From contig JAUWYL010000009.1 of the NCBI GenBank assembly GCA_030615855.1, forward strand, positions 1 through 38,512: DNA of 38,512 nucleotides, given 5' to 3'. Numbering within the stretch: the first letter of the stretch is position 1; every line of letters begins with the position of its first letter. This stretch comes from a bacterium. Its GTDB lineage: Bacteria > UBP18 > UBA7526. The notes under the pieces were generated by a model. It was given only the letters and a program-made list of their open reading frames with translations. It had not been told where the DNA came from and did no database searches. Made by a program: the position numbers and the translations under genes. Shown piece after piece: positions 1-38,512 of this stretch.

Positions 1-1319
1 CTGGAAAGAGACCAACCAAGAATGATGGTCTCAAATCTCTTCTTGTCTACGAACTCATTGATGAAGGCGGTCCACTCCACCACCCTGATCTTTACTCTTA
101 TCCCTACTTCCCTTAATCTTCTTTGAATGATCTCTGCCGTCTTCCTCCGAGCTTCATTTCCCTGATTGATGAGGATGGTGAACTCAAAAATTCTGTCCTC
201 TCTATCCAACCAGCCATCCCCATCACTATCCTCCCAGCCTGCCTGAGAGAGTAGCTCTTTCGCTTTCTCTGGGTTATAAGGGTAATGTTTCACATGCGGG
301 TTATAGGCCCAGGATTCTGGGGGAAAGGGGCCGGTGCCTACCCTTCCCAGACCCAATAATACCCCATCTATGATTTCCTCTTTATTTATAGCATAACTGA
401 TGGCCTGCCTCACCCTCTTATTCTTGAATCTGGGATCCAATAGATTATAGCCCAGATAGGTATAGCCGAAGCTGGGATACCTAAACTTATTGAAGTTCTT
501 CTTAAAGTAATTAGTATCGGTCTGCCTGGCGTATTGAATGGGGGTAAGTCCTGCCTCATCGATCCCCTCTGATTTCAGTTCCAGAAACATGGTCGCCTGA
601 TCAGGAATAATGCGATAGATGTATCGGGCGATATATGGCTTTCCCTCAAAATAATCCTCGTTTGCTTCTAAGATAATCCTATCCCCGGTGATCCACTCCT
701 TAAACTTATAGGGACCAGTACCTATGGGATGACGGCTGAATTGGGTAGTATTCAGATCCTCCTTCTCTAATAGGTGCTTGGGCATGATGGCCATTCCCCA
801 TGATGAAAGACCAGGAGAAAAGGGCTCCTTATAGATTACCCTAACAGTATAATCATCTGGTATCTCAATTCTTTCTATTCTTTCGAAGTCACCACTATAA
901 GGAGTCGGCACTTTGGGATCTATGAGCTTCTGGTAGGTAAATAAAACATCCTTAGAGGTAAAGGGCTCGCCATCATGCCACCTTACCCCTTTACGCAAGA
1001 AAAAGGTGACGACCAAACCATCCTTCGAAACCTCCCAGGATTGGGCAAGATCTTCCACTAACTCAATATTTTTATTATATTTCACCAGGCCATTGAAGAC
1101 CAATCCCACAATGTCACCAGAGGCACTATCTGAGGCTAAGATGGGAATTAGGTTCCGGGCGTCCCCGATAGAGCCCACCACAATGGCATCCCCATAGGCT
1201 GGTTCTCCAATCTCTTTTTTCACCGGAAGAGCCCCAATCTCTTCCTTTTTTCCACATCCAGTTACTAATAATATTCCCAATAAAAAAAATGCCGCTAAAA
1301 GCGGAACAATCTTCTTCAC
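1..1319 (-). CDS. Oligopeptide ABC transporter substrate-binding lipoprotein (SBP_5 family), 3' end missing
   Basis: This gene would bind peptides or related solutes outside the membrane and deliver them to an ABC importer. The minus-strand frame is open for 439 codons from a GTG at 1319 and leaves the window without a stop. The N-terminus is a lipoprotein signal: MKK, a hydrophobic stretch, then LVTGCG with the lipidated Cys near residue 22. Family features follow: ARNLIPILASDSAS, FFLRKGVRWHDGEPFTSKDV, HPIGTGPYKFKEW, and RQAISYAINKEEI. I chose GTG because the signal peptide starts right after it and no upstream codon gives a better start. The GTG and its Shine-Dalgarno lie inside the terminal repeat of the element at 1318-1427. 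The permease and ATPase genes, if linked, would lie beyond position 1. The substrate cannot be told. Confidence 0.9.
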   Translation of the reverse strand, partial: MKKIVPLLAAFFLLGILLVTGCGKKEEIGALPVKKEIGEPAYGDAIVVGSIGDARNLIPILASDSASGDIVGLVFNGLVKYNKNIELVEDLAQSWEVSKDGLVVTFFLRKGVRWHDGEPFTSKDVLFTYQKLIDPKVPTPYSGDFERIERIEIPDDYTVRVIYKEPFSPGLSSWGMAIMPKHLLEKEDLNTTQFSRHPIGTGPYKFKEWITGDRIILEANEDYFEGKPYIARYIYRIIPDQATMFLELKSEGIDEAGLTPIQYARQTDTNYFKKNFNKFRYPSFGYTYLGYNLLDPRFKNKRVRQAISYAINKEEIIDGVLLGLGRVGTGPFPPESWAYNPHVKHYPYNPEKAKELLSQAGWEDSDGDGWLDREDRIFEFTILINQGNEARRKTAEIIQRRLREVGIRVKIRVVEWTAFINEFVDKKRFETIILGWSLS

Positions 1320-1427
1320 CCCGCACCTTCTCCGTATTCTACTATTTTTATTTAACTACTGTGTTAACCTCTATACCGCTATACCCTCTTATTAAGAATA
1401 TAATTAAATATAAAGAAGGTGCGGGGT
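1318..1427 (-). repeat. 110-bp element with 14-bp inverted ends, copy 1, overlapping a gene start
   Basis: The ends are perfect inverted repeats, ACCCCGCACCTTCT at 1318-1331 and AGAAGGTGCGGGGT at 1414-1427. The interior is AT-rich. A second copy at 11123-11233 is nearly identical along its whole length. Read on the minus strand, the last 14 bases carry AGAAGG, a six-base spacer and the GTG of the binding-protein gene. It could be a miniature transposable element or a regulatory leader. No clear target-site duplication is visible. Confidence 0.8.
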
Positions 1428-1444
1428 TCATCCTATTTTTCTAG

Positions 1445-1933
1445 TCAGGCTAATTTTCTTACTCTCTTGCTCTTCTTCAAGTTTGCCAAAAGTTCTAAAA
1501 TAGATTTTCTCTTCGTGGGATGGGTGAGGTTGGGTTCCAGTTCCATTAGCGGAATGAGGACAAAGGCCCTTTTATGCATCTCGGGATGAGGAATGATTAA
1601 ATCCTTGACCTTTAATCTCAGATTGTCGTATAGAAGAATGTCTAAATCAATGGTTCTCGGTCCCCATCTGATGAACCTTTTCTTTCTCTTTAACTGCTTT
1701 TCAATATTTTTTAGAGTATTCAACAGTTGGCGAGGACTGAGATTAGTCTCTGCCATTAAGCAGGCGTTTACAAACCAGTCCTGCTTGACGTATCCCACTG
1801 GTTCTGTCTCATATAATGAAGAAATCTTTAATATCTTGATATCCTTTTTCTTACTCAATAACTTAATGGCTCTTCTTACATTTACTCTCTTTCTTCCCAA
1901 GTTAGAGCCTAAACAGATGTAAGCAATCGCCAC
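1445..1933 (-). CDS. folK: 2-amino-4-hydroxy-6-hydroxymethyldihydropteridine pyrophosphokinase
   Basis: FolK transfers pyrophosphate from ATP to 6-hydroxymethyl-dihydropterin, the step before dihydropteroate synthesis in folate biosynthesis. The 162-residue length is usual. Visible motifs are CLGSNLG (residues 7-13), YETEPVG (41-47), the signature WGPRTIDLDILLYD (90-103) with its two magnesium-binding Asp residues, and IPHPEMHKRAFVLIPL (114-129). It starts with GTG, which shares one base with the folB stop (TAGTG), so the two are translationally coupled and catalyse consecutive steps. Seventeen bases after the stop lies the inverted-repeat element that precedes the binding-protein gene. Confidence 0.95.
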   Translation of the reverse strand: MAIAYICLGSNLGRKRVNVRRAIKLLSKKKDIKILKISSLYETEPVGYVKQDWFVNACLMAETNLSPRQLLNTLKNIEKQLKRKKRFIRWGPRTIDLDILLYDNLRLKVKDLIIPHPEMHKRAFVLIPLMELEPNLTHPTKRKSILELLANLKKSKRVRKLA

Positions 1934-2301
1934 TATCTTCTCCGTCTTATCTCTACTGCTGCATAATCTAAGGGCCCAGCCAGTTTCACCTGGGGCTTTT
2001 TGACTCGAACCAGAATCTCTTCTATCTTAAAATTCTTTAAGATTTCTTGAGCAATATCTTGTGCTAAAGCCTCAAAGAGATGGTATTTCTTGGCTTCTAT
2101 TCTCTCCTTAATCAGGTTATAGACCTTCTCATAGTCTACTGTCTTTTCTAAATCATCTTTTTGGGCAGTTTCTTCTAAATTAAGAGAGAGTTCCACATCT
2201 AAGGAGATTTTTTGTCTTACTTCCCTCTCTTCCTTCTCCGCTCCCAGACGAGCATAGAGAACAATGCCCTTTAATAAGATTTTATCTTTTAAACTTCCCA
2301 A
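1933..2301 (-). CDS. folB: Dihydroneopterin aldolase
   Basis: FolB cleaves dihydroneopterin to 6-hydroxymethyl-dihydropterin, the substrate of FolK encoded next. The 122-residue length and the order KGIVLYARLGAEKEERE, TVDYEKVYNLI, FEALAQDIA (with the pterin-anchoring Glu near 77) and VRVKKPQ (catalytic Lys near 101) fit the family. The start is TTG at 2301; GGAGA sits about six bases upstream and no in-frame ATG is better placed. The N-terminal codons overlap, in another frame, the end of a truncated FAH-like reading frame (2282-2389), so this start was probably created or moved by a deletion that removed most of that gene. Confidence 0.93.
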   Translation of the reverse strand: MGSLKDKILLKGIVLYARLGAEKEEREVRQKISLDVELSLNLEETAQKDDLEKTVDYEKVYNLIKERIEAKKYHLFEALAQDIAQEILKNFKIEEILVRVKKPQVKLAGPLDYAAVEIRRRR

Positions 2302-2389
2302 GCATATCTCCAGAGATCTCTTTTATTTTCTTCCCTTCTACTATTCCATACTTTGCTCTATCTTCACCCAAAAATCTGGCATATCTCAT
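2282..2389 (-). pseudogene. N-terminal remnant of a fumarylacetoacetate hydrolase (FAH) family gene
   Basis: A 35-codon frame begins MRYARFLGEDRAKYG, continues with VEGKKIKEISGDMLG, and stops at 2282. This matches the usual first 35 residues of FAH-family hydrolases (a short N-terminal domain with the pattern RF...YG...G..I..I.GD..G), while the catalytic domain of about 200 residues is absent. Its ATG overlaps the dapB stop in an ATGA junction, as expected for a former operon member. The last third overlaps the start of folB in another frame. I infer a deletion that joined the FAH 5' end to folB. Identification rests on a short stretch. Confidence 0.6.
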
Positions 2390-3189
2390 TTAAGCTTAAG
2401 GACATCCTGCATATCGTAGAGGCCTTTCTTGGCTTTAACTATAAACTTTACTGCCCTCATGGCCCCCTGGGCAAAGGTATCCCTTGAATGGGCACGATGG
2501 GTAATCTCTATTCTCTCCCCGGTTCCGGCAAAGGTTATGGTATGTTCTCCCACGATGTCCCCAGCCCGGACAGCATGGATCCCGATCTCCTTCCTCGTTC
2601 TCTCGCCAGTCGCCCCCTTTCTTCCATAAACCCCGGCTTCTTTTAAGTTTCTTCCCAATGCCTTGGCTAAAATTTCTGCAATCCTAATGGCGGTTCCGGA
2701 AGGAGCATCCTTCTTCTTCCTGTGATGGGCCTCAACGATCTCAATATCGTAATCATCTCCTAAGACAGGGGCAATATCCTTTGCCAATTTGAATAAGAGG
2801 TTCACCCCCACGCTCATATTGGGAGCCATAACGCAAGGGATCTGGGTAGCGATCTCTTTAATCTCTTTCAGCTGCTCATCGCTGAAGCCAGTTGTTCCAA
2901 TGACCATGGCCTTGTTATGTTCAATGGCCATTCTTAGGTGATTTAAGGTGGTGTCTGGATCAGTGAACTCAATGAGCACTTCTCCTTCATCGATGATGTG
3001 CTCCAAGTCATCGCTTATCAGGACTCCTAATTTCCCCAATCCATTTACCTCTCCCGCATCCTTGCCGAAATTGGGATGGCCTTTCTTTTCCAAGGCACCA
3101 ACTAACTTAATCTCCTCATCATTCTTTATTGCTTTTATAATCCTGGCACCCATCCTTCCACAAGCACCGCTCACTATGGCTTTAATCAT
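2386..3189 (-). CDS. dapB: 4-hydroxy-tetrahydrodipicolinate reductase
   Basis: DapB reduces the DapA product with NAD(P)H in the diaminopimelate-lysine pathway. I set the start at the ATG at 3189, preceded by AGGAGG, giving 267 residues, the family norm. The frame is open about 19 codons further up, but that part runs into repeat sequence and has no family counterpart. Visible are the nucleotide-binding GACGRMG near the N-terminus, GTTGFS, APNMSVGVN, and the catalytic segment EAHHRKKKDAPSGTA with its His and Lys. DapA lies upstream, separated by an inserted GxxExxY gene and two repeat arrays. The stop overlaps the FAH remnant by ATGA. Confidence 0.96.
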   Translation of the reverse strand: MIKAIVSGACGRMGARIIKAIKNDEEIKLVGALEKKGHPNFGKDAGEVNGLGKLGVLISDDLEHIIDEGEVLIEFTDPDTTLNHLRMAIEHNKAMVIGTTGFSDEQLKEIKEIATQIPCVMAPNMSVGVNLLFKLAKDIAPVLGDDYDIEIVEAHHRKKKDAPSGTAIRIAEILAKALGRNLKEAGVYGRKGATGERTRKEIGIHAVRAGDIVGEHTITFAGTGERIEITHRAHSRDTFAQGAMRAVKFIVKAKKGLYDMQDVLKLK

Positions 3190-3202
3190 CCTTTCCTCCT
3201 GG

Positions 3203-3263
3203 ACACGGATTTCTTTATTCTGCCTACTACTTGGGATTAAATACACGGATTATCGCGGATTTA
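3203..3263. repeat. CGGATT/AATCCG array between dapB and the first GxxExxY gene
   Basis: ACACGGATTT at 3203 and ACACGGATTATCGCGGATTT near 3243 flank a spacer whose core (CTACTACTTGGG) resembles spacers at 12743-12770 and 19895-19930. The TAA stop of the GxxExxY gene (3261-3263) forms the edge of the array. Confidence 0.8.
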
Positions 3264-3626
3264 ACCAAGAATCCTTCGTCTAATATCCAATTTTTCAGCA
3301 CCAAAGTTTACCAAGAAGCCTAATTTATAATTGGTCCCTTTCAGATAGTAATATAGTTGCTTCTCATAGACCTTAGGCATTTCGGGTACTGCTTTGATCT
3401 CAATAAGAATTTTATCTTCGATTACAAAATCTGGAACATATCTTCCAATACTTTTACCCTTGTAAGAAATTGATAATTGTGGCTCCTCCTTGAAAGAAAG
3501 ATTTCTTAACGTGAACTCTTTCACTAAAGCACGATGATAAATGACTTCTTTAAATCCTGGCCCTAAAGTATTATAGACCTCAAAGAAGGCTCCCCGAATT
3601 TTGTAGGTTAATTTTTCATACAACAT
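3261..3626 (-). CDS. GxxExxY protein, PD-(D/E)XK nuclease-like fold (copy 1)
   Basis: This 121-residue protein belongs to the GxxExxY family, assigned to the PD-(D/E)XK nuclease superfamily; no cellular role is established. The name motif is present as GFKEVIY (residues 24-30). The putative active site reads PDF, about ten residues, then EIKAV, supplying the Asp, Glu and Lys of the fold. The C-terminal half has QLYYYLKGTNYKLGFLVNFG, typical of the family. It starts at ATG 3626, directly against a repeat array on its upstream side, and its stop touches another array, so the ORF almost exactly fills the space between repeats. It interrupts the dapA-dapB pair, which suggests insertion. Copy 2 is at 36814-37200. 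Confidence 0.9.
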   Translation of the reverse strand: MLYEKLTYKIRGAFFEVYNTLGPGFKEVIYHRALVKEFTLRNLSFKEEPQLSISYKGKSIGRYVPDFVIEDKILIEIKAVPEMPKVYEKQLYYYLKGTNYKLGFLVNFGAEKLDIRRRILG

Positions 3627-3671
3627 TATCCGTGTCTATCCGTGTTGTTATCCGTGTCTATCCGTGTTTAA
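3627..3671. repeat. ATCCGTGT array upstream of the first GxxExxY gene
   Basis: The unit TATCCGTGTC is repeated four times with small changes. The array begins at the base after the GxxExxY start codon and ends in the stop codon of dapA (TAA at 3668-3670), so it joins the two genes without other sequence. Confidence 0.85.
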
Positions 3672-4573
3672 CTGTAGAAATCCATCAAGACCTTCTTCAG
3701 TTTCTCAACATTCTCTTCACTCATTGGTGATAAGGGAAGCCTTAATTCTGGGGTATCGAGTAGTCCCTGCAGGGCCATGGCAGTCTTCACTGGTATGGGA
3801 TTGGTCTCAATGAACATGGCCTTACATAAGGGAAAGATCTTATAGTGGACCTCTTTTGCCTTCTCTAAGTTTCCCTTATTAAACTCATCGACCAGGGCTG
3901 CCATCTCCGCCGGAACGAGGTTTGCCACCACAGAGATTACTCCCTTTCCTCCTAAGGCAAGCATGGGAAGGACGATAAAGTCATCCCCAGATATGAGGTC
4001 GAACTTATCTCCACAGAGTCCTACGATATCAGAAGCCTGCTTCAGATCGCCACTGGCCTCCTTTATGCCCACGATATTCTCTATCTTGGAGAGTTTGGCC
4101 ACCGTCTCGGGTAAGAGATTGACGCTTGTTCTTCCCGGAACATTATAGAGAACGATGGGAATATCCACCTCTTTAGCGATCTTCTCAAAGTGGAGATACA
4201 TCCCCTTCGGAGTGGGCTTATTGTAATAGGGGGTAATTATCAAGGCTCCATCTGCCCCAGCTTCTTTGGCATGCTTGGTCAAATTTAGTGCCTCCTCTGT
4301 ATTATTAGAGCCAGTTCCAGCGATTACCGGAACCTTCCGGGCCAGAGGCCCTTCCAGGCCGGAGGCCTTTCCCTTGGCCTCATCAATGACCACTTCCACT
4401 ACCTTCTCATGCTCCTCAAATGATAGGGTGGCACTCTCTCCCGTTGTTCCACAAGGGACAATAACATCCGTTCCATTCTTGATGTGGAAATCGACCAATT
4501 CCCTCAACTTCTTCTCATCCACCTTCCCCTCTTTAAATGGGGTAACTAAAGCCACCATAGAACCACTAAACAT
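3668..4573 (-). CDS. dapA: 4-hydroxy-tetrahydrodipicolinate synthase
   Basis: DapA condenses pyruvate with aspartate semialdehyde, the first committed step to diaminopimelate and lysine. Family marks are CGTTGESATLS (residues 41-51), GTGSNNT, TPYYNKPT, YNVPGRT (143-149) with the catalytic Tyr, and the Schiff-base Lys in GIKEASGD (Lys near 171). At 301 residues it is slightly longer than usual. The extra length sits at residues 70-80, where KGKASGLEGPLARK replaces a short loop before VPVIAG; this segment is encoded by a GC-rich palindromic run at 4337-4367. LysA follows upstream after about 115 bases. Confidence 0.96.
   Translation of the reverse strand: MFSGSMVALVTPFKEGKVDEKKLRELVDFHIKNGTDVIVPCGTTGESATLSFEEHEKVVEVVIDEAKGKASGLEGPLARKVPVIAGTGSNNTEEALNLTKHAKEAGADGALIITPYYNKPTPKGMYLHFEKIAKEVDIPIVLYNVPGRTSVNLLPETVAKLSKIENIVGIKEASGDLKQASDIVGLCGDKFDLISGDDFIVLPMLALGGKGVISVVANLVPAEMAALVDEFNKGNLEKAKEVHYKIFPLCKAMFIETNPIPVKTAMALQGLLDTPELRLPLSPMSEENVEKLKKVLMDFYS
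4337..4367. repeat. Palindromic in-frame insert in dapA
   Basis: A GC-rich run of alternating GGCC and its complements (GGGCCAGAGGCCC, then AGGCCGGAGGCC) encodes ASGLEGPLAR in a surface loop where DapA proteins normally have only a few residues. Composition differs sharply from the neighbouring codons. Confidence 0.6.
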
Positions 4574-4589
4574 CCCTACACCTCCGTTT

Positions 4590-4687
4590 CAATGCAAATT
4601 GCAAAATTAACAGTCAGCAAGTCAAAGTTACTTATTCTCTCTTTTTCAATTTTGCATTGCTAATTTTGCATTTTTCATTTTGCACTG
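4590..4687. repeat. TTTTGCAT word repeat between lysA and dapA
   Basis: This 100-base gap is AT-rich and repeats the word ATTTTGCAT/TTTTTCATTTTGCA at least four times, with an early inverted copy (AATGCAAATTGCAAAATT) near 4591. I see no promoter or gene in it. Confidence 0.55.
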
Positions 4688-5956
4688 TTATATTTCTTCT
4701 CCTCTTATTAGGTCGCTGTAGTCTTCTCTTTTCCTAATGATGCGATATCTATCTTTTTTTACCAAAACTTCAGCCACTTTAGGTCGGGCATTGTAATTGG
4801 AAGACATACTGAAGCCATAGGCGCCAGCATCGAGAATGGCAAGTAAATCACCAGACTTTACTTCTGGTAGTTCCCTGTTTTTAGCGAAATAGTCTCCGCT
4901 CTCGCATACTGGGCCAACAATATCTACAGTAGTTCGGAGTTCGGAGTTCGTAGTTCGTAGTTTCTTGATGGAAATGATCTCGTGGTAGGCGTTATAAAGT
5001 GTGGGGCGGATGAGGTTATTCATTGCCGCATCGACAATAACAAAGGTTTTCTCTTTTGTCTTCTTGATATAAAGAACTTTTGTTACCAATATACCAGCAT
5101 CACCAATAATTGCCCTTCCTGGCTCAAGGATTATTCTATACTTCAATCTTTTAATTAAGGGTAACAACTTTTTAGCAAACTCCCCAGAAGTAGGTGCTTT
5201 CTCATCCTTTTTGTAACTTATTCCCAAACCTCCTCCAATATCCAGATACCTTAATTTAATTCCTTCTTTTTCTAATTCCTTTATCAGTTCAACAATTTTT
5301 TCTAAACTATCAACAAAGGGTTCTAATTCTGTAATCTGAGAGCCGATGTGCATATGGATTCCCATAGTCTCGATATTCTTTAGTTCTTCTGCTTTTTTAT
5401 AGGCTTCTTTCGCCCCCGATATATCGATGCCAAACTTACTCTTCGCCAAACCAGTAGAGATATGGGGATGGGTATTGGGATCAATATCTGGATTTATTCT
5501 CAAAGCAACGGATGCCTTTTTCTTTAATTTTCCTGCTATTTTATTAGTAAGTTCTAACTCTGGAATGGATTCCACATTGAGCATTAGGATATCACTCTTT
5601 AAAGCGTATTCAATCTCTTCTTGAGTTTTGCCCACTCCAGAGAAAACTATCTTCTTAGGATCTACTCCTACCTTTAATGCTTTGTAGAGTTCGCCTCCAG
5701 AAACGATATCTGCTCCTGCGCCCTGTTCCTTCAAAAGTTTGCAAATAGAGAGATTAGAGTTCGCCTTGTAGGAGTAGCAGATGAGATGGTCGATTTCCTT
5801 AAAAGCCTCATCAAAGGCTCGGTAATTATTCGCGATTCTCTTCTGACTATAGAGATAGAAAGGAGTCCCTACTTTTCTATCAACATCCTCGATTTTTACG
5901 TCCTCACAATATAATTCATTATCTCTGTAATCAAAACTTTTCATCACTGTAATCAT
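4688..5956 (-). CDS. lysA: Diaminopimelate decarboxylase
   Basis: LysA decarboxylates meso-diaminopimelate to lysine using PLP. The PLP lysine is in CYSYKANSN (Lys64). HIGSQI, the glycine loop DIGGGLGI, EPGRAI, and CESGD are all present. The 422 residues include an unusual stretch near 332-343, LRTTNSELRTTV, encoded by tandem copies of GAACT-type words, inserted before DIVGPVCESGD. The ATG at 5956 overlaps the argH stop by ATGA, so LysA is translationally coupled to the arginine genes; an internal ATG five codons on is an alternative start. This places lysine synthesis at the end of an arginine operon. Confidence 0.96.
   Translation of the reverse strand: MITVMKSFDYRDNELYCEDVKIEDVDRKVGTPFYLYSQKRIANNYRAFDEAFKEIDHLICYSYKANSNLSICKLLKEQGAGADIVSGGELYKALKVGVDPKKIVFSGVGKTQEEIEYALKSDILMLNVESIPELELTNKIAGKLKKKASVALRINPDIDPNTHPHISTGLAKSKFGIDISGAKEAYKKAEELKNIETMGIHMHIGSQITELEPFVDSLEKIVELIKELEKEGIKLRYLDIGGGLGISYKKDEKAPTSGEFAKKLLPLIKRLKYRIILEPGRAIIGDAGILVTKVLYIKKTKEKTFVIVDAAMNNLIRPTLYNAYHEIISIKKLRTTNSELRTTVDIVGPVCESGDYFAKNRELPEVKSGDLLAILDAGAYGFSMSSNYNARPKVAEVLVKKDRYRIIRKREDYSDLIRGEEI
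4929..4963. repeat. GAACT/AGTTCG tandem words inside lysA
   Basis: Five near-copies of the word AGTTCGK in a row (GTAGTTCGGAGTTCGGAGTT and onward) are read through in frame in lysA. Homologues pass directly from the preceding strand to the DxVGPxCES segment. Confidence 0.75.
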
Positions 5957-7293
5957 TTCTTTTTCACTGTCTCTTTTCCTTGGACAATGAGCCTCTTCAC
6001 ACTCTCCTTCGCTGTCCCACCCAAAGACTTCCGGGCAGCAATGCCCGCCTCTACTTTTATGGTCTCAAAGACATCCCGATCAAATAATTTAGAGTAGGTT
6101 TTAAAATCTTTCAAGGTTAAAGCATTCAAGCCCTTCTTCTTTTTGATGGTCTCTTTCACTAACTTACTCATTATCTGATGGGCCTTCCTGAAAGGCAAAC
6201 CCTTCTTCACTAAATAGTCTGCTAAATCGGTAGCCATAGAGAAGTCACCCTCCAGAAAAGCCAACATCCTCTTCTTATCTATCTTCATGGTATCGAGCAT
6301 CTGGGCATAGATGGATAGAGAATCCTTCAAGGTATCTACAGTATCGAATAGAGGAACTTTATCCTCCTGCATATCCCGATTGTAGGCTAAGGGTAAAGAC
6401 TTCATAGTGGTTAATAAACTCATCAGATTCCCATAGACCTTTCCCGTCTTTCCCCTTATGAGCTCACAGACATCCGGGTTCCTCTTCTGGGGCATGATGG
6501 AGGAGCCAGTGGTAAATGCTTCGGCAAGTTCGATAAAACCAAACTCCTTACTTGAGAAAAGGATGAGTTCCTCGCTTAACCTGGAAAGATGCATCATGAT
6601 TAGGGAAGCATGGGCTAAGAACTCAATAATAAAGTCCCTATCTGAGACAGCATCCATGCTGCTTGGGGCCACTTTGGAAAAGCCTAAGAGTCGGGCAGTA
6701 TATTCCCGGTCAATGGGATGGGAAGTTCCTGCTAAAGCAGCGGCTCCCAAGGGAGAGACATCCACCCGATCAAAGGTATTCAAAAGCCTCTCCCAATCCC
6801 TGTCGAGCATGAAGAAGTAGGCCATTATCCAGTGAGAGAATAGTATAGGCTGGGCATGCTGCAAGTGGGTATAACCAGGCATAACGACATCTATATTCTT
6901 CTCTGCTACTTTGAGAATACTCTTCTGCAAATTCCTGATTAACTTTGCAATCTCCTTTATTTCATCCCGCAAGAAGAGATGCATATCCAGAGTGATCTGG
7001 TCGTTTCGGCTCCGTCCAGTATGAAGCTTCGCTCCTATGTCCCCGATCTTCTCTATGAGCCTCTTCTCAATGTGGGTATGGATATCTTCCAAAGAAGGAT
7101 GAAACTCAAATTTTCCGGTTTTTATTTCCTTCTCTATCTCCTTCAAGGCTTTAACAATTATCTTCCCTTCAGAGTCGGCAATAATCTTACACTTGGTGAG
7201 CATCTTAACATGAGCAATGGAGCCCTGAATATCATACTTATAGAGCCTTTTGTCAAAGGAGATAGATTCCAAGAATTCCTCTATTTTTTTCAT
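5953..7293 (-). CDS. argH: Argininosuccinate lyase
   Basis: ArgH splits argininosuccinate to arginine and fumarate, the last step of arginine synthesis. The 446-residue protein carries HTGRSRNDQ, the TSHPIDREY region with the active-site His, and the fumarase/aspartase-superfamily signature SSIMPQKRNPD with the mobile catalytic Ser. Length and order are ordinary for the family. The start lies one base after the argG stop, and the stop overlaps the lysA start, so argG, argH and lysA are read from one message. Confidence 0.97.
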   Translation of the reverse strand: MKKIEEFLESISFDKRLYKYDIQGSIAHVKMLTKCKIIADSEGKIIVKALKEIEKEIKTGKFEFHPSLEDIHTHIEKRLIEKIGDIGAKLHTGRSRNDQITLDMHLFLRDEIKEIAKLIRNLQKSILKVAEKNIDVVMPGYTHLQHAQPILFSHWIMAYFFMLDRDWERLLNTFDRVDVSPLGAAALAGTSHPIDREYTARLLGFSKVAPSSMDAVSDRDFIIEFLAHASLIMMHLSRLSEELILFSSKEFGFIELAEAFTTGSSIMPQKRNPDVCELIRGKTGKVYGNLMSLLTTMKSLPLAYNRDMQEDKVPLFDTVDTLKDSLSIYAQMLDTMKIDKKRMLAFLEGDFSMATDLADYLVKKGLPFRKAHQIMSKLVKETIKKKKGLNALTLKDFKTYSKLFDRDVFETIKVEAGIAARKSLGGTAKESVKRLIVQGKETVKKK

Positions 7294-7294
7294 A

Positions 7295-8530
7295 CTATTT
7301 CTCCTTTGCCGCCTTTGGCGGCACCCCGCCCTTTGGCGGTGGCGCTATCTTTGCCTTTACCTTTAGGGGAAGACTTAAGATTTCTATGAAGCCCTTGGCC
7401 AATTTCTGATCGAAGATATCTCCTTTGCCATAGGTGGCCAGGGCCTGGCTATAGAGAGAATAAGGAGACTTTCGACCAACGACAATACAATCTCCTTTAT
7501 AGAGTTTGAGCCTCACGGTTCCTGTGACGTTCTTCTGGGTCTTTTCAATGAATTCATCCAGGGCCTTCTTTAAGGGAGAATGCCACATCCCGCCATAGAT
7601 GAGTTCGCTGTACTTCTTATCGACCAGTGCTTTGAACTCTAACGTCTGGCAGGTAAGGGTTAAATTCTCCATCTCCTTGTGGGCCAGATAAAGAATCCTT
7701 CCTGCTGGTGCCTCGTATATCTCCCTGGACTTTATTCCTACCACCCGAGATTCAATATGATCTACACGACCGACTCCATTCGCTCCCCCAATCTCATTCA
7801 ACTTAGCGATCAAATCTATTGGTTTATATTCTTTACCATCTATCTTCTTGGGAATCCCATCCTCAAAGTCGATCTCTAAGTAGGTAGGCTTATCCGGTGC
7901 TTTCTCTGGTGAAGTAGTCAATTGATAGATCTCCCCTGGCGGCTCCCTCCAGGGGTCTTCTAAAACACCACACTCGATAGAGACTCCCCAGAGATTCCTA
8001 TCAATACTGTAGGGAATCTCTTTGGTTGTCTTTAAAGGAACATTATGCTTCTTGGCATAATCCATCTCCTCTTCCCTGGTCTTTAGTTCCCATTCCCGAA
8101 CTGGAGCAAGAACCTTCATATCCGGGGCTAAGGCACTAATTGAGATCTCGAAGCGCACCTGGTCATTTCCCTTACCAGTGCAACCGTGTGCCACAGCATC
8201 CGCCTTCTCTTCCTTAGCCACTTCTACTAATGATTCTGCGATCAATGGTCGGGATAAAGCAGTAGCCAATAGATACTTATCCTCATAGATGGCATTGGCA
8301 CATAATCCCTTGAAGACAAAGTCTTTTACAAACCTTACCTTCAAATCCTTTACCACTACCTTCTCTGCCCCGATCTTAGCTGCTCTCTCTTTGGCATCCT
8401 CTAAGTCTTCTCCCTGTCCCAAGTCAGCTAAAAGAGCAATTATCGGAACCTTATACTTCTCCTGTAACCACTTCAAGATTACAGAGGTATCCAGCCCCCC
8501 AGAATAAGCCAGAACAATCTTTTTAATCAT
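7295..8530 (-). CDS. argG: Argininosuccinate synthase
   Basis: ArgG joins citrulline and aspartate with ATP to argininosuccinate. The PP-loop AYSGGLDTSV (residues 8-17), the HGCTGKGNDQVRFE segment and ECGVLEDPW are diagnostic. The 411 residues end in a proline-lysine-rich tail, APPPKGGVPPKAAKEK, coded by a palindromic repeat (7308-7345) also found in argJ, so the last 16 residues are probably repeat-derived rather than ancestral. Its ATG shares one base with the argF stop (TAATG), indicating coupling. Confidence 0.97.
   Translation of the reverse strand: MIKKIVLAYSGGLDTSVILKWLQEKYKVPIIALLADLGQGEDLEDAKERAAKIGAEKVVVKDLKVRFVKDFVFKGLCANAIYEDKYLLATALSRPLIAESLVEVAKEEKADAVAHGCTGKGNDQVRFEISISALAPDMKVLAPVREWELKTREEEMDYAKKHNVPLKTTKEIPYSIDRNLWGVSIECGVLEDPWREPPGEIYQLTTSPEKAPDKPTYLEIDFEDGIPKKIDGKEYKPIDLIAKLNEIGGANGVGRVDHIESRVVGIKSREIYEAPAGRILYLAHKEMENLTLTCQTLEFKALVDKKYSELIYGGMWHSPLKKALDEFIEKTQKNVTGTVRLKLYKGDCIVVGRKSPYSLYSQALATYGKGDIFDQKLAKGFIEILSLPLKVKAKIAPPPKGGVPPKAAKEK
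7308..7345. repeat. GCCGCC/GGCGGC palindromic element forming the ArgG C-terminus
   Basis: The run begins GCCGCCTTTGGCGGCACCCC and continues with a second GCC...GGC arm and GGTGGCG. It shares its framework GCCGCCT..GGCGGCACCCCGC....GCGGTGGC with 19711-19744 in argJ. Both copies are translated in the same frame at their ends (PPxK at the start, AAK at the end). Confidence 0.75.
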
Positions 8531-9459
8531 TATTTTCCTCCCATCAAAAGTACTAAGATTGCTTTTTGGACGTGGAGCCGATTCTCTGCCTGGTCGAAGA
8601 CCACCGAATGCGGCCCATCCATCACCCCATCCGTAATCTCCTCTCCCCGATGGGCAGGGAGACAGTGCATGACAATACAGTCCTTCTTTGCCTTTGAAAC
8701 CAGCTCTTCGTTCACCTGATAGGGATAGAAGATGCTCCTTCGCTCTGCGGCTTCTTCCTCCTTCCCCATACTTGCCCAGACATCGGTGTAGATAACATCT
8801 GCATCCTTTACCGCCTCAGATGGGTCTTCAAGGATGTTTATCTTTGTACTACTTATCATGGCCTCACCGCTTGCCCTCCTCACCACTGTCTCATTCGGTT
8901 GATAGCGAGAGGGGCAGGCGAGAGAGAGTTCTATCCCCATCTTGGCCGCCCCATAGCACCAGGAGTTGGCAACATTATTCCCGTCACCGACATAGGCCAC
9001 CTTTAGTTTCTTGAGCCTTCCCTTCTTCTCTCTTATGGTATAGAGATCAGATAACACCTGGCAGGGGTGAAGAAGATCAGATAAGCCATTTATCACTGGA
9101 ATGGTACTATACTTAGCCAAATCCTCTACATCCTGATGGTCATAGGTCCTGATCATTATCCCGTCCACATAACGGGAGAGGGTAAGTGCCGTATCCTTAA
9201 TCGTCTCTCCCCTTCGCAGTTGCAGATCCTGGGCACTCAAGAATAGAGCATATCCTCCCAACTGGTACATTCCGGCCTCGAAGGAAACCCTGGTCCTGGT
9301 AGAGGGCTTCTGAAAGATCATGGCCAATGTCGTATCCAATAACAGAAGATGCTCCTTCCTCTTCTTATGCAATTTTTTTAACTTCTTTGTCAGTTTGAAT
9401 ATCTGATTAATCTCTTTTGGCGTCAAATCAGCAATAGAGATTAAATCTTTATGTTTCAT
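8530..9459 (-). CDS. argF: Ornithine carbamoyltransferase
   Basis: ArgF makes citrulline from ornithine and carbamoyl phosphate. The carbamoyl-phosphate loop KPSTRTRVSFE, the HPCQVLSDLYTI segment, the DVWASMGKEEE ornithine loop and the catalytic HCLPAHRGEEI are all visible in the right order in 309 residues. AAGGAGA precedes the ATG. The four-helix-bundle gene and ATGCGTT repeats separate it from argD, while argG overlaps its stop. Confidence 0.97.
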   Translation of the reverse strand: MKHKDLISIADLTPKEINQIFKLTKKLKKLHKKRKEHLLLLDTTLAMIFQKPSTRTRVSFEAGMYQLGGYALFLSAQDLQLRRGETIKDTALTLSRYVDGIMIRTYDHQDVEDLAKYSTIPVINGLSDLLHPCQVLSDLYTIREKKGRLKKLKVAYVGDGNNVANSWCYGAAKMGIELSLACPSRYQPNETVVRRASGEAMISSTKINILEDPSEAVKDADVIYTDVWASMGKEEEAAERRSIFYPYQVNEELVSKAKKDCIVMHCLPAHRGEEITDGVMDGPHSVVFDQAENRLHVQKAILVLLMGGK

Positions 9460-9492
9460 TGTTTTCTCCTTGGATCATAAGTTAACAAGAGA

Positions 9493-9529
9493 CGTTATGC
9501 GTTGATGCGTTTATGTGTTTATGCGTTAA
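9493..9529. repeat. ATGCGTT array downstream of the four-helix-bundle gene
   Basis: TTATGCG, TTGATGCG, TTTATGTG and TTTATGCG follow one another, ending in the TAA stop of the four-helix-bundle gene (9526-9528). A matching array lies on the other side of that gene at 9918-9947. Confidence 0.8.
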
Positions 9530-9903
9530 GTCATTTTGCATTTTGTCAAATATCTAATGTAACCGTTAAGCACTTTACGCGTTCTAATACACAGATTATA
9601 TAATTTTTGACACTCTTTCAAAGGAGCCTGCTTTAGATCTCTGGCGGCAATAATATGGTTTCTGGTTTCTTCTAACGAACCCCGGGCTATACGACAAGAA
9701 TGAATATTCTCCTGCCAGTGGTATCTGCCGAATCCTTCGGCTATATTAGCCCCCACAGAGGAAGAAGAACGCTTCAGCTGTGCTATGCGATTGTATTTTT
9801 CATCTTCTGGAAGATATTTGACAAACTTATACACTTCTAACATTACTTGATGGGCTAATTTCCAAGCATCCAGATCTTCAAAATTGTCTATCTTTCCTAG
9901 CAT
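9526..9903 (-). CDS. Four-helix bundle protein (23S rRNA intervening-sequence protein family)
   Basis: This 125-residue protein matches the family first described in 23S rRNA intervening sequences and later found free in many genomes; its function is unknown. Visible family features are DLDAWKLAHQVMLEVYK near the N-terminus, LKRSSSSVGANIAEGFGR (around 44-61) and an SLEETRNHI helix. The helices suggest an all-alpha oligomer. It sits between argD and argF without relation to arginine synthesis, and both borders are arrays of the word ATGCGTT; its stop codon TAA belongs to the downstream array. It looks like an inserted cassette. Confidence 0.9.
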   Translation of the reverse strand: MLGKIDNFEDLDAWKLAHQVMLEVYKFVKYLPEDEKYNRIAQLKRSSSSVGANIAEGFGRYHWQENIHSCRIARGSLEETRNHIIAARDLKQAPLKECQKLYNLCIRTRKVLNGYIRYLTKCKMT

Positions 9904-9917
9904 TCTTCTCTCCTTTT

Positions 9918-9947
9918 CGCATCAACGCATTTCGCATTAACGCATTC
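9918..9947. repeat. AACGCAT array between argD and the four-helix-bundle gene
   Basis: GCATCAACGCATTTCGCATT followed by AACGCATT mirrors the array at 9493-9529 in the same word. The last codons of argD (Gly-Met-Arg-stop) are written in this repeat. Confidence 0.8.
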
Positions 9948-11124
9948 CGATCTTGCTAAATACTTCATCCAATACATCGATTACTCTATCTATTTCTTTT
10001 TTGGTTACAATCAAAGGTGGGACAAACCTCAGGACCTTATCTACGGTGCAGTTGATAAGGATCCCCTTCTCCTGACATTTACTAACAATATCCTTTCCTT
10101 CAAAATCCAATTCTACACCAATCATCAAACCCTTTCCCCGAACATTTTTAATAAAAGAATATTTCTTTTTAAGTTCTTTCAATTTTTCTATAAAATAATT
10201 GCCTACTTGGACGGCGTTTTCTATTAGTTTCTCCTCCAAAATGGCCTCCATCGCTGCACGGGCCGCGTTACAGGCAAGAGGATTGCCCCCGAAGGTAGAG
10301 GCATGGTCACCCGGAGAGAAATAAGAGGCGATCTTATCTTTAGTAATTATACAACCGATGGGAAAGCCTCCTCCCAGGCTCTTGGCCAAGGTCATAATAT
10401 CTGGCTCTATCCCATAATGCTCATAAGAGAATAACTTCCCTGTCCTTCCCATCCCGCACTGAATCTCATCCAAGATGAGTAAAAGGTTATTCTCATCACA
10501 CAACTTTCGAATACCTTTTAGATAATCATCTTTAGCAACATTTATTCCGCCTTCTCCTTGAATGGGTTCTAACATTATAGCCACCGTTCGACTGCTAATG
10601 ACTTCTTCTACTTTCTCCAAGTTATTAAAAGGAACGATCTTAAATCCCGGGGCTAAGGGGGCATAACCTTTTCTATACTTCTCCTGTCCAGTAGCGGTTA
10701 AGGTAGCCAATGTCCTTCCATGGAAGGAGCCCTCCATACAGATTATTTCATACCTCTTTCCCTTTCCATATTTGCGAGAGAGTTTTATGGCTGCCTCGTT
10801 GGCCTCTGCCCCACTATTACAGAAGAAGGACTTATCCCCAAATGAGTTCTCTGCCAATAGTTTTGCTAACTTTACTTGAGGCTCAATGTAATAGAGATTT
10901 GAAATATGCATTAACTGGCTAACTTGCTGCTGAATGGCCTTCACCACCTTTGAATGGCAATGACCCAATCCATTTACCGCAATCCCGGCCACGAAGTCTA
11001 GATACTCTTTCCCTTCACTATCCCAGACCTTTGTCCCCCTTCCCTTAACCAGGACCAGAGGAGCCCTCTTATAGGTATGAATCACATATTTTTCGTCTAA
11101 CTTCTTTACTTCTTCTGTCTTCAC
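9937..11124 (-). CDS. argD: Acetylornithine aminotransferase
   Basis: ArgD transfers an amino group from glutamate to N-acetylglutamate semialdehyde with PLP. Motifs of class III aminotransferases are present: LDFVAGIAVNGLGH, NSGAEANEAAIKLSRKYG, EPIQGEGGI, LILDEIQCGMGRTG and the PLP lysine in TLAKSLGGGFPIG. The 395-residue length is normal; it may also act on succinyl-diaminopimelate, as some ArgD enzymes do. It starts with GTG at 11124, inside the terminal repeat of the element at 11123-11233, and its last codons lie in an ATGCGTT repeat, so both ends of the gene have been shaped by repeats. Confidence 0.95.
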   Translation of the reverse strand: MKTEEVKKLDEKYVIHTYKRAPLVLVKGRGTKVWDSEGKEYLDFVAGIAVNGLGHCHSKVVKAIQQQVSQLMHISNLYYIEPQVKLAKLLAENSFGDKSFFCNSGAEANEAAIKLSRKYGKGKRYEIICMEGSFHGRTLATLTATGQEKYRKGYAPLAPGFKIVPFNNLEKVEEVISSRTVAIMLEPIQGEGGINVAKDDYLKGIRKLCDENNLLLILDEIQCGMGRTGKLFSYEHYGIEPDIMTLAKSLGGGFPIGCIITKDKIASYFSPGDHASTFGGNPLACNAARAAMEAILEEKLIENAVQVGNYFIEKLKELKKKYSFIKNVRGKGLMIGVELDFEGKDIVSKCQEKGILINCTVDKVLRFVPPLIVTKKEIDRVIDVLDEVFSKIGMR

Positions 11125-11233
11125 CCCGCACCTTCTCCGAATCCTATTATTTTTATTTAACTACTGTGCTAACCTCTATGTCCCCCCATACCCTCTTATT
11201 AAGAATATGATTGAATATAAGAAGGTGCGGGGT
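11123..11233 (-). repeat. 111-bp element with 14-bp inverted ends, copy 2, overlapping the argD start
   Basis: The same ends as copy 1 (ACCCCGCACCTTCT and its reverse complement) enclose a nearly identical AT-rich interior. One end abuts the argB stop codon (11234-11236); the other contains the Shine-Dalgarno AGAAGG and the GTG of argD. Pairing of the two ends in RNA would hide this ribosome-binding site. Confidence 0.8.
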
Positions 11234-12085
11234 TTACTTCACAATCTCTGTTCCGATTCCTTTGTCGGTATAGATCTCTAAGAGAAGGGAATGGGGGATG
11301 CGACCATCTATGATGTGGGTCTTGGCTACCCCGGCCTTCAGGGCAGTGATGCAGGCCTTCACCTTGGGAATCATCCCGGCCTCGATGACTCCCTTTTCTA
11401 TCAACTTCTTAGCATCCTTAATCTTCAAGGTAGGTAAAAGAGTTTTGCCTTTATAGATACCCTTGACATCTGTTAAAAGAACCAATTTGTGGGCCTTCAA
11501 GGCGCTAGCGAGCTCTCCGGCAACCAGATCAGCATTCATATTATAGGTATGACCATCCTTGCCTGCTCCTATGGGAGAAATGACGGGAATGAAGTCCTGT
11601 TTGCCTAAGACATCTATGATGCCCGGATTAATGGATTCCACCTCTCCCACATAACCCATATCTTCACCTTTTTCGCCTAAGAGCTTCTTTGCCCGGATGA
11701 GGTTTCCATCTTTGCCACTTAGTCCGGCAGCATTCCCTCCGTTCTCATTGATTAGTTTCACGATCTCGGAGTTTATCTTGCCATCCAAGACCATCTCTAC
11801 GATTTCCGCTGTCTCCTTATCCGTAACCCTCAGCCCCTTGATGAACTCTGGCTTCTTGCCCAATTTCTTCATGAGTTCTGAGATCTGAGTCCCTCCCCCA
11901 TGAACCACGATCGGGTGCATACCCACATATTCCATGAAGATAATATCCTGGATGACGCTTCGCTTCAGATCCTCATGGATCATGGCGCTTCCCCCATATT
12001 TAATGACTACTGTCTTATCGTAGAAGGATTTGATATAGGGTAGAGCCTCCATCAAGACCTTTGCTTTCTTTATCGCCTCTTTCAT
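11234..12085 (-). CDS. argB: Acetylglutamate kinase
   Basis: ArgB phosphorylates N-acetylglutamate. The amino-acid-kinase pattern is clear: VVIKYGGSAM, VVHGGGTQIS, RVTDKETAEIVEMVL, GLSGKDGNLI, and NADLVAGELASAL, followed by LLTDVKGIY. Starting at the ATG at 12085 gives 283 residues. The frame is open seven codons further to a GTG, but those codons are CAGATTAACACAG-type repeat and have no counterpart in the family. The stop touches the inverted-repeat element preceding argD. Confidence 0.95.
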   Translation of the reverse strand: MKEAIKKAKVLMEALPYIKSFYDKTVVIKYGGSAMIHEDLKRSVIQDIIFMEYVGMHPIVVHGGGTQISELMKKLGKKPEFIKGLRVTDKETAEIVEMVLDGKINSEIVKLINENGGNAAGLSGKDGNLIRAKKLLGEKGEDMGYVGEVESINPGIIDVLGKQDFIPVISPIGAGKDGHTYNMNADLVAGELASALKAHKLVLLTDVKGIYKGKTLLPTLKIKDAKKLIEKGVIEAGMIPKVKACITALKAGVAKTHIIDGRIPHSLLLEIYTDKGIGTEIVK

Positions 12086-12090
12086 CTTTA

Positions 12091-12131
12091 CACCACAGAT
12101 TAACACAGATTAATTACAGATACTCACAGAT
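12091..12131. repeat. CACAGATTAA array upstream of argB
   Basis: Four degenerate copies of (A)CACAGATTAA lie between LemA and argB. This is the CAGATT variant of the CGGATT repeat seen elsewhere in the window. Confidence 0.7.
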
Positions 12132-12165
12132 CATTAAGCGGGTGACTCGGCAGATTTCTGTACTT

Positions 12166-12717
12166 TTAAAATTTTACTTCAGGAGCCCGCCTTACAGAAA
12201 CATCCTCTATCTCAAAGAACTCTGCCTTCTTGAAATTGAAGAGATTGGCGATGATCCTGTTAGGGAAGCGCTGAATGGCGATATTGAGTTTCGCCGTCCA
12301 ATCGTTGTAGTGGTTTCGGGCGAAGGATACCCTGTTCTCTGTTGAGGTAAGTTCTTCATGCAAGGTAAGCATATTCTGATTGGCCTTCAGATCGGGATAA
12401 TTCTCCACTACCGCGAAGAGGCTCTTTAGGGTCTGGGTGAGGAAATTCTCTGCCTTGGCCTGGTCCTGGACCCCAGAGGCACTGATCGCCTGGCTGCGGG
12501 CCTTGATCACGTTCTCCAGAACCTCCCGCTCATGCTTCAGATATCCCTTGGCCGTCTCCACCAGATTGGGGATAAGGTCATACCTCCTCTTAAGTTGGAC
12601 GTCGATCCCTGCCCAAGCATTCTTCAAGTGAGCCCGAAGGGAGATAAGGCGATTATAGGTAATGACTGCCCAGAGTATCGGGATAATAACGACCACTATC
12701 AAAACATAAATAATCAT
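12166..12717 (-). CDS. LemA family membrane protein
   Basis: LemA proteins are small membrane-anchored proteins of unknown biochemical role. The 183 residues have one N-terminal membrane helix (about 2-20, ending ITYNRL) and a long helical domain with the family segment NAWAGIDVQLKRRYDLIPNL (38-57), then NLTxxL-like helices and VSFARNHYNDWTAKLN. The start ATG at 12717 has AAGGAGG just upstream. The next gene upstream is an M48 protease, a pairing common for lemA and htpX-like genes. Confidence 0.92.
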   Translation of the reverse strand: MIIYVLIVVVIIPILWAVITYNRLISLRAHLKNAWAGIDVQLKRRYDLIPNLVETAKGYLKHEREVLENVIKARSQAISASGVQDQAKAENFLTQTLKSLFAVVENYPDLKANQNMLTLHEELTSTENRVSFARNHYNDWTAKLNIAIQRFPNRIIANLFNFKKAEFFEIEDVSVRRAPEVKF

Positions 12718-12730
12718 AAGTCACCTCCTT

Positions 12731-12862
12731 AAACACGGATTTCTTACTTCACTTACTGCTTGAGTTTAAAAACACGGATTACACGATGCACTTCGTTGGC
12801 ATCGTAGGGTGCTTGAATAAATCAGGCAACGCCACGGATAAAATCTTAGACGCAGATTCAAA
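12731..12862. repeat. CGGATT repeats with a shared spacer core between M48 protease and LemA genes
   Basis: ACACGGATTT (12733) and ACACGGATTA (12771) flank a spacer with the core CTTACTGCTTGAG, which recurs in reversed orientation at 19895-19930. A small hairpin (GATGC...GCATC near 12785-12805), CCACGGATAA and GACGCAGATT follow. Confidence 0.75.
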
Positions 12863-12877
12863 TTCCGTTGCTTCAGA

Positions 12878-14563
12878 TTAGGCTATTTTCTTTCCTGCCA
12901 AATTATTCTCTATGGCGCACTGGAGGATCGCCAGTTCATCCTTATCGAACCAGGTTGCCTGGCATCCATAACATCTGTCCACCTCAATGGGATAGGCCAG
13001 GCTGTAGAAAGTGCGGCGCATCTCTTTAAGGCAGCTGGGACACTTGAGTTGAGGGAATTCTTTGGGCAATTTTTTCCACCTCTTGATGGTATACCTCTTA
13101 ACGTTCTTACCCACCATTTCCTTAGCCAACTTCAGTATGCGCTCCAAGAATACTCTTTCCTCTCTCAGTAGGATGCGTGCTACCTTATCATTCTCTAAAA
13201 ATTTACCCCCGCAGAACATGCAGCGATATACCGTTGTGCCCTCATATTCTTTCTCCAGGAGACACTGATTACATCTGGGACATCTCAGATTTCCGGTCGT
13301 TCTTCCTCTGATGCGCTTGGCGAGCATCTTGGAAAGTGAGGGATTCCGGAAGGCACGCTCCGCCTTTCCCTTGCCCTTTTGATATACCCAGGAGCTAGGC
13401 CTAAACCAGGAGAGGGCAACAAGCTGGGGCAGGGTATAGGGACCTTTCCAATTTCCCTCTTTATCGTGTGCATACCAGCTGCCTCTCCCTAAAGAGACCT
13501 TTTTAGGGGCCCTCCTCGCCTTCTTTAATCTTTTCTTGGCCTTTCTCTTCTCCTCCAAAACCCGGATCTCGCTATGGGCCATAGCGAGCAGTATCTTTAT
13601 TCTCTTACTTATTGGAGGATGAGTAGAGAAGAGGTCAGCCCATAACCCTTCACTCTCATCGAGTTCGTTTGCTCTGGGGTTCATAATGAAGAGGGATTCC
13701 AGACCATCCCCAATATCGCCTGAGCCCCTCCAATTTCTGGAGATCTCATAAAGGGCTTCTGCTAAACCTAAGGGATTTCGGTTAATGCGGACTGCTGTGG
13801 CATCGGCGCGATACTCCCTCTGCCGGGAGATGGTGAGCTTTATGAAGCGAGCCATACCCTGGAGAATGGAGAGAGTGAGATAGGTTACCACCGCCAAGGC
13901 CATTACCTGGGCACCCGCCCTCCCATAGTAGCGCCTCCCCCTACTCTCAAGTTGATTCCTTATCTTAGAAAGAATCAGGGCATAGACTCCGAAGAGGGAA
14001 CAGGTAATGGTATTCTGAAGGCAGTCCCCCTGAGCGATATGGGCTGTCTCGTGGGCTACTACGGCCTCCAATTGCGATCGATTCAGCCTTGAGATGAGGC
14101 CCTCGGTTACCCCGATAATTGCATTATTATCAAAGTCCGCCAGGGCGAAGGCATTCATTGCCAAAGTGGGCAAGACCATCCCTCTTATCTGGTAGCGGCT
14201 ACCAATGGCAACCGAGGCCTCTTCTACAATATTCCTCAGCCTCTGATGGTAGCGGTCCTTTCTATCTAAGGGCTTTGCTCCCAGACGCAGGATGAACTTC
14301 CCCAATAATCTGTTTAAAGAGAAGCGCAGATGGATTATGGCCGCCACTAAAGAGACGAAAAAGATAAATAGAATCTGAATCGGGGTTAGAGCAAAGCGAA
14401 TACTAAGACCTGGGTGAGATAATGCTATTCTAAATGTTATAAAGAATTTCAGGATATAGCCGAGTATTAAAGCGGTCAAAAAATAAAAGACAATTAAAAT
14501 GGCGAAGAGAAGGAATATCCTATAGCTTTTCTCTTGTTCTATCTCTACATAAGTAAGTGCCAT
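12878..14563 (-). CDS. M48 family zinc metalloprotease fused to GYF_2-like and zinc-ribbon domains
   Basis: This 561-residue protein joins an HtpX-like membrane protease to extra C-terminal domains. Two membrane helices lie near 15-45 and 62-80. The zinc site is HETAH (171-175), with a candidate third ligand in REYRADA (249-255), and further hydrophobic segments lie around 186-200 and 218-240. A basic linker (about 337-357) leads to a GYF_2-like unit (WYAHDKEG, GPYTLPQLVAL, SSWVYQKG; about 363-397). Then two zinc-ribbon units follow, CPRCxxC...CMFCGG (428-453) and CPSC...CYGC (508-534), resembling zf-TFIIB. A role in membrane protein quality control is inferred from HtpX. LemA follows downstream. 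Confidence 0.9.
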   Translation of the reverse strand: MALTYVEIEQEKSYRIFLLFAILIVFYFLTALILGYILKFFITFRIALSHPGLSIRFALTPIQILFIFFVSLVAAIIHLRFSLNRLLGKFILRLGAKPLDRKDRYHQRLRNIVEEASVAIGSRYQIRGMVLPTLAMNAFALADFDNNAIIGVTEGLISRLNRSQLEAVVAHETAHIAQGDCLQNTITCSLFGVYALILSKIRNQLESRGRRYYGRAGAQVMALAVVTYLTLSILQGMARFIKLTISRQREYRADATAVRINRNPLGLAEALYEISRNWRGSGDIGDGLESLFIMNPRANELDESEGLWADLFSTHPPISKRIKILLAMAHSEIRVLEEKRKAKKRLKKARRAPKKVSLGRGSWYAHDKEGNWKGPYTLPQLVALSWFRPSSWVYQKGKGKAERAFRNPSLSKMLAKRIRGRTTGNLRCPRCNQCLLEKEYEGTTVYRCMFCGGKFLENDKVARILLREERVFLERILKLAKEMVGKNVKRYTIKRWKKLPKEFPQLKCPSCLKEMRRTFYSLAYPIEVDRCYGCQATWFDKDELAILQCAIENNLAGKKIA

Positions 14564-14601
14564 CTTAGAAAATTTTCTTATCTTTCATTTTTTATAAAGC
14601 A

Positions 14602-14690
14602 TCTGCGGTCATTGCTTAATATTTATGCTCTCTCGGATGCCAGCGAAGCGCATCCGGCATCTGCGTTGATATCTGCGATAATCTGCGTCT
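14602..14690. repeat. ATCTGCG repeats and a hairpin next to tRNA-Glu
   Basis: The word ATCTGCG occurs at least five times between the M48 gene and the tRNA, together with a hairpin CGGATGC...GCATCCG near 14633-14655. It is another local variant of the short-word repeats of this genome. Confidence 0.65.
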
Positions 14691-14768
14691 TGGTAGCGCG
14701 TAGGGGATTCGAACCCCTGATCTCCGCCTTGAGAGGGCGGCGTCTTAAACCAGCTGGACTAACGCGCC
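14691..14768 (-). tRNA. tRNA-Glu (anticodon CUC)
   Basis: The minus strand folds into a complete cloverleaf of 78 nt with encoded CCA. The anticodon stem CCGCC/GGCGG encloses loop CTCTCAA, giving anticodon CUC. The T arm is AGGGG-TTCGAAT-CCCCT, the acceptor stem GGCGCGT pairs with ACGCGCT apart from a G1-U72 wobble, and the discriminator is A. The 5' half plus one base, up to U33, is duplicated at 15427-15462. Confidence 0.9.
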
Positions 14769-14793
14769 ATCTAAAAATTAGTTATTACTAAGT

Positions 14794-15393
14794 TTACTCT
14801 TTTCTAACATCTTCTTGAATATCTTGAACAAATTTAGCTAATTGACTTTTTGCTTTTTTGCTTCTATTAGAAATAAAATAAACATTTGTTTTTAAATATT
14901 GTCCAATCTGATACATCTCAAAATCACAGGTAAGGATTTTAGCTTTAAGTTGTTTACCTTCTGTTAATATTATAAAATCATTTAACTCAACATGTTTAAC
15001 TTTTCTTTTTCTTGGATACTCATCATATTTTTCTATGACCGAATCAATAGTTAATGGTGTACCACCCCACCTTATTGGTGGCCCTATTTTTGTAAGAACG
15101 GGTTTAAATTTTTTCATAAGTGTCATTTTTGGGCTTAAACGATACCCTTTTCTAAAGTATTCAATAAATTCAAAAAATGCGCTATGACTTACATATAATC
15201 CTATTCTATCCTTATACTGCCGTAGAAAATTGATTGCGGCCCAAACATCTCGGTGGTGGTGGTGTGAAGAATCACACAGAGGTATCAATATTGAGGTATC
15301 TAACAATACTTTTATTTCTTTCTTTTTTGTTCTTATTTTTCTGGGCCGTGAGCCCTTTGTTAGTGGTACTTTTTTATTGCTTGTCTTTGCCAT
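14794..15393 (-). CDS. PIN-domain-like protein (putative RNase)
   Basis: About 199 residues. After a basic N-terminus, the segment KVLLDTSILIPLCD matches the first PIN strand with its conserved Asp; HSAFFEFIEYF could give the second acidic residue and KAKILTCDFEMYQIGQYL the third, as in PIN nucleases. SSHHHHRDVW near 38-47 is unusual. I start at ATG 15393, with AGAGGTG upstream, rather than at a GTG three codons earlier. The gene is much richer in A and T than the biosynthetic genes around it. It lies between the intact tRNA-Glu and a copy of that tRNA's 5' half, so it probably arrived as an insertion. No antitoxin-like gene adjoins it. Target unknown. Confidence 0.65.
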   Translation of the reverse strand: MAKTSNKKVPLTKGSRPRKIRTKKKEIKVLLDTSILIPLCDSSHHHHRDVWAAINFLRQYKDRIGLYVSHSAFFEFIEYFRKGYRLSPKMTLMKKFKPVLTKIGPPIRWGGTPLTIDSVIEKYDEYPRKRKVKHVELNDFIILTEGKQLKAKILTCDFEMYQIGQYLKTNVYFISNRSKKAKSQLAKFVQDIQEDVRKE

Positions 15394-15426
15394 CCCATAC
15401 ACCTCTTAATAATCTTGATAGTTTGT

Positions 15427-15462
15427 AGGGCGGCGTCTTAAACCAGCTGGACTAACGCGCCA
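15427..15462 (-). repeat. Duplicated 5' half of tRNA-Glu (36 bp), possible attachment site
   Basis: These 36 bases are identical to 14734-14769 and correspond to one base before the tRNA through U33 of the anticodon loop. Homology stops at both ends. The two copies enclose the PIN gene as direct repeats, as attachment sites enclose an integrated element. Confidence 0.85.
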
Positions 15463-15474
15463 AAATTTCTGAAA

Positions 15475-15572
15475 GAAATTTTGATCTCGAGTCCAGGAAG
15501 TGGCCAAGAGACCTTAAAATACAACATGAAATTTTGATCTCGAATCCCGAACTTCATCGGGATGAGAGACCT
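15475..15572. repeat. Two direct copies of a GAAATTTTGATCTCGA-led unit
   Basis: GAAATTTTGATCTCGA at 15475 and 15528 begins two units of about 45-50 bases; each continues with a TCC run and ends in GAGACCT. The second includes a short hairpin CCCGAACTTCATCGGG. No gene is evident in 15463-15673. Confidence 0.6.
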
Positions 15573-15673
15573 ATAATTTAGGTATAACATTTTTCGCGCT
15601 TACAACGTTGTGCCCATAAGAGGAAAATATATCTAAGGCCTTTTGTTTAACCTATGTTATGCAAGCTGCAAAA

Positions 15674-16435
15674 TTATGATATTTTTCCTCTTTTAGATAA
15701 ATCTTTAAACATTCTATTTACAGAATCTATACAAACGGCAAAAAGATCTTGTACTTCATCAATACCATATTTAGCTTCAGGATGTTGTGTTGGATTTCTT
15801 TCGTTATATCTGATGCTATCTAAACTGTCTAACAGAGCTTTAGGGGGGGCATCTCTTCTTTTTCTTAAATGTTCAATTATATTACCCCACATCAGTGAAG
15901 CAACTCTTCCATATTTAACAATACTACAATAATAAAATCTAAGAACTCCTTCTGTACCTCTTAAAATATGAAATGCTGCTGCTGTAGGAAGATCAAATGC
16001 TATGCATTTGCCAGCTTCGCTAAAATCGAATTTGGCCAATAGGGGCATTCTTGAGAATACATTTTGAGCAAATAATTCTTGGATGTTATCCACTAATTTT
16101 TTAGTGTCATACCTTTTAGGAGTTATTAAATATGTGTACCGCATCTTCAGTTCAGCATCTAATGTTCTATCTATTTCGTCAACTGCTTCTGTTATTTTGG
16201 TCGCAAGTTTTAAATTTACTTTTTCCTTATTATTCATCTTTCTCAACTCTTTTTCAAGTTTACGTAAACCATCAGCTGCCTTTTTAGTAACTTCTAAATC
16301 TAGAATATCAAAATAGTTAAGAGTGTTTTCCAATGTTGCAAGTACATCTTGAACTGTCCTATTCGCTGATGAATATCTTAATAGACGGTAGTCATATCCA
16401 AAGGCATAATAATTAAATATTTCAGTTTTTTTCAT
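15674..16435 (-). CDS. Uncharacterised AT-rich protein with a HEPN-like RNxxxH motif
   Basis: I do not recognise a named family for this 253-residue protein. It is strongly helical and charged, with a middle section rich in Lys and Glu. The C-terminal part, IRYNERNPTQHPEAKYGIDEVQDLF, contains RNPTQH, an Rx4H arrangement like the catalytic motif of HEPN RNases, followed by acidic helix residues; this part also resembles C-terminal segments of phage or abortive-infection proteins. The start ATG at 16435 has AAGGAGA seven bases upstream; the frame is open 15 codons further without a second good site. It neighbours the PIN gene and shares its AT bias, suggesting one horizontally acquired patch. 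HEPN assignment is tentative. Confidence 0.55.
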   Translation of the reverse strand: MKKTEIFNYYAFGYDYRLLRYSSANRTVQDVLATLENTLNYFDILDLEVTKKAADGLRKLEKELRKMNNKEKVNLKLATKITEAVDEIDRTLDAELKMRYTYLITPKRYDTKKLVDNIQELFAQNVFSRMPLLAKFDFSEAGKCIAFDLPTAAAFHILRGTEGVLRFYYCSIVKYGRVASLMWGNIIEHLRKRRDAPPKALLDSLDSIRYNERNPTQHPEAKYGIDEVQDLFAVCIDSVNRMFKDLSKRGKIS

Positions 16436-16485
16436 TCTATCTCCTTTTATAATTTGTATCTTGCCTAATTTGTTCGTCAATTTCT

Positions 16486-16589
16486 ATTGAAACTGGCCTG
16501 CCAACCGAAGCCCTAGCGAAGGTTGGCTGCGGGATAGGCGAACGGTTGAGTTTACCGGCGCGGGTCAGTGCGTATGGTGAAACGAAGTG
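16486..16589. other. GC-rich gap with a GCCAACC/GGTTGGC hairpin
   Basis: The hairpin at 16500-16527 has 7-bp arms. The following bases (GCGGGATAGGCGAACGGTTG and onward) are GC-rich, in contrast to the AT-rich gene upstream. They encode nothing I can recognise and may be a remnant of an older insertion. Confidence 0.4.
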
Positions 16590-16913
16590 CTAGGAAGCAA
16601 TTGTTTCTTCGGTTTCCCTTCGCTTTTTCATGCGCTTGTTCAACAAGTAACAAACTATTGCTGAAACCAAAAGAACGGGGAATCCTAAACCGGAGAGCAT
16701 CGGAATAATGAGCAAAGCCCACGCGTGGTACTCATCCATGGGGCCGCCCTGCAAGATTGCAGTGCCATAGTAAATAATGATGGGATTGACTATTGACAGA
16801 AGAAGGAGAAGGCCAACAAGTTTGGGGACACGCTTTGCCAAAAACCCTGCGACAACTCCTGCAACAACGTTTACCAGGAATAACGCTGACCATTCTAAAA
16901 TATTTGTTGGCAT
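16590..16913 (-). CDS. Small membrane protein, unknown function
   Basis: This 107-residue protein has three predicted membrane helices: about 8-27 (LFLVNVVAGVVAGFL), 31-52 (LVGLLLLLSIVNPIIIYYG) and 66-90 (ALLIIPMLSGLGFPVLLVS), followed by a basic tail KRMKKRRETEE. I start at ATG 16913, with AGCAGGA upstream. A longer reading frame exists but passes through the tRNA-Gln gene and is not credible. I recognise no family. It is directly downstream of tRNA-Gln and may share its transcript. Confidence 0.6.
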   Translation of the reverse strand: MPTNILEWSALFLVNVVAGVVAGFLAKRVPKLVGLLLLLSIVNPIIIYYGTAILQGGPMDEYHAWALLIIPMLSGLGFPVLLVSAIVCYLLNKRMKKRRETEETIAS

Positions 16914-16937
16914 AAATTCCTGCTTCCTAACCTGGAA

Positions 16938-17011
16938 TGGCTGCGGGACCAGGATTCGAACCTGGGCGACGAGATCCAGAATCTCGCATCCTACCGCTAG
17001 ATGATCCCGCA
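16938..17011 (-). tRNA. tRNA-Gln (anticodon CUG)
   Basis: The minus strand gives a 74-nt cloverleaf with encoded CCA: acceptor TGCGGGA/TCCCGCA, D arm with AGCGGTAGGA, anticodon stem CGAGA/TCTCG around TTCTGGA (anticodon CUG), and T arm CCAGG-TTCGAAT-CCTGG. The U1-A72 pair is typical of tRNA-Gln. A promoter lies about 100 bases upstream (17110-17138). Confidence 0.93.
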
Positions 17012-17034
17012 AATAAGCTTCACTTCGTTCAACA

Positions 17035-17101
17035 AAACGCGGATACAAACAGATTGCTGCGGATTCAGACGAATATAATGTCTGTGTGCATCCGTTAATC
17101 T
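17035..17101. repeat. CGGATT/CAGATT repeats upstream of tRNA-Gln
   Basis: ACGCGGATACAAACAGATT, TGCGGATTCAGACG and an inverted GCATCCGTTAATCTGC form a degenerate inverted cluster of the TCCGTG family between the promoter and the tRNA. Confidence 0.6.
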
Positions 17102-17109
17102 GCTTGTTT

Positions 17110-17138
17110 ATAATAACATATGTAGAGCAAAATAGCAA
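17110..17138 (-). promoter_or_regulatory. Sigma-70-type promoter for tRNA-Gln
   Basis: On the minus strand TTGCTA (17133-17138) and TATTAT (17110-17115) are separated by 17 bases, four and five of six consensus bases respectively. It lies just after the gltX stop and points to tRNA-Gln. Confidence 0.6.
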
Positions 17139-17143
17139 AATTT

Positions 17144-18547
17144 TTAGAGCACTTTTTTCAGGCGTTCTATGGTTCTCTCTTTGCCCAGGAGCTCGATGGT
17201 CTCAAATAATGGGGGGCTTATTGTCTGTCCAGTGAGGGCTACTCGGATGGCCTGGGCTCCTATCTTAGGCTTTATCTGGAATACTTCTAATTCTTTCCTA
17301 ATTATTTCTTCTATCCCCCTCTCCTTAAATTGTTTTAACTCAGATAGTTTCTCTTTTACTTCTTTTAAGAAGGGCTTGATTTCTTTCTTTAAGAACTTCT
17401 CTTTTACTTTCTTATCAAAGGTTATTTCTTCAGTGAAGAAGAATCCAGCATAATCTATGATCTGGCCGATATACTTCAGACGCTCTCCCACTGCCCTTAC
17501 AATCCTTTCTATCCATCTCCTCCTTTCTGGACTAATCTCCTTTGGCAGAAGTTTCTTCTTCTTTAGATAATCGGTGACCAAATCTACAATTTTTTCTGGA
17601 GCGGTCTCTTTAAGATAGTGGCCGTTCATCCACTCTAACTTTTTGGGATCGAAGACCGCTGGGTTTCTGCTCACATGCTCTAAGGAGAACCTTTCGATTA
17701 GCTCTTCTTGAGTAAAGAGCTGCTTTGACTCATGCGTCCCCCAGCCAAGAAGAGCAAGGTAGTTTATTAGGGCCTGGGGTAGATACCCCATCTCTCTATA
17801 CTGACTGACCGCCACCGCCCCATGACGCTTGGATAGGGGTGTATGGTCGCTTCCCAGGATCATGGGGAGGTGAGCAAACTTAGGTAGATCAAAGCCTAAG
17901 GCCTGATAGACCAGTATCTGTCTGGGGGTATTGGGAAGATGGTCCTCTCCCCTTATTACATGGCTGACCTTCATCAAAACGTCATCGATGATGCAGGCAA
18001 AGTTATAGGTAGGAACATCATCCGATTTGAGCAAGACGAAATCATCCAGGAGTTTGTTCTCAAACTCAATCTTTCCTCTAACTACATCATTCAGGATCGT
18101 CTTTCCCGTTGAGGGCGATCTAAGCCTCAAAGCAGGCTTCCTTCCCTGTCTGGTATATTCCCTCTTTTGTTCCTCAGTTAGATTGCGGCACCTCCCGTCA
18201 TACCTATAGGCTCCCTTTCTTCTCCTATCTTTGAGCTCTTCTGGAGTGCAGTAACAGAGATAGGCCTTTCCTTCTTCTAAGAGTTTATCACCATATTTCT
18301 TATAGATATCCAATCGTTCCATCTGGAAGTATGGCCCCTCATCCCACTCTAAATCCAGCCACTTCATACTCTCTAGGATATCAGCAATCGACTCCTTTGT
18401 TGACCTCTTTTTATCCGTATCCTCAATACGCAGGATGAACTTGCCCTTATGATGCCGGGCAAAGAGCCAGTTAAAGAGAGCGGTCCTCACTCCCCCGATA
18501 TGGAGACGTCCTGTTGGAGATGGCGCGAATCTTACCCTAACTTCCAT
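17144..18547 (-). CDS. gltX: Glutamyl-tRNA synthetase
   Basis: GltX charges tRNA-Glu with glutamate. The class I signature is PSPTGRLHIGGVRTALFNWL (residues 10-29, HIGH motif as HIGG) and the KMSKS equivalent is LSKRHGAVAVSQYR. The 467 residues include the C-terminal anticodon-binding domain ending with the ALTGQTISPPLFE segment. It starts 10 bases after the argJ stop, so it is read with argC-argJ. With tRNA-Glu and tRNA-Gln only a few hundred to 2400 bases downstream and no GlnRS in view, it may be non-discriminating and also make Glu-tRNA-Gln for an amidotransferase. That is inference from context. Confidence 0.96.
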   Translation of the reverse strand: MEVRVRFAPSPTGRLHIGGVRTALFNWLFARHHKGKFILRIEDTDKKRSTKESIADILESMKWLDLEWDEGPYFQMERLDIYKKYGDKLLEEGKAYLCYCTPEELKDRRRKGAYRYDGRCRNLTEEQKREYTRQGRKPALRLRSPSTGKTILNDVVRGKIEFENKLLDDFVLLKSDDVPTYNFACIIDDVLMKVSHVIRGEDHLPNTPRQILVYQALGFDLPKFAHLPMILGSDHTPLSKRHGAVAVSQYREMGYLPQALINYLALLGWGTHESKQLFTQEELIERFSLEHVSRNPAVFDPKKLEWMNGHYLKETAPEKIVDLVTDYLKKKKLLPKEISPERRRWIERIVRAVGERLKYIGQIIDYAGFFFTEEITFDKKVKEKFLKKEIKPFLKEVKEKLSELKQFKERGIEEIIRKELEVFQIKPKIGAQAIRVALTGQTISPPLFETIELLGKERTIERLKKVL

Positions 18548-18557
18548 CCTTCACTCC

Positions 18558-19826
18558 TCAGGTCCTATAATGAGCATTGATCTTCACATAATCCGAGGTT
18601 AGATCACAGGTCCAAATCTTAGTATTTTCTTTTCCCAGATTTAAATCCACTATTATCTTAATCTCTTTCCCCTTTAGAATCTTCTTTGCCTCCCTCCGGG
18701 TCAGAGACCCTCTTGGGTCGGAGACTTCTTCACTGAATTTAGCGCTACAACCTTTGGAGGCTAACTTTAAATCCCCAAGATAGATATCTACTTTGTTCTC
18801 TTCTATTTTGACTCCGCTATTCCCGATGGCAGCCATTATTCTTCCCCAGTTGGCATCCTCTCCAAAGATGGCGGTCTTAACCAAAAGGGAATTAGCGATA
18901 GAGAAGGCAATCCTCTTTGCATCTTCCAATTTTAGGGCATTTTTGACTTCAATCTCGATGAACTTTGTCGCTCCCTCTCCATCTTTAACAATCATCTTGG
19001 CCAATTTTAGAGTCACTTCATCCAACCCAGAGGAGAACTTCTTAAAGTCTTCATTTTCTTTATCGACCTCTTCATTCTCCGCCAAACCATTGGCCAAAAT
19101 GACAACCATATCGTTGGTGCTCTCTTCTCCATCAACTGTAATCATATTGAATGACTTAGCGATAGAAGACTTTAGTGCCTTTTTCAATAATTCGCCACCA
19201 ATCGCCACATCCGTAGTAATAAAAGAGAGCATGGTGGCAAGGTGAGGGAAGATCATCCCTGCCCCCTTTGCCATTCCTCCAATAACAGACCTCTTACCAC
19301 CTATATTCAACTCTACCGCTACCTCTTTAGGGAAAGTATCAGTGGTCATTATTGCGCTTGCTGCATCACCACCCCCCTCTCCACTCAACTTACCTTTTGC
19401 CTCCTTTATTCCTTCGATAATCTTATCCATAGGCAGGAAAGTGCCGATGGTCCCTGTAGAAGTAACTAAAACATCTTCTTTCTCTATGCCCAGTATTTGT
19501 GCCGTCGCTTGAGTCATCTCTTCTGCATCCTCTAATCCTTTCTTTCCTGTTGCAGCATTGGCAATACCTGAGTTTATGACAATTGCCTGGGCCTTTCCAT
19601 CCTTAATATGTTCGGCACTTACTTTTAGGGGGGCAGCCTTAACCTGGTTAGTGGTGAATAATGCTGTAGCCCTTGCCATAACCTCGGAGTAGATTAAGGC
19701 TAAGTCTTTTGCCGCCTCGGCGGCACCCCGCTTCAGCGGTGGCTTTCCCCCTTTCTTAATCCCACAAGAAATCCCCGCAGCCTTAAAACCGCGGGGAGCA
19801 GTAATCCCACCCTCGATTTCTTTCAT
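18558..19826 (-). CDS. argJ: Glutamate N-acetyltransferase (ornithine acetyltransferase)
   Basis: ArgJ moves the acetyl group from acetylornithine to glutamate, making the arginine pathway cyclic; it may also use acetyl-CoA. Family features are GITAPRGFKAAGI, ATALFTTNQVKAAP, INSGIANAATG, TSTGTIG and MTTDTFPK, where self-cleavage before a Thr creates the two subunits. The GEDANWGRI segment and a C-terminal NAHYRT tail complete it. At 422 residues it is a little long because residues 28-39 (KPPLKRGAAEAA) are an insert encoded by the palindrome at 19711-19744. ArgC lies upstream after a repeat array; gltX follows closely. Confidence 0.96.
   Translation of the reverse strand: MKEIEGGITAPRGFKAAGISCGIKKGGKPPLKRGAAEAAKDLALIYSEVMARATALFTTNQVKAAPLKVSAEHIKDGKAQAIVINSGIANAATGKKGLEDAEEMTQATAQILGIEKEDVLVTSTGTIGTFLPMDKIIEGIKEAKGKLSGEGGGDAASAIMTTDTFPKEVAVELNIGGKRSVIGGMAKGAGMIFPHLATMLSFITTDVAIGGELLKKALKSSIAKSFNMITVDGEESTNDMVVILANGLAENEEVDKENEDFKKFSSGLDEVTLKLAKMIVKDGEGATKFIEIEVKNALKLEDAKRIAFSIANSLLVKTAIFGEDANWGRIMAAIGNSGVKIEENKVDIYLGDLKLASKGCSAKFSEEVSDPRGSLTRREAKKILKGKEIKIIVDLNLGKENTKIWTCDLTSDYVKINAHYRT
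19711..19744. repeat. GCCGCC/GGCGGC palindromic in-frame insert in argJ
   Basis: GCCGCCTCGGCGGCACCCCG continues CTTCAGCGGTGGC. It is the same element family as 7308-7345 in argG. It encodes KPPLKRGAAEAA between the N-terminal strand and KDLALIYSE, where ArgJ proteins usually have a short connection. Confidence 0.75.
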
Positions 19827-19840
19827 ATCCTTCCCCTTAG

Positions 19841-19941
19841 ACGCGGATAATCACAGATTTTCTACGGATAATCGCGGATAAATCCGTGCTAATCCGTGTT
19901 TAATATACCCAAGCAGTAAGTAAAACGAAAAAATCCGTGTT
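19841..19941. repeat. AATCCGTG array between argC and argJ
   Basis: Words ACGCGGATAATCACAGATT, ACGGATAATCGCGGAT and AATCCGTGCTAATCCGTGTT are followed by a spacer with CCAAGCAGTAAG and a last AATCCGTGTTCA. The argC TGA stop forms the array's edge. The spacer core is the inverted counterpart of that at 12743-12770. Confidence 0.8.
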
Positions 19942-20987
19942 CAGGGGGTGATCCCGGGAGATTCTAATCCCAGTGTCTCCTTAAAACCATACATAATATT
20001 CATATTCTGTACTGCCTGACCACTGGCTCCTTTTACTAAGTTATCTATGGCCGATACGATAATGGCCCGATTCGTTCGCTCATCTACTTTAATTCCGACA
20101 TCACAGTAGTTCGATCCATAGACATTTTTTGTCTCTGGAAAAGTGCCTTTCTCCAAGATTCGGACAAATGGTTCCTTTTTATAGAAGTTTTGATATAGTT
20201 TTATGATCTCTTCCTCCTTCATCTTTTTGGTTAAGTTAAGGTAAATAGTAGAGAGTATCCCCCGGTTCATGGGAAGGAGATGGGGAGTGAAGGAAATCTT
20301 GATCTCCTTCTTTGCCAATTTAGATAGTTCCTGCTCTATTTCTGGGGTATGGCGATGGGTAGCGATGGAGTAGGCCTTGACATTCTCATTGCACTCTGGA
20401 TAGTGAGCGACCATAGAGGGAACCCTTCCTGCCCCCGTGGCACCAGATAGAGAATTGGCAATGATATTCTCAGTCTCCACTATCTTATTTACTAAAAGCG
20501 GTGCCACGCCGAGGATAATGCCCGTGGGATAGCATCCAGGATTGGCTATTAGGTTTGCCTTCTTTATCTTCTCTTTATAGAGCTCTGGTAATCCATAGAC
20601 CGCTTGGGGGTTTAGTTTCTTACTCTCTTCTGTATGGGGAGCATACCACTCTTCATAGATCTTAAGGTCGTCAAAGCGGAAGTCGGCACTTAGATCAATG
20701 ACCTTCTTCCCCAACTTGATGAATTGGGGCACAAACTTCAAGGATACCTTATGGGGAAGGGCAAGGAATATGAGATCACTCTCCTTTGCCATATCATTAA
20801 TATCTAAATCAGTACATACCAAATTGATCCTTCCCTTTAAAGAAGGAAAGATATCGGATATTTCCTGAGGTTTTCCATCCATCTTGGCCGCTAATTTGGT
20901 AATCTTTACCTCCGGATGGCCCAGAAGTATCCTGATGAGTTCTATTCCGGCATATCCTGTAGCACCAGCAATCCCTACTTTAATCAT
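19941..20987 (-). CDS. argC: N-acetyl-gamma-glutamyl-phosphate reductase
   Basis: ArgC reduces acetylglutamyl phosphate with NADPH. GATGYAGIELIRIL (residues 8-21) is the nucleotide-binding site, NPGCYPTG carries the catalytic Cys, and SGATGAGR and FTPHLLPMNRGILSTIY are diagnostic. The 348-residue length is normal. It is the first gene of the argC-argJ-gltX group; the gap to rpsI holds only repeats, and I find no convincing promoter there, so read-through from rplM-rpsI is possible. Confidence 0.97.
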   Translation of the reverse strand: MIKVGIAGATGYAGIELIRILLGHPEVKITKLAAKMDGKPQEISDIFPSLKGRINLVCTDLDINDMAKESDLIFLALPHKVSLKFVPQFIKLGKKVIDLSADFRFDDLKIYEEWYAPHTEESKKLNPQAVYGLPELYKEKIKKANLIANPGCYPTGIILGVAPLLVNKIVETENIIANSLSGATGAGRVPSMVAHYPECNENVKAYSIATHRHTPEIEQELSKLAKKEIKISFTPHLLPMNRGILSTIYLNLTKKMKEEEIIKLYQNFYKKEPFVRILEKGTFPETKNVYGSNYCDVGIKVDERTNRAIIVSAIDNLVKGASGQAVQNMNIMYGFKETLGLESPGITP

Positions 20988-21193
20988 CTTTCCCTCACTT
21001 TGTTCGGAAGTAAAAAGTAAAAAGTAAAAATTTGAAAACTGTTAACAGAAATCTGAAAACTGTAGTGAAATTAGAAACCGGAAAACTGTTTTCGGTTTTC
21101 TCTACTGATTTCTGTTTTCTAATAACCGATTTCCGTCCTCTCCAGATAACCGACTATTGACTATGGACTATTGACTATTGATCTCGTCCATCG
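20988..21193. repeat. Gap filled with AAAAAGT, TCTGTTTTC and ACTATTG repeats
   Basis: This 206-base gap has three copies of AGTAAAA (21008-21030), an inverted set AACAGAAATCTGAAAACTG ... GATTTCTGTTTTC, and four copies of (G)ACTATTG or GACTATGG at 21150-21182. No promoter or gene is evident. Confidence 0.65.
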
Positions 21194-21601
21194 TTATCGT
21201 TTCGTCCACTGGAAGCGCTTCCTAGCTCCCTTCTGACCGTACTTCTTCCTCTCCTTCATCCTGGGATCCCGGGTCAAAAGTCCTGCCTTCTTTAATATTG
21301 GTCCAAAGGATTCGTCTGCCTGGGTTAGGGCACGAGAGATGCCATGTCGCAGGGCCTCTGCCTGACCGGAGTTCCCTCCCCCATTCACCCGAACGAAGAT
21401 ATCGAATTTATCACCTGTTTTAGTAATTTCCAAAGGCTGCTTAATGATTATTCTCTGAATCTCCTGAGGGAAGTATTCCTCCAAAGGCTTCCTGTTAACG
21501 AGTATCTGCCCCTTCCCGGGAATTAGTCTCACCCTTGCTATGGCATCCTTCCTTCTCCCTGTTCCCTGATATTGGGTTATCTTTTTCTGTTTCTTAACCA
21601 T
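21194..21601 (-). CDS. rpsI: Small ribosomal subunit protein uS9
   Basis: S9 is a 30S head protein whose C-terminal tail reaches the P-site tRNA. The 135 residues contain the family segments [38 protein letters not shown] and the conserved tail RFQWTKR (canonical end KR). The start overlaps the rplM stop by eight bases (ATGGTTAA), so translation is coupled, as is usual for the rplM-rpsI pair. Confidence 0.98.
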
Positions 21602-22040
21602 TTATTTTTTTCACCTCTATTTGAACCGGATTCTGTGCCTCATGAGGATGCTCGTTCCCTTTATAGACCCTTAGTTTTTTAAACATTGCTCTTCCCAATT
21701 TCGTCTTGGGAAGCATCCCCTTGACTGCCAATTCTATTACCTTCTCCGGCTTCTCTTTTAATAACCTATCATACCTTATGGACTTCAACCCTCCCGGATA
21801 ACCAGAGTGACGGCGATAGTACTTCTGCTCCAACTTTTTCCCGGTTAGGACGACTTGAGAGGCGTTGATTACTATTACGTGATCCCCGGTATCGACATGT
21901 GGAGTATAGATAGGCTTGTGCTTTCCTCTCAAGATGGTAGCTGCTTTTACTGCTACCTTACCCAGGACCTTTCCTTTGGCATCTATGATATACCACTTTC
22001 TCTTAATATCCTCTTTCTTAGCACTATATGTCTTCTCCAT
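21594..22040 (-). CDS. rplM: Large ribosomal subunit protein uL13
   Basis: L13 is an early-assembly 50S protein. From the ATG at 22040, preceded by AGGGAGA, it has 148 residues with [48 protein letters not shown] and [21 protein letters not shown]. The frame is open eight codons further without support. A near-perfect promoter precedes it at 22065-22093; with the promoter ending about 25 bases before the ATG the leader is short. Confidence 0.98.
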
Positions 22041-22064
22041 ATTTTTCTCCCTAATTAACTTCAA

Positions 22065-22093
22065 ATTATATTATAAAATCAATTCTCTGTCAA
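22065..22093 (-). promoter_or_regulatory. Consensus promoter for rplM-rpsI
   Basis: On the minus strand TTGACA (22088-22093) and TATAAT (22065-22070) match the sigma-70 consensus exactly, with a 17-base spacer. It is the strongest promoter I can see in the window and fits a ribosomal protein operon. Confidence 0.85.
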
Positions 22094-22122
22094 CCCCACC
22101 CCTCCCTTAGACAAGATAGGTA

Positions 22123-22190
22123 ACCACGGATTTCACAGATTCTCACGGATTAATACTTAAAAATCTGTCCAATCCGTCTAATCCGTGGTT
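22123..22190. repeat. Inverted CGGATT/AATCCG cluster upstream of rplM
   Basis: ACCACGGATTTCACAGATT and TCACGGATTA are mirrored by AATCCGTCTAATCCGTGGT, forming a large imperfect palindrome upstream of the promoter. Confidence 0.7.
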
Positions 22191-22305
22191 TCATTGAAGT
22201 TCCGGAGCTTAGATATAAACATTATGTCACAAAGCAGGAGCGGGGTCAAGTTTTGCTTTTTAATTCCTAAAAACGAAGATAATTCATCTCTCGTATAGAA
22301 ACAAC

Positions 22306-22338
22306 AAAAAGGGGTTTCGATGGTTCGAAACCCCTTTT
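22306..22338 (-). terminator. Intrinsic terminator after the SPFH gene
   Basis: GGGGTTTCGA (22311-22320) pairs with TCGAAACCCC after a short loop, flanked by A and T runs. On the minus strand the hairpin is followed by TTTTTGTTGTTT, so it would end nfeD-SPFH transcripts about 25 bases past the stop. Confidence 0.85.
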
Positions 22339-22363
22339 GTCTGCTACAGGAAAATAATATCCC

Positions 22364-23260
22364 TTAACTCTTTTTCTCTTCCTTTGGAGTTTCCTTCGTC
22401 TCCTTGAACAATTCGCTTATGCCAGCTATGCTTCCCAGAACCCCGGTTGTCTCTAATGGCAGGAAAATCTTAGTCGCCTTGCCATCGGCAATCTTCTGCA
22501 AAGCCTCAAGGTACTTTATGGCAACTAAGTCATTGGTCGGTCTCCCCTTATGTATGGCTCCATAAACGTTTTCAATGGCTTGGGCCTCACCCTGAGCAAC
22601 GAGAATCTTAGCCTGTCGGCTGCCTTCTGCCCTCAGAATCTCGGCCTGCTTCTCACCGTCTGCTCTTAGGATAGCGGCCTGTTTTACTCCCTCAGCCTCC
22701 AGGATGACAGCTCGCTTTGTCCTCTCCGCCTTCATCTGTCTGCTCATGGCCTCAGTAATATCCTTAGGTGGATCGATCTTCTGAAGTTCGACCCGGGTGA
22801 CTTTAACCCCCCATTTATCCGTGGCTTCATCCAGCACCATGCGAAGTTGCTCATTTATTCGGTTACGTGAAGTCAGGGTCTGGTCAAGTTGCATCTCACC
22901 GATAACATTTCTCAGGTTGGTCTGGGCCAATTTTAAGGCAGCTAACTCAAAACGCGCTACATTATAGGTGACCTTGAAGGGATCGGTTATCTGGAAGTAA
23001 ATGACGGCATCTACGGTAACCAAAACATTATCCTTGGTGATTACATCCTGGGGCGGCACATCGATGACCCGTTCCCGCACATCCACCTTCCTGATGGTTT
23101 CTATCAAGGGGAAGATGAAGGCCAGTCCGGAATCCTCAGTGCGCACAAACTTACCCAGCCTCTCTACCAGACCCTTTTCAAAGGGACGGATGATCCGCAG
23201 GGCCTTGGTCCCAAAGATAATTACCAGGACAACCAAGCCAATAATTACTGGTCCTATCAT
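22364..23260 (-). CDS. SPFH/stomatin-like membrane protein (QmcA type)
   Basis: Stomatin-like proteins form membrane-bound rings that organise lipid domains or proteases. The 298 residues start with a membrane helix (about 3-19), then the SPFH domain (FEKGLVERLGKFVRT, VDVRERVIDVPPQDVITKDNV, and LDQTLTSRNRINEQL). A long coiled coil of A/E/Q-rich repeats follows (EAEGVKQAAILRADGEKQAE, about 190-225). AIENVYGAI and the C-terminal FLPLETTGVLGSIAG end it. NfeD is encoded just upstream, the standard partner. The helical C-terminal tail is Lys/Glu-rich. Confidence 0.95.
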   Translation of the reverse strand: MIGPVIIGLVVLVIIFGTKALRIIRPFEKGLVERLGKFVRTEDSGLAFIFPLIETIRKVDVRERVIDVPPQDVITKDNVLVTVDAVIYFQITDPFKVTYNVARFELAALKLAQTNLRNVIGEMQLDQTLTSRNRINEQLRMVLDEATDKWGVKVTRVELQKIDPPKDITEAMSRQMKAERTKRAVILEAEGVKQAAILRADGEKQAEILRAEGSRQAKILVAQGEAQAIENVYGAIHKGRPTNDLVAIKYLEALQKIADGKATKIFLPLETTGVLGSIAGISELFKETKETPKEEKKS

Positions 23261-23279
23261 AATACTACCTCCTTTCTCT

Positions 23280-23717
23280 TCATTTTTGAACTACTAAGTG
23301 GGTTCCTTTTACCTCCCGTATCTTCACCTTTTCTCCCGCGGCGATCCTTTCCTTAGCTTCCGCACGCCACTTCTCACCTTCCACTATAACCATACCCATC
23401 TTCTCGGGTTCGATCGTCTCCACTACCTGAGCCTCTTTGCTCAGCAATGCGTCAATAGTGGTGCGCTTTGCCGAAACCTTTTTTTCCAACCTGCGAACTA
23501 AGGGGCGACTACCTAAAATTAAAAGCGCAGAAAGGATAACAAAGACCAGCCAGGAAACCCACCAGATTTCAGTGAAGAGGGTACTGATCCCGGCTAATAG
23601 GGCCCCCAATCCTAAGCAGACAAAGAAGAAGGTGCCTGGTGTCAAAATCTCGGCAATGATGAGAATTACACCGGCGGCAACCCAGTAAACCCAGGGATCA
23701 ATGGTAAAAGGATTCAT
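23280..23717 (-). CDS. NfeD family membrane protein
   Basis: NfeD proteins partner stomatin-like proteins. The 145 residues contain a periplasmic-edge start (PWVYWVAAGVILIIAEILTP), further membrane helices up to about residue 72, a basic linker, and a C-terminal OB-like domain with GMVIVEGEKWRAEAKERIAAGEKVKI (about 105-130). Spacing to the SPFH gene is 19 bases. The ClpP-like protease part of long NfeD proteins is absent; this is the short form. Confidence 0.95.
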   Translation of the reverse strand: MNPFTIDPWVYWVAAGVILIIAEILTPGTFFFVCLGLGALLAGISTLFTEIWWVSWLVFVILSALLILGSRPLVRRLEKKVSAKRTTIDALLSKEAQVVETIEPEKMGMVIVEGEKWRAEAKERIAAGEKVKIREVKGTHLVVQK

Positions 23718-23760
23718 TTCCCTCCTCCATTATTTAGTATCTTCATTCTCTTATGCTAAA

Positions 23761-23789
23761 ACTCTACCACGACTATTCTATAAAGTCAA
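23761..23789 (-). promoter_or_regulatory. Sigma-70-type promoter for nfeD-SPFH
   Basis: On the minus strand TTGACT (23784-23789) and TAGAGT (23761-23766) are 17 bases apart. It sits about 45 bases before the nfeD start and is the only good candidate between truA and nfeD. Confidence 0.65.
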
Positions 23790-23819
23790 GTTTAATTTCT
23801 AACGTGATGCTACTTTATC

Positions 23820-23876
23820 ATTCCCAAATGCCCGCTAAAGCGGGATTCTGGCTAAAGCCAGAATAGCCCGGGAATG
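23820..23876. repeat. Nested hairpins CCCGCT/AGCGGG and TTCTGGCT/AGCCAGAA
   Basis: Two short hairpins with TAAA-type loops (CCCGCTAAAGCGGG and ATTCTGGCTAAAGCCAGAAT) lie inside an outer ATTCCC...GGGAAT pair. No gene is evident. Confidence 0.65.
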
Positions 23877-23882
23877 TGGGAA

Positions 23883-24039
23883 CAAGATATCCCCTTCGGG
23901 GATACTTCCATAGGGGTTTTACCCCTCTGGCGGTCGGCAAAGTCATACTTTGCCTCCCTGTCACCCCTTGGGGGAAAGCAGATTCTTTCCCCCAAACCCC
24001 CTAATCCTCAGCATCGGAGTTGTTGAAATTCCGATGCTT
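23883..24039. repeat. 157-bp multi-hairpin repeat, copy A (downstream of truA)
   Basis: This block is nearly identical to 24897-25053. It contains successive hairpins: ATCCCCTTCGGGGAT, AGGGGTTTTACCCCT, GGCAAAGTCATACTTTGCC, a CCCC/GGGG-armed stem with an AAAGCAGATTCTTT loop, and GCATCGGA...TCCGATGC. It directly follows the truA stop (24045). The fill between hairpins is conserved too, which suggests an RNA structure or a small mobile element. Confidence 0.85.
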
Positions 24040-24044
24040 TGAGA

Positions 24045-24878
24045 CTAATATCCTACTTTTATGAGATAAAGGCCTTTGGCAAGAGCAGTGGGACCGGCGA
24101 ATCTGCGATTGCGGGCCTTTATGATCTCTTTTACCTTAGAAGGACTGATCTTTCCCTTTCCCACCTCAATTAGAGTTCCCACAATGGTGCGCACCATTCC
24201 ATAGAGGAAGCCGTCGGCCTCAACGTTGATAAAAATGGCTCTGCCATTTTTTCGCATATCGCATATTGCATATCGCATATCGCTTTGAGAAGTTATGGAA
24301 AGTTTTGTGATGGTGCGGACTGGACTTCTAACACTAGAGCCTGAGAGTTGAAAAGAGGAGAAGTTATGCTTACCCATTAGATGCTTTGCTCCTTCTCTCA
24401 TGGCCTTTAGATTGAGTTTGTAGGGTCTCCGACCCAGAGGGGTCTCTGCCCCGGAGGGAATATAGAGGACATAATCCTTTAGGAATGGTGAAGGTGTGGA
24501 GTCCTGATAGATGACATATCTATAGTGCTTGCTCTTGGCATCGAATTGGGCGTGAAATCTTTCTTTTACTCGCTGAGCATTTTTGATAGCAATGTCTTTA
24601 GGAAACATACTGTTTAGGGCCTTTTTAAATTCCTCTGGGGTCATCTTGCTCTTTGTCCTGAAGTTTGCCACCTGACCTAAAGCATGAACCCCGGCATCCG
24701 TTCTCCCCGCCCCAATTACTTTAATCTTCTCCTCAGTGATTTTACTCAATGCTGCCTCTAAAACTCCCTGTATCGTCTTCTTCTGAAGCTTGGAGCCTGT
24801 AGCCTGAAGCCTCTCCTGTCTCTGCCACCCCCTATAATTCGTCCCTTCATATTCAATAACGAGTCTTATATTCTGCAT
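24045..24878 (-). CDS. truA: tRNA pseudouridine(38-40) synthase
   Basis: TruA makes pseudouridine in the anticodon arm of tRNAs. GAGRTDAGVHA holds the catalytic Asp, with YEGTNYRGWQRQ at the N-terminus and the C-terminal ADGFLYGMVRTIVG and FAGPTALAKGLYL. At 277 residues it is longer than the usual about 245-265. The surplus is two repeat-coded loops: ERLQATGSKLQKK at about 22-33 and SQSDMRYAICDMRKN at about 196-210. Both ends of the gene touch a copy of the 157-bp hairpin repeat. A promoter lies upstream at 25060-25088. Confidence 0.96.
   Translation of the reverse strand: MQNIRLVIEYEGTNYRGWQRQERLQATGSKLQKKTIQGVLEAALSKITEEKIKVIGAGRTDAGVHALGQVANFRTKSKMTPEEFKKALNSMFPKDIAIKNAQRVKERFHAQFDAKSKHYRYVIYQDSTPSPFLKDYVLYIPSGAETPLGRRPYKLNLKAMREGAKHLMGKHNFSSFQLSGSSVRSPVRTITKLSITSQSDMRYAICDMRKNGRAIFINVEADGFLYGMVRTIVGTLIEVGKGKISPSKVKEIIKARNRRFAGPTALAKGLYLIKVGY
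24252..24283. repeat. GCATATC tandem words inside truA
   Basis: Four to five copies of the word CGCATAT run in a row (CGCATATCGCATATTGCATA and onward), read in frame as DMRYAICDMR in a loop before the strand that precedes ADGFLYGMVR. Confidence 0.75.
24785..24813. repeat. AGCCTGTAGCCTGAAGCCT words inside truA
   Basis: Three related words (TGGAGCC, TGTAGCC, TGAAGCC) encode RLQATGSKL between GWQRQ and TIQGVLE, where TruA proteins normally have only three to five residues. Confidence 0.7.
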
Positions 24879-24896
24879 TAATTTGCCCCACTACAC

Positions 24897-25053
24897 CAAG
24901 ATATCCCCTTCGGGGATACTTCCATAGGGGTTTTACCCCTCTGGCGGTCGGCAAAGTCATACTTTGCCTCCCTGTCACCCCCTGGGGGCAAGCAGATTCT
25001 TTCCCCCAGACCCCCTAATCCTCAGCATCGGAATTATTACAATTCCGATGCTT
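24897..25053. repeat. 157-bp multi-hairpin repeat, copy B (upstream of truA)
   Basis: This is the second copy of the block described at 23883-24039, in the same orientation, with only scattered substitutions; the terminal hairpin GCATCGGAATT...AATTCCGATGC has changes on both arms that keep pairing. It fills the space between the truA start and its promoter, so it would form the truA 5' leader. Confidence 0.85.
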
Positions 25054-25059
25054 CAAATT

Positions 25060-25088
25060 ATATTATCACAAATCCCTCTTTTCGTCAA
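25060..25088 (-). promoter_or_regulatory. Probable promoter for truA
   Basis: On the minus strand TTGACG (25083-25088) and TAATAT (25060-25065) are 17 bases apart; an alternative TATAAT lies three bases further. The transcript would begin with hairpin repeat copy B, a leader of about 160 bases. Confidence 0.55.
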
Positions 25089-25140
25089 ACCCCATTAGAA
25101 AGCTCTTGTCATGAATTACGTTAGAACTTTCTAACGGGAT
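25089..25140. repeat. 52-bp inverted repeat with ACCCC ends
   Basis: ACCCCATTAGAAAG (25089-25102) is matched by the inverted CTTTCTAACGGGAT (25127-25140). End sequence and arm length recall the elements at 1318, 11123 and 33942, though the core differs. Confidence 0.6.
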
Positions 25141-25144
25141 AAAC

Positions 25145-25176
25145 AAAAAGCCCCCGATTTATCTAGGGGCTATTTT
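25145..25176 (-). terminator. Intrinsic terminator after the HEAT-repeat gene
   Basis: On the minus strand TAGCCCC, a loop and GGGGGCT form a hairpin followed by TTTTTGTTT. It lies about 80 bases after the stop at 25256 and would end the 28651-25256 operon. Confidence 0.8.
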
Positions 25177-25255
25177 GTCTTTGTTAAGAAATCTTTTTAT
25201 CTATCTTTTTTTTGTAATTTTATTTTGGCTAAGGAAATCCTTTTTATATAACTGG

Positions 25256-26050
25256 TTATTTTAGTTTTTTGAGTTGTTCTCGGGCCTTAGTGGCCCAGGT
25301 GGTTTTGGGATATTCTTTTATTAGTTTCTCATATTCTTTTATTGCCCGAGGATACATCTTGTTAAATTGGTAATTCTCTCCCAGGGTATAGAGGGCCTTT
25401 GCCTTTTCCTCGGAGGTTAATGGAATTTTCTTTTCCAGTTTTTTGAGGGATTTTGCTGCTGATTCTCTCGTATAGTAACGGTTTCTACCCGTTCGTTTAT
25501 CATAATAATACTTTGGGTCTTTTAGGGCTTTTTTTAATACTGGTATCGCTCTTGTGTCTCCTAATTTACCTAATGCTTCAGCAGTAACCCTGCGGACAAC
25601 CTCATTCTCATCACTCATTGCCTTAATTAGTGGTTCTACTGCCCCTTCATCCTTTATGACACCTAAGGCTTTAGCCGCTTCCCAGCGACGGGTAAAAGGA
25701 TTACTTTGATCCTGAAGGGCCTCGATTAGTGCTGGAACAGCAGGCTTTCCAATTTTAATCAATACATTCAATGCTTTAAACTGATCTCCTGTTCCAAGCT
25801 GGGAGATTTCTCTATCTATCTTCCTTTGCAATTTTACCTTGGGCAAATGAACAGCTAATAATCCCCCAATGATGACTAAGGCAATTACCGTTATCAAAAT
25901 GCTAACAATCTTCGTCTTGGGTTTCCTGACTCTCCTTTCTTTCTCTGTAGCAGCTGATTCATCTAATGCCTTTAGCAATTTCTCACTCTGCTCTTTAGTG
26001 ATCTTCCCTTCCCTTAGCATCCTCTCTATCCTCTCTCTTTCCTTTTCCAT
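25256..26050 (-). CDS. Membrane-anchored HEAT-repeat protein with shared N-terminal module
   Basis: The 264 residues have three parts. Residues 1-32 (EKERERIERMLREGKITKEQ, SEKLLKALDES) are a charged helical module almost identical to that of the protein at 26277-27623 and like the C-terminus of the DUF2089 protein. One membrane helix follows near 49-69 (IVSILITVIALVIIGGLLAV). HEAT/PBS-type repeats come next (about 90-190: IKIGKPAVPALIEALQD, AVEPLIKAMSDENEVVRRVT, AEALGKLGDTRAIPVLKKAL). A TPR-like end follows (ALYTLGENYQFNKMYPRAIK, about 222 on). The position of the soluble domain relative to the membrane is uncertain. It probably acts as a scaffold. Last gene of its operon. Confidence 0.8.
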   Translation of the reverse strand: MEKERERIERMLREGKITKEQSEKLLKALDESAATEKERRVRKPKTKIVSILITVIALVIIGGLLAVHLPKVKLQRKIDREISQLGTGDQFKALNVLIKIGKPAVPALIEALQDQSNPFTRRWEAAKALGVIKDEGAVEPLIKAMSDENEVVRRVTAEALGKLGDTRAIPVLKKALKDPKYYYDKRTGRNRYYTRESAAKSLKKLEKKIPLTSEEKAKALYTLGENYQFNKMYPRAIKEYEKLIKEYPKTTWATKAREQLKKLK

Positions 26051-26084
26051 CTCTTCCTCCTTATTACTTTTGCCTGCGTTTTAA

Positions 26085-26234
26085 TTATTGTTTGGTTTCT
26101 ATTTCTTCAAGGAGCGATTGCACATAGGGGGCTAACTTTCTCCCTCTGTGGTCAATGCTCTCTGGATATTTTTCTAACAGTTGTCTAAGGACTTTCTTTG
26201 TCTTATCCTCAGCCAAAAATCTTACATACTTCAT
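26085..26234 (-). other. Small ORF of 49 codons, uncertain gene
   Basis: The frame begins MKYVRFLAEDKTKK and continues VLRQLLEKYPESIDHRGRKL, ending EEIETKQ. Its first ten residues resemble the FAH-type start at 2389, but the rest does not. The ribosome-binding site is weak. It may be a real small helical protein or a fusion remnant; it lies between the two genes with the shared N-terminal module. Confidence 0.35.
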
Positions 26235-26276
26235 CAATATTTGTTATTCTCTCATTCGTGCGAATGATTCCACGAC

Positions 26277-27623
26277 TTATTTTAATGCATACTGGGCTCT
26301 ACGAATTGCTTTTAATAATATTTTATCTTTTTCTTCTACAGTTTCAGCAAATTTTAAAACGTATTTGTATTCCTTCTCAGCCTCTTTTGTTAAACCTTTT
26401 TTATCATAAGCCCAGCCTAGCTCTACATGTATCCAGGCAATTACCCAAGGTGTCTCTGGCTTTTCTTCCAATGCCTTCTTAAAACTGGCAATGGCCTGAT
26501 CATATTGACCTTCACGATAGTAATTTTCTCCTTTTCTGTAATATTGCCAAGCCTCGGTCTTACAGAGCTCCTTTCTAGTTATTTCCTCTTTCCAAGCCTT
26601 ATATTCTTCAGCAGTTGCTTCAGTTAAAATAAATGAGACTTCGCTTTCTACATCTACCTCCCAACTCTGTTCCCTTCCTTTTCTAAGGTGTTTATAAATC
26701 CTCTTTTCTCCACTAGTAACTTTCCCCTCCATCTTAACAATTCTTCCTCTATCATAAGCAAAGTATGCGGTTAGTGCTCTGTTGATTTTAAAATCTTTGA
26801 TGGTTGCCTCTGCCTTTTTGCCAAATCCTGGCATCAAAACTTTTCCTTTTTGCATGGGCACTTCTATGCTTCCCACCCTTATTATCTTGGCACAATCATA
26901 GCCTCCTAATTTTTCGAAACCAACTAAACTATTTTTAAACCGAATGGTTAGTGGTGGGGTATCGAAGAGAAAAGAGGTTAACTGTGCATCGTTCGTCCAT
27001 GAATCGCCAACCTTAACCTTTTTCTCTGGCAAGAGAGGGAAAAACTGACCCGTTATGGAAGGCAACCCTAATTCTTTAAATATTGCTTTACATTCTTCCC
27101 AATTCTTCATCTCTGTTTTCCCTTGTTTGGTTATGTTCATTAATATTGGTCTATGACCAAAATCAAAGAATTCACTTGTTTTTTCTCCGTTCTTTTCTTT
27201 CTCTATTACCCCCTCAATAGTCATGCTCGCTTGGGCCACTCCTTTATCATCAACATCTTTTATTTTAATTGTACGATATGTTTCTGTTCTAAAATTTGTT
27301 ATTCTCGGCTTTCTATAAGCCATTTTAAATTCTACTTTTCCCATTGCTATTTCCTTATGTCGTAGGACATCTCCCTTCTTGACTTTATACTCTAACCTTA
27401 CCCTTTTCTTAGAAAGTTGAGAAACTACAACTAAGCCTCCAATAATAATGAGACCAACCATTACTGCTGAAATACTAATAACCTTCATTCTGGACTTTTT
27501 TATAGCCTTTTTCTTCTCTGCGGCAGTTGATTCCTCCAATGCCTTTAATAGTTTCTCGCTCTGCTCTTTGCTAATCTTCCCTTCCCTTAGCATCCTCTCT
27601 ATCCTCTCTCTTTCCTTTTCCAT
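26277..27623 (-). CDS. Membrane-anchored protein with shared N-terminal module and C-terminal TPR
   Basis: This 448-residue protein repeats the module EKERERIERMLREGKISKEQ and SEKLLKALEES (1-32), then a membrane helix near 49-68 (ISISAVMVGLIIIGGLVVV). The middle (75-340) is a beta-rich domain of a type I cannot name, with segments YKVKKGDVLRHKEIAMGKVE and VGDSWTNDAQLTSF that recall a DUF6263-like or lipoprotein-like sensor domain. At about 358-430 two TPR units follow (AWQYYRKGENYYREGQYDQA, WIHVELGWAYDKKGLTKEAE). It is encoded just after the CPBP protease (13 bases). Function unknown; the domain order suggests an envelope sensor or scaffold. Confidence 0.75.
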   Translation of the reverse strand: MEKERERIERMLREGKISKEQSEKLLKALEESTAAEKKKAIKKSRMKVISISAVMVGLIIIGGLVVVSQLSKKRVRLEYKVKKGDVLRHKEIAMGKVEFKMAYRKPRITNFRTETYRTIKIKDVDDKGVAQASMTIEGVIEKEKNGEKTSEFFDFGHRPILMNITKQGKTEMKNWEECKAIFKELGLPSITGQFFPLLPEKKVKVGDSWTNDAQLTSFLFDTPPLTIRFKNSLVGFEKLGGYDCAKIIRVGSIEVPMQKGKVLMPGFGKKAEATIKDFKINRALTAYFAYDRGRIVKMEGKVTSGEKRIYKHLRKGREQSWEVDVESEVSFILTEATAEEYKAWKEEITRKELCKTEAWQYYRKGENYYREGQYDQAIASFKKALEEKPETPWVIAWIHVELGWAYDKKGLTKEAEKEYKYVLKFAETVEEKDKILLKAIRRAQYALK

Positions 27624-27636
27624 CGTTTCCCTCCTT

Positions 27637-28278
27637 TTATCTCCAGAATAGTACGAATAATGAAATGGGAATTAAATTACCGAGAAAATGACAAGTAATT
27701 GCTGACAACAATCCTCCTCTAATATAAACATAGCAGAGAACTAATCCCATCAAAAAAGCTATGAGAAATCCTGATCCATGGATTGCCCCAAATAAAAGAG
27801 ACGAGATAATAGCACTTAAACTTAAATACAAAATTGGACTTTTTAGAACTTTTGACAATGGCCAGGCAATCAACGAGAATAAAAATAACCTAAACATTAC
27901 TTCTTCAGTCAAACCAGCCCTAAGGGATAAAAAAGGAATATCTGCTATTGTTAAAGACTTTAACCATGGTGCTGCAGTCATAGCTTGACTTCTCCCAAAA
28001 TAGTAGATAAGAGAATTTGCTAAGATTACCAGCACTCCAATAATAGCTAAATTTCTCCAATTTACACTTCCTTTGGGCAGTAGTGCTGGCAAGCCTATAA
28101 AAGAGCTGACTGTTAGACCGAGGATGACCAAAATAAAAAATATAAGAAACTCACTTAAGAAGATACTTTGATTGTTCATCCCGTGATAAAACTGGAGTTT
28201 TAATATGGGAAGAATACGGGTATCACAAATTAGAATGAGTAGAGTAATAACAAAAGCTAATAGAATCTTTTTCGCCAT
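27637..28278 (-). CDS. CPBP family intramembrane glutamic endopeptidase
   Basis: CPBP proteases (the Rce1-like family) are membrane proteins with a Glu-based active site; bacterial members often process peptides or act in envelope and bacteriocin responses. The 213 residues form about six to seven membrane helices. The family motifs are EEVMFRLFLFSLIAW (GLTEEVMFR, conserved EExxxR), GAIHGSGFLIAFLMGL (second His motif) and AITCHFLGN near the C-terminus. The start lies 13 bases after the DUF2089 stop, and the stop is close to the next gene, so these are one operon. Confidence 0.9.
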   Translation of the reverse strand: MAKKILLAFVITLLILICDTRILPILKLQFYHGMNNQSIFLSEFLIFFILVILGLTVSSFIGLPALLPKGSVNWRNLAIIGVLVILANSLIYYFGRSQAMTAAPWLKSLTIADIPFLSLRAGLTEEVMFRLFLFSLIAWPLSKVLKSPILYLSLSAIISSLLFGAIHGSGFLIAFLMGLVLCYVYIRGGLLSAITCHFLGNLIPISLFVLFWR

Positions 28279-28291
28279 TATTTTCTCCTCC

Positions 28292-28651
28292 CTATAATTG
28301 TTTTATCAAATCTGCTGCTTCCTCTGCTGATAGTTTTCCCTCTTCTACCGCATCTAATATCTGACCCTTCTGCTCTTCTAGAGGCTTCATCTTTCCCTTT
28401 AAGGCCTCAATGACCCTATCCAATCTATTGCGCACTGTGGGATAGGAAACATTCAACTTCTTGGCCATCTCTTTTAGGCTTCCGCTTGATAAGACAAAGA
28501 GTTCAATGAACCTCTGCTGCTCTGTATTCAGTTGGGATAATCTCGAAATAGGAAACTTTCCCTCAATGGCTACTTTACAGGAAGTGCATCTCAATCTCTC
28601 AATCTCCATCTTCCCATAACAATAAGGACATCTTCCGGATAATCTATTCAT
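28292..28651 (-). CDS. DUF2089 family zinc-ribbon/HTH regulator
   Basis: DUF2089 proteins are presumed transcription regulators. This one has 119 residues: a zinc ribbon CPYC...CTSC (9-27), an HTH EMAKKLNVSYPTVRNRLDRVI (about 61-81) and a C-terminal helical tail EQKGQILDAVEEGKLSAEEAADLIKQL that resembles the N-terminal module (EGKI..EQSEKLL) of the two membrane proteins downstream. It heads the 28651-25256 operon behind a good promoter, and may control it. Family identity is firm; its target is inferred from position. Confidence 0.88.
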   Translation of the reverse strand: MNRLSGRCPYCYGKMEIERLRCTSCKVAIEGKFPISRLSQLNTEQQRFIELFVLSSGSLKEMAKKLNVSYPTVRNRLDRVIEALKGKMKPLEEQKGQILDAVEEGKLSAEEAADLIKQL

Positions 28652-28683
28652 CTTCCTCTCCTCTAATTTCAGTTTCTAAATAC

Positions 28684-28712
28684 AATATAACCCATAACTT
28701 CAACTTTGTCAA
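28684..28712 (-). promoter_or_regulatory. Sigma-70-type promoter for the DUF2089-CPBP operon
   Basis: On the minus strand TTGACA (28707-28712) and TATATT (28684-28689) are 17 bases apart, an exact -35 and five of six -10 bases. It lies 32 bases before the DUF2089 start, and AGAGGAGAGG is the ribosome-binding site. Confidence 0.8.
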
Positions 28713-28845
28713 GTCTTTTTTTAACTTTTTTCATTTTATTATAAATTAACCTCAATTTATCTCATATTTCCAAATTCTCAATAATTTGAAAATAAGAGAA
28801 GAATAGTAAAGTAGACAGACTAGGAAAGTAGGTCGAAAAAGAGGG

Positions 28846-28870
28846 AACCCCCATTTTATAGGGGGCTGGT
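28846..28870 (-). terminator. Intrinsic terminator after asd
   Basis: On the minus strand CCCCC and GGGGG pair around a TATAAAAT loop, followed by CTCTTTTTC. It lies about 20 bases after the asd stop and ends the ilv-leu-asd block. Confidence 0.75.
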
Positions 28871-28889
28871 TGCTTTTGTCTTTCTTGGT

Positions 28890-29936
28890 TTAGATTAGAT
28901 TCTTTTTTATTAAAAGTTCGGCGATCTGGATGGTGTTCAGGGCCGCTCCCTTCCTTAGGTTATCCGAGACCACCCAGAGGTTAAGGCCATTGGGTATCGA
29001 TTCGTCCTCTCTTATTCTTCCCACGAATGTTTCGTCCTTTCCTGCGGCATCGATAGGGATGGGATACTTTGATTCTTTTGGATCATCAATAACAACTACT
29101 CCAGGTGTCTTAGATAGTATCTCCTTAGCCTTTTTTGCAGTTAATTTCCTTTCTGTTTCAATGTTTATGGCTTCGGAATGGCCGATATAGACCGGAACCC
29201 TCACACAGGTAGCGGTTATTCGGATAGAATCGTCCTCCATAATCTTTCTGGTCTCATTTACCATCTTCATCTCTTCCTTGGTATAACCGCTCTCAATGAA
29301 ATCATCTATCTGAGGTATTACATTAAAGGCGATTTGATAAGGCAAAACCTGTTTGGCTGTTTCACTTTCCCACTTTCCCACTTTCCCACTTTCTCGCTTG
29401 TTCATTATCTCTTCCGTCTCTTGACGGAGTTGCTCCATGGCCTCCCTTCCCCAGCCAGAGACAGACTGGTAGGAAGAGACCACAATCCTTTTGACTTTAG
29501 CAGCATCGTGCAAGGGCTTTAAGACTACTACCATCTGGATGGTGGAACAGTTAGGATTGGCGATGATCCCTTTATGTTTCTCTAAAGCAAGAGGATTTAC
29601 TTCGGGAACGACTAAGGGGACCTCGGGATCCATTCTCCAGGCGCTGGAATTATCAACAACCACTGTTTTTGACTTAACAGCAATGGGAGCAAACTTTTTG
29701 CTGATCTCTGCTCCAATACTGAATAGAGCAATATCTACATCCTTAAAGGAATCAGGGGTCAATTCTTCTACAATTACATCTTTATCCTTGAACTTTAATC
29801 TCTTTCCCGCTGATCTCTTAGAGGCCAGGAGTTTGATCTTTTTAATGGGAAAGTTTCTCTCCTCTAATATCTTAATCATTTCCTGACCAACAGCACCCGT
29901 TGCCCCAACCACAGCAGTGTTATACTCTCTCATCAA
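28890..29936 (-). CDS. asd: Aspartate-semialdehyde dehydrogenase
   Basis: Asd reduces aspartyl phosphate to the semialdehyde used by DapA and by homoserine synthesis. [16 protein letters not shown] (about 8-23) binds [13 protein letters not shown] has the catalytic Cys, and [11 protein letters not shown] the catalytic His. At 348 residues it is longer than usual because residues 182-192 ([10 protein letters not shown]) are coded by a CACTTTCC tandem repeat. The Nudix gene stop overlaps its start by four bases. No aspartokinase gene is in view. Confidence 0.95.
29363..29394. repeat. CACTTTCC tandem repeat inside asd
   Basis: Four copies of CACTTTCC (last one CACTTTCT) in a row encode [13 protein letters not shown] in a helical region where Asd proteins have no such insert. 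A perfect 8-base unit makes slippage or array amplification likely. Confidence 0.75.
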
Positions 29937-30343
29937 AACTCTCCCTTATCTTTTGCCTTAAAGTAGTCTTCTAAAATTTTGTTATGATCGAAGACTAAAT
30001 CTTTTGGTATTTCGTTTCTCTCGAAGACCCCTATCTCAGAAGCATCAGTAGAGGCCTTTGGTGCCCCAGAAGAAGTAGCAATGAAGACCGTAGTTACGGT
30101 ATGCCACCTGGGATCCCTATCTAAGGTAGAATAGGTATGGAACTGCCCCTTTAGTTCTACATCTAAGGAGGTCTCCTCCTTTGCCTCCCTTATGGCACAA
30201 TCTTCGAGACTTTCTCCATAGTCTAAGAAGCCACCGGGTAAGGCCCAGCCCACCGGAGGATTCTTCCTTTTGATCAGAACAATTCCTTTATCTTCTAACT
30301 CAATAATAATATCTGCTGTTATTCGCGGTTTTCTCTTCTCCAT
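29933..30343 (-). CDS. Nudix hydrolase
   Basis: The Nudix box [21 protein letters not shown] (about 38-58 of this version), then T, fits GX5EX7REUXEEXGU, with the metal-binding Glu residues in REAKEE. Nudix enzymes hydrolyse nucleoside-diphosphate-linked compounds; the [20 protein letters not shown] and PVGWALPGG context resembles ADP-ribose pyrophosphatase or Nudix-type regulators. I use ATG 30343; the frame extends six codons to a TTG. It overlaps asd and follows leuB across a CCGGCTAAC repeat. The substrate cannot be told. Confidence 0.88.
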
Positions 30344-30361
30344 CTTACATTCAACGGGCAA

Positions 30362-30387
30362 ACCGGCTAACCGGCCAACTGGCTAAC
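30362..30387. repeat. CCGGCTAAC word repeat between leuB and the Nudix gene
   Basis: ACCGGCTAACCGGCCAACTGG followed by CTAAC gives three copies of a CCGGCTAAC word. It is one more local short-word array. Confidence 0.6.
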
Positions 30388-30395
30388 CTATCCCC

Positions 30396-31451
30396 TTATA
30401 CGAAACTGGCTACCAGGTCTCCCACTTCACTTGTGGAAAGACCCATCTTTCCTGCTCCCAGGCTCTTTATCTTTCCCGTCTCCAGAGCTTTGATGATTGC
30501 CCCTTCAACTAATTGAGCGCCTTTCTCCTCTCCCAATATCTCAAGCATCATCCCGCAGGCAGCAATGGTAGCCAAAGGACAGATGACGTTCTTTCCCGTA
30601 TACTTGGGAGCAGAACCGTGGATAGGCTCAAACATAGAAACCCCTTCGGGATTGATATTCCCACCAGCTGCGATTCCCATCCCTCCCTGAACCATAGCCC
30701 CCAGATCAGTGATAATATCCCCAAACATATTCCCAGTGACGATGACATCGAACCATTCGGGGTTCTTCACCATCCACATACATATGGCATCCACATGGGC
30801 ATAGTCCTTCTTAATATCTGGGTATTTTTTCTCCCCCATCTCATTAAATGCTCTCTCCCATAGGTCATAGACATTGGTCAAGACATTCGTCTTCCCACAC
30901 AAAGTCACCTTCTTGTCCTTATTTCTCTTCTTAGCATACTCAAAGGCATACCTCAGACACCTATCTACTTCCCTTCTGGTATATCTCATTACCTGGGTGG
31001 CCACCTCGTCCTCTGTTCCCTTATCCTTTATCTCTCCTTCTCCTTTGTATAGACCAGATGTATTCTCCCTCACCACAACGAAATCAATATCCTCTGGCCC
31101 TTTATCCTTAACCGGGGTCTCGACCCCGGGATAGAGCTTGACCGGTCTTAAGTTTATATACTGATCGAGGCCAAAGCGTAGTTTGAGAAGTAAGCCCTTC
31201 TCCAGTATTCCTGGTTTAACATCCGGATGGCCTACAGAGCCGAGATAGATGGCATCCATCTTTTTCATCTCTTCTAGGGCAGAATCTGGTAAGACTTCAC
31301 CAGTCTTTAAGTATCTATTTCCACCGAAGTCATAGTTTATAAATTCGAACTTGATGTTCTCCTTCTTAGCAACCGCTTTAAGAATTTTTAAACCCTCTAT
31401 TATTATCTCTGGTCCCACTCCATCTCCAGGGATCACGGCAATTTTATACAT
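30396..31451 (-). CDS. leuB: 3-isopropylmalate dehydrogenase
   Basis: LeuB oxidises and decarboxylates 3-isopropylmalate. The start at ATG 31451 overlaps the leuD stop by eight bases, and a GTG one codon earlier is an alternative. The 351 residues contain [46 protein letters not shown] and [12 protein letters not shown]. This is the ordinary beta-decarboxylating dehydrogenase fold; isocitrate or homoisocitrate dehydrogenase activity is unlikely in a leu cluster. Confidence 0.96.
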
Positions 31452-31935
31452 CACTTTTCCTCACGTATCTCATCAAGCCTCCAAAGGAGATTATCCTCTT
31501 TAAAAATCTTGGGAAGGGCTGAACTCGATAGATTCTCTTTTTAGTAACGTTTCTAATCTCTCCCTTATTCAGATCAATCTGTAGGATGTCGTTCTGCCTC
31601 GCCTCTTTTGCTGCTTCTTTGCTTTCCAATATGGGCAGACCCATATTGATGCAGTTCCTGAAGAAGATTCTGGCAAAGGAGGCAGCGATAACGCAAGAGA
31701 CACTACACCCCTTTATTGCTAAGGGGGCATGCTCCCGGGAACTAGCACAGCCGAAGTTCTTCCCAGCAACGACGATGTCTCCTGGTTTTACCTTCCGGGC
31801 AAAGTTTTTGCTTCTTCCTTCCAGGCAGTGCCTGGCTAATTCTTTGGGATTAGTGGTTACCAGATACTTCGCGGGGATGATCTCATCGGTATTGACATCA
31901 TCCCCGAACTTATGAACCTTTCCCTTAAATTTCAC
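31444..31935 (-). CDS. leuD: 3-isopropylmalate dehydratase small subunit
   Basis: LeuD pairs with LeuC to isomerise isopropylmalate. In 163 residues it has GDDVNTDEIIPAKYL (11-25) and the swivel-domain motif GKNFGCASSREHAPLAIKG (about 58-76), matching the archaeal/LeuD2-type short subunits. The stop overlaps the leuB start. Two small genes lie between it and leuC. Confidence 0.96.
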   Translation of the reverse strand: MKFKGKVHKFGDDVNTDEIIPAKYLVTTNPKELARHCLEGRSKNFARKVKPGDIVVAGKNFGCASSREHAPLAIKGCSVSCVIAASFARIFFRNCINMGLPILESKEAAKEARQNDILQIDLNKGEIRNVTKKRIYRVQPFPRFLKRIISFGGLMRYVRKSDV

Positions 31936-31955
31936 CTAATCAAATCTTCCTTCCA

Positions 31956-32040
31956 TACACGGATGATCACGGATTTTTTACGGATGATCACGGATTAAAT
32001 CCGTGCTAATCTGTGCCTTTTAATCTGTGCCTATCCGTGT
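31956..32040. repeat. Palindromic CGGATGATCACGGATT array upstream of leuD
   Basis: ACACGGATGATCACGGATTT and a second copy are mirrored by AATCCGTGCTAATCTGTG and CTATCCGTGT. The array directly precedes the stop of the small gene at 32043. Confidence 0.8.
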
Positions 32041-32042
32041 AA

Positions 32043-32249
32043 TTAATCAAATTTTGATGCCTCAAGATGTTTCTTAATCTCATCCCTCAAGAGGCCGACG
32101 AGCTCCTCATCCGTTTGCTTGATCTTCTTCCAGATCTCCTGACAGGATGGGCATTCAGCAGCATCTTCGATGCACTTGTCATAGCGGGCAAGTCCTCTTG
32201 ACTTTATGGCCAGGGCTGAGATCAGATTGTAGTTAAGGTTCTTTAACAT
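32043..32249 (-). CDS. Small conserved-looking protein of unknown function
   Basis: This 68-residue protein begins MLKNLNYNLISALAIKSRG and has a CPSC pair near 36-39 with another Cys near 28 (YDKCIEDAAECPSCQEIW), followed by a charged helix. I see no family I can name; three Cys residues suggest metal binding or a disulfide. The start at 32249 has GAGGTGAG upstream. It lies between leuC and leuD with the next small gene six bases away, so it is probably co-transcribed with the leucine genes. Confidence 0.6.
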   Translation of the reverse strand: MLKNLNYNLISALAIKSRGLARYDKCIEDAAECPSCQEIWKKIKQTDEELVGLLRDEIKKHLEASKFD

Positions 32250-32254
32250 CTTTC

Positions 32255-32530
32255 TCACCTCCCTTCTATAGGCTTCATCCCTTCTCTGGCAAAGATGTTT
32301 ACAATATAGTCTTTGCTTATACTTATCCTTTCCACCCTATATTTCCAGGTCTCATGAGCCCGGATAGCAGTGACGGTAGCATCGACTACGACAACAAATT
32401 TCTTGGCGGGATTGAGGGTTACGAAGTCAGGCAGACTTCGGCAACCGGGGGGAAGGGTTACCCAGCCCTCCACCTTACAATTTGGGAGATAGATCACAAT
32501 CTCCTTCTTCTCTCCTTCAATCTCTTCCAT
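32255..32530 (-). CDS. Small protein, DUF6812-like
   Basis: The 91 residues are acidic at the start (MEEIEGEKKEI) and then form a beta-rich domain: VIYLPNCKVEGWVTLPPGCR, SLPDFVTLNPAKKFVVVVDA, and a C-terminal ERISISKDYIVNIFARE. This resembles small predicted proteins with an EG(x)V..P.G.R..D.LN..KF pattern (DUF6812-like); I am not sure of the family. No catalytic residues are evident. It lies between leuC and the Cys-rich small gene, in the leucine cluster. Confidence 0.55.
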   Translation of the reverse strand: MEEIEGEKKEIVIYLPNCKVEGWVTLPPGCRSLPDFVTLNPAKKFVVVVDATVTAIRAHETWKYRVERISISKDYIVNIFAREGMKPIEGR

Positions 32531-32548
32531 TTCTCATTCCTCCTTTGA

Positions 32549-32611
32549 TACACGGATAATCACTGATTCTTTACGGATGGTCACGGATTAAATCCGTGTT
32601 GATCCGTGTTT
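32549..32611. repeat. CGGATAATCACTGATT array between leuC and the small genes
   Basis: The first 48 bases are almost identical to 37731-37779, so two distant gaps share the same array version. The leuC stop (TAA) abuts it. Confidence 0.8.
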
Positions 32612-33909
32612 TAGATTTTTGCGGGATGGGCGATCCTTCCTTTAAGGGCACTGGCAGCAGCAATTGCTGGATTGGAGAGGTAGACCTCTGATTTAGGATG
32701 GCCCATACGGCCTTTAAAGTTCCTGTTTGTGGTTGCTAGGGCCTTTTCCCCTTCTGCTAAGACCCCCATATGGCCACCGAGACAGGGACCACAGGTAGGG
32801 GTAGAAACCACCCCTCCTGCCTCTAAGAATATCTCGGTCAATCCTTCCTTTACTGCCTGAAGATAGATATTCTGTGTAGCAGGAATGATGATGAGTCTTA
32901 TATAAGAGGGGATTTTCCTTCCCTTCAAAACTTTGGCCGCAATTCTCAAATCCTCCATCCTTCCATTGGTGCAGGAGCCGATGACTACCTGATCTAAAGG
33001 GATATTTCCTACTTCACTCACTGGTTTGGTATTTGAAGGTAGATGGGGAAGGGCAACCTGAGGTTCGATCTTGGAGCAATCGTACTTTCTTATCTCACAA
33101 TAATTGGCATCGGGATCGCTCGTTGGCAGTGAACAGTGAACAGTGTCCGCCAGAGGCGGATCAGCCTTCGGCTGAAACAGTGAACAGTGTTTCTTTGCAT
33201 ATTCGAGAGTGATTTTGTCGGGAGCAATAATTCCTGACTTTGCTCCGGCCTCGATGGCCATATTACACATACTGAATCTAGAATCCATGGAAAGGCTGGA
33301 GACCGCCTCTCCGGTAAATTCCATGGTTTTATATAGGGCGCCATCTACCCCAATATCACCAATAGTGTAGAGGATGAGGTCCTTCCCACTCACCCATTTG
33401 TTTAGTTTTCCACGATAGATGAATCTTATTGTCTCTGGAACCTTGAACCAGAGTTTCCCAGTAATCATTACTGCTGCTAAGTCTGTCGAACCCACGCCAG
33501 CAGAAAAAGCACCCAAAGCACCATAGGTACAGGTATGACTATCTGCACCAATGATTAAATCCCCGGGCCCTACAATTCCCTGTTCAGGAAGGAGAGCATG
33601 CTCTATCCCCATCCTCCCCACATCAAAGTAATATTTAAGATTCTGTTCTTTAGCAAAGTCCCTTAAGATCTTCGCTTGTTGGGCAGAAGGAGCATCCTTA
33701 TTGGGAGTGAAGTGATCGGGAACTAAGACGACTTTGCTTCTGTCAAAGACCTTCTTTACCCCGGACTTTCTAAACTCCTCTATAGCCAGGGGGGCGGTGA
33801 TATCATTCCCTAAAGCAATATCTACCTTGGCCTCAATGAACTCCCCTGGCTCCACCCTCTTCTTTCCCGCATGGGCAGCCAGTATCTTCTCTGTTATGGT
33901 AAGACCCAC
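32611..33909 (-). CDS. leuC: 3-isopropylmalate dehydratase large subunit
   Basis: LeuC is the [4Fe-4S] subunit of isopropylmalate isomerase. The cluster cysteines lie in GSCTNGR and [22 protein letters not shown] (about 123-135) is also diagnostic. It uses a GTG start at 33909 with GAAGGA upstream. The 432 residues include about 23 extra residues near 240-262 ([13 protein letters not shown]), coded by a repeat of CAGTGAACAGTG words enclosing two small hairpins (33127-33190). LeuA lies upstream beyond a 230-base gap of repeats. Confidence 0.95.
33127..33190. repeat. CAGTGAA words around two hairpins, in-frame insert in leuC
   Basis: CAGTGAACAGTGAACAGTG, then hairpins TCCGCCAGAGGCGGA and CAGCCTTCGGCTG, then AACAGTGAACAGTG. 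The whole is translated without a stop. It encodes the insert before the TSDPDANY segment. Composite structure (direct repeats outside, hairpins inside) resembles a small mobile repeat. Confidence 0.75.
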
Positions 33910-33941
33910 AATAAATCCTTCGGATTAAAAGTTAACAGTTT

Positions 33942-34051
33942 ACCCCGTAAGACTTTTTAGCTAAAAACTTTTTCAGTCAGTTATATAATTATTATTCACG
34001 CTACTGAACCCTCAGAATTGGCAATAACTTTTCTGAAAAGTCCAACGGGGT
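33942..34051. repeat. 110-bp block with imperfect ACCCCGT... inverted ends
   Basis: ACCCCGTAAGACTTTT (33942) is matched by the inverted AAAAGTCCAACGGGGT (ends 34051) with two mismatches. Length and first six bases equal those of the elements at 1318 and 11123, but the interior is not alike. Confidence 0.55.
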
Positions 34052-34141
34052 TTACAGTGTACGGTTCACAGTAAAAAATTTAGAAAGGAAAGACTGTTAG
34101 ATATCGCTTTACTAACTGGTTACTGTAAACTATTGCTATAC

Positions 34142-35656
34142 TTATCGCCTCCGATAGACGAGACGATTCAGGGCATTGATATAGGCCTTGGCTGAAGCCT
34201 CAATGACATCTGTTGAAGCACCATGGCCAGTAATGGTCTCTCCTTTACTCTCTATCTTTACGATGACCTCTCCTAAGGCCTCCTTACCACCGGTCACTCC
34301 CCTTAGAGCATAGTCAACTAATCTGCACTTTATCTTAATAATCTTATCTATCGCTTTGTAGCAGGCATCTACTGGACCATCACCAGTGGCCGTCTCTTCA
34401 ATTATCTTGCCTTTTTTCTTTATTCTAATTCTCGCCTCTGGAGTGACCTTTGTTCCGCTTCTAATCTCCATATCCTCTAAGATAAAGGTATCGGGAATCA
34501 TACGGACCTCGTCCTCAATGATGGCCTCCAGGTCCTCATCAAAGACCTCTTTCTTCTTATCTGCTAAACTCTTGAATCGGACGAAGGCCTTATTCAAGTC
34601 TTCGTTAGAAAGCTCAGTATAGCCCAGTTCCTCCAATCTCTTCCTGAAGGCATGCCTTCCCGAGTGTTTCCCCAGGACCAACTTGGTCCCGGCAATGCCT
34701 ACCGACTGGGGGGTCATGATCTCATAGGTGATCCTCTTTGCCAATACCCCATGCTGATGGATCCCTGCCTCATGGGCAAATGCATTGGCACCCACGATGG
34801 CCTTATTGGGCTGAACCAAAATCCCGGTAAGACCACTTACTAATCTTGACGTCTTATAGATCTCCTTGGTCTTTATTCCGGTTACTTTATTGAAAGTATC
34901 TTTCCTGGTCCTCAGGGCCATAACGATCTCCTCTAATGAGGCATTCCCGGCTCTCTCCCCAATGCCGTTTATGGTGCACTCCACCTGGGTAGCACCATTC
35001 AAGATGGCTGCTAAGGAGTTGGCCACTGCCAGGCCTAAGTCATTGTGGCAGTGGATGCTTATTACTGCCTGGCCGATATTGGGAACCTCTTGAGTTATTC
35101 CTCTAATTAATTTTCCAAACTCTACTGGCGTAGCATAGCCCACGGTATCGGGAATGTTGACTGTCGTTGCTCCGGCATCGATTACTGCCTCTACTACTTG
35201 ATATAAGAATTGGGGCTCTGTCCTTGAGGCATCCTCTGGAGAGAATTCAACATCATTGGTAAACTTCTTGGCATACTTCACCCCTTCTACAGCAAGCCTT
35301 AAGATTTCCTCCTTGGCCTTTTTTAGTTTATACTTCATATGAATCTTTGAGGTGGCTAAGAAGACATGGATCCTGGGCTTCTTAGAATACTTTACCGCAT
35401 TCCAGGCCCTTTGTATATCCTCCTTCTTGGCCCTTGCCAATCCAGTGATGATGGGCCCTTTCACTTCCTTGGCGACAAGCTTTACTGCCTCAAAGTCACC
35501 GGGTGAGGAGATGGGAAAGCCGCCCTCAATGATATCCACCCCTAATCTTGCGAGCTGCTTGGCAATCTCTAACTTCTCCTGGATATTCAAACTCGCCCCT
35601 GGGGATTGTTCTCCATCTCTCAGGGTAGTATCAAAAATCAATATCCGCTCAGCCAT
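34142..35656 (-). CDS. leuA: 2-isopropylmalate synthase
   Basis: LeuA condenses acetyl-CoA with 2-oxoisovalerate, the first committed leucine step. From ATG 35656 (AAGGAGA upstream) it has 504 residues. The metal-binding and substrate signatures are [14 protein letters not shown] (6-19), [13 protein letters not shown] and [21 protein letters not shown] follows. The C-terminal part (about 390-504) is the LeuA allosteric domain with the [20 protein letters not shown] end, so leucine feedback is expected. The frame is open 20 codons further but runs into repeat DNA. Confidence 0.96.
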
Positions 35657-35678
35657 CTCTTTTCTCCTTATAATTAAT

Positions 35679-35767
35679 ACACTGATTAGCACTGATTCTA
35701 TTATACGGATTAGCACTGATTTAATCTGTGCTCATCTGTCTCTTTCAATCCGTGCTCATCCGTGCTT
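35679..35767. repeat. CTGATTAGCACTGATT array between ilvC and leuA
   Basis: ACACTGATTAGCACTGATT and ACGGATTAGCACTGATTT are followed by AATCTGTGCTCATCTGT and AATCCGTGCTCATCCGTGC. The last two codons of ilvC (His-Gly) and its TGA stop are written in this repeat. Confidence 0.8.
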
Positions 35768-36754
35768 TTTTATGAAGGGCATCATGCTGCGTAGTTCCTT
35801 GCCCACCTTCTCTATTAAGTGCTTCTTCTCCCTCTCTCTCAGTTCATTGAACTTCGGGCACCCCTTTTCATTCTCAGCGATCCATTCCTTAGCAAAGGAG
35901 CCGTCTTTAACTTCAGATAGTATCTTCTTCATCTCGTCTCGAACTGCCTGAGTAATGACTCTCTTTCCTCTGGTAAGATCGCCATATTCTGCGGTATCCG
36001 AGACGGAGTATCTCATCCAAGTAATTCCTCCTTCATAGATGAGGTCGGTGATGAGTTTTAGCTCATGTAAACATTCGAAGTAGGCGATCTCTGGCTGGTA
36101 TCCTGCTTCAACTAAGGTGTCGAAGGCAGATTTAATGAGCTCGCTTACTCCTCCACAGAGGATGACCTGCTCCCCGAAGAGGTCGGTCTCTGTCTCCTCA
36201 GTGAAGGTGGTCTCGATTACTCCCGCCCGGGTGCAACCGATCCCCTTAGCATAGGCCAAGGCGATATCCTTCGCCTTTCCCGTATAATCCTGCTCCACAG
36301 CAACCAGGGCTGGGGTCCCTTTCCCTTCAGTAAACATTCTTCTCACTAAATGGCCTGGCCCCTTGGGAGCAATCATGAAGACATCGATATTCTTGGGAGG
36401 AACGATCTCTTTGAACCTAATATTGAAGCCATGGGAAAAGGCCAAAGCATTCCCTTCCTTTAAATGGGGTTCAATATCCTTCTTATATACCTTACCTTGA
36501 GCGGTATCTGGTATCAGAATCTGGATGATATCTGCCTCCTTCGCTGCTTGAGCACAAGGAACTGGCTTAAAGCCATGTTTTGCTGCCAGTTGATAATTAT
36601 CTGTTCCTTCCACTTCACTCACTATGACATCGAGTCCTGAATCCCTCAGGTTTTGGGCCTGGGCATGACCCTGTGAACCATAGCCAATGATGGCGATTCT
36701 TTTCCTTTTCAAGAGATCCAAATTAGCATCCTTCTCATAATAGACTTTTGCCAT
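35756..36754 (-). CDS. ilvC: Ketol-acid reductoisomerase
   Basis: IlvC isomerises and reduces acetolactate in valine/isoleucine synthesis. From ATG 36754, with GGGAGG upstream, it has 332 residues, class I length. [17 protein letters not shown] (about 24-40) binds NAD(P)[11 protein letters not shown] follows, and [17 protein letters not shown] with its Mg-binding Asp and Glu precedes [11 protein letters not shown]. Repeats and a GxxExxY gene separate it from ilvN. Its C-terminal codons are repeat-derived. Confidence 0.97.
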
Positions 36755-36776
36755 TCCATACCTCCCTTCGGTCGAT

Positions 36777-36816
36777 GCACTGATTAGCACCGATTACTAC
36801 GGATTAGCACTGATTA
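36777..36816. repeat. GATTAGCACTGATT array between the second GxxExxY gene and ilvC
   Basis: GCACTGATTAGCACCGATT and GGATTAGCACTGATTAGCC run into the TAA stop of the GxxExxY gene (36814-36816). Confidence 0.8.
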
Positions 36817-37200
36817 GCCATAAATTTTTCGTTTTACTTCCAGTCTTCTGGCTCCGAAGTTTGCTAATAGAACCAGTCTATATTTGGAGCCCCTAACATA
36901 GTAATAAATCTGATCCAGCATTGTTTTTGCTATGGCAGGAACCGCTTTTATCTCAAGGATTACTTTATCATCTATGATGAAATCAGGTTTATAGATACCT
37001 ACTGTTTCTCCCCGATAGGTTACTTTAAGTACCTTTTCTGTTTTAAATGGTATTTTTAGATGTTTAAGTTCAATGGCTATAGCATTATGGTAGACTGTTT
37101 CCTTATGCACCGGACCTAATGCTTTATGAATCTCATACAAGGCCCCTCTTATTTTATATGTCAAACCTTCATATAATAGTTGTCGTTTTTCTGTGCTCAT
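36814..37200 (-). CDS. GxxExxY protein, PD-(D/E)XK nuclease-like fold (copy 2)
   Basis: This 128-residue protein is homologous to copy 1 over its whole length (LTYKIRGALYEIHKALGP, PDFIIDDKVILEIKAVPA, YYYVRGSKYRLVLLANFGAR). The Asp-Glu-Lys site is kept (PDF...EIK), but the family motif has Val for the first Gly (VHKETVY). Its start, ATG-AGC-ACA, lies in the repeat word GGATGAGCACAG, so the first three residues are repeat-coded. Its TAA stop opens the downstream array. It separates ilvN from ilvC. The two copies differ enough to be separate arrivals or old duplicates. Confidence 0.9.
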   Translation of the reverse strand: MSTEKRQLLYEGLTYKIRGALYEIHKALGPVHKETVYHNAIAIELKHLKIPFKTEKVLKVTYRGETVGIYKPDFIIDDKVILEIKAVPAIAKTMLDQIYYYVRGSKYRLVLLANFGARRLEVKRKIYG

Positions 37201-37230
37201 CCGTTACTCAATCCGTGCTAATCCGTGTCT
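37191..37230. repeat. GTGCTCATCCGTTACTCAATCC array upstream of the second GxxExxY gene
   Basis: CTGTGCTCATCCGTTAC and CAATCCGTGCTAATCCGTG enclose the GxxExxY start codon and lead up to the ilvN stop (37233). Confidence 0.8.
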
Positions 37231-37232
37231 AT

Positions 37233-37715
37233 TTATTTGCTGCCCTTAGGCAGGGCGATCTTGCCCGTGCGACTCAAGGTCTTTATGCCAAAGGGTCTTA
37301 AGAGATCTAAAATAGTTTGGATCCTATCCTCTTCTCCCACGATTTCGATGGTTATCGTCTTCTCTCCCACGTCAGCGATCCTGGCCTCGGGAAAGTTATT
37401 GACGACCTGCAGGATCTGGGGTTTGGTTCCCTTTGTTAGCGCGATCTTGACCAATAATAGCTCTCTTGCGATGGGCTTCTCCCCCACGAAGTCAGCGATT
37501 TTGATGACATCGATTAGTTTATGGAGCTGCTTCGTCACCTGTTCTAAGACCCGGTCATCTCCCTCCACAACTAAGGTCATTCTTGAAGTATCCGGGTTCT
37601 CTGTCTCCCCCACTGCCAGAGAATTGATATTGAATCCCCTTGCGCTGAATAGCCCAGAGATCCTTGCCAGAACCCCCGGTTTATTCTCTACCAAAACATT
37701 AATGATATGCTTCAT
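37233..37715 (-). CDS. ilvN: Acetolactate synthase small (regulatory) subunit
   Basis: IlvN binds valine and regulates the large subunit. The 160 residues begin with the ACT domain (HIINVLVENKPGVLARISGL, FSARGFNINSLAVGETE, about 3-40) followed by the second domain with LVKIALTK and ITIEIVGEEDRI. No repeat insert is present. It is 75 bases from ilvB across a CGGATT array and is probably co-transcribed. Confidence 0.96.
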   Translation of the reverse strand: MKHIINVLVENKPGVLARISGLFSARGFNINSLAVGETENPDTSRMTLVVEGDDRVLEQVTKQLHKLIDVIKIADFVGEKPIARELLLVKIALTKGTKPQILQVVNNFPEARIADVGEKTITIEIVGEEDRIQTILDLLRPFGIKTLSRTGKIALPKGSK

Positions 37716-37728
37716 TCTTCACCTCCGG

Positions 37729-37788
37729 TGCACGGATAATCACTGATTCTTTACGGATGGTCACGGATTTAATCCGTGCTCATCTGTT
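37729..37788. repeat. CGGATAATCACTGATT array between ilvB and ilvN
   Basis: Near-identical to 32549-32611 over its first 48 bases, with an ATCCGTGCTCATCTG end that touches the ilvB stop (37791). Confidence 0.8.
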
Positions 37789-37790
37789 AT

Positions 37791-38512
37791 TTAAGCGAGG
37801 CCGCGGAGCATCTCAGTGAGAGGTGCTCCACCAGGAACCATGGGAAAGACATTCGCCTCTGGATCGACGATAAAGTCTAAGACTACTGGCTTATTGATGG
37901 AGATCGCTTTCTTCAGGGCAGGAACAACCTCTTTATCCTTCTCCACCCTGATTCCCACTGCTCCATAGGCCTCGGCTACTTTGACAAAGTCCGGATTTCC
38001 ACTCAAATCAACGGCAGAGTATCTCCTCTTATAGAAGAGTTCCTGCCACTGTCTGACCAGACCCAAATAGCCATTATCCAAAATAGCCACCTTTACCGGT
38101 ATCTTATTATGGACACAGGTAGCCAGTTCCTGAATGTTCATTTGAAAACTTCCATCCCCAGCAATATCGAAGACGACCTTCTTTGGACAACCCACCTTGG
38201 CCCCGATGCTCGCGGGAAAGCCATAGCCCATGGTGCCCAGTCCACCAGAGGATAGGAAGGTCCGGGGCTTGGTATACTGATAATACTGGGCAGCCCACAT
38301 CTGGTTCTGACCCACCTCAGTAGCGATAATGGCCTCACCCTCAGTCACCTCATAGATTTTCTCCACAACGTATTGAGGCTTCAGCTTTCCGCCCTTTGTA
38401 TAGGTCAGGGGATGGTTGTTCTTCCACTGCGCAATCTGCTTTAACCAGGCAGATATCTTGGGTTTAGTGACGATCTTGTTGAGTTCTCTTAAGACGTTCT
38501 TCACATCCCCCA
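37791..38512 (-). CDS. ilvB: Acetolactate synthase large subunit, C-terminal part
   Basis: Only the last 240 codons are in the window; the frame continues past 38512 with no start. This is the thiamine-diphosphate-binding domain: EVGQNQMWAAQYY, SSGGLGTMGYGFPASIGAK, then the ThDP motif DIAGDGSFQMNIQEL with downstream LDNGYLGLVRQWQELF. It makes acetolactate, with IlvN. It heads the ilv-leu cluster as far as visible. Confidence 0.96.
   Translation of the reverse strand, partial: GDVKNVLRELNKIVTKPKISAWLKQIAQWKNNHPLTYTKGGKLKPQYVVEKIYEVTEGEAIIATEVGQNQMWAAQYYQYTKPRTFLSSGGLGTMGYGFPASIGAKVGCPKKVVFDIAGDGSFQMNIQELATCVHNKIPVKVAILDNGYLGLVRQWQELFYKRRYSAVDLSGNPDFVKVAEAYGAVGIRVEKDKEVVPALKKAISINKPVVLDFIVDPEANVFPMVPGGAPLTEMLRGLA

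Follow-up and report, generated by a model that had tools for sequence, protein, structure and literature searches.

Between dapA and dapB in the window (the whole stretch of 38,512 nucleotides analysed here), a gene of the GxxExxY family was found to be bordered on both sides by arrays of a short tandem repeat. We judge it somewhat probable that the gene and its arrays together form a minimal nuclease-based mobile element, whose nuclease would cut its own repeat and whose gene would be copied from array to array by host repair, although this cleavage is inferred and no biochemical evidence is available for it. The element would consist of an array, the GxxExxY gene and a second array, with a RecB/Cas4-like PD-(D/E)XK nuclease as the sole protein and with inverted arms of short tandem units as its ends (core CRCNRA; here CACGGAT every 10-12 bp). 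The same genomes also contain scattered arrays of this repeat that have no gene, and repeat type and protein lineage covary. Within what sequence comparison can establish, the ORF and its arms were shown to move jointly, as a unit, from slot to slot as well as from genome to genome.

The GxxExxY gene, its arms and its protein

The gene occupies 3261..3626 on the minus strand, and 121 amino acids are encoded from an ATG start. It was assigned to the GxxExxY PD-(D/E)XK nucleases by profile matches to TIGR04256 (GxxExxY, 128.5 bits against a cut-off of 35) and PF13366 (PDDEXK_3, 127.4 bits against a cut-off of 22) and by an AlphaFold model. Its upstream neighbour is dapA (3668..4573, minus strand; PF00701) and its downstream neighbour is dapB (2386..3189, minus strand; PF01113 and PF05173). 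An upstream arm of four CACGGAT units with spacings of 10, 12 and 10 separates the dapA stop from the start of the ORF (3627..3667, minus strand), while a downstream arm of two inverted units, which reads ATCCGCGataATCCGTG in gene direction, follows directly 3' of the ORF stop (3244..3260, minus strand). A lone further inverted unit is located immediately 5' of the dapB ribosome-binding site (3204..3210, minus strand). In gene direction, the dapA side is composed of the dapA stop TAA, a single A, CACGGATagaCACGGATaacaaCACGGATagaCACGGATa and the GxxExxY ATG, and the dapB side of GGTTAA, ATCCGCGataATCCGTGt, about 33 bp of non-array sequence, ATCCGTGtcc, AGGAGG and the dapB ATG. The four-unit array ends at most one base from the start codon of the ORF, and the stop codon touches the inverted two-unit array.

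The first-pass annotation had described this locus as a GxxExxY nuclease ORF bounded by repeat arrays and splitting dapA from dapB, which was confirmed by the profile matches and by reading the coordinates. It had also placed the dapA stop within the array; the stop does abut the array, but one base lies between them. Its further remark that hardly any other sequence is present from dapA through array, ORF and array to dapB holds overall, except for the non-array stretch before the lone third unit. In the 1.375 Mb genome the pattern ATCNGTG-N2-4-ATCNGTG occurred 174 times versus 2 for the reversed control pattern, so chance was ruled out for the repeat pair. All genome-wide repeat counts were obtained by pattern searches of this kind, and the reversed-pattern control was inflated in three genomes (G092, G029 and G070), making the array counts there less certain. 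Short tandem repeats of a different type in each relative were also seen at one spot inside the coding sequence of lysA (4688-5956; window, L068 and L070): they are of the AGTTCGG type at 4931-4962 of the window, and at nearly the same place of the GATCGGTG type in G002 and of the GGATCCT type in G003.

The GxxExxY motif of the window protein reads G24-F-K-E27-V-I-Y30, and the predicted catalytic residues E27, D66, E76, K78, Q90 and Y94 (E-D-ExK-QxxxY) are conserved in 126-130 of 130 sequences. The AlphaFold model has a pLDDT of 95.7. Its best matches among solved structures, all with identities of 25% or less, are the archaeal SSO0001 (the best match, which we take to be a Cas4 protein), the alkaline exonuclease LHK-Exo, lambda exonuclease, AddAB and MGME1. 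From this model the protein is predicted to have a RecB/Cas4-like fold with an intact nuclease site. A Cas4 profile was matched by a homologue (E 5.5e-4), and the four-cysteine iron-sulphur cluster is absent, cysteine exceeding one half in only two columns of the 130 sequences. T7 endonuclease I is a cruciform-cutting enzyme, and its profile was matched only weakly (E about 1), which can serve as a lead only. Purifying selection was found between copies of the gene, with dN of 0.007-0.041 against dS of 0.13-0.47. In a published pipeline, a GxxExxY domain was reported where another tool called cas4 (PMC8934634). No account of the function or repeat association of GxxExxY, TIGR04256 or PF13366 was found in the open-access literature.

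Six GxxExxY genes were recovered from the 1.375 Mb genome by a family search, two of them within the window, and inverted short-repeat arms are present at all six. The arms are of the CACGGAT type at three genes, and of the CAACGGAT/CGCGGAT, CACGAAG and CACTGAAGA types at one gene each; those of the two non-GAT types were recognised by eye, and the CACGAAG one fails the automatic unit count. The second gene of the window is located between ilvN and ilvC (36814..37200, minus strand) and has a start codon inside a repeat unit. Its upstream arm, CACGGATtagCACGGATtgagtaACGGATgagCACAG, spans 37186..37227 (minus strand), and its downstream arm consists of four inverted units (36778..36814, minus strand).

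Five gene-less palindromic arrays, to which no strand was assigned, occupy intergenic or gene-edge positions in the window. The one at 35680..35764, about 1 kb from the second cassette, is MITE/REPIN-like and resembles the left and right arms joined without the ORF, the start-codon stretch included (46-bp match to the left arm, 87%, E 8e-10). The others are located at 31958..32039 (4+4 units), 32551..32608 (4+2 units), 37731..37778 (a near-copy of the preceding one) and 19842..19898 (4+2 units, intergenic). Hairpin folding was better than that of shuffled sequences in all four arrays tested, that is all except the last (z -3.2 to -5.2, the array at 35680..35764 having -5.2). Among the listed pairs of arrays at most 200 bp apart in the genome, the CAC-inward-GTG order was observed 16 times and the reverse order 0 times. 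No Rfam match above the gathering score was obtained at the arrays, and a known RNA family for them was rejected, as the only Rfam matches in the window were two tRNAs. The gene groES has a complete gene-less palindromic array on either side (L228, G000:C30:86300-88400), so ordinary genes can be bracketed where arrays are dense. A unit pair about 39 bp apart at 12734-12779 of the window resembles the ATCCGTG pair 3' of the GxxExxY gene.

Association of the gene with its arrays across genomes and phyla

At least five triple arrays were present in 20 of 26 genomes with the gene versus 3 of 54 without it (80 genomes; Fisher 8e-11). When one genome per family was counted, this number of arrays was reached in 17 of 21 genomes with the gene versus 3 of 54 without (p 2e-10), and in a phylum-wide set around G052 in 18 of 30 versus 4 of 116 (p 9e-12). 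G052 belongs to both genome sets, and beyond the one-per-family count these tests are uncorrected for phylogeny. In G052, which has 132 array matches, the 25-bp sequence ending its single GxxExxY gene recurs among them as single arms. Two pairs of genomes from the same genus were also compared: G052 with its gene-less relative G155 (26 arrays), and G184, which has the gene and 94 arrays, with the gene-less G186 (53 arrays). Arrays without the gene were counted in G013 (32) and G212 (30) as well as in G155 and G186, which counts against the mobile-element explanation; in G013, G186 and G212 the arrays can persist without the gene or have another mover. HUH-type proteins are encoded in G013, G155 and G186. 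In G013, where no GxxExxY gene was detected, a family of elements combines a CACAGAG/CACAAAG palindrome with a stretch of about 90 bp of similar appearance (L235-L264). No HUH transposase (Y1_Tnp, PF01797) was matched in the incomplete assemblies of the window's genome family (G000-G005), and on that ground an HUH/RAYT origin of the arrays was rejected for this family only.

Many bacteria and some archaea have GxxExxY genes. When species genomes were scanned, 80 loci were obtained from Proteobacteria, Planctomycetes, Chloroflexi, Acidobacteria, Bacteroidetes, Ignavibacteria, Cyanobacteria, Chlamydiae, Omnitrophota, Armatimonadetes, Methanothrix, Methanosarcinales and others, and the flank test was applied to 75 genes from other phyla. 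The alignment subset used for the scan favoured the LGPGLLES subfamily, and genes from the 98-genome family search gave the same picture. Tandem CRCNRAD units were detected on both sides of 51 of the 75 GxxExxY genes (for example, ACCACAGAGACACAGAGGCACAGAG-ORF-CTCTGTGTCTCTGTGCCTCTGTGGT) versus 3 of 747 control ORFs from the same loci, and the similarity between the two flanks was far above that of the controls (Mann-Whitney p 9e-29). For 130 genes, arrays in the expected orientation numbered 103 upstream (versus 23 in the opposite orientation) and 96 downstream (versus 33). CRCNRAD units were present on both sides of 88 of 136 genes, on at least one side of 121 and on neither side of 15. The enrichment of GxxExxY genes near the repeat, which had been proposed as a check from the window alone, was thus obtained gene by gene and also genome by genome; the idea would have been refuted by genes lying in fixed places without the repeat or by a lack of enrichment, and this was not the case. 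Counting against the mobile-element explanation are the 48 of 136 genes in which at least one side has no recognised CRCNRAD array, and also those genes that are located between two complete palindromes and not inside one, for which reason the rule that the gene always lies inside one palindrome was dropped.

Some cassettes occur immediately 5' of a glutamine-amidotransferase-like start (MIDNYDSFTYNLVQ) in betaproteobacteria (L105, L122 and L133), and others immediately 5' of a carB-like start (MPKRTDIKSI) in alphaproteobacteria (L114, L130 and L131). The position of cassettes upstream of similar genes in different genomes suggests preferred slots in operons. In L101 (920-3776) the order is a kinase-like gene, a PqqD-like gene, a radical SAM gene, the GxxExxY cassette and a 52-aa peptide. 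This looks like a cassette sitting in a peptide-modification operon, with the roles judged by the appearance of the sequences only.

The repeat unit differs among GxxExxY lineages (CACGGAT, CACAGAG, CACGAAG, CGCAGAG and others). For 93 genes with clear arrays, and with only pairs from different phyla or families considered, the distance between proteins correlated with that between repeat units (Mantel r 0.54; null sd 0.06 and maximum 0.23 in 2000 permutations), and the nearest protein from another group had the same unit type in 47 of the 93 cases versus an expected 23. This covariation is in line with the protein recognising the repeat, although co-inheritance of ORF and arms as one unit would give the same result.

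The arrays could also be moved by another enzyme or by array-array recombination, with the GxxExxY gene being only cargo between them, as might be supposed from the arrays without a gene in some genomes, the array pairs that also bracket groES, and the HUH-type proteins of some array-bearing genomes. We consider this unlikely, since in many phyla arrays bracket GxxExxY genes far more often than other ORFs, the repeat type covaries with the protein, most gene-less genomes of the phylum-wide set have few or no arrays, no HUH protein was found in the window's genome family, and the nuclease site is under strong constraint.

Movement between slots and between genomes

An empty site between dapA and dapB in close relatives, which the first-pass annotation had proposed to look for, was found in four of them: G001 and G002 of the same genus, and G003 and G005 of the same family. 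A GxxExxY gene is present at the same place in G004:C129, a contig binned to another genus. Between the window and this contig, the upstream array is identical at 41/41 positions and the ORF is 96.7% identical, versus about 87% for dapA and dapB, with dS values of 0.129 for the ORF, 0.676 for dapA and 0.715 for dapB. The low dS of the ORF and the identical array, set against the diverged flanks, indicate a recent lateral arrival at the shared site. The host lineage of G004:C129 is uncertain, because this contig is only 4.1 kb long and its MAG contains another dapA copy, on G004:C106, that has no GxxExxY gene beside it. A same-site insertion diverging more slowly than its flanks was seen at dapA-dapB, that is at one slot and for one genome pair. 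In L096, which is on G004:C129, the order ATCCGTG, about 33 bp with ccaagcagtaagc, and ATCCGTG occurs twice in tandem 3' of the GxxExxY gene; it occurs once in the window.

At ilvN-ilvC the gene is present in the window and in G005, a gene-less array with both arms made of a different unit (CGCAGAT) is present in G002, and no array is present in G003. The dS of the gene between the window and G005 (0.47) is similar to that of the flanks (0.59-0.74). Two copies in different slots of the same genome, C30:3099 and that at 36826 of the window, are 91% identical over 460 bp (dS 0.20, dN 0.007), with the similarity running from the outer border of one arm into the other arm, where it ends. Neither a target-site duplication nor an exact junction could be established, as the divergence of the relatives is too great and their empty slots are occupied by other sequence or by other array types. 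The earlier inference of a repeat-bounded mobile cassette is supported by the empty sites and by the enrichment at repeats, while cleavage of the repeat by the protein is inferred only.

It could be argued that the gene and its arrays are a domesticated, beneficial pair, in which the nuclease processes array hairpins or cruciforms for the host (in genome maintenance, at mRNA ends or in regulation) and mobility is secondary. This appears quite improbable: dN/dS between copies is low (0.04-0.09), the arrays are intergenic in core-metabolism operons and fold as hairpins, and there is the weak T7 endonuclease I profile match, but the patchy presence among close relatives, the several copies and many gene fragments per genome (G092 and G050) and the lateral spread look parasite-like. 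It is very hard to regard GxxExxY as an anti-phage or toxin nuclease that lies near repeats by chance, for although defence systems often contain PD-(D/E)XK nucleases, no PADLOC defence model was matched except for weak Cas4 matches, the cassette contains no partner gene, arrays accompany the gene far more often than chance would give, and the matches of one representative were limited to 8 of 72,556 plasmid records, with 0 among 50,697 phage records; by these last counts, a phage or plasmid origin was also rejected. Vertical inheritance of the dapA-dapB insert in the window and G004:C129, with its high identity due to constraint only, can be nearly dismissed: the slot is the same in both and at ilvN-ilvC the divergence of the two copies is about that of their flanks, but the dS of the dapA-dapB insert is five times below that of both flanks and relatives of the same genus are without the gene.

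Proposed mechanism and comparison with known systems

If the cassette is a mobile element, the nuclease would recognise and cut its own repeat in gene-less arrays, either as a duplex or as an extruded hairpin, and host repair would copy the gene from a gene-bearing array into the cut one, as in homing; both steps are inferred. Gene-less palindromes would then be targets, non-autonomous copies mobilised in trans, and relics, to be compared with the relation of REPINs to RAYT.

By analogy, the nearest system in logic is REPIN/RAYT. In REP/RAYT systems, a single gene is bordered by a short repeat, which is dispersed and intergenic and occurs as palindromic pairs and singlets; each RAYT gene type pairs with its own repeat type, and RAYTs are described as single copy (Bertels and Rainey 2011, PMC3116915). 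GxxExxY likewise has a bordering repeat, dispersed intergenic palindromes and singlets, and a repeat specific to the gene type. However, its enzyme is a PD-(D/E)XK nuclease instead of an HUH Y1 transposase, its repeat consists of 7-base units in tandem instead of a single hairpin REP, and unlike the single-copy RAYTs it occurs as near-identical copies in one genome. Since the defining HUH enzyme is absent, the GxxExxY system would work like REPIN/RAYT without being a member of it.

Homing endonucleases with a PD-(D/E)XK fold, such as I-Ssp6803I, share with GxxExxY a small nuclease gene, presence or absence at the same slot and an insert less diverged than its flanks; GxxExxY differs from them in not residing in an intron or intein and in its presumed target, a many-site repeat which is also found at both ends of the element. 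As with MITEs and their autonomous insertion sequence, there are gene-less copies that resemble the two ends joined (35680-35764), whereas the ends of GxxExxY cassettes are repeat arrays and not a fixed terminal sequence, and no target-site duplication was identified. No DDE, HUH, serine or tyrosine transposase was found inside the cassette, where PF13366 is encoded by the sole ORF that fills the interval between the arms. The fold and the E-D-ExK-QxxxY residues are those of the RecB/Cas4/lambda-exonuclease family, from which GxxExxY is set apart by its size of about 120 aa, by lacking the four-cysteine iron-sulphur cluster and, in the window, by being unlinked to CRISPR or recombination genes.

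More tentatively, and with somewhat less than even confidence, it is proposed that GxxExxY cassettes represent an unrecognised class of mobile elements in many bacterial phyla and some archaea, with a RecB/Cas4-like nuclease that cuts the element's own tandem-repeat ends as the only enzyme; such elements would home from array to array and would also be the source of the widespread and so far unexplained dispersed repeats of the CCACAGAGACACAGAG, CCACGAAGACACGAAG and CACGGATTAGCACGGAT types. GxxExxY is a named family without an explained function, and its repeats, to which no origin has been assigned, are found again and again in many genomes; once the two are connected, each acquires a testable function. 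The nuclease-repeat pairs across phyla are furthermore a natural set of small nucleases with likely targets in hand. If the nuclease moves the arrays, this would be a second, independently evolved REPIN/RAYT-like way of life that relies on DNA cleavage and uses no transposase.
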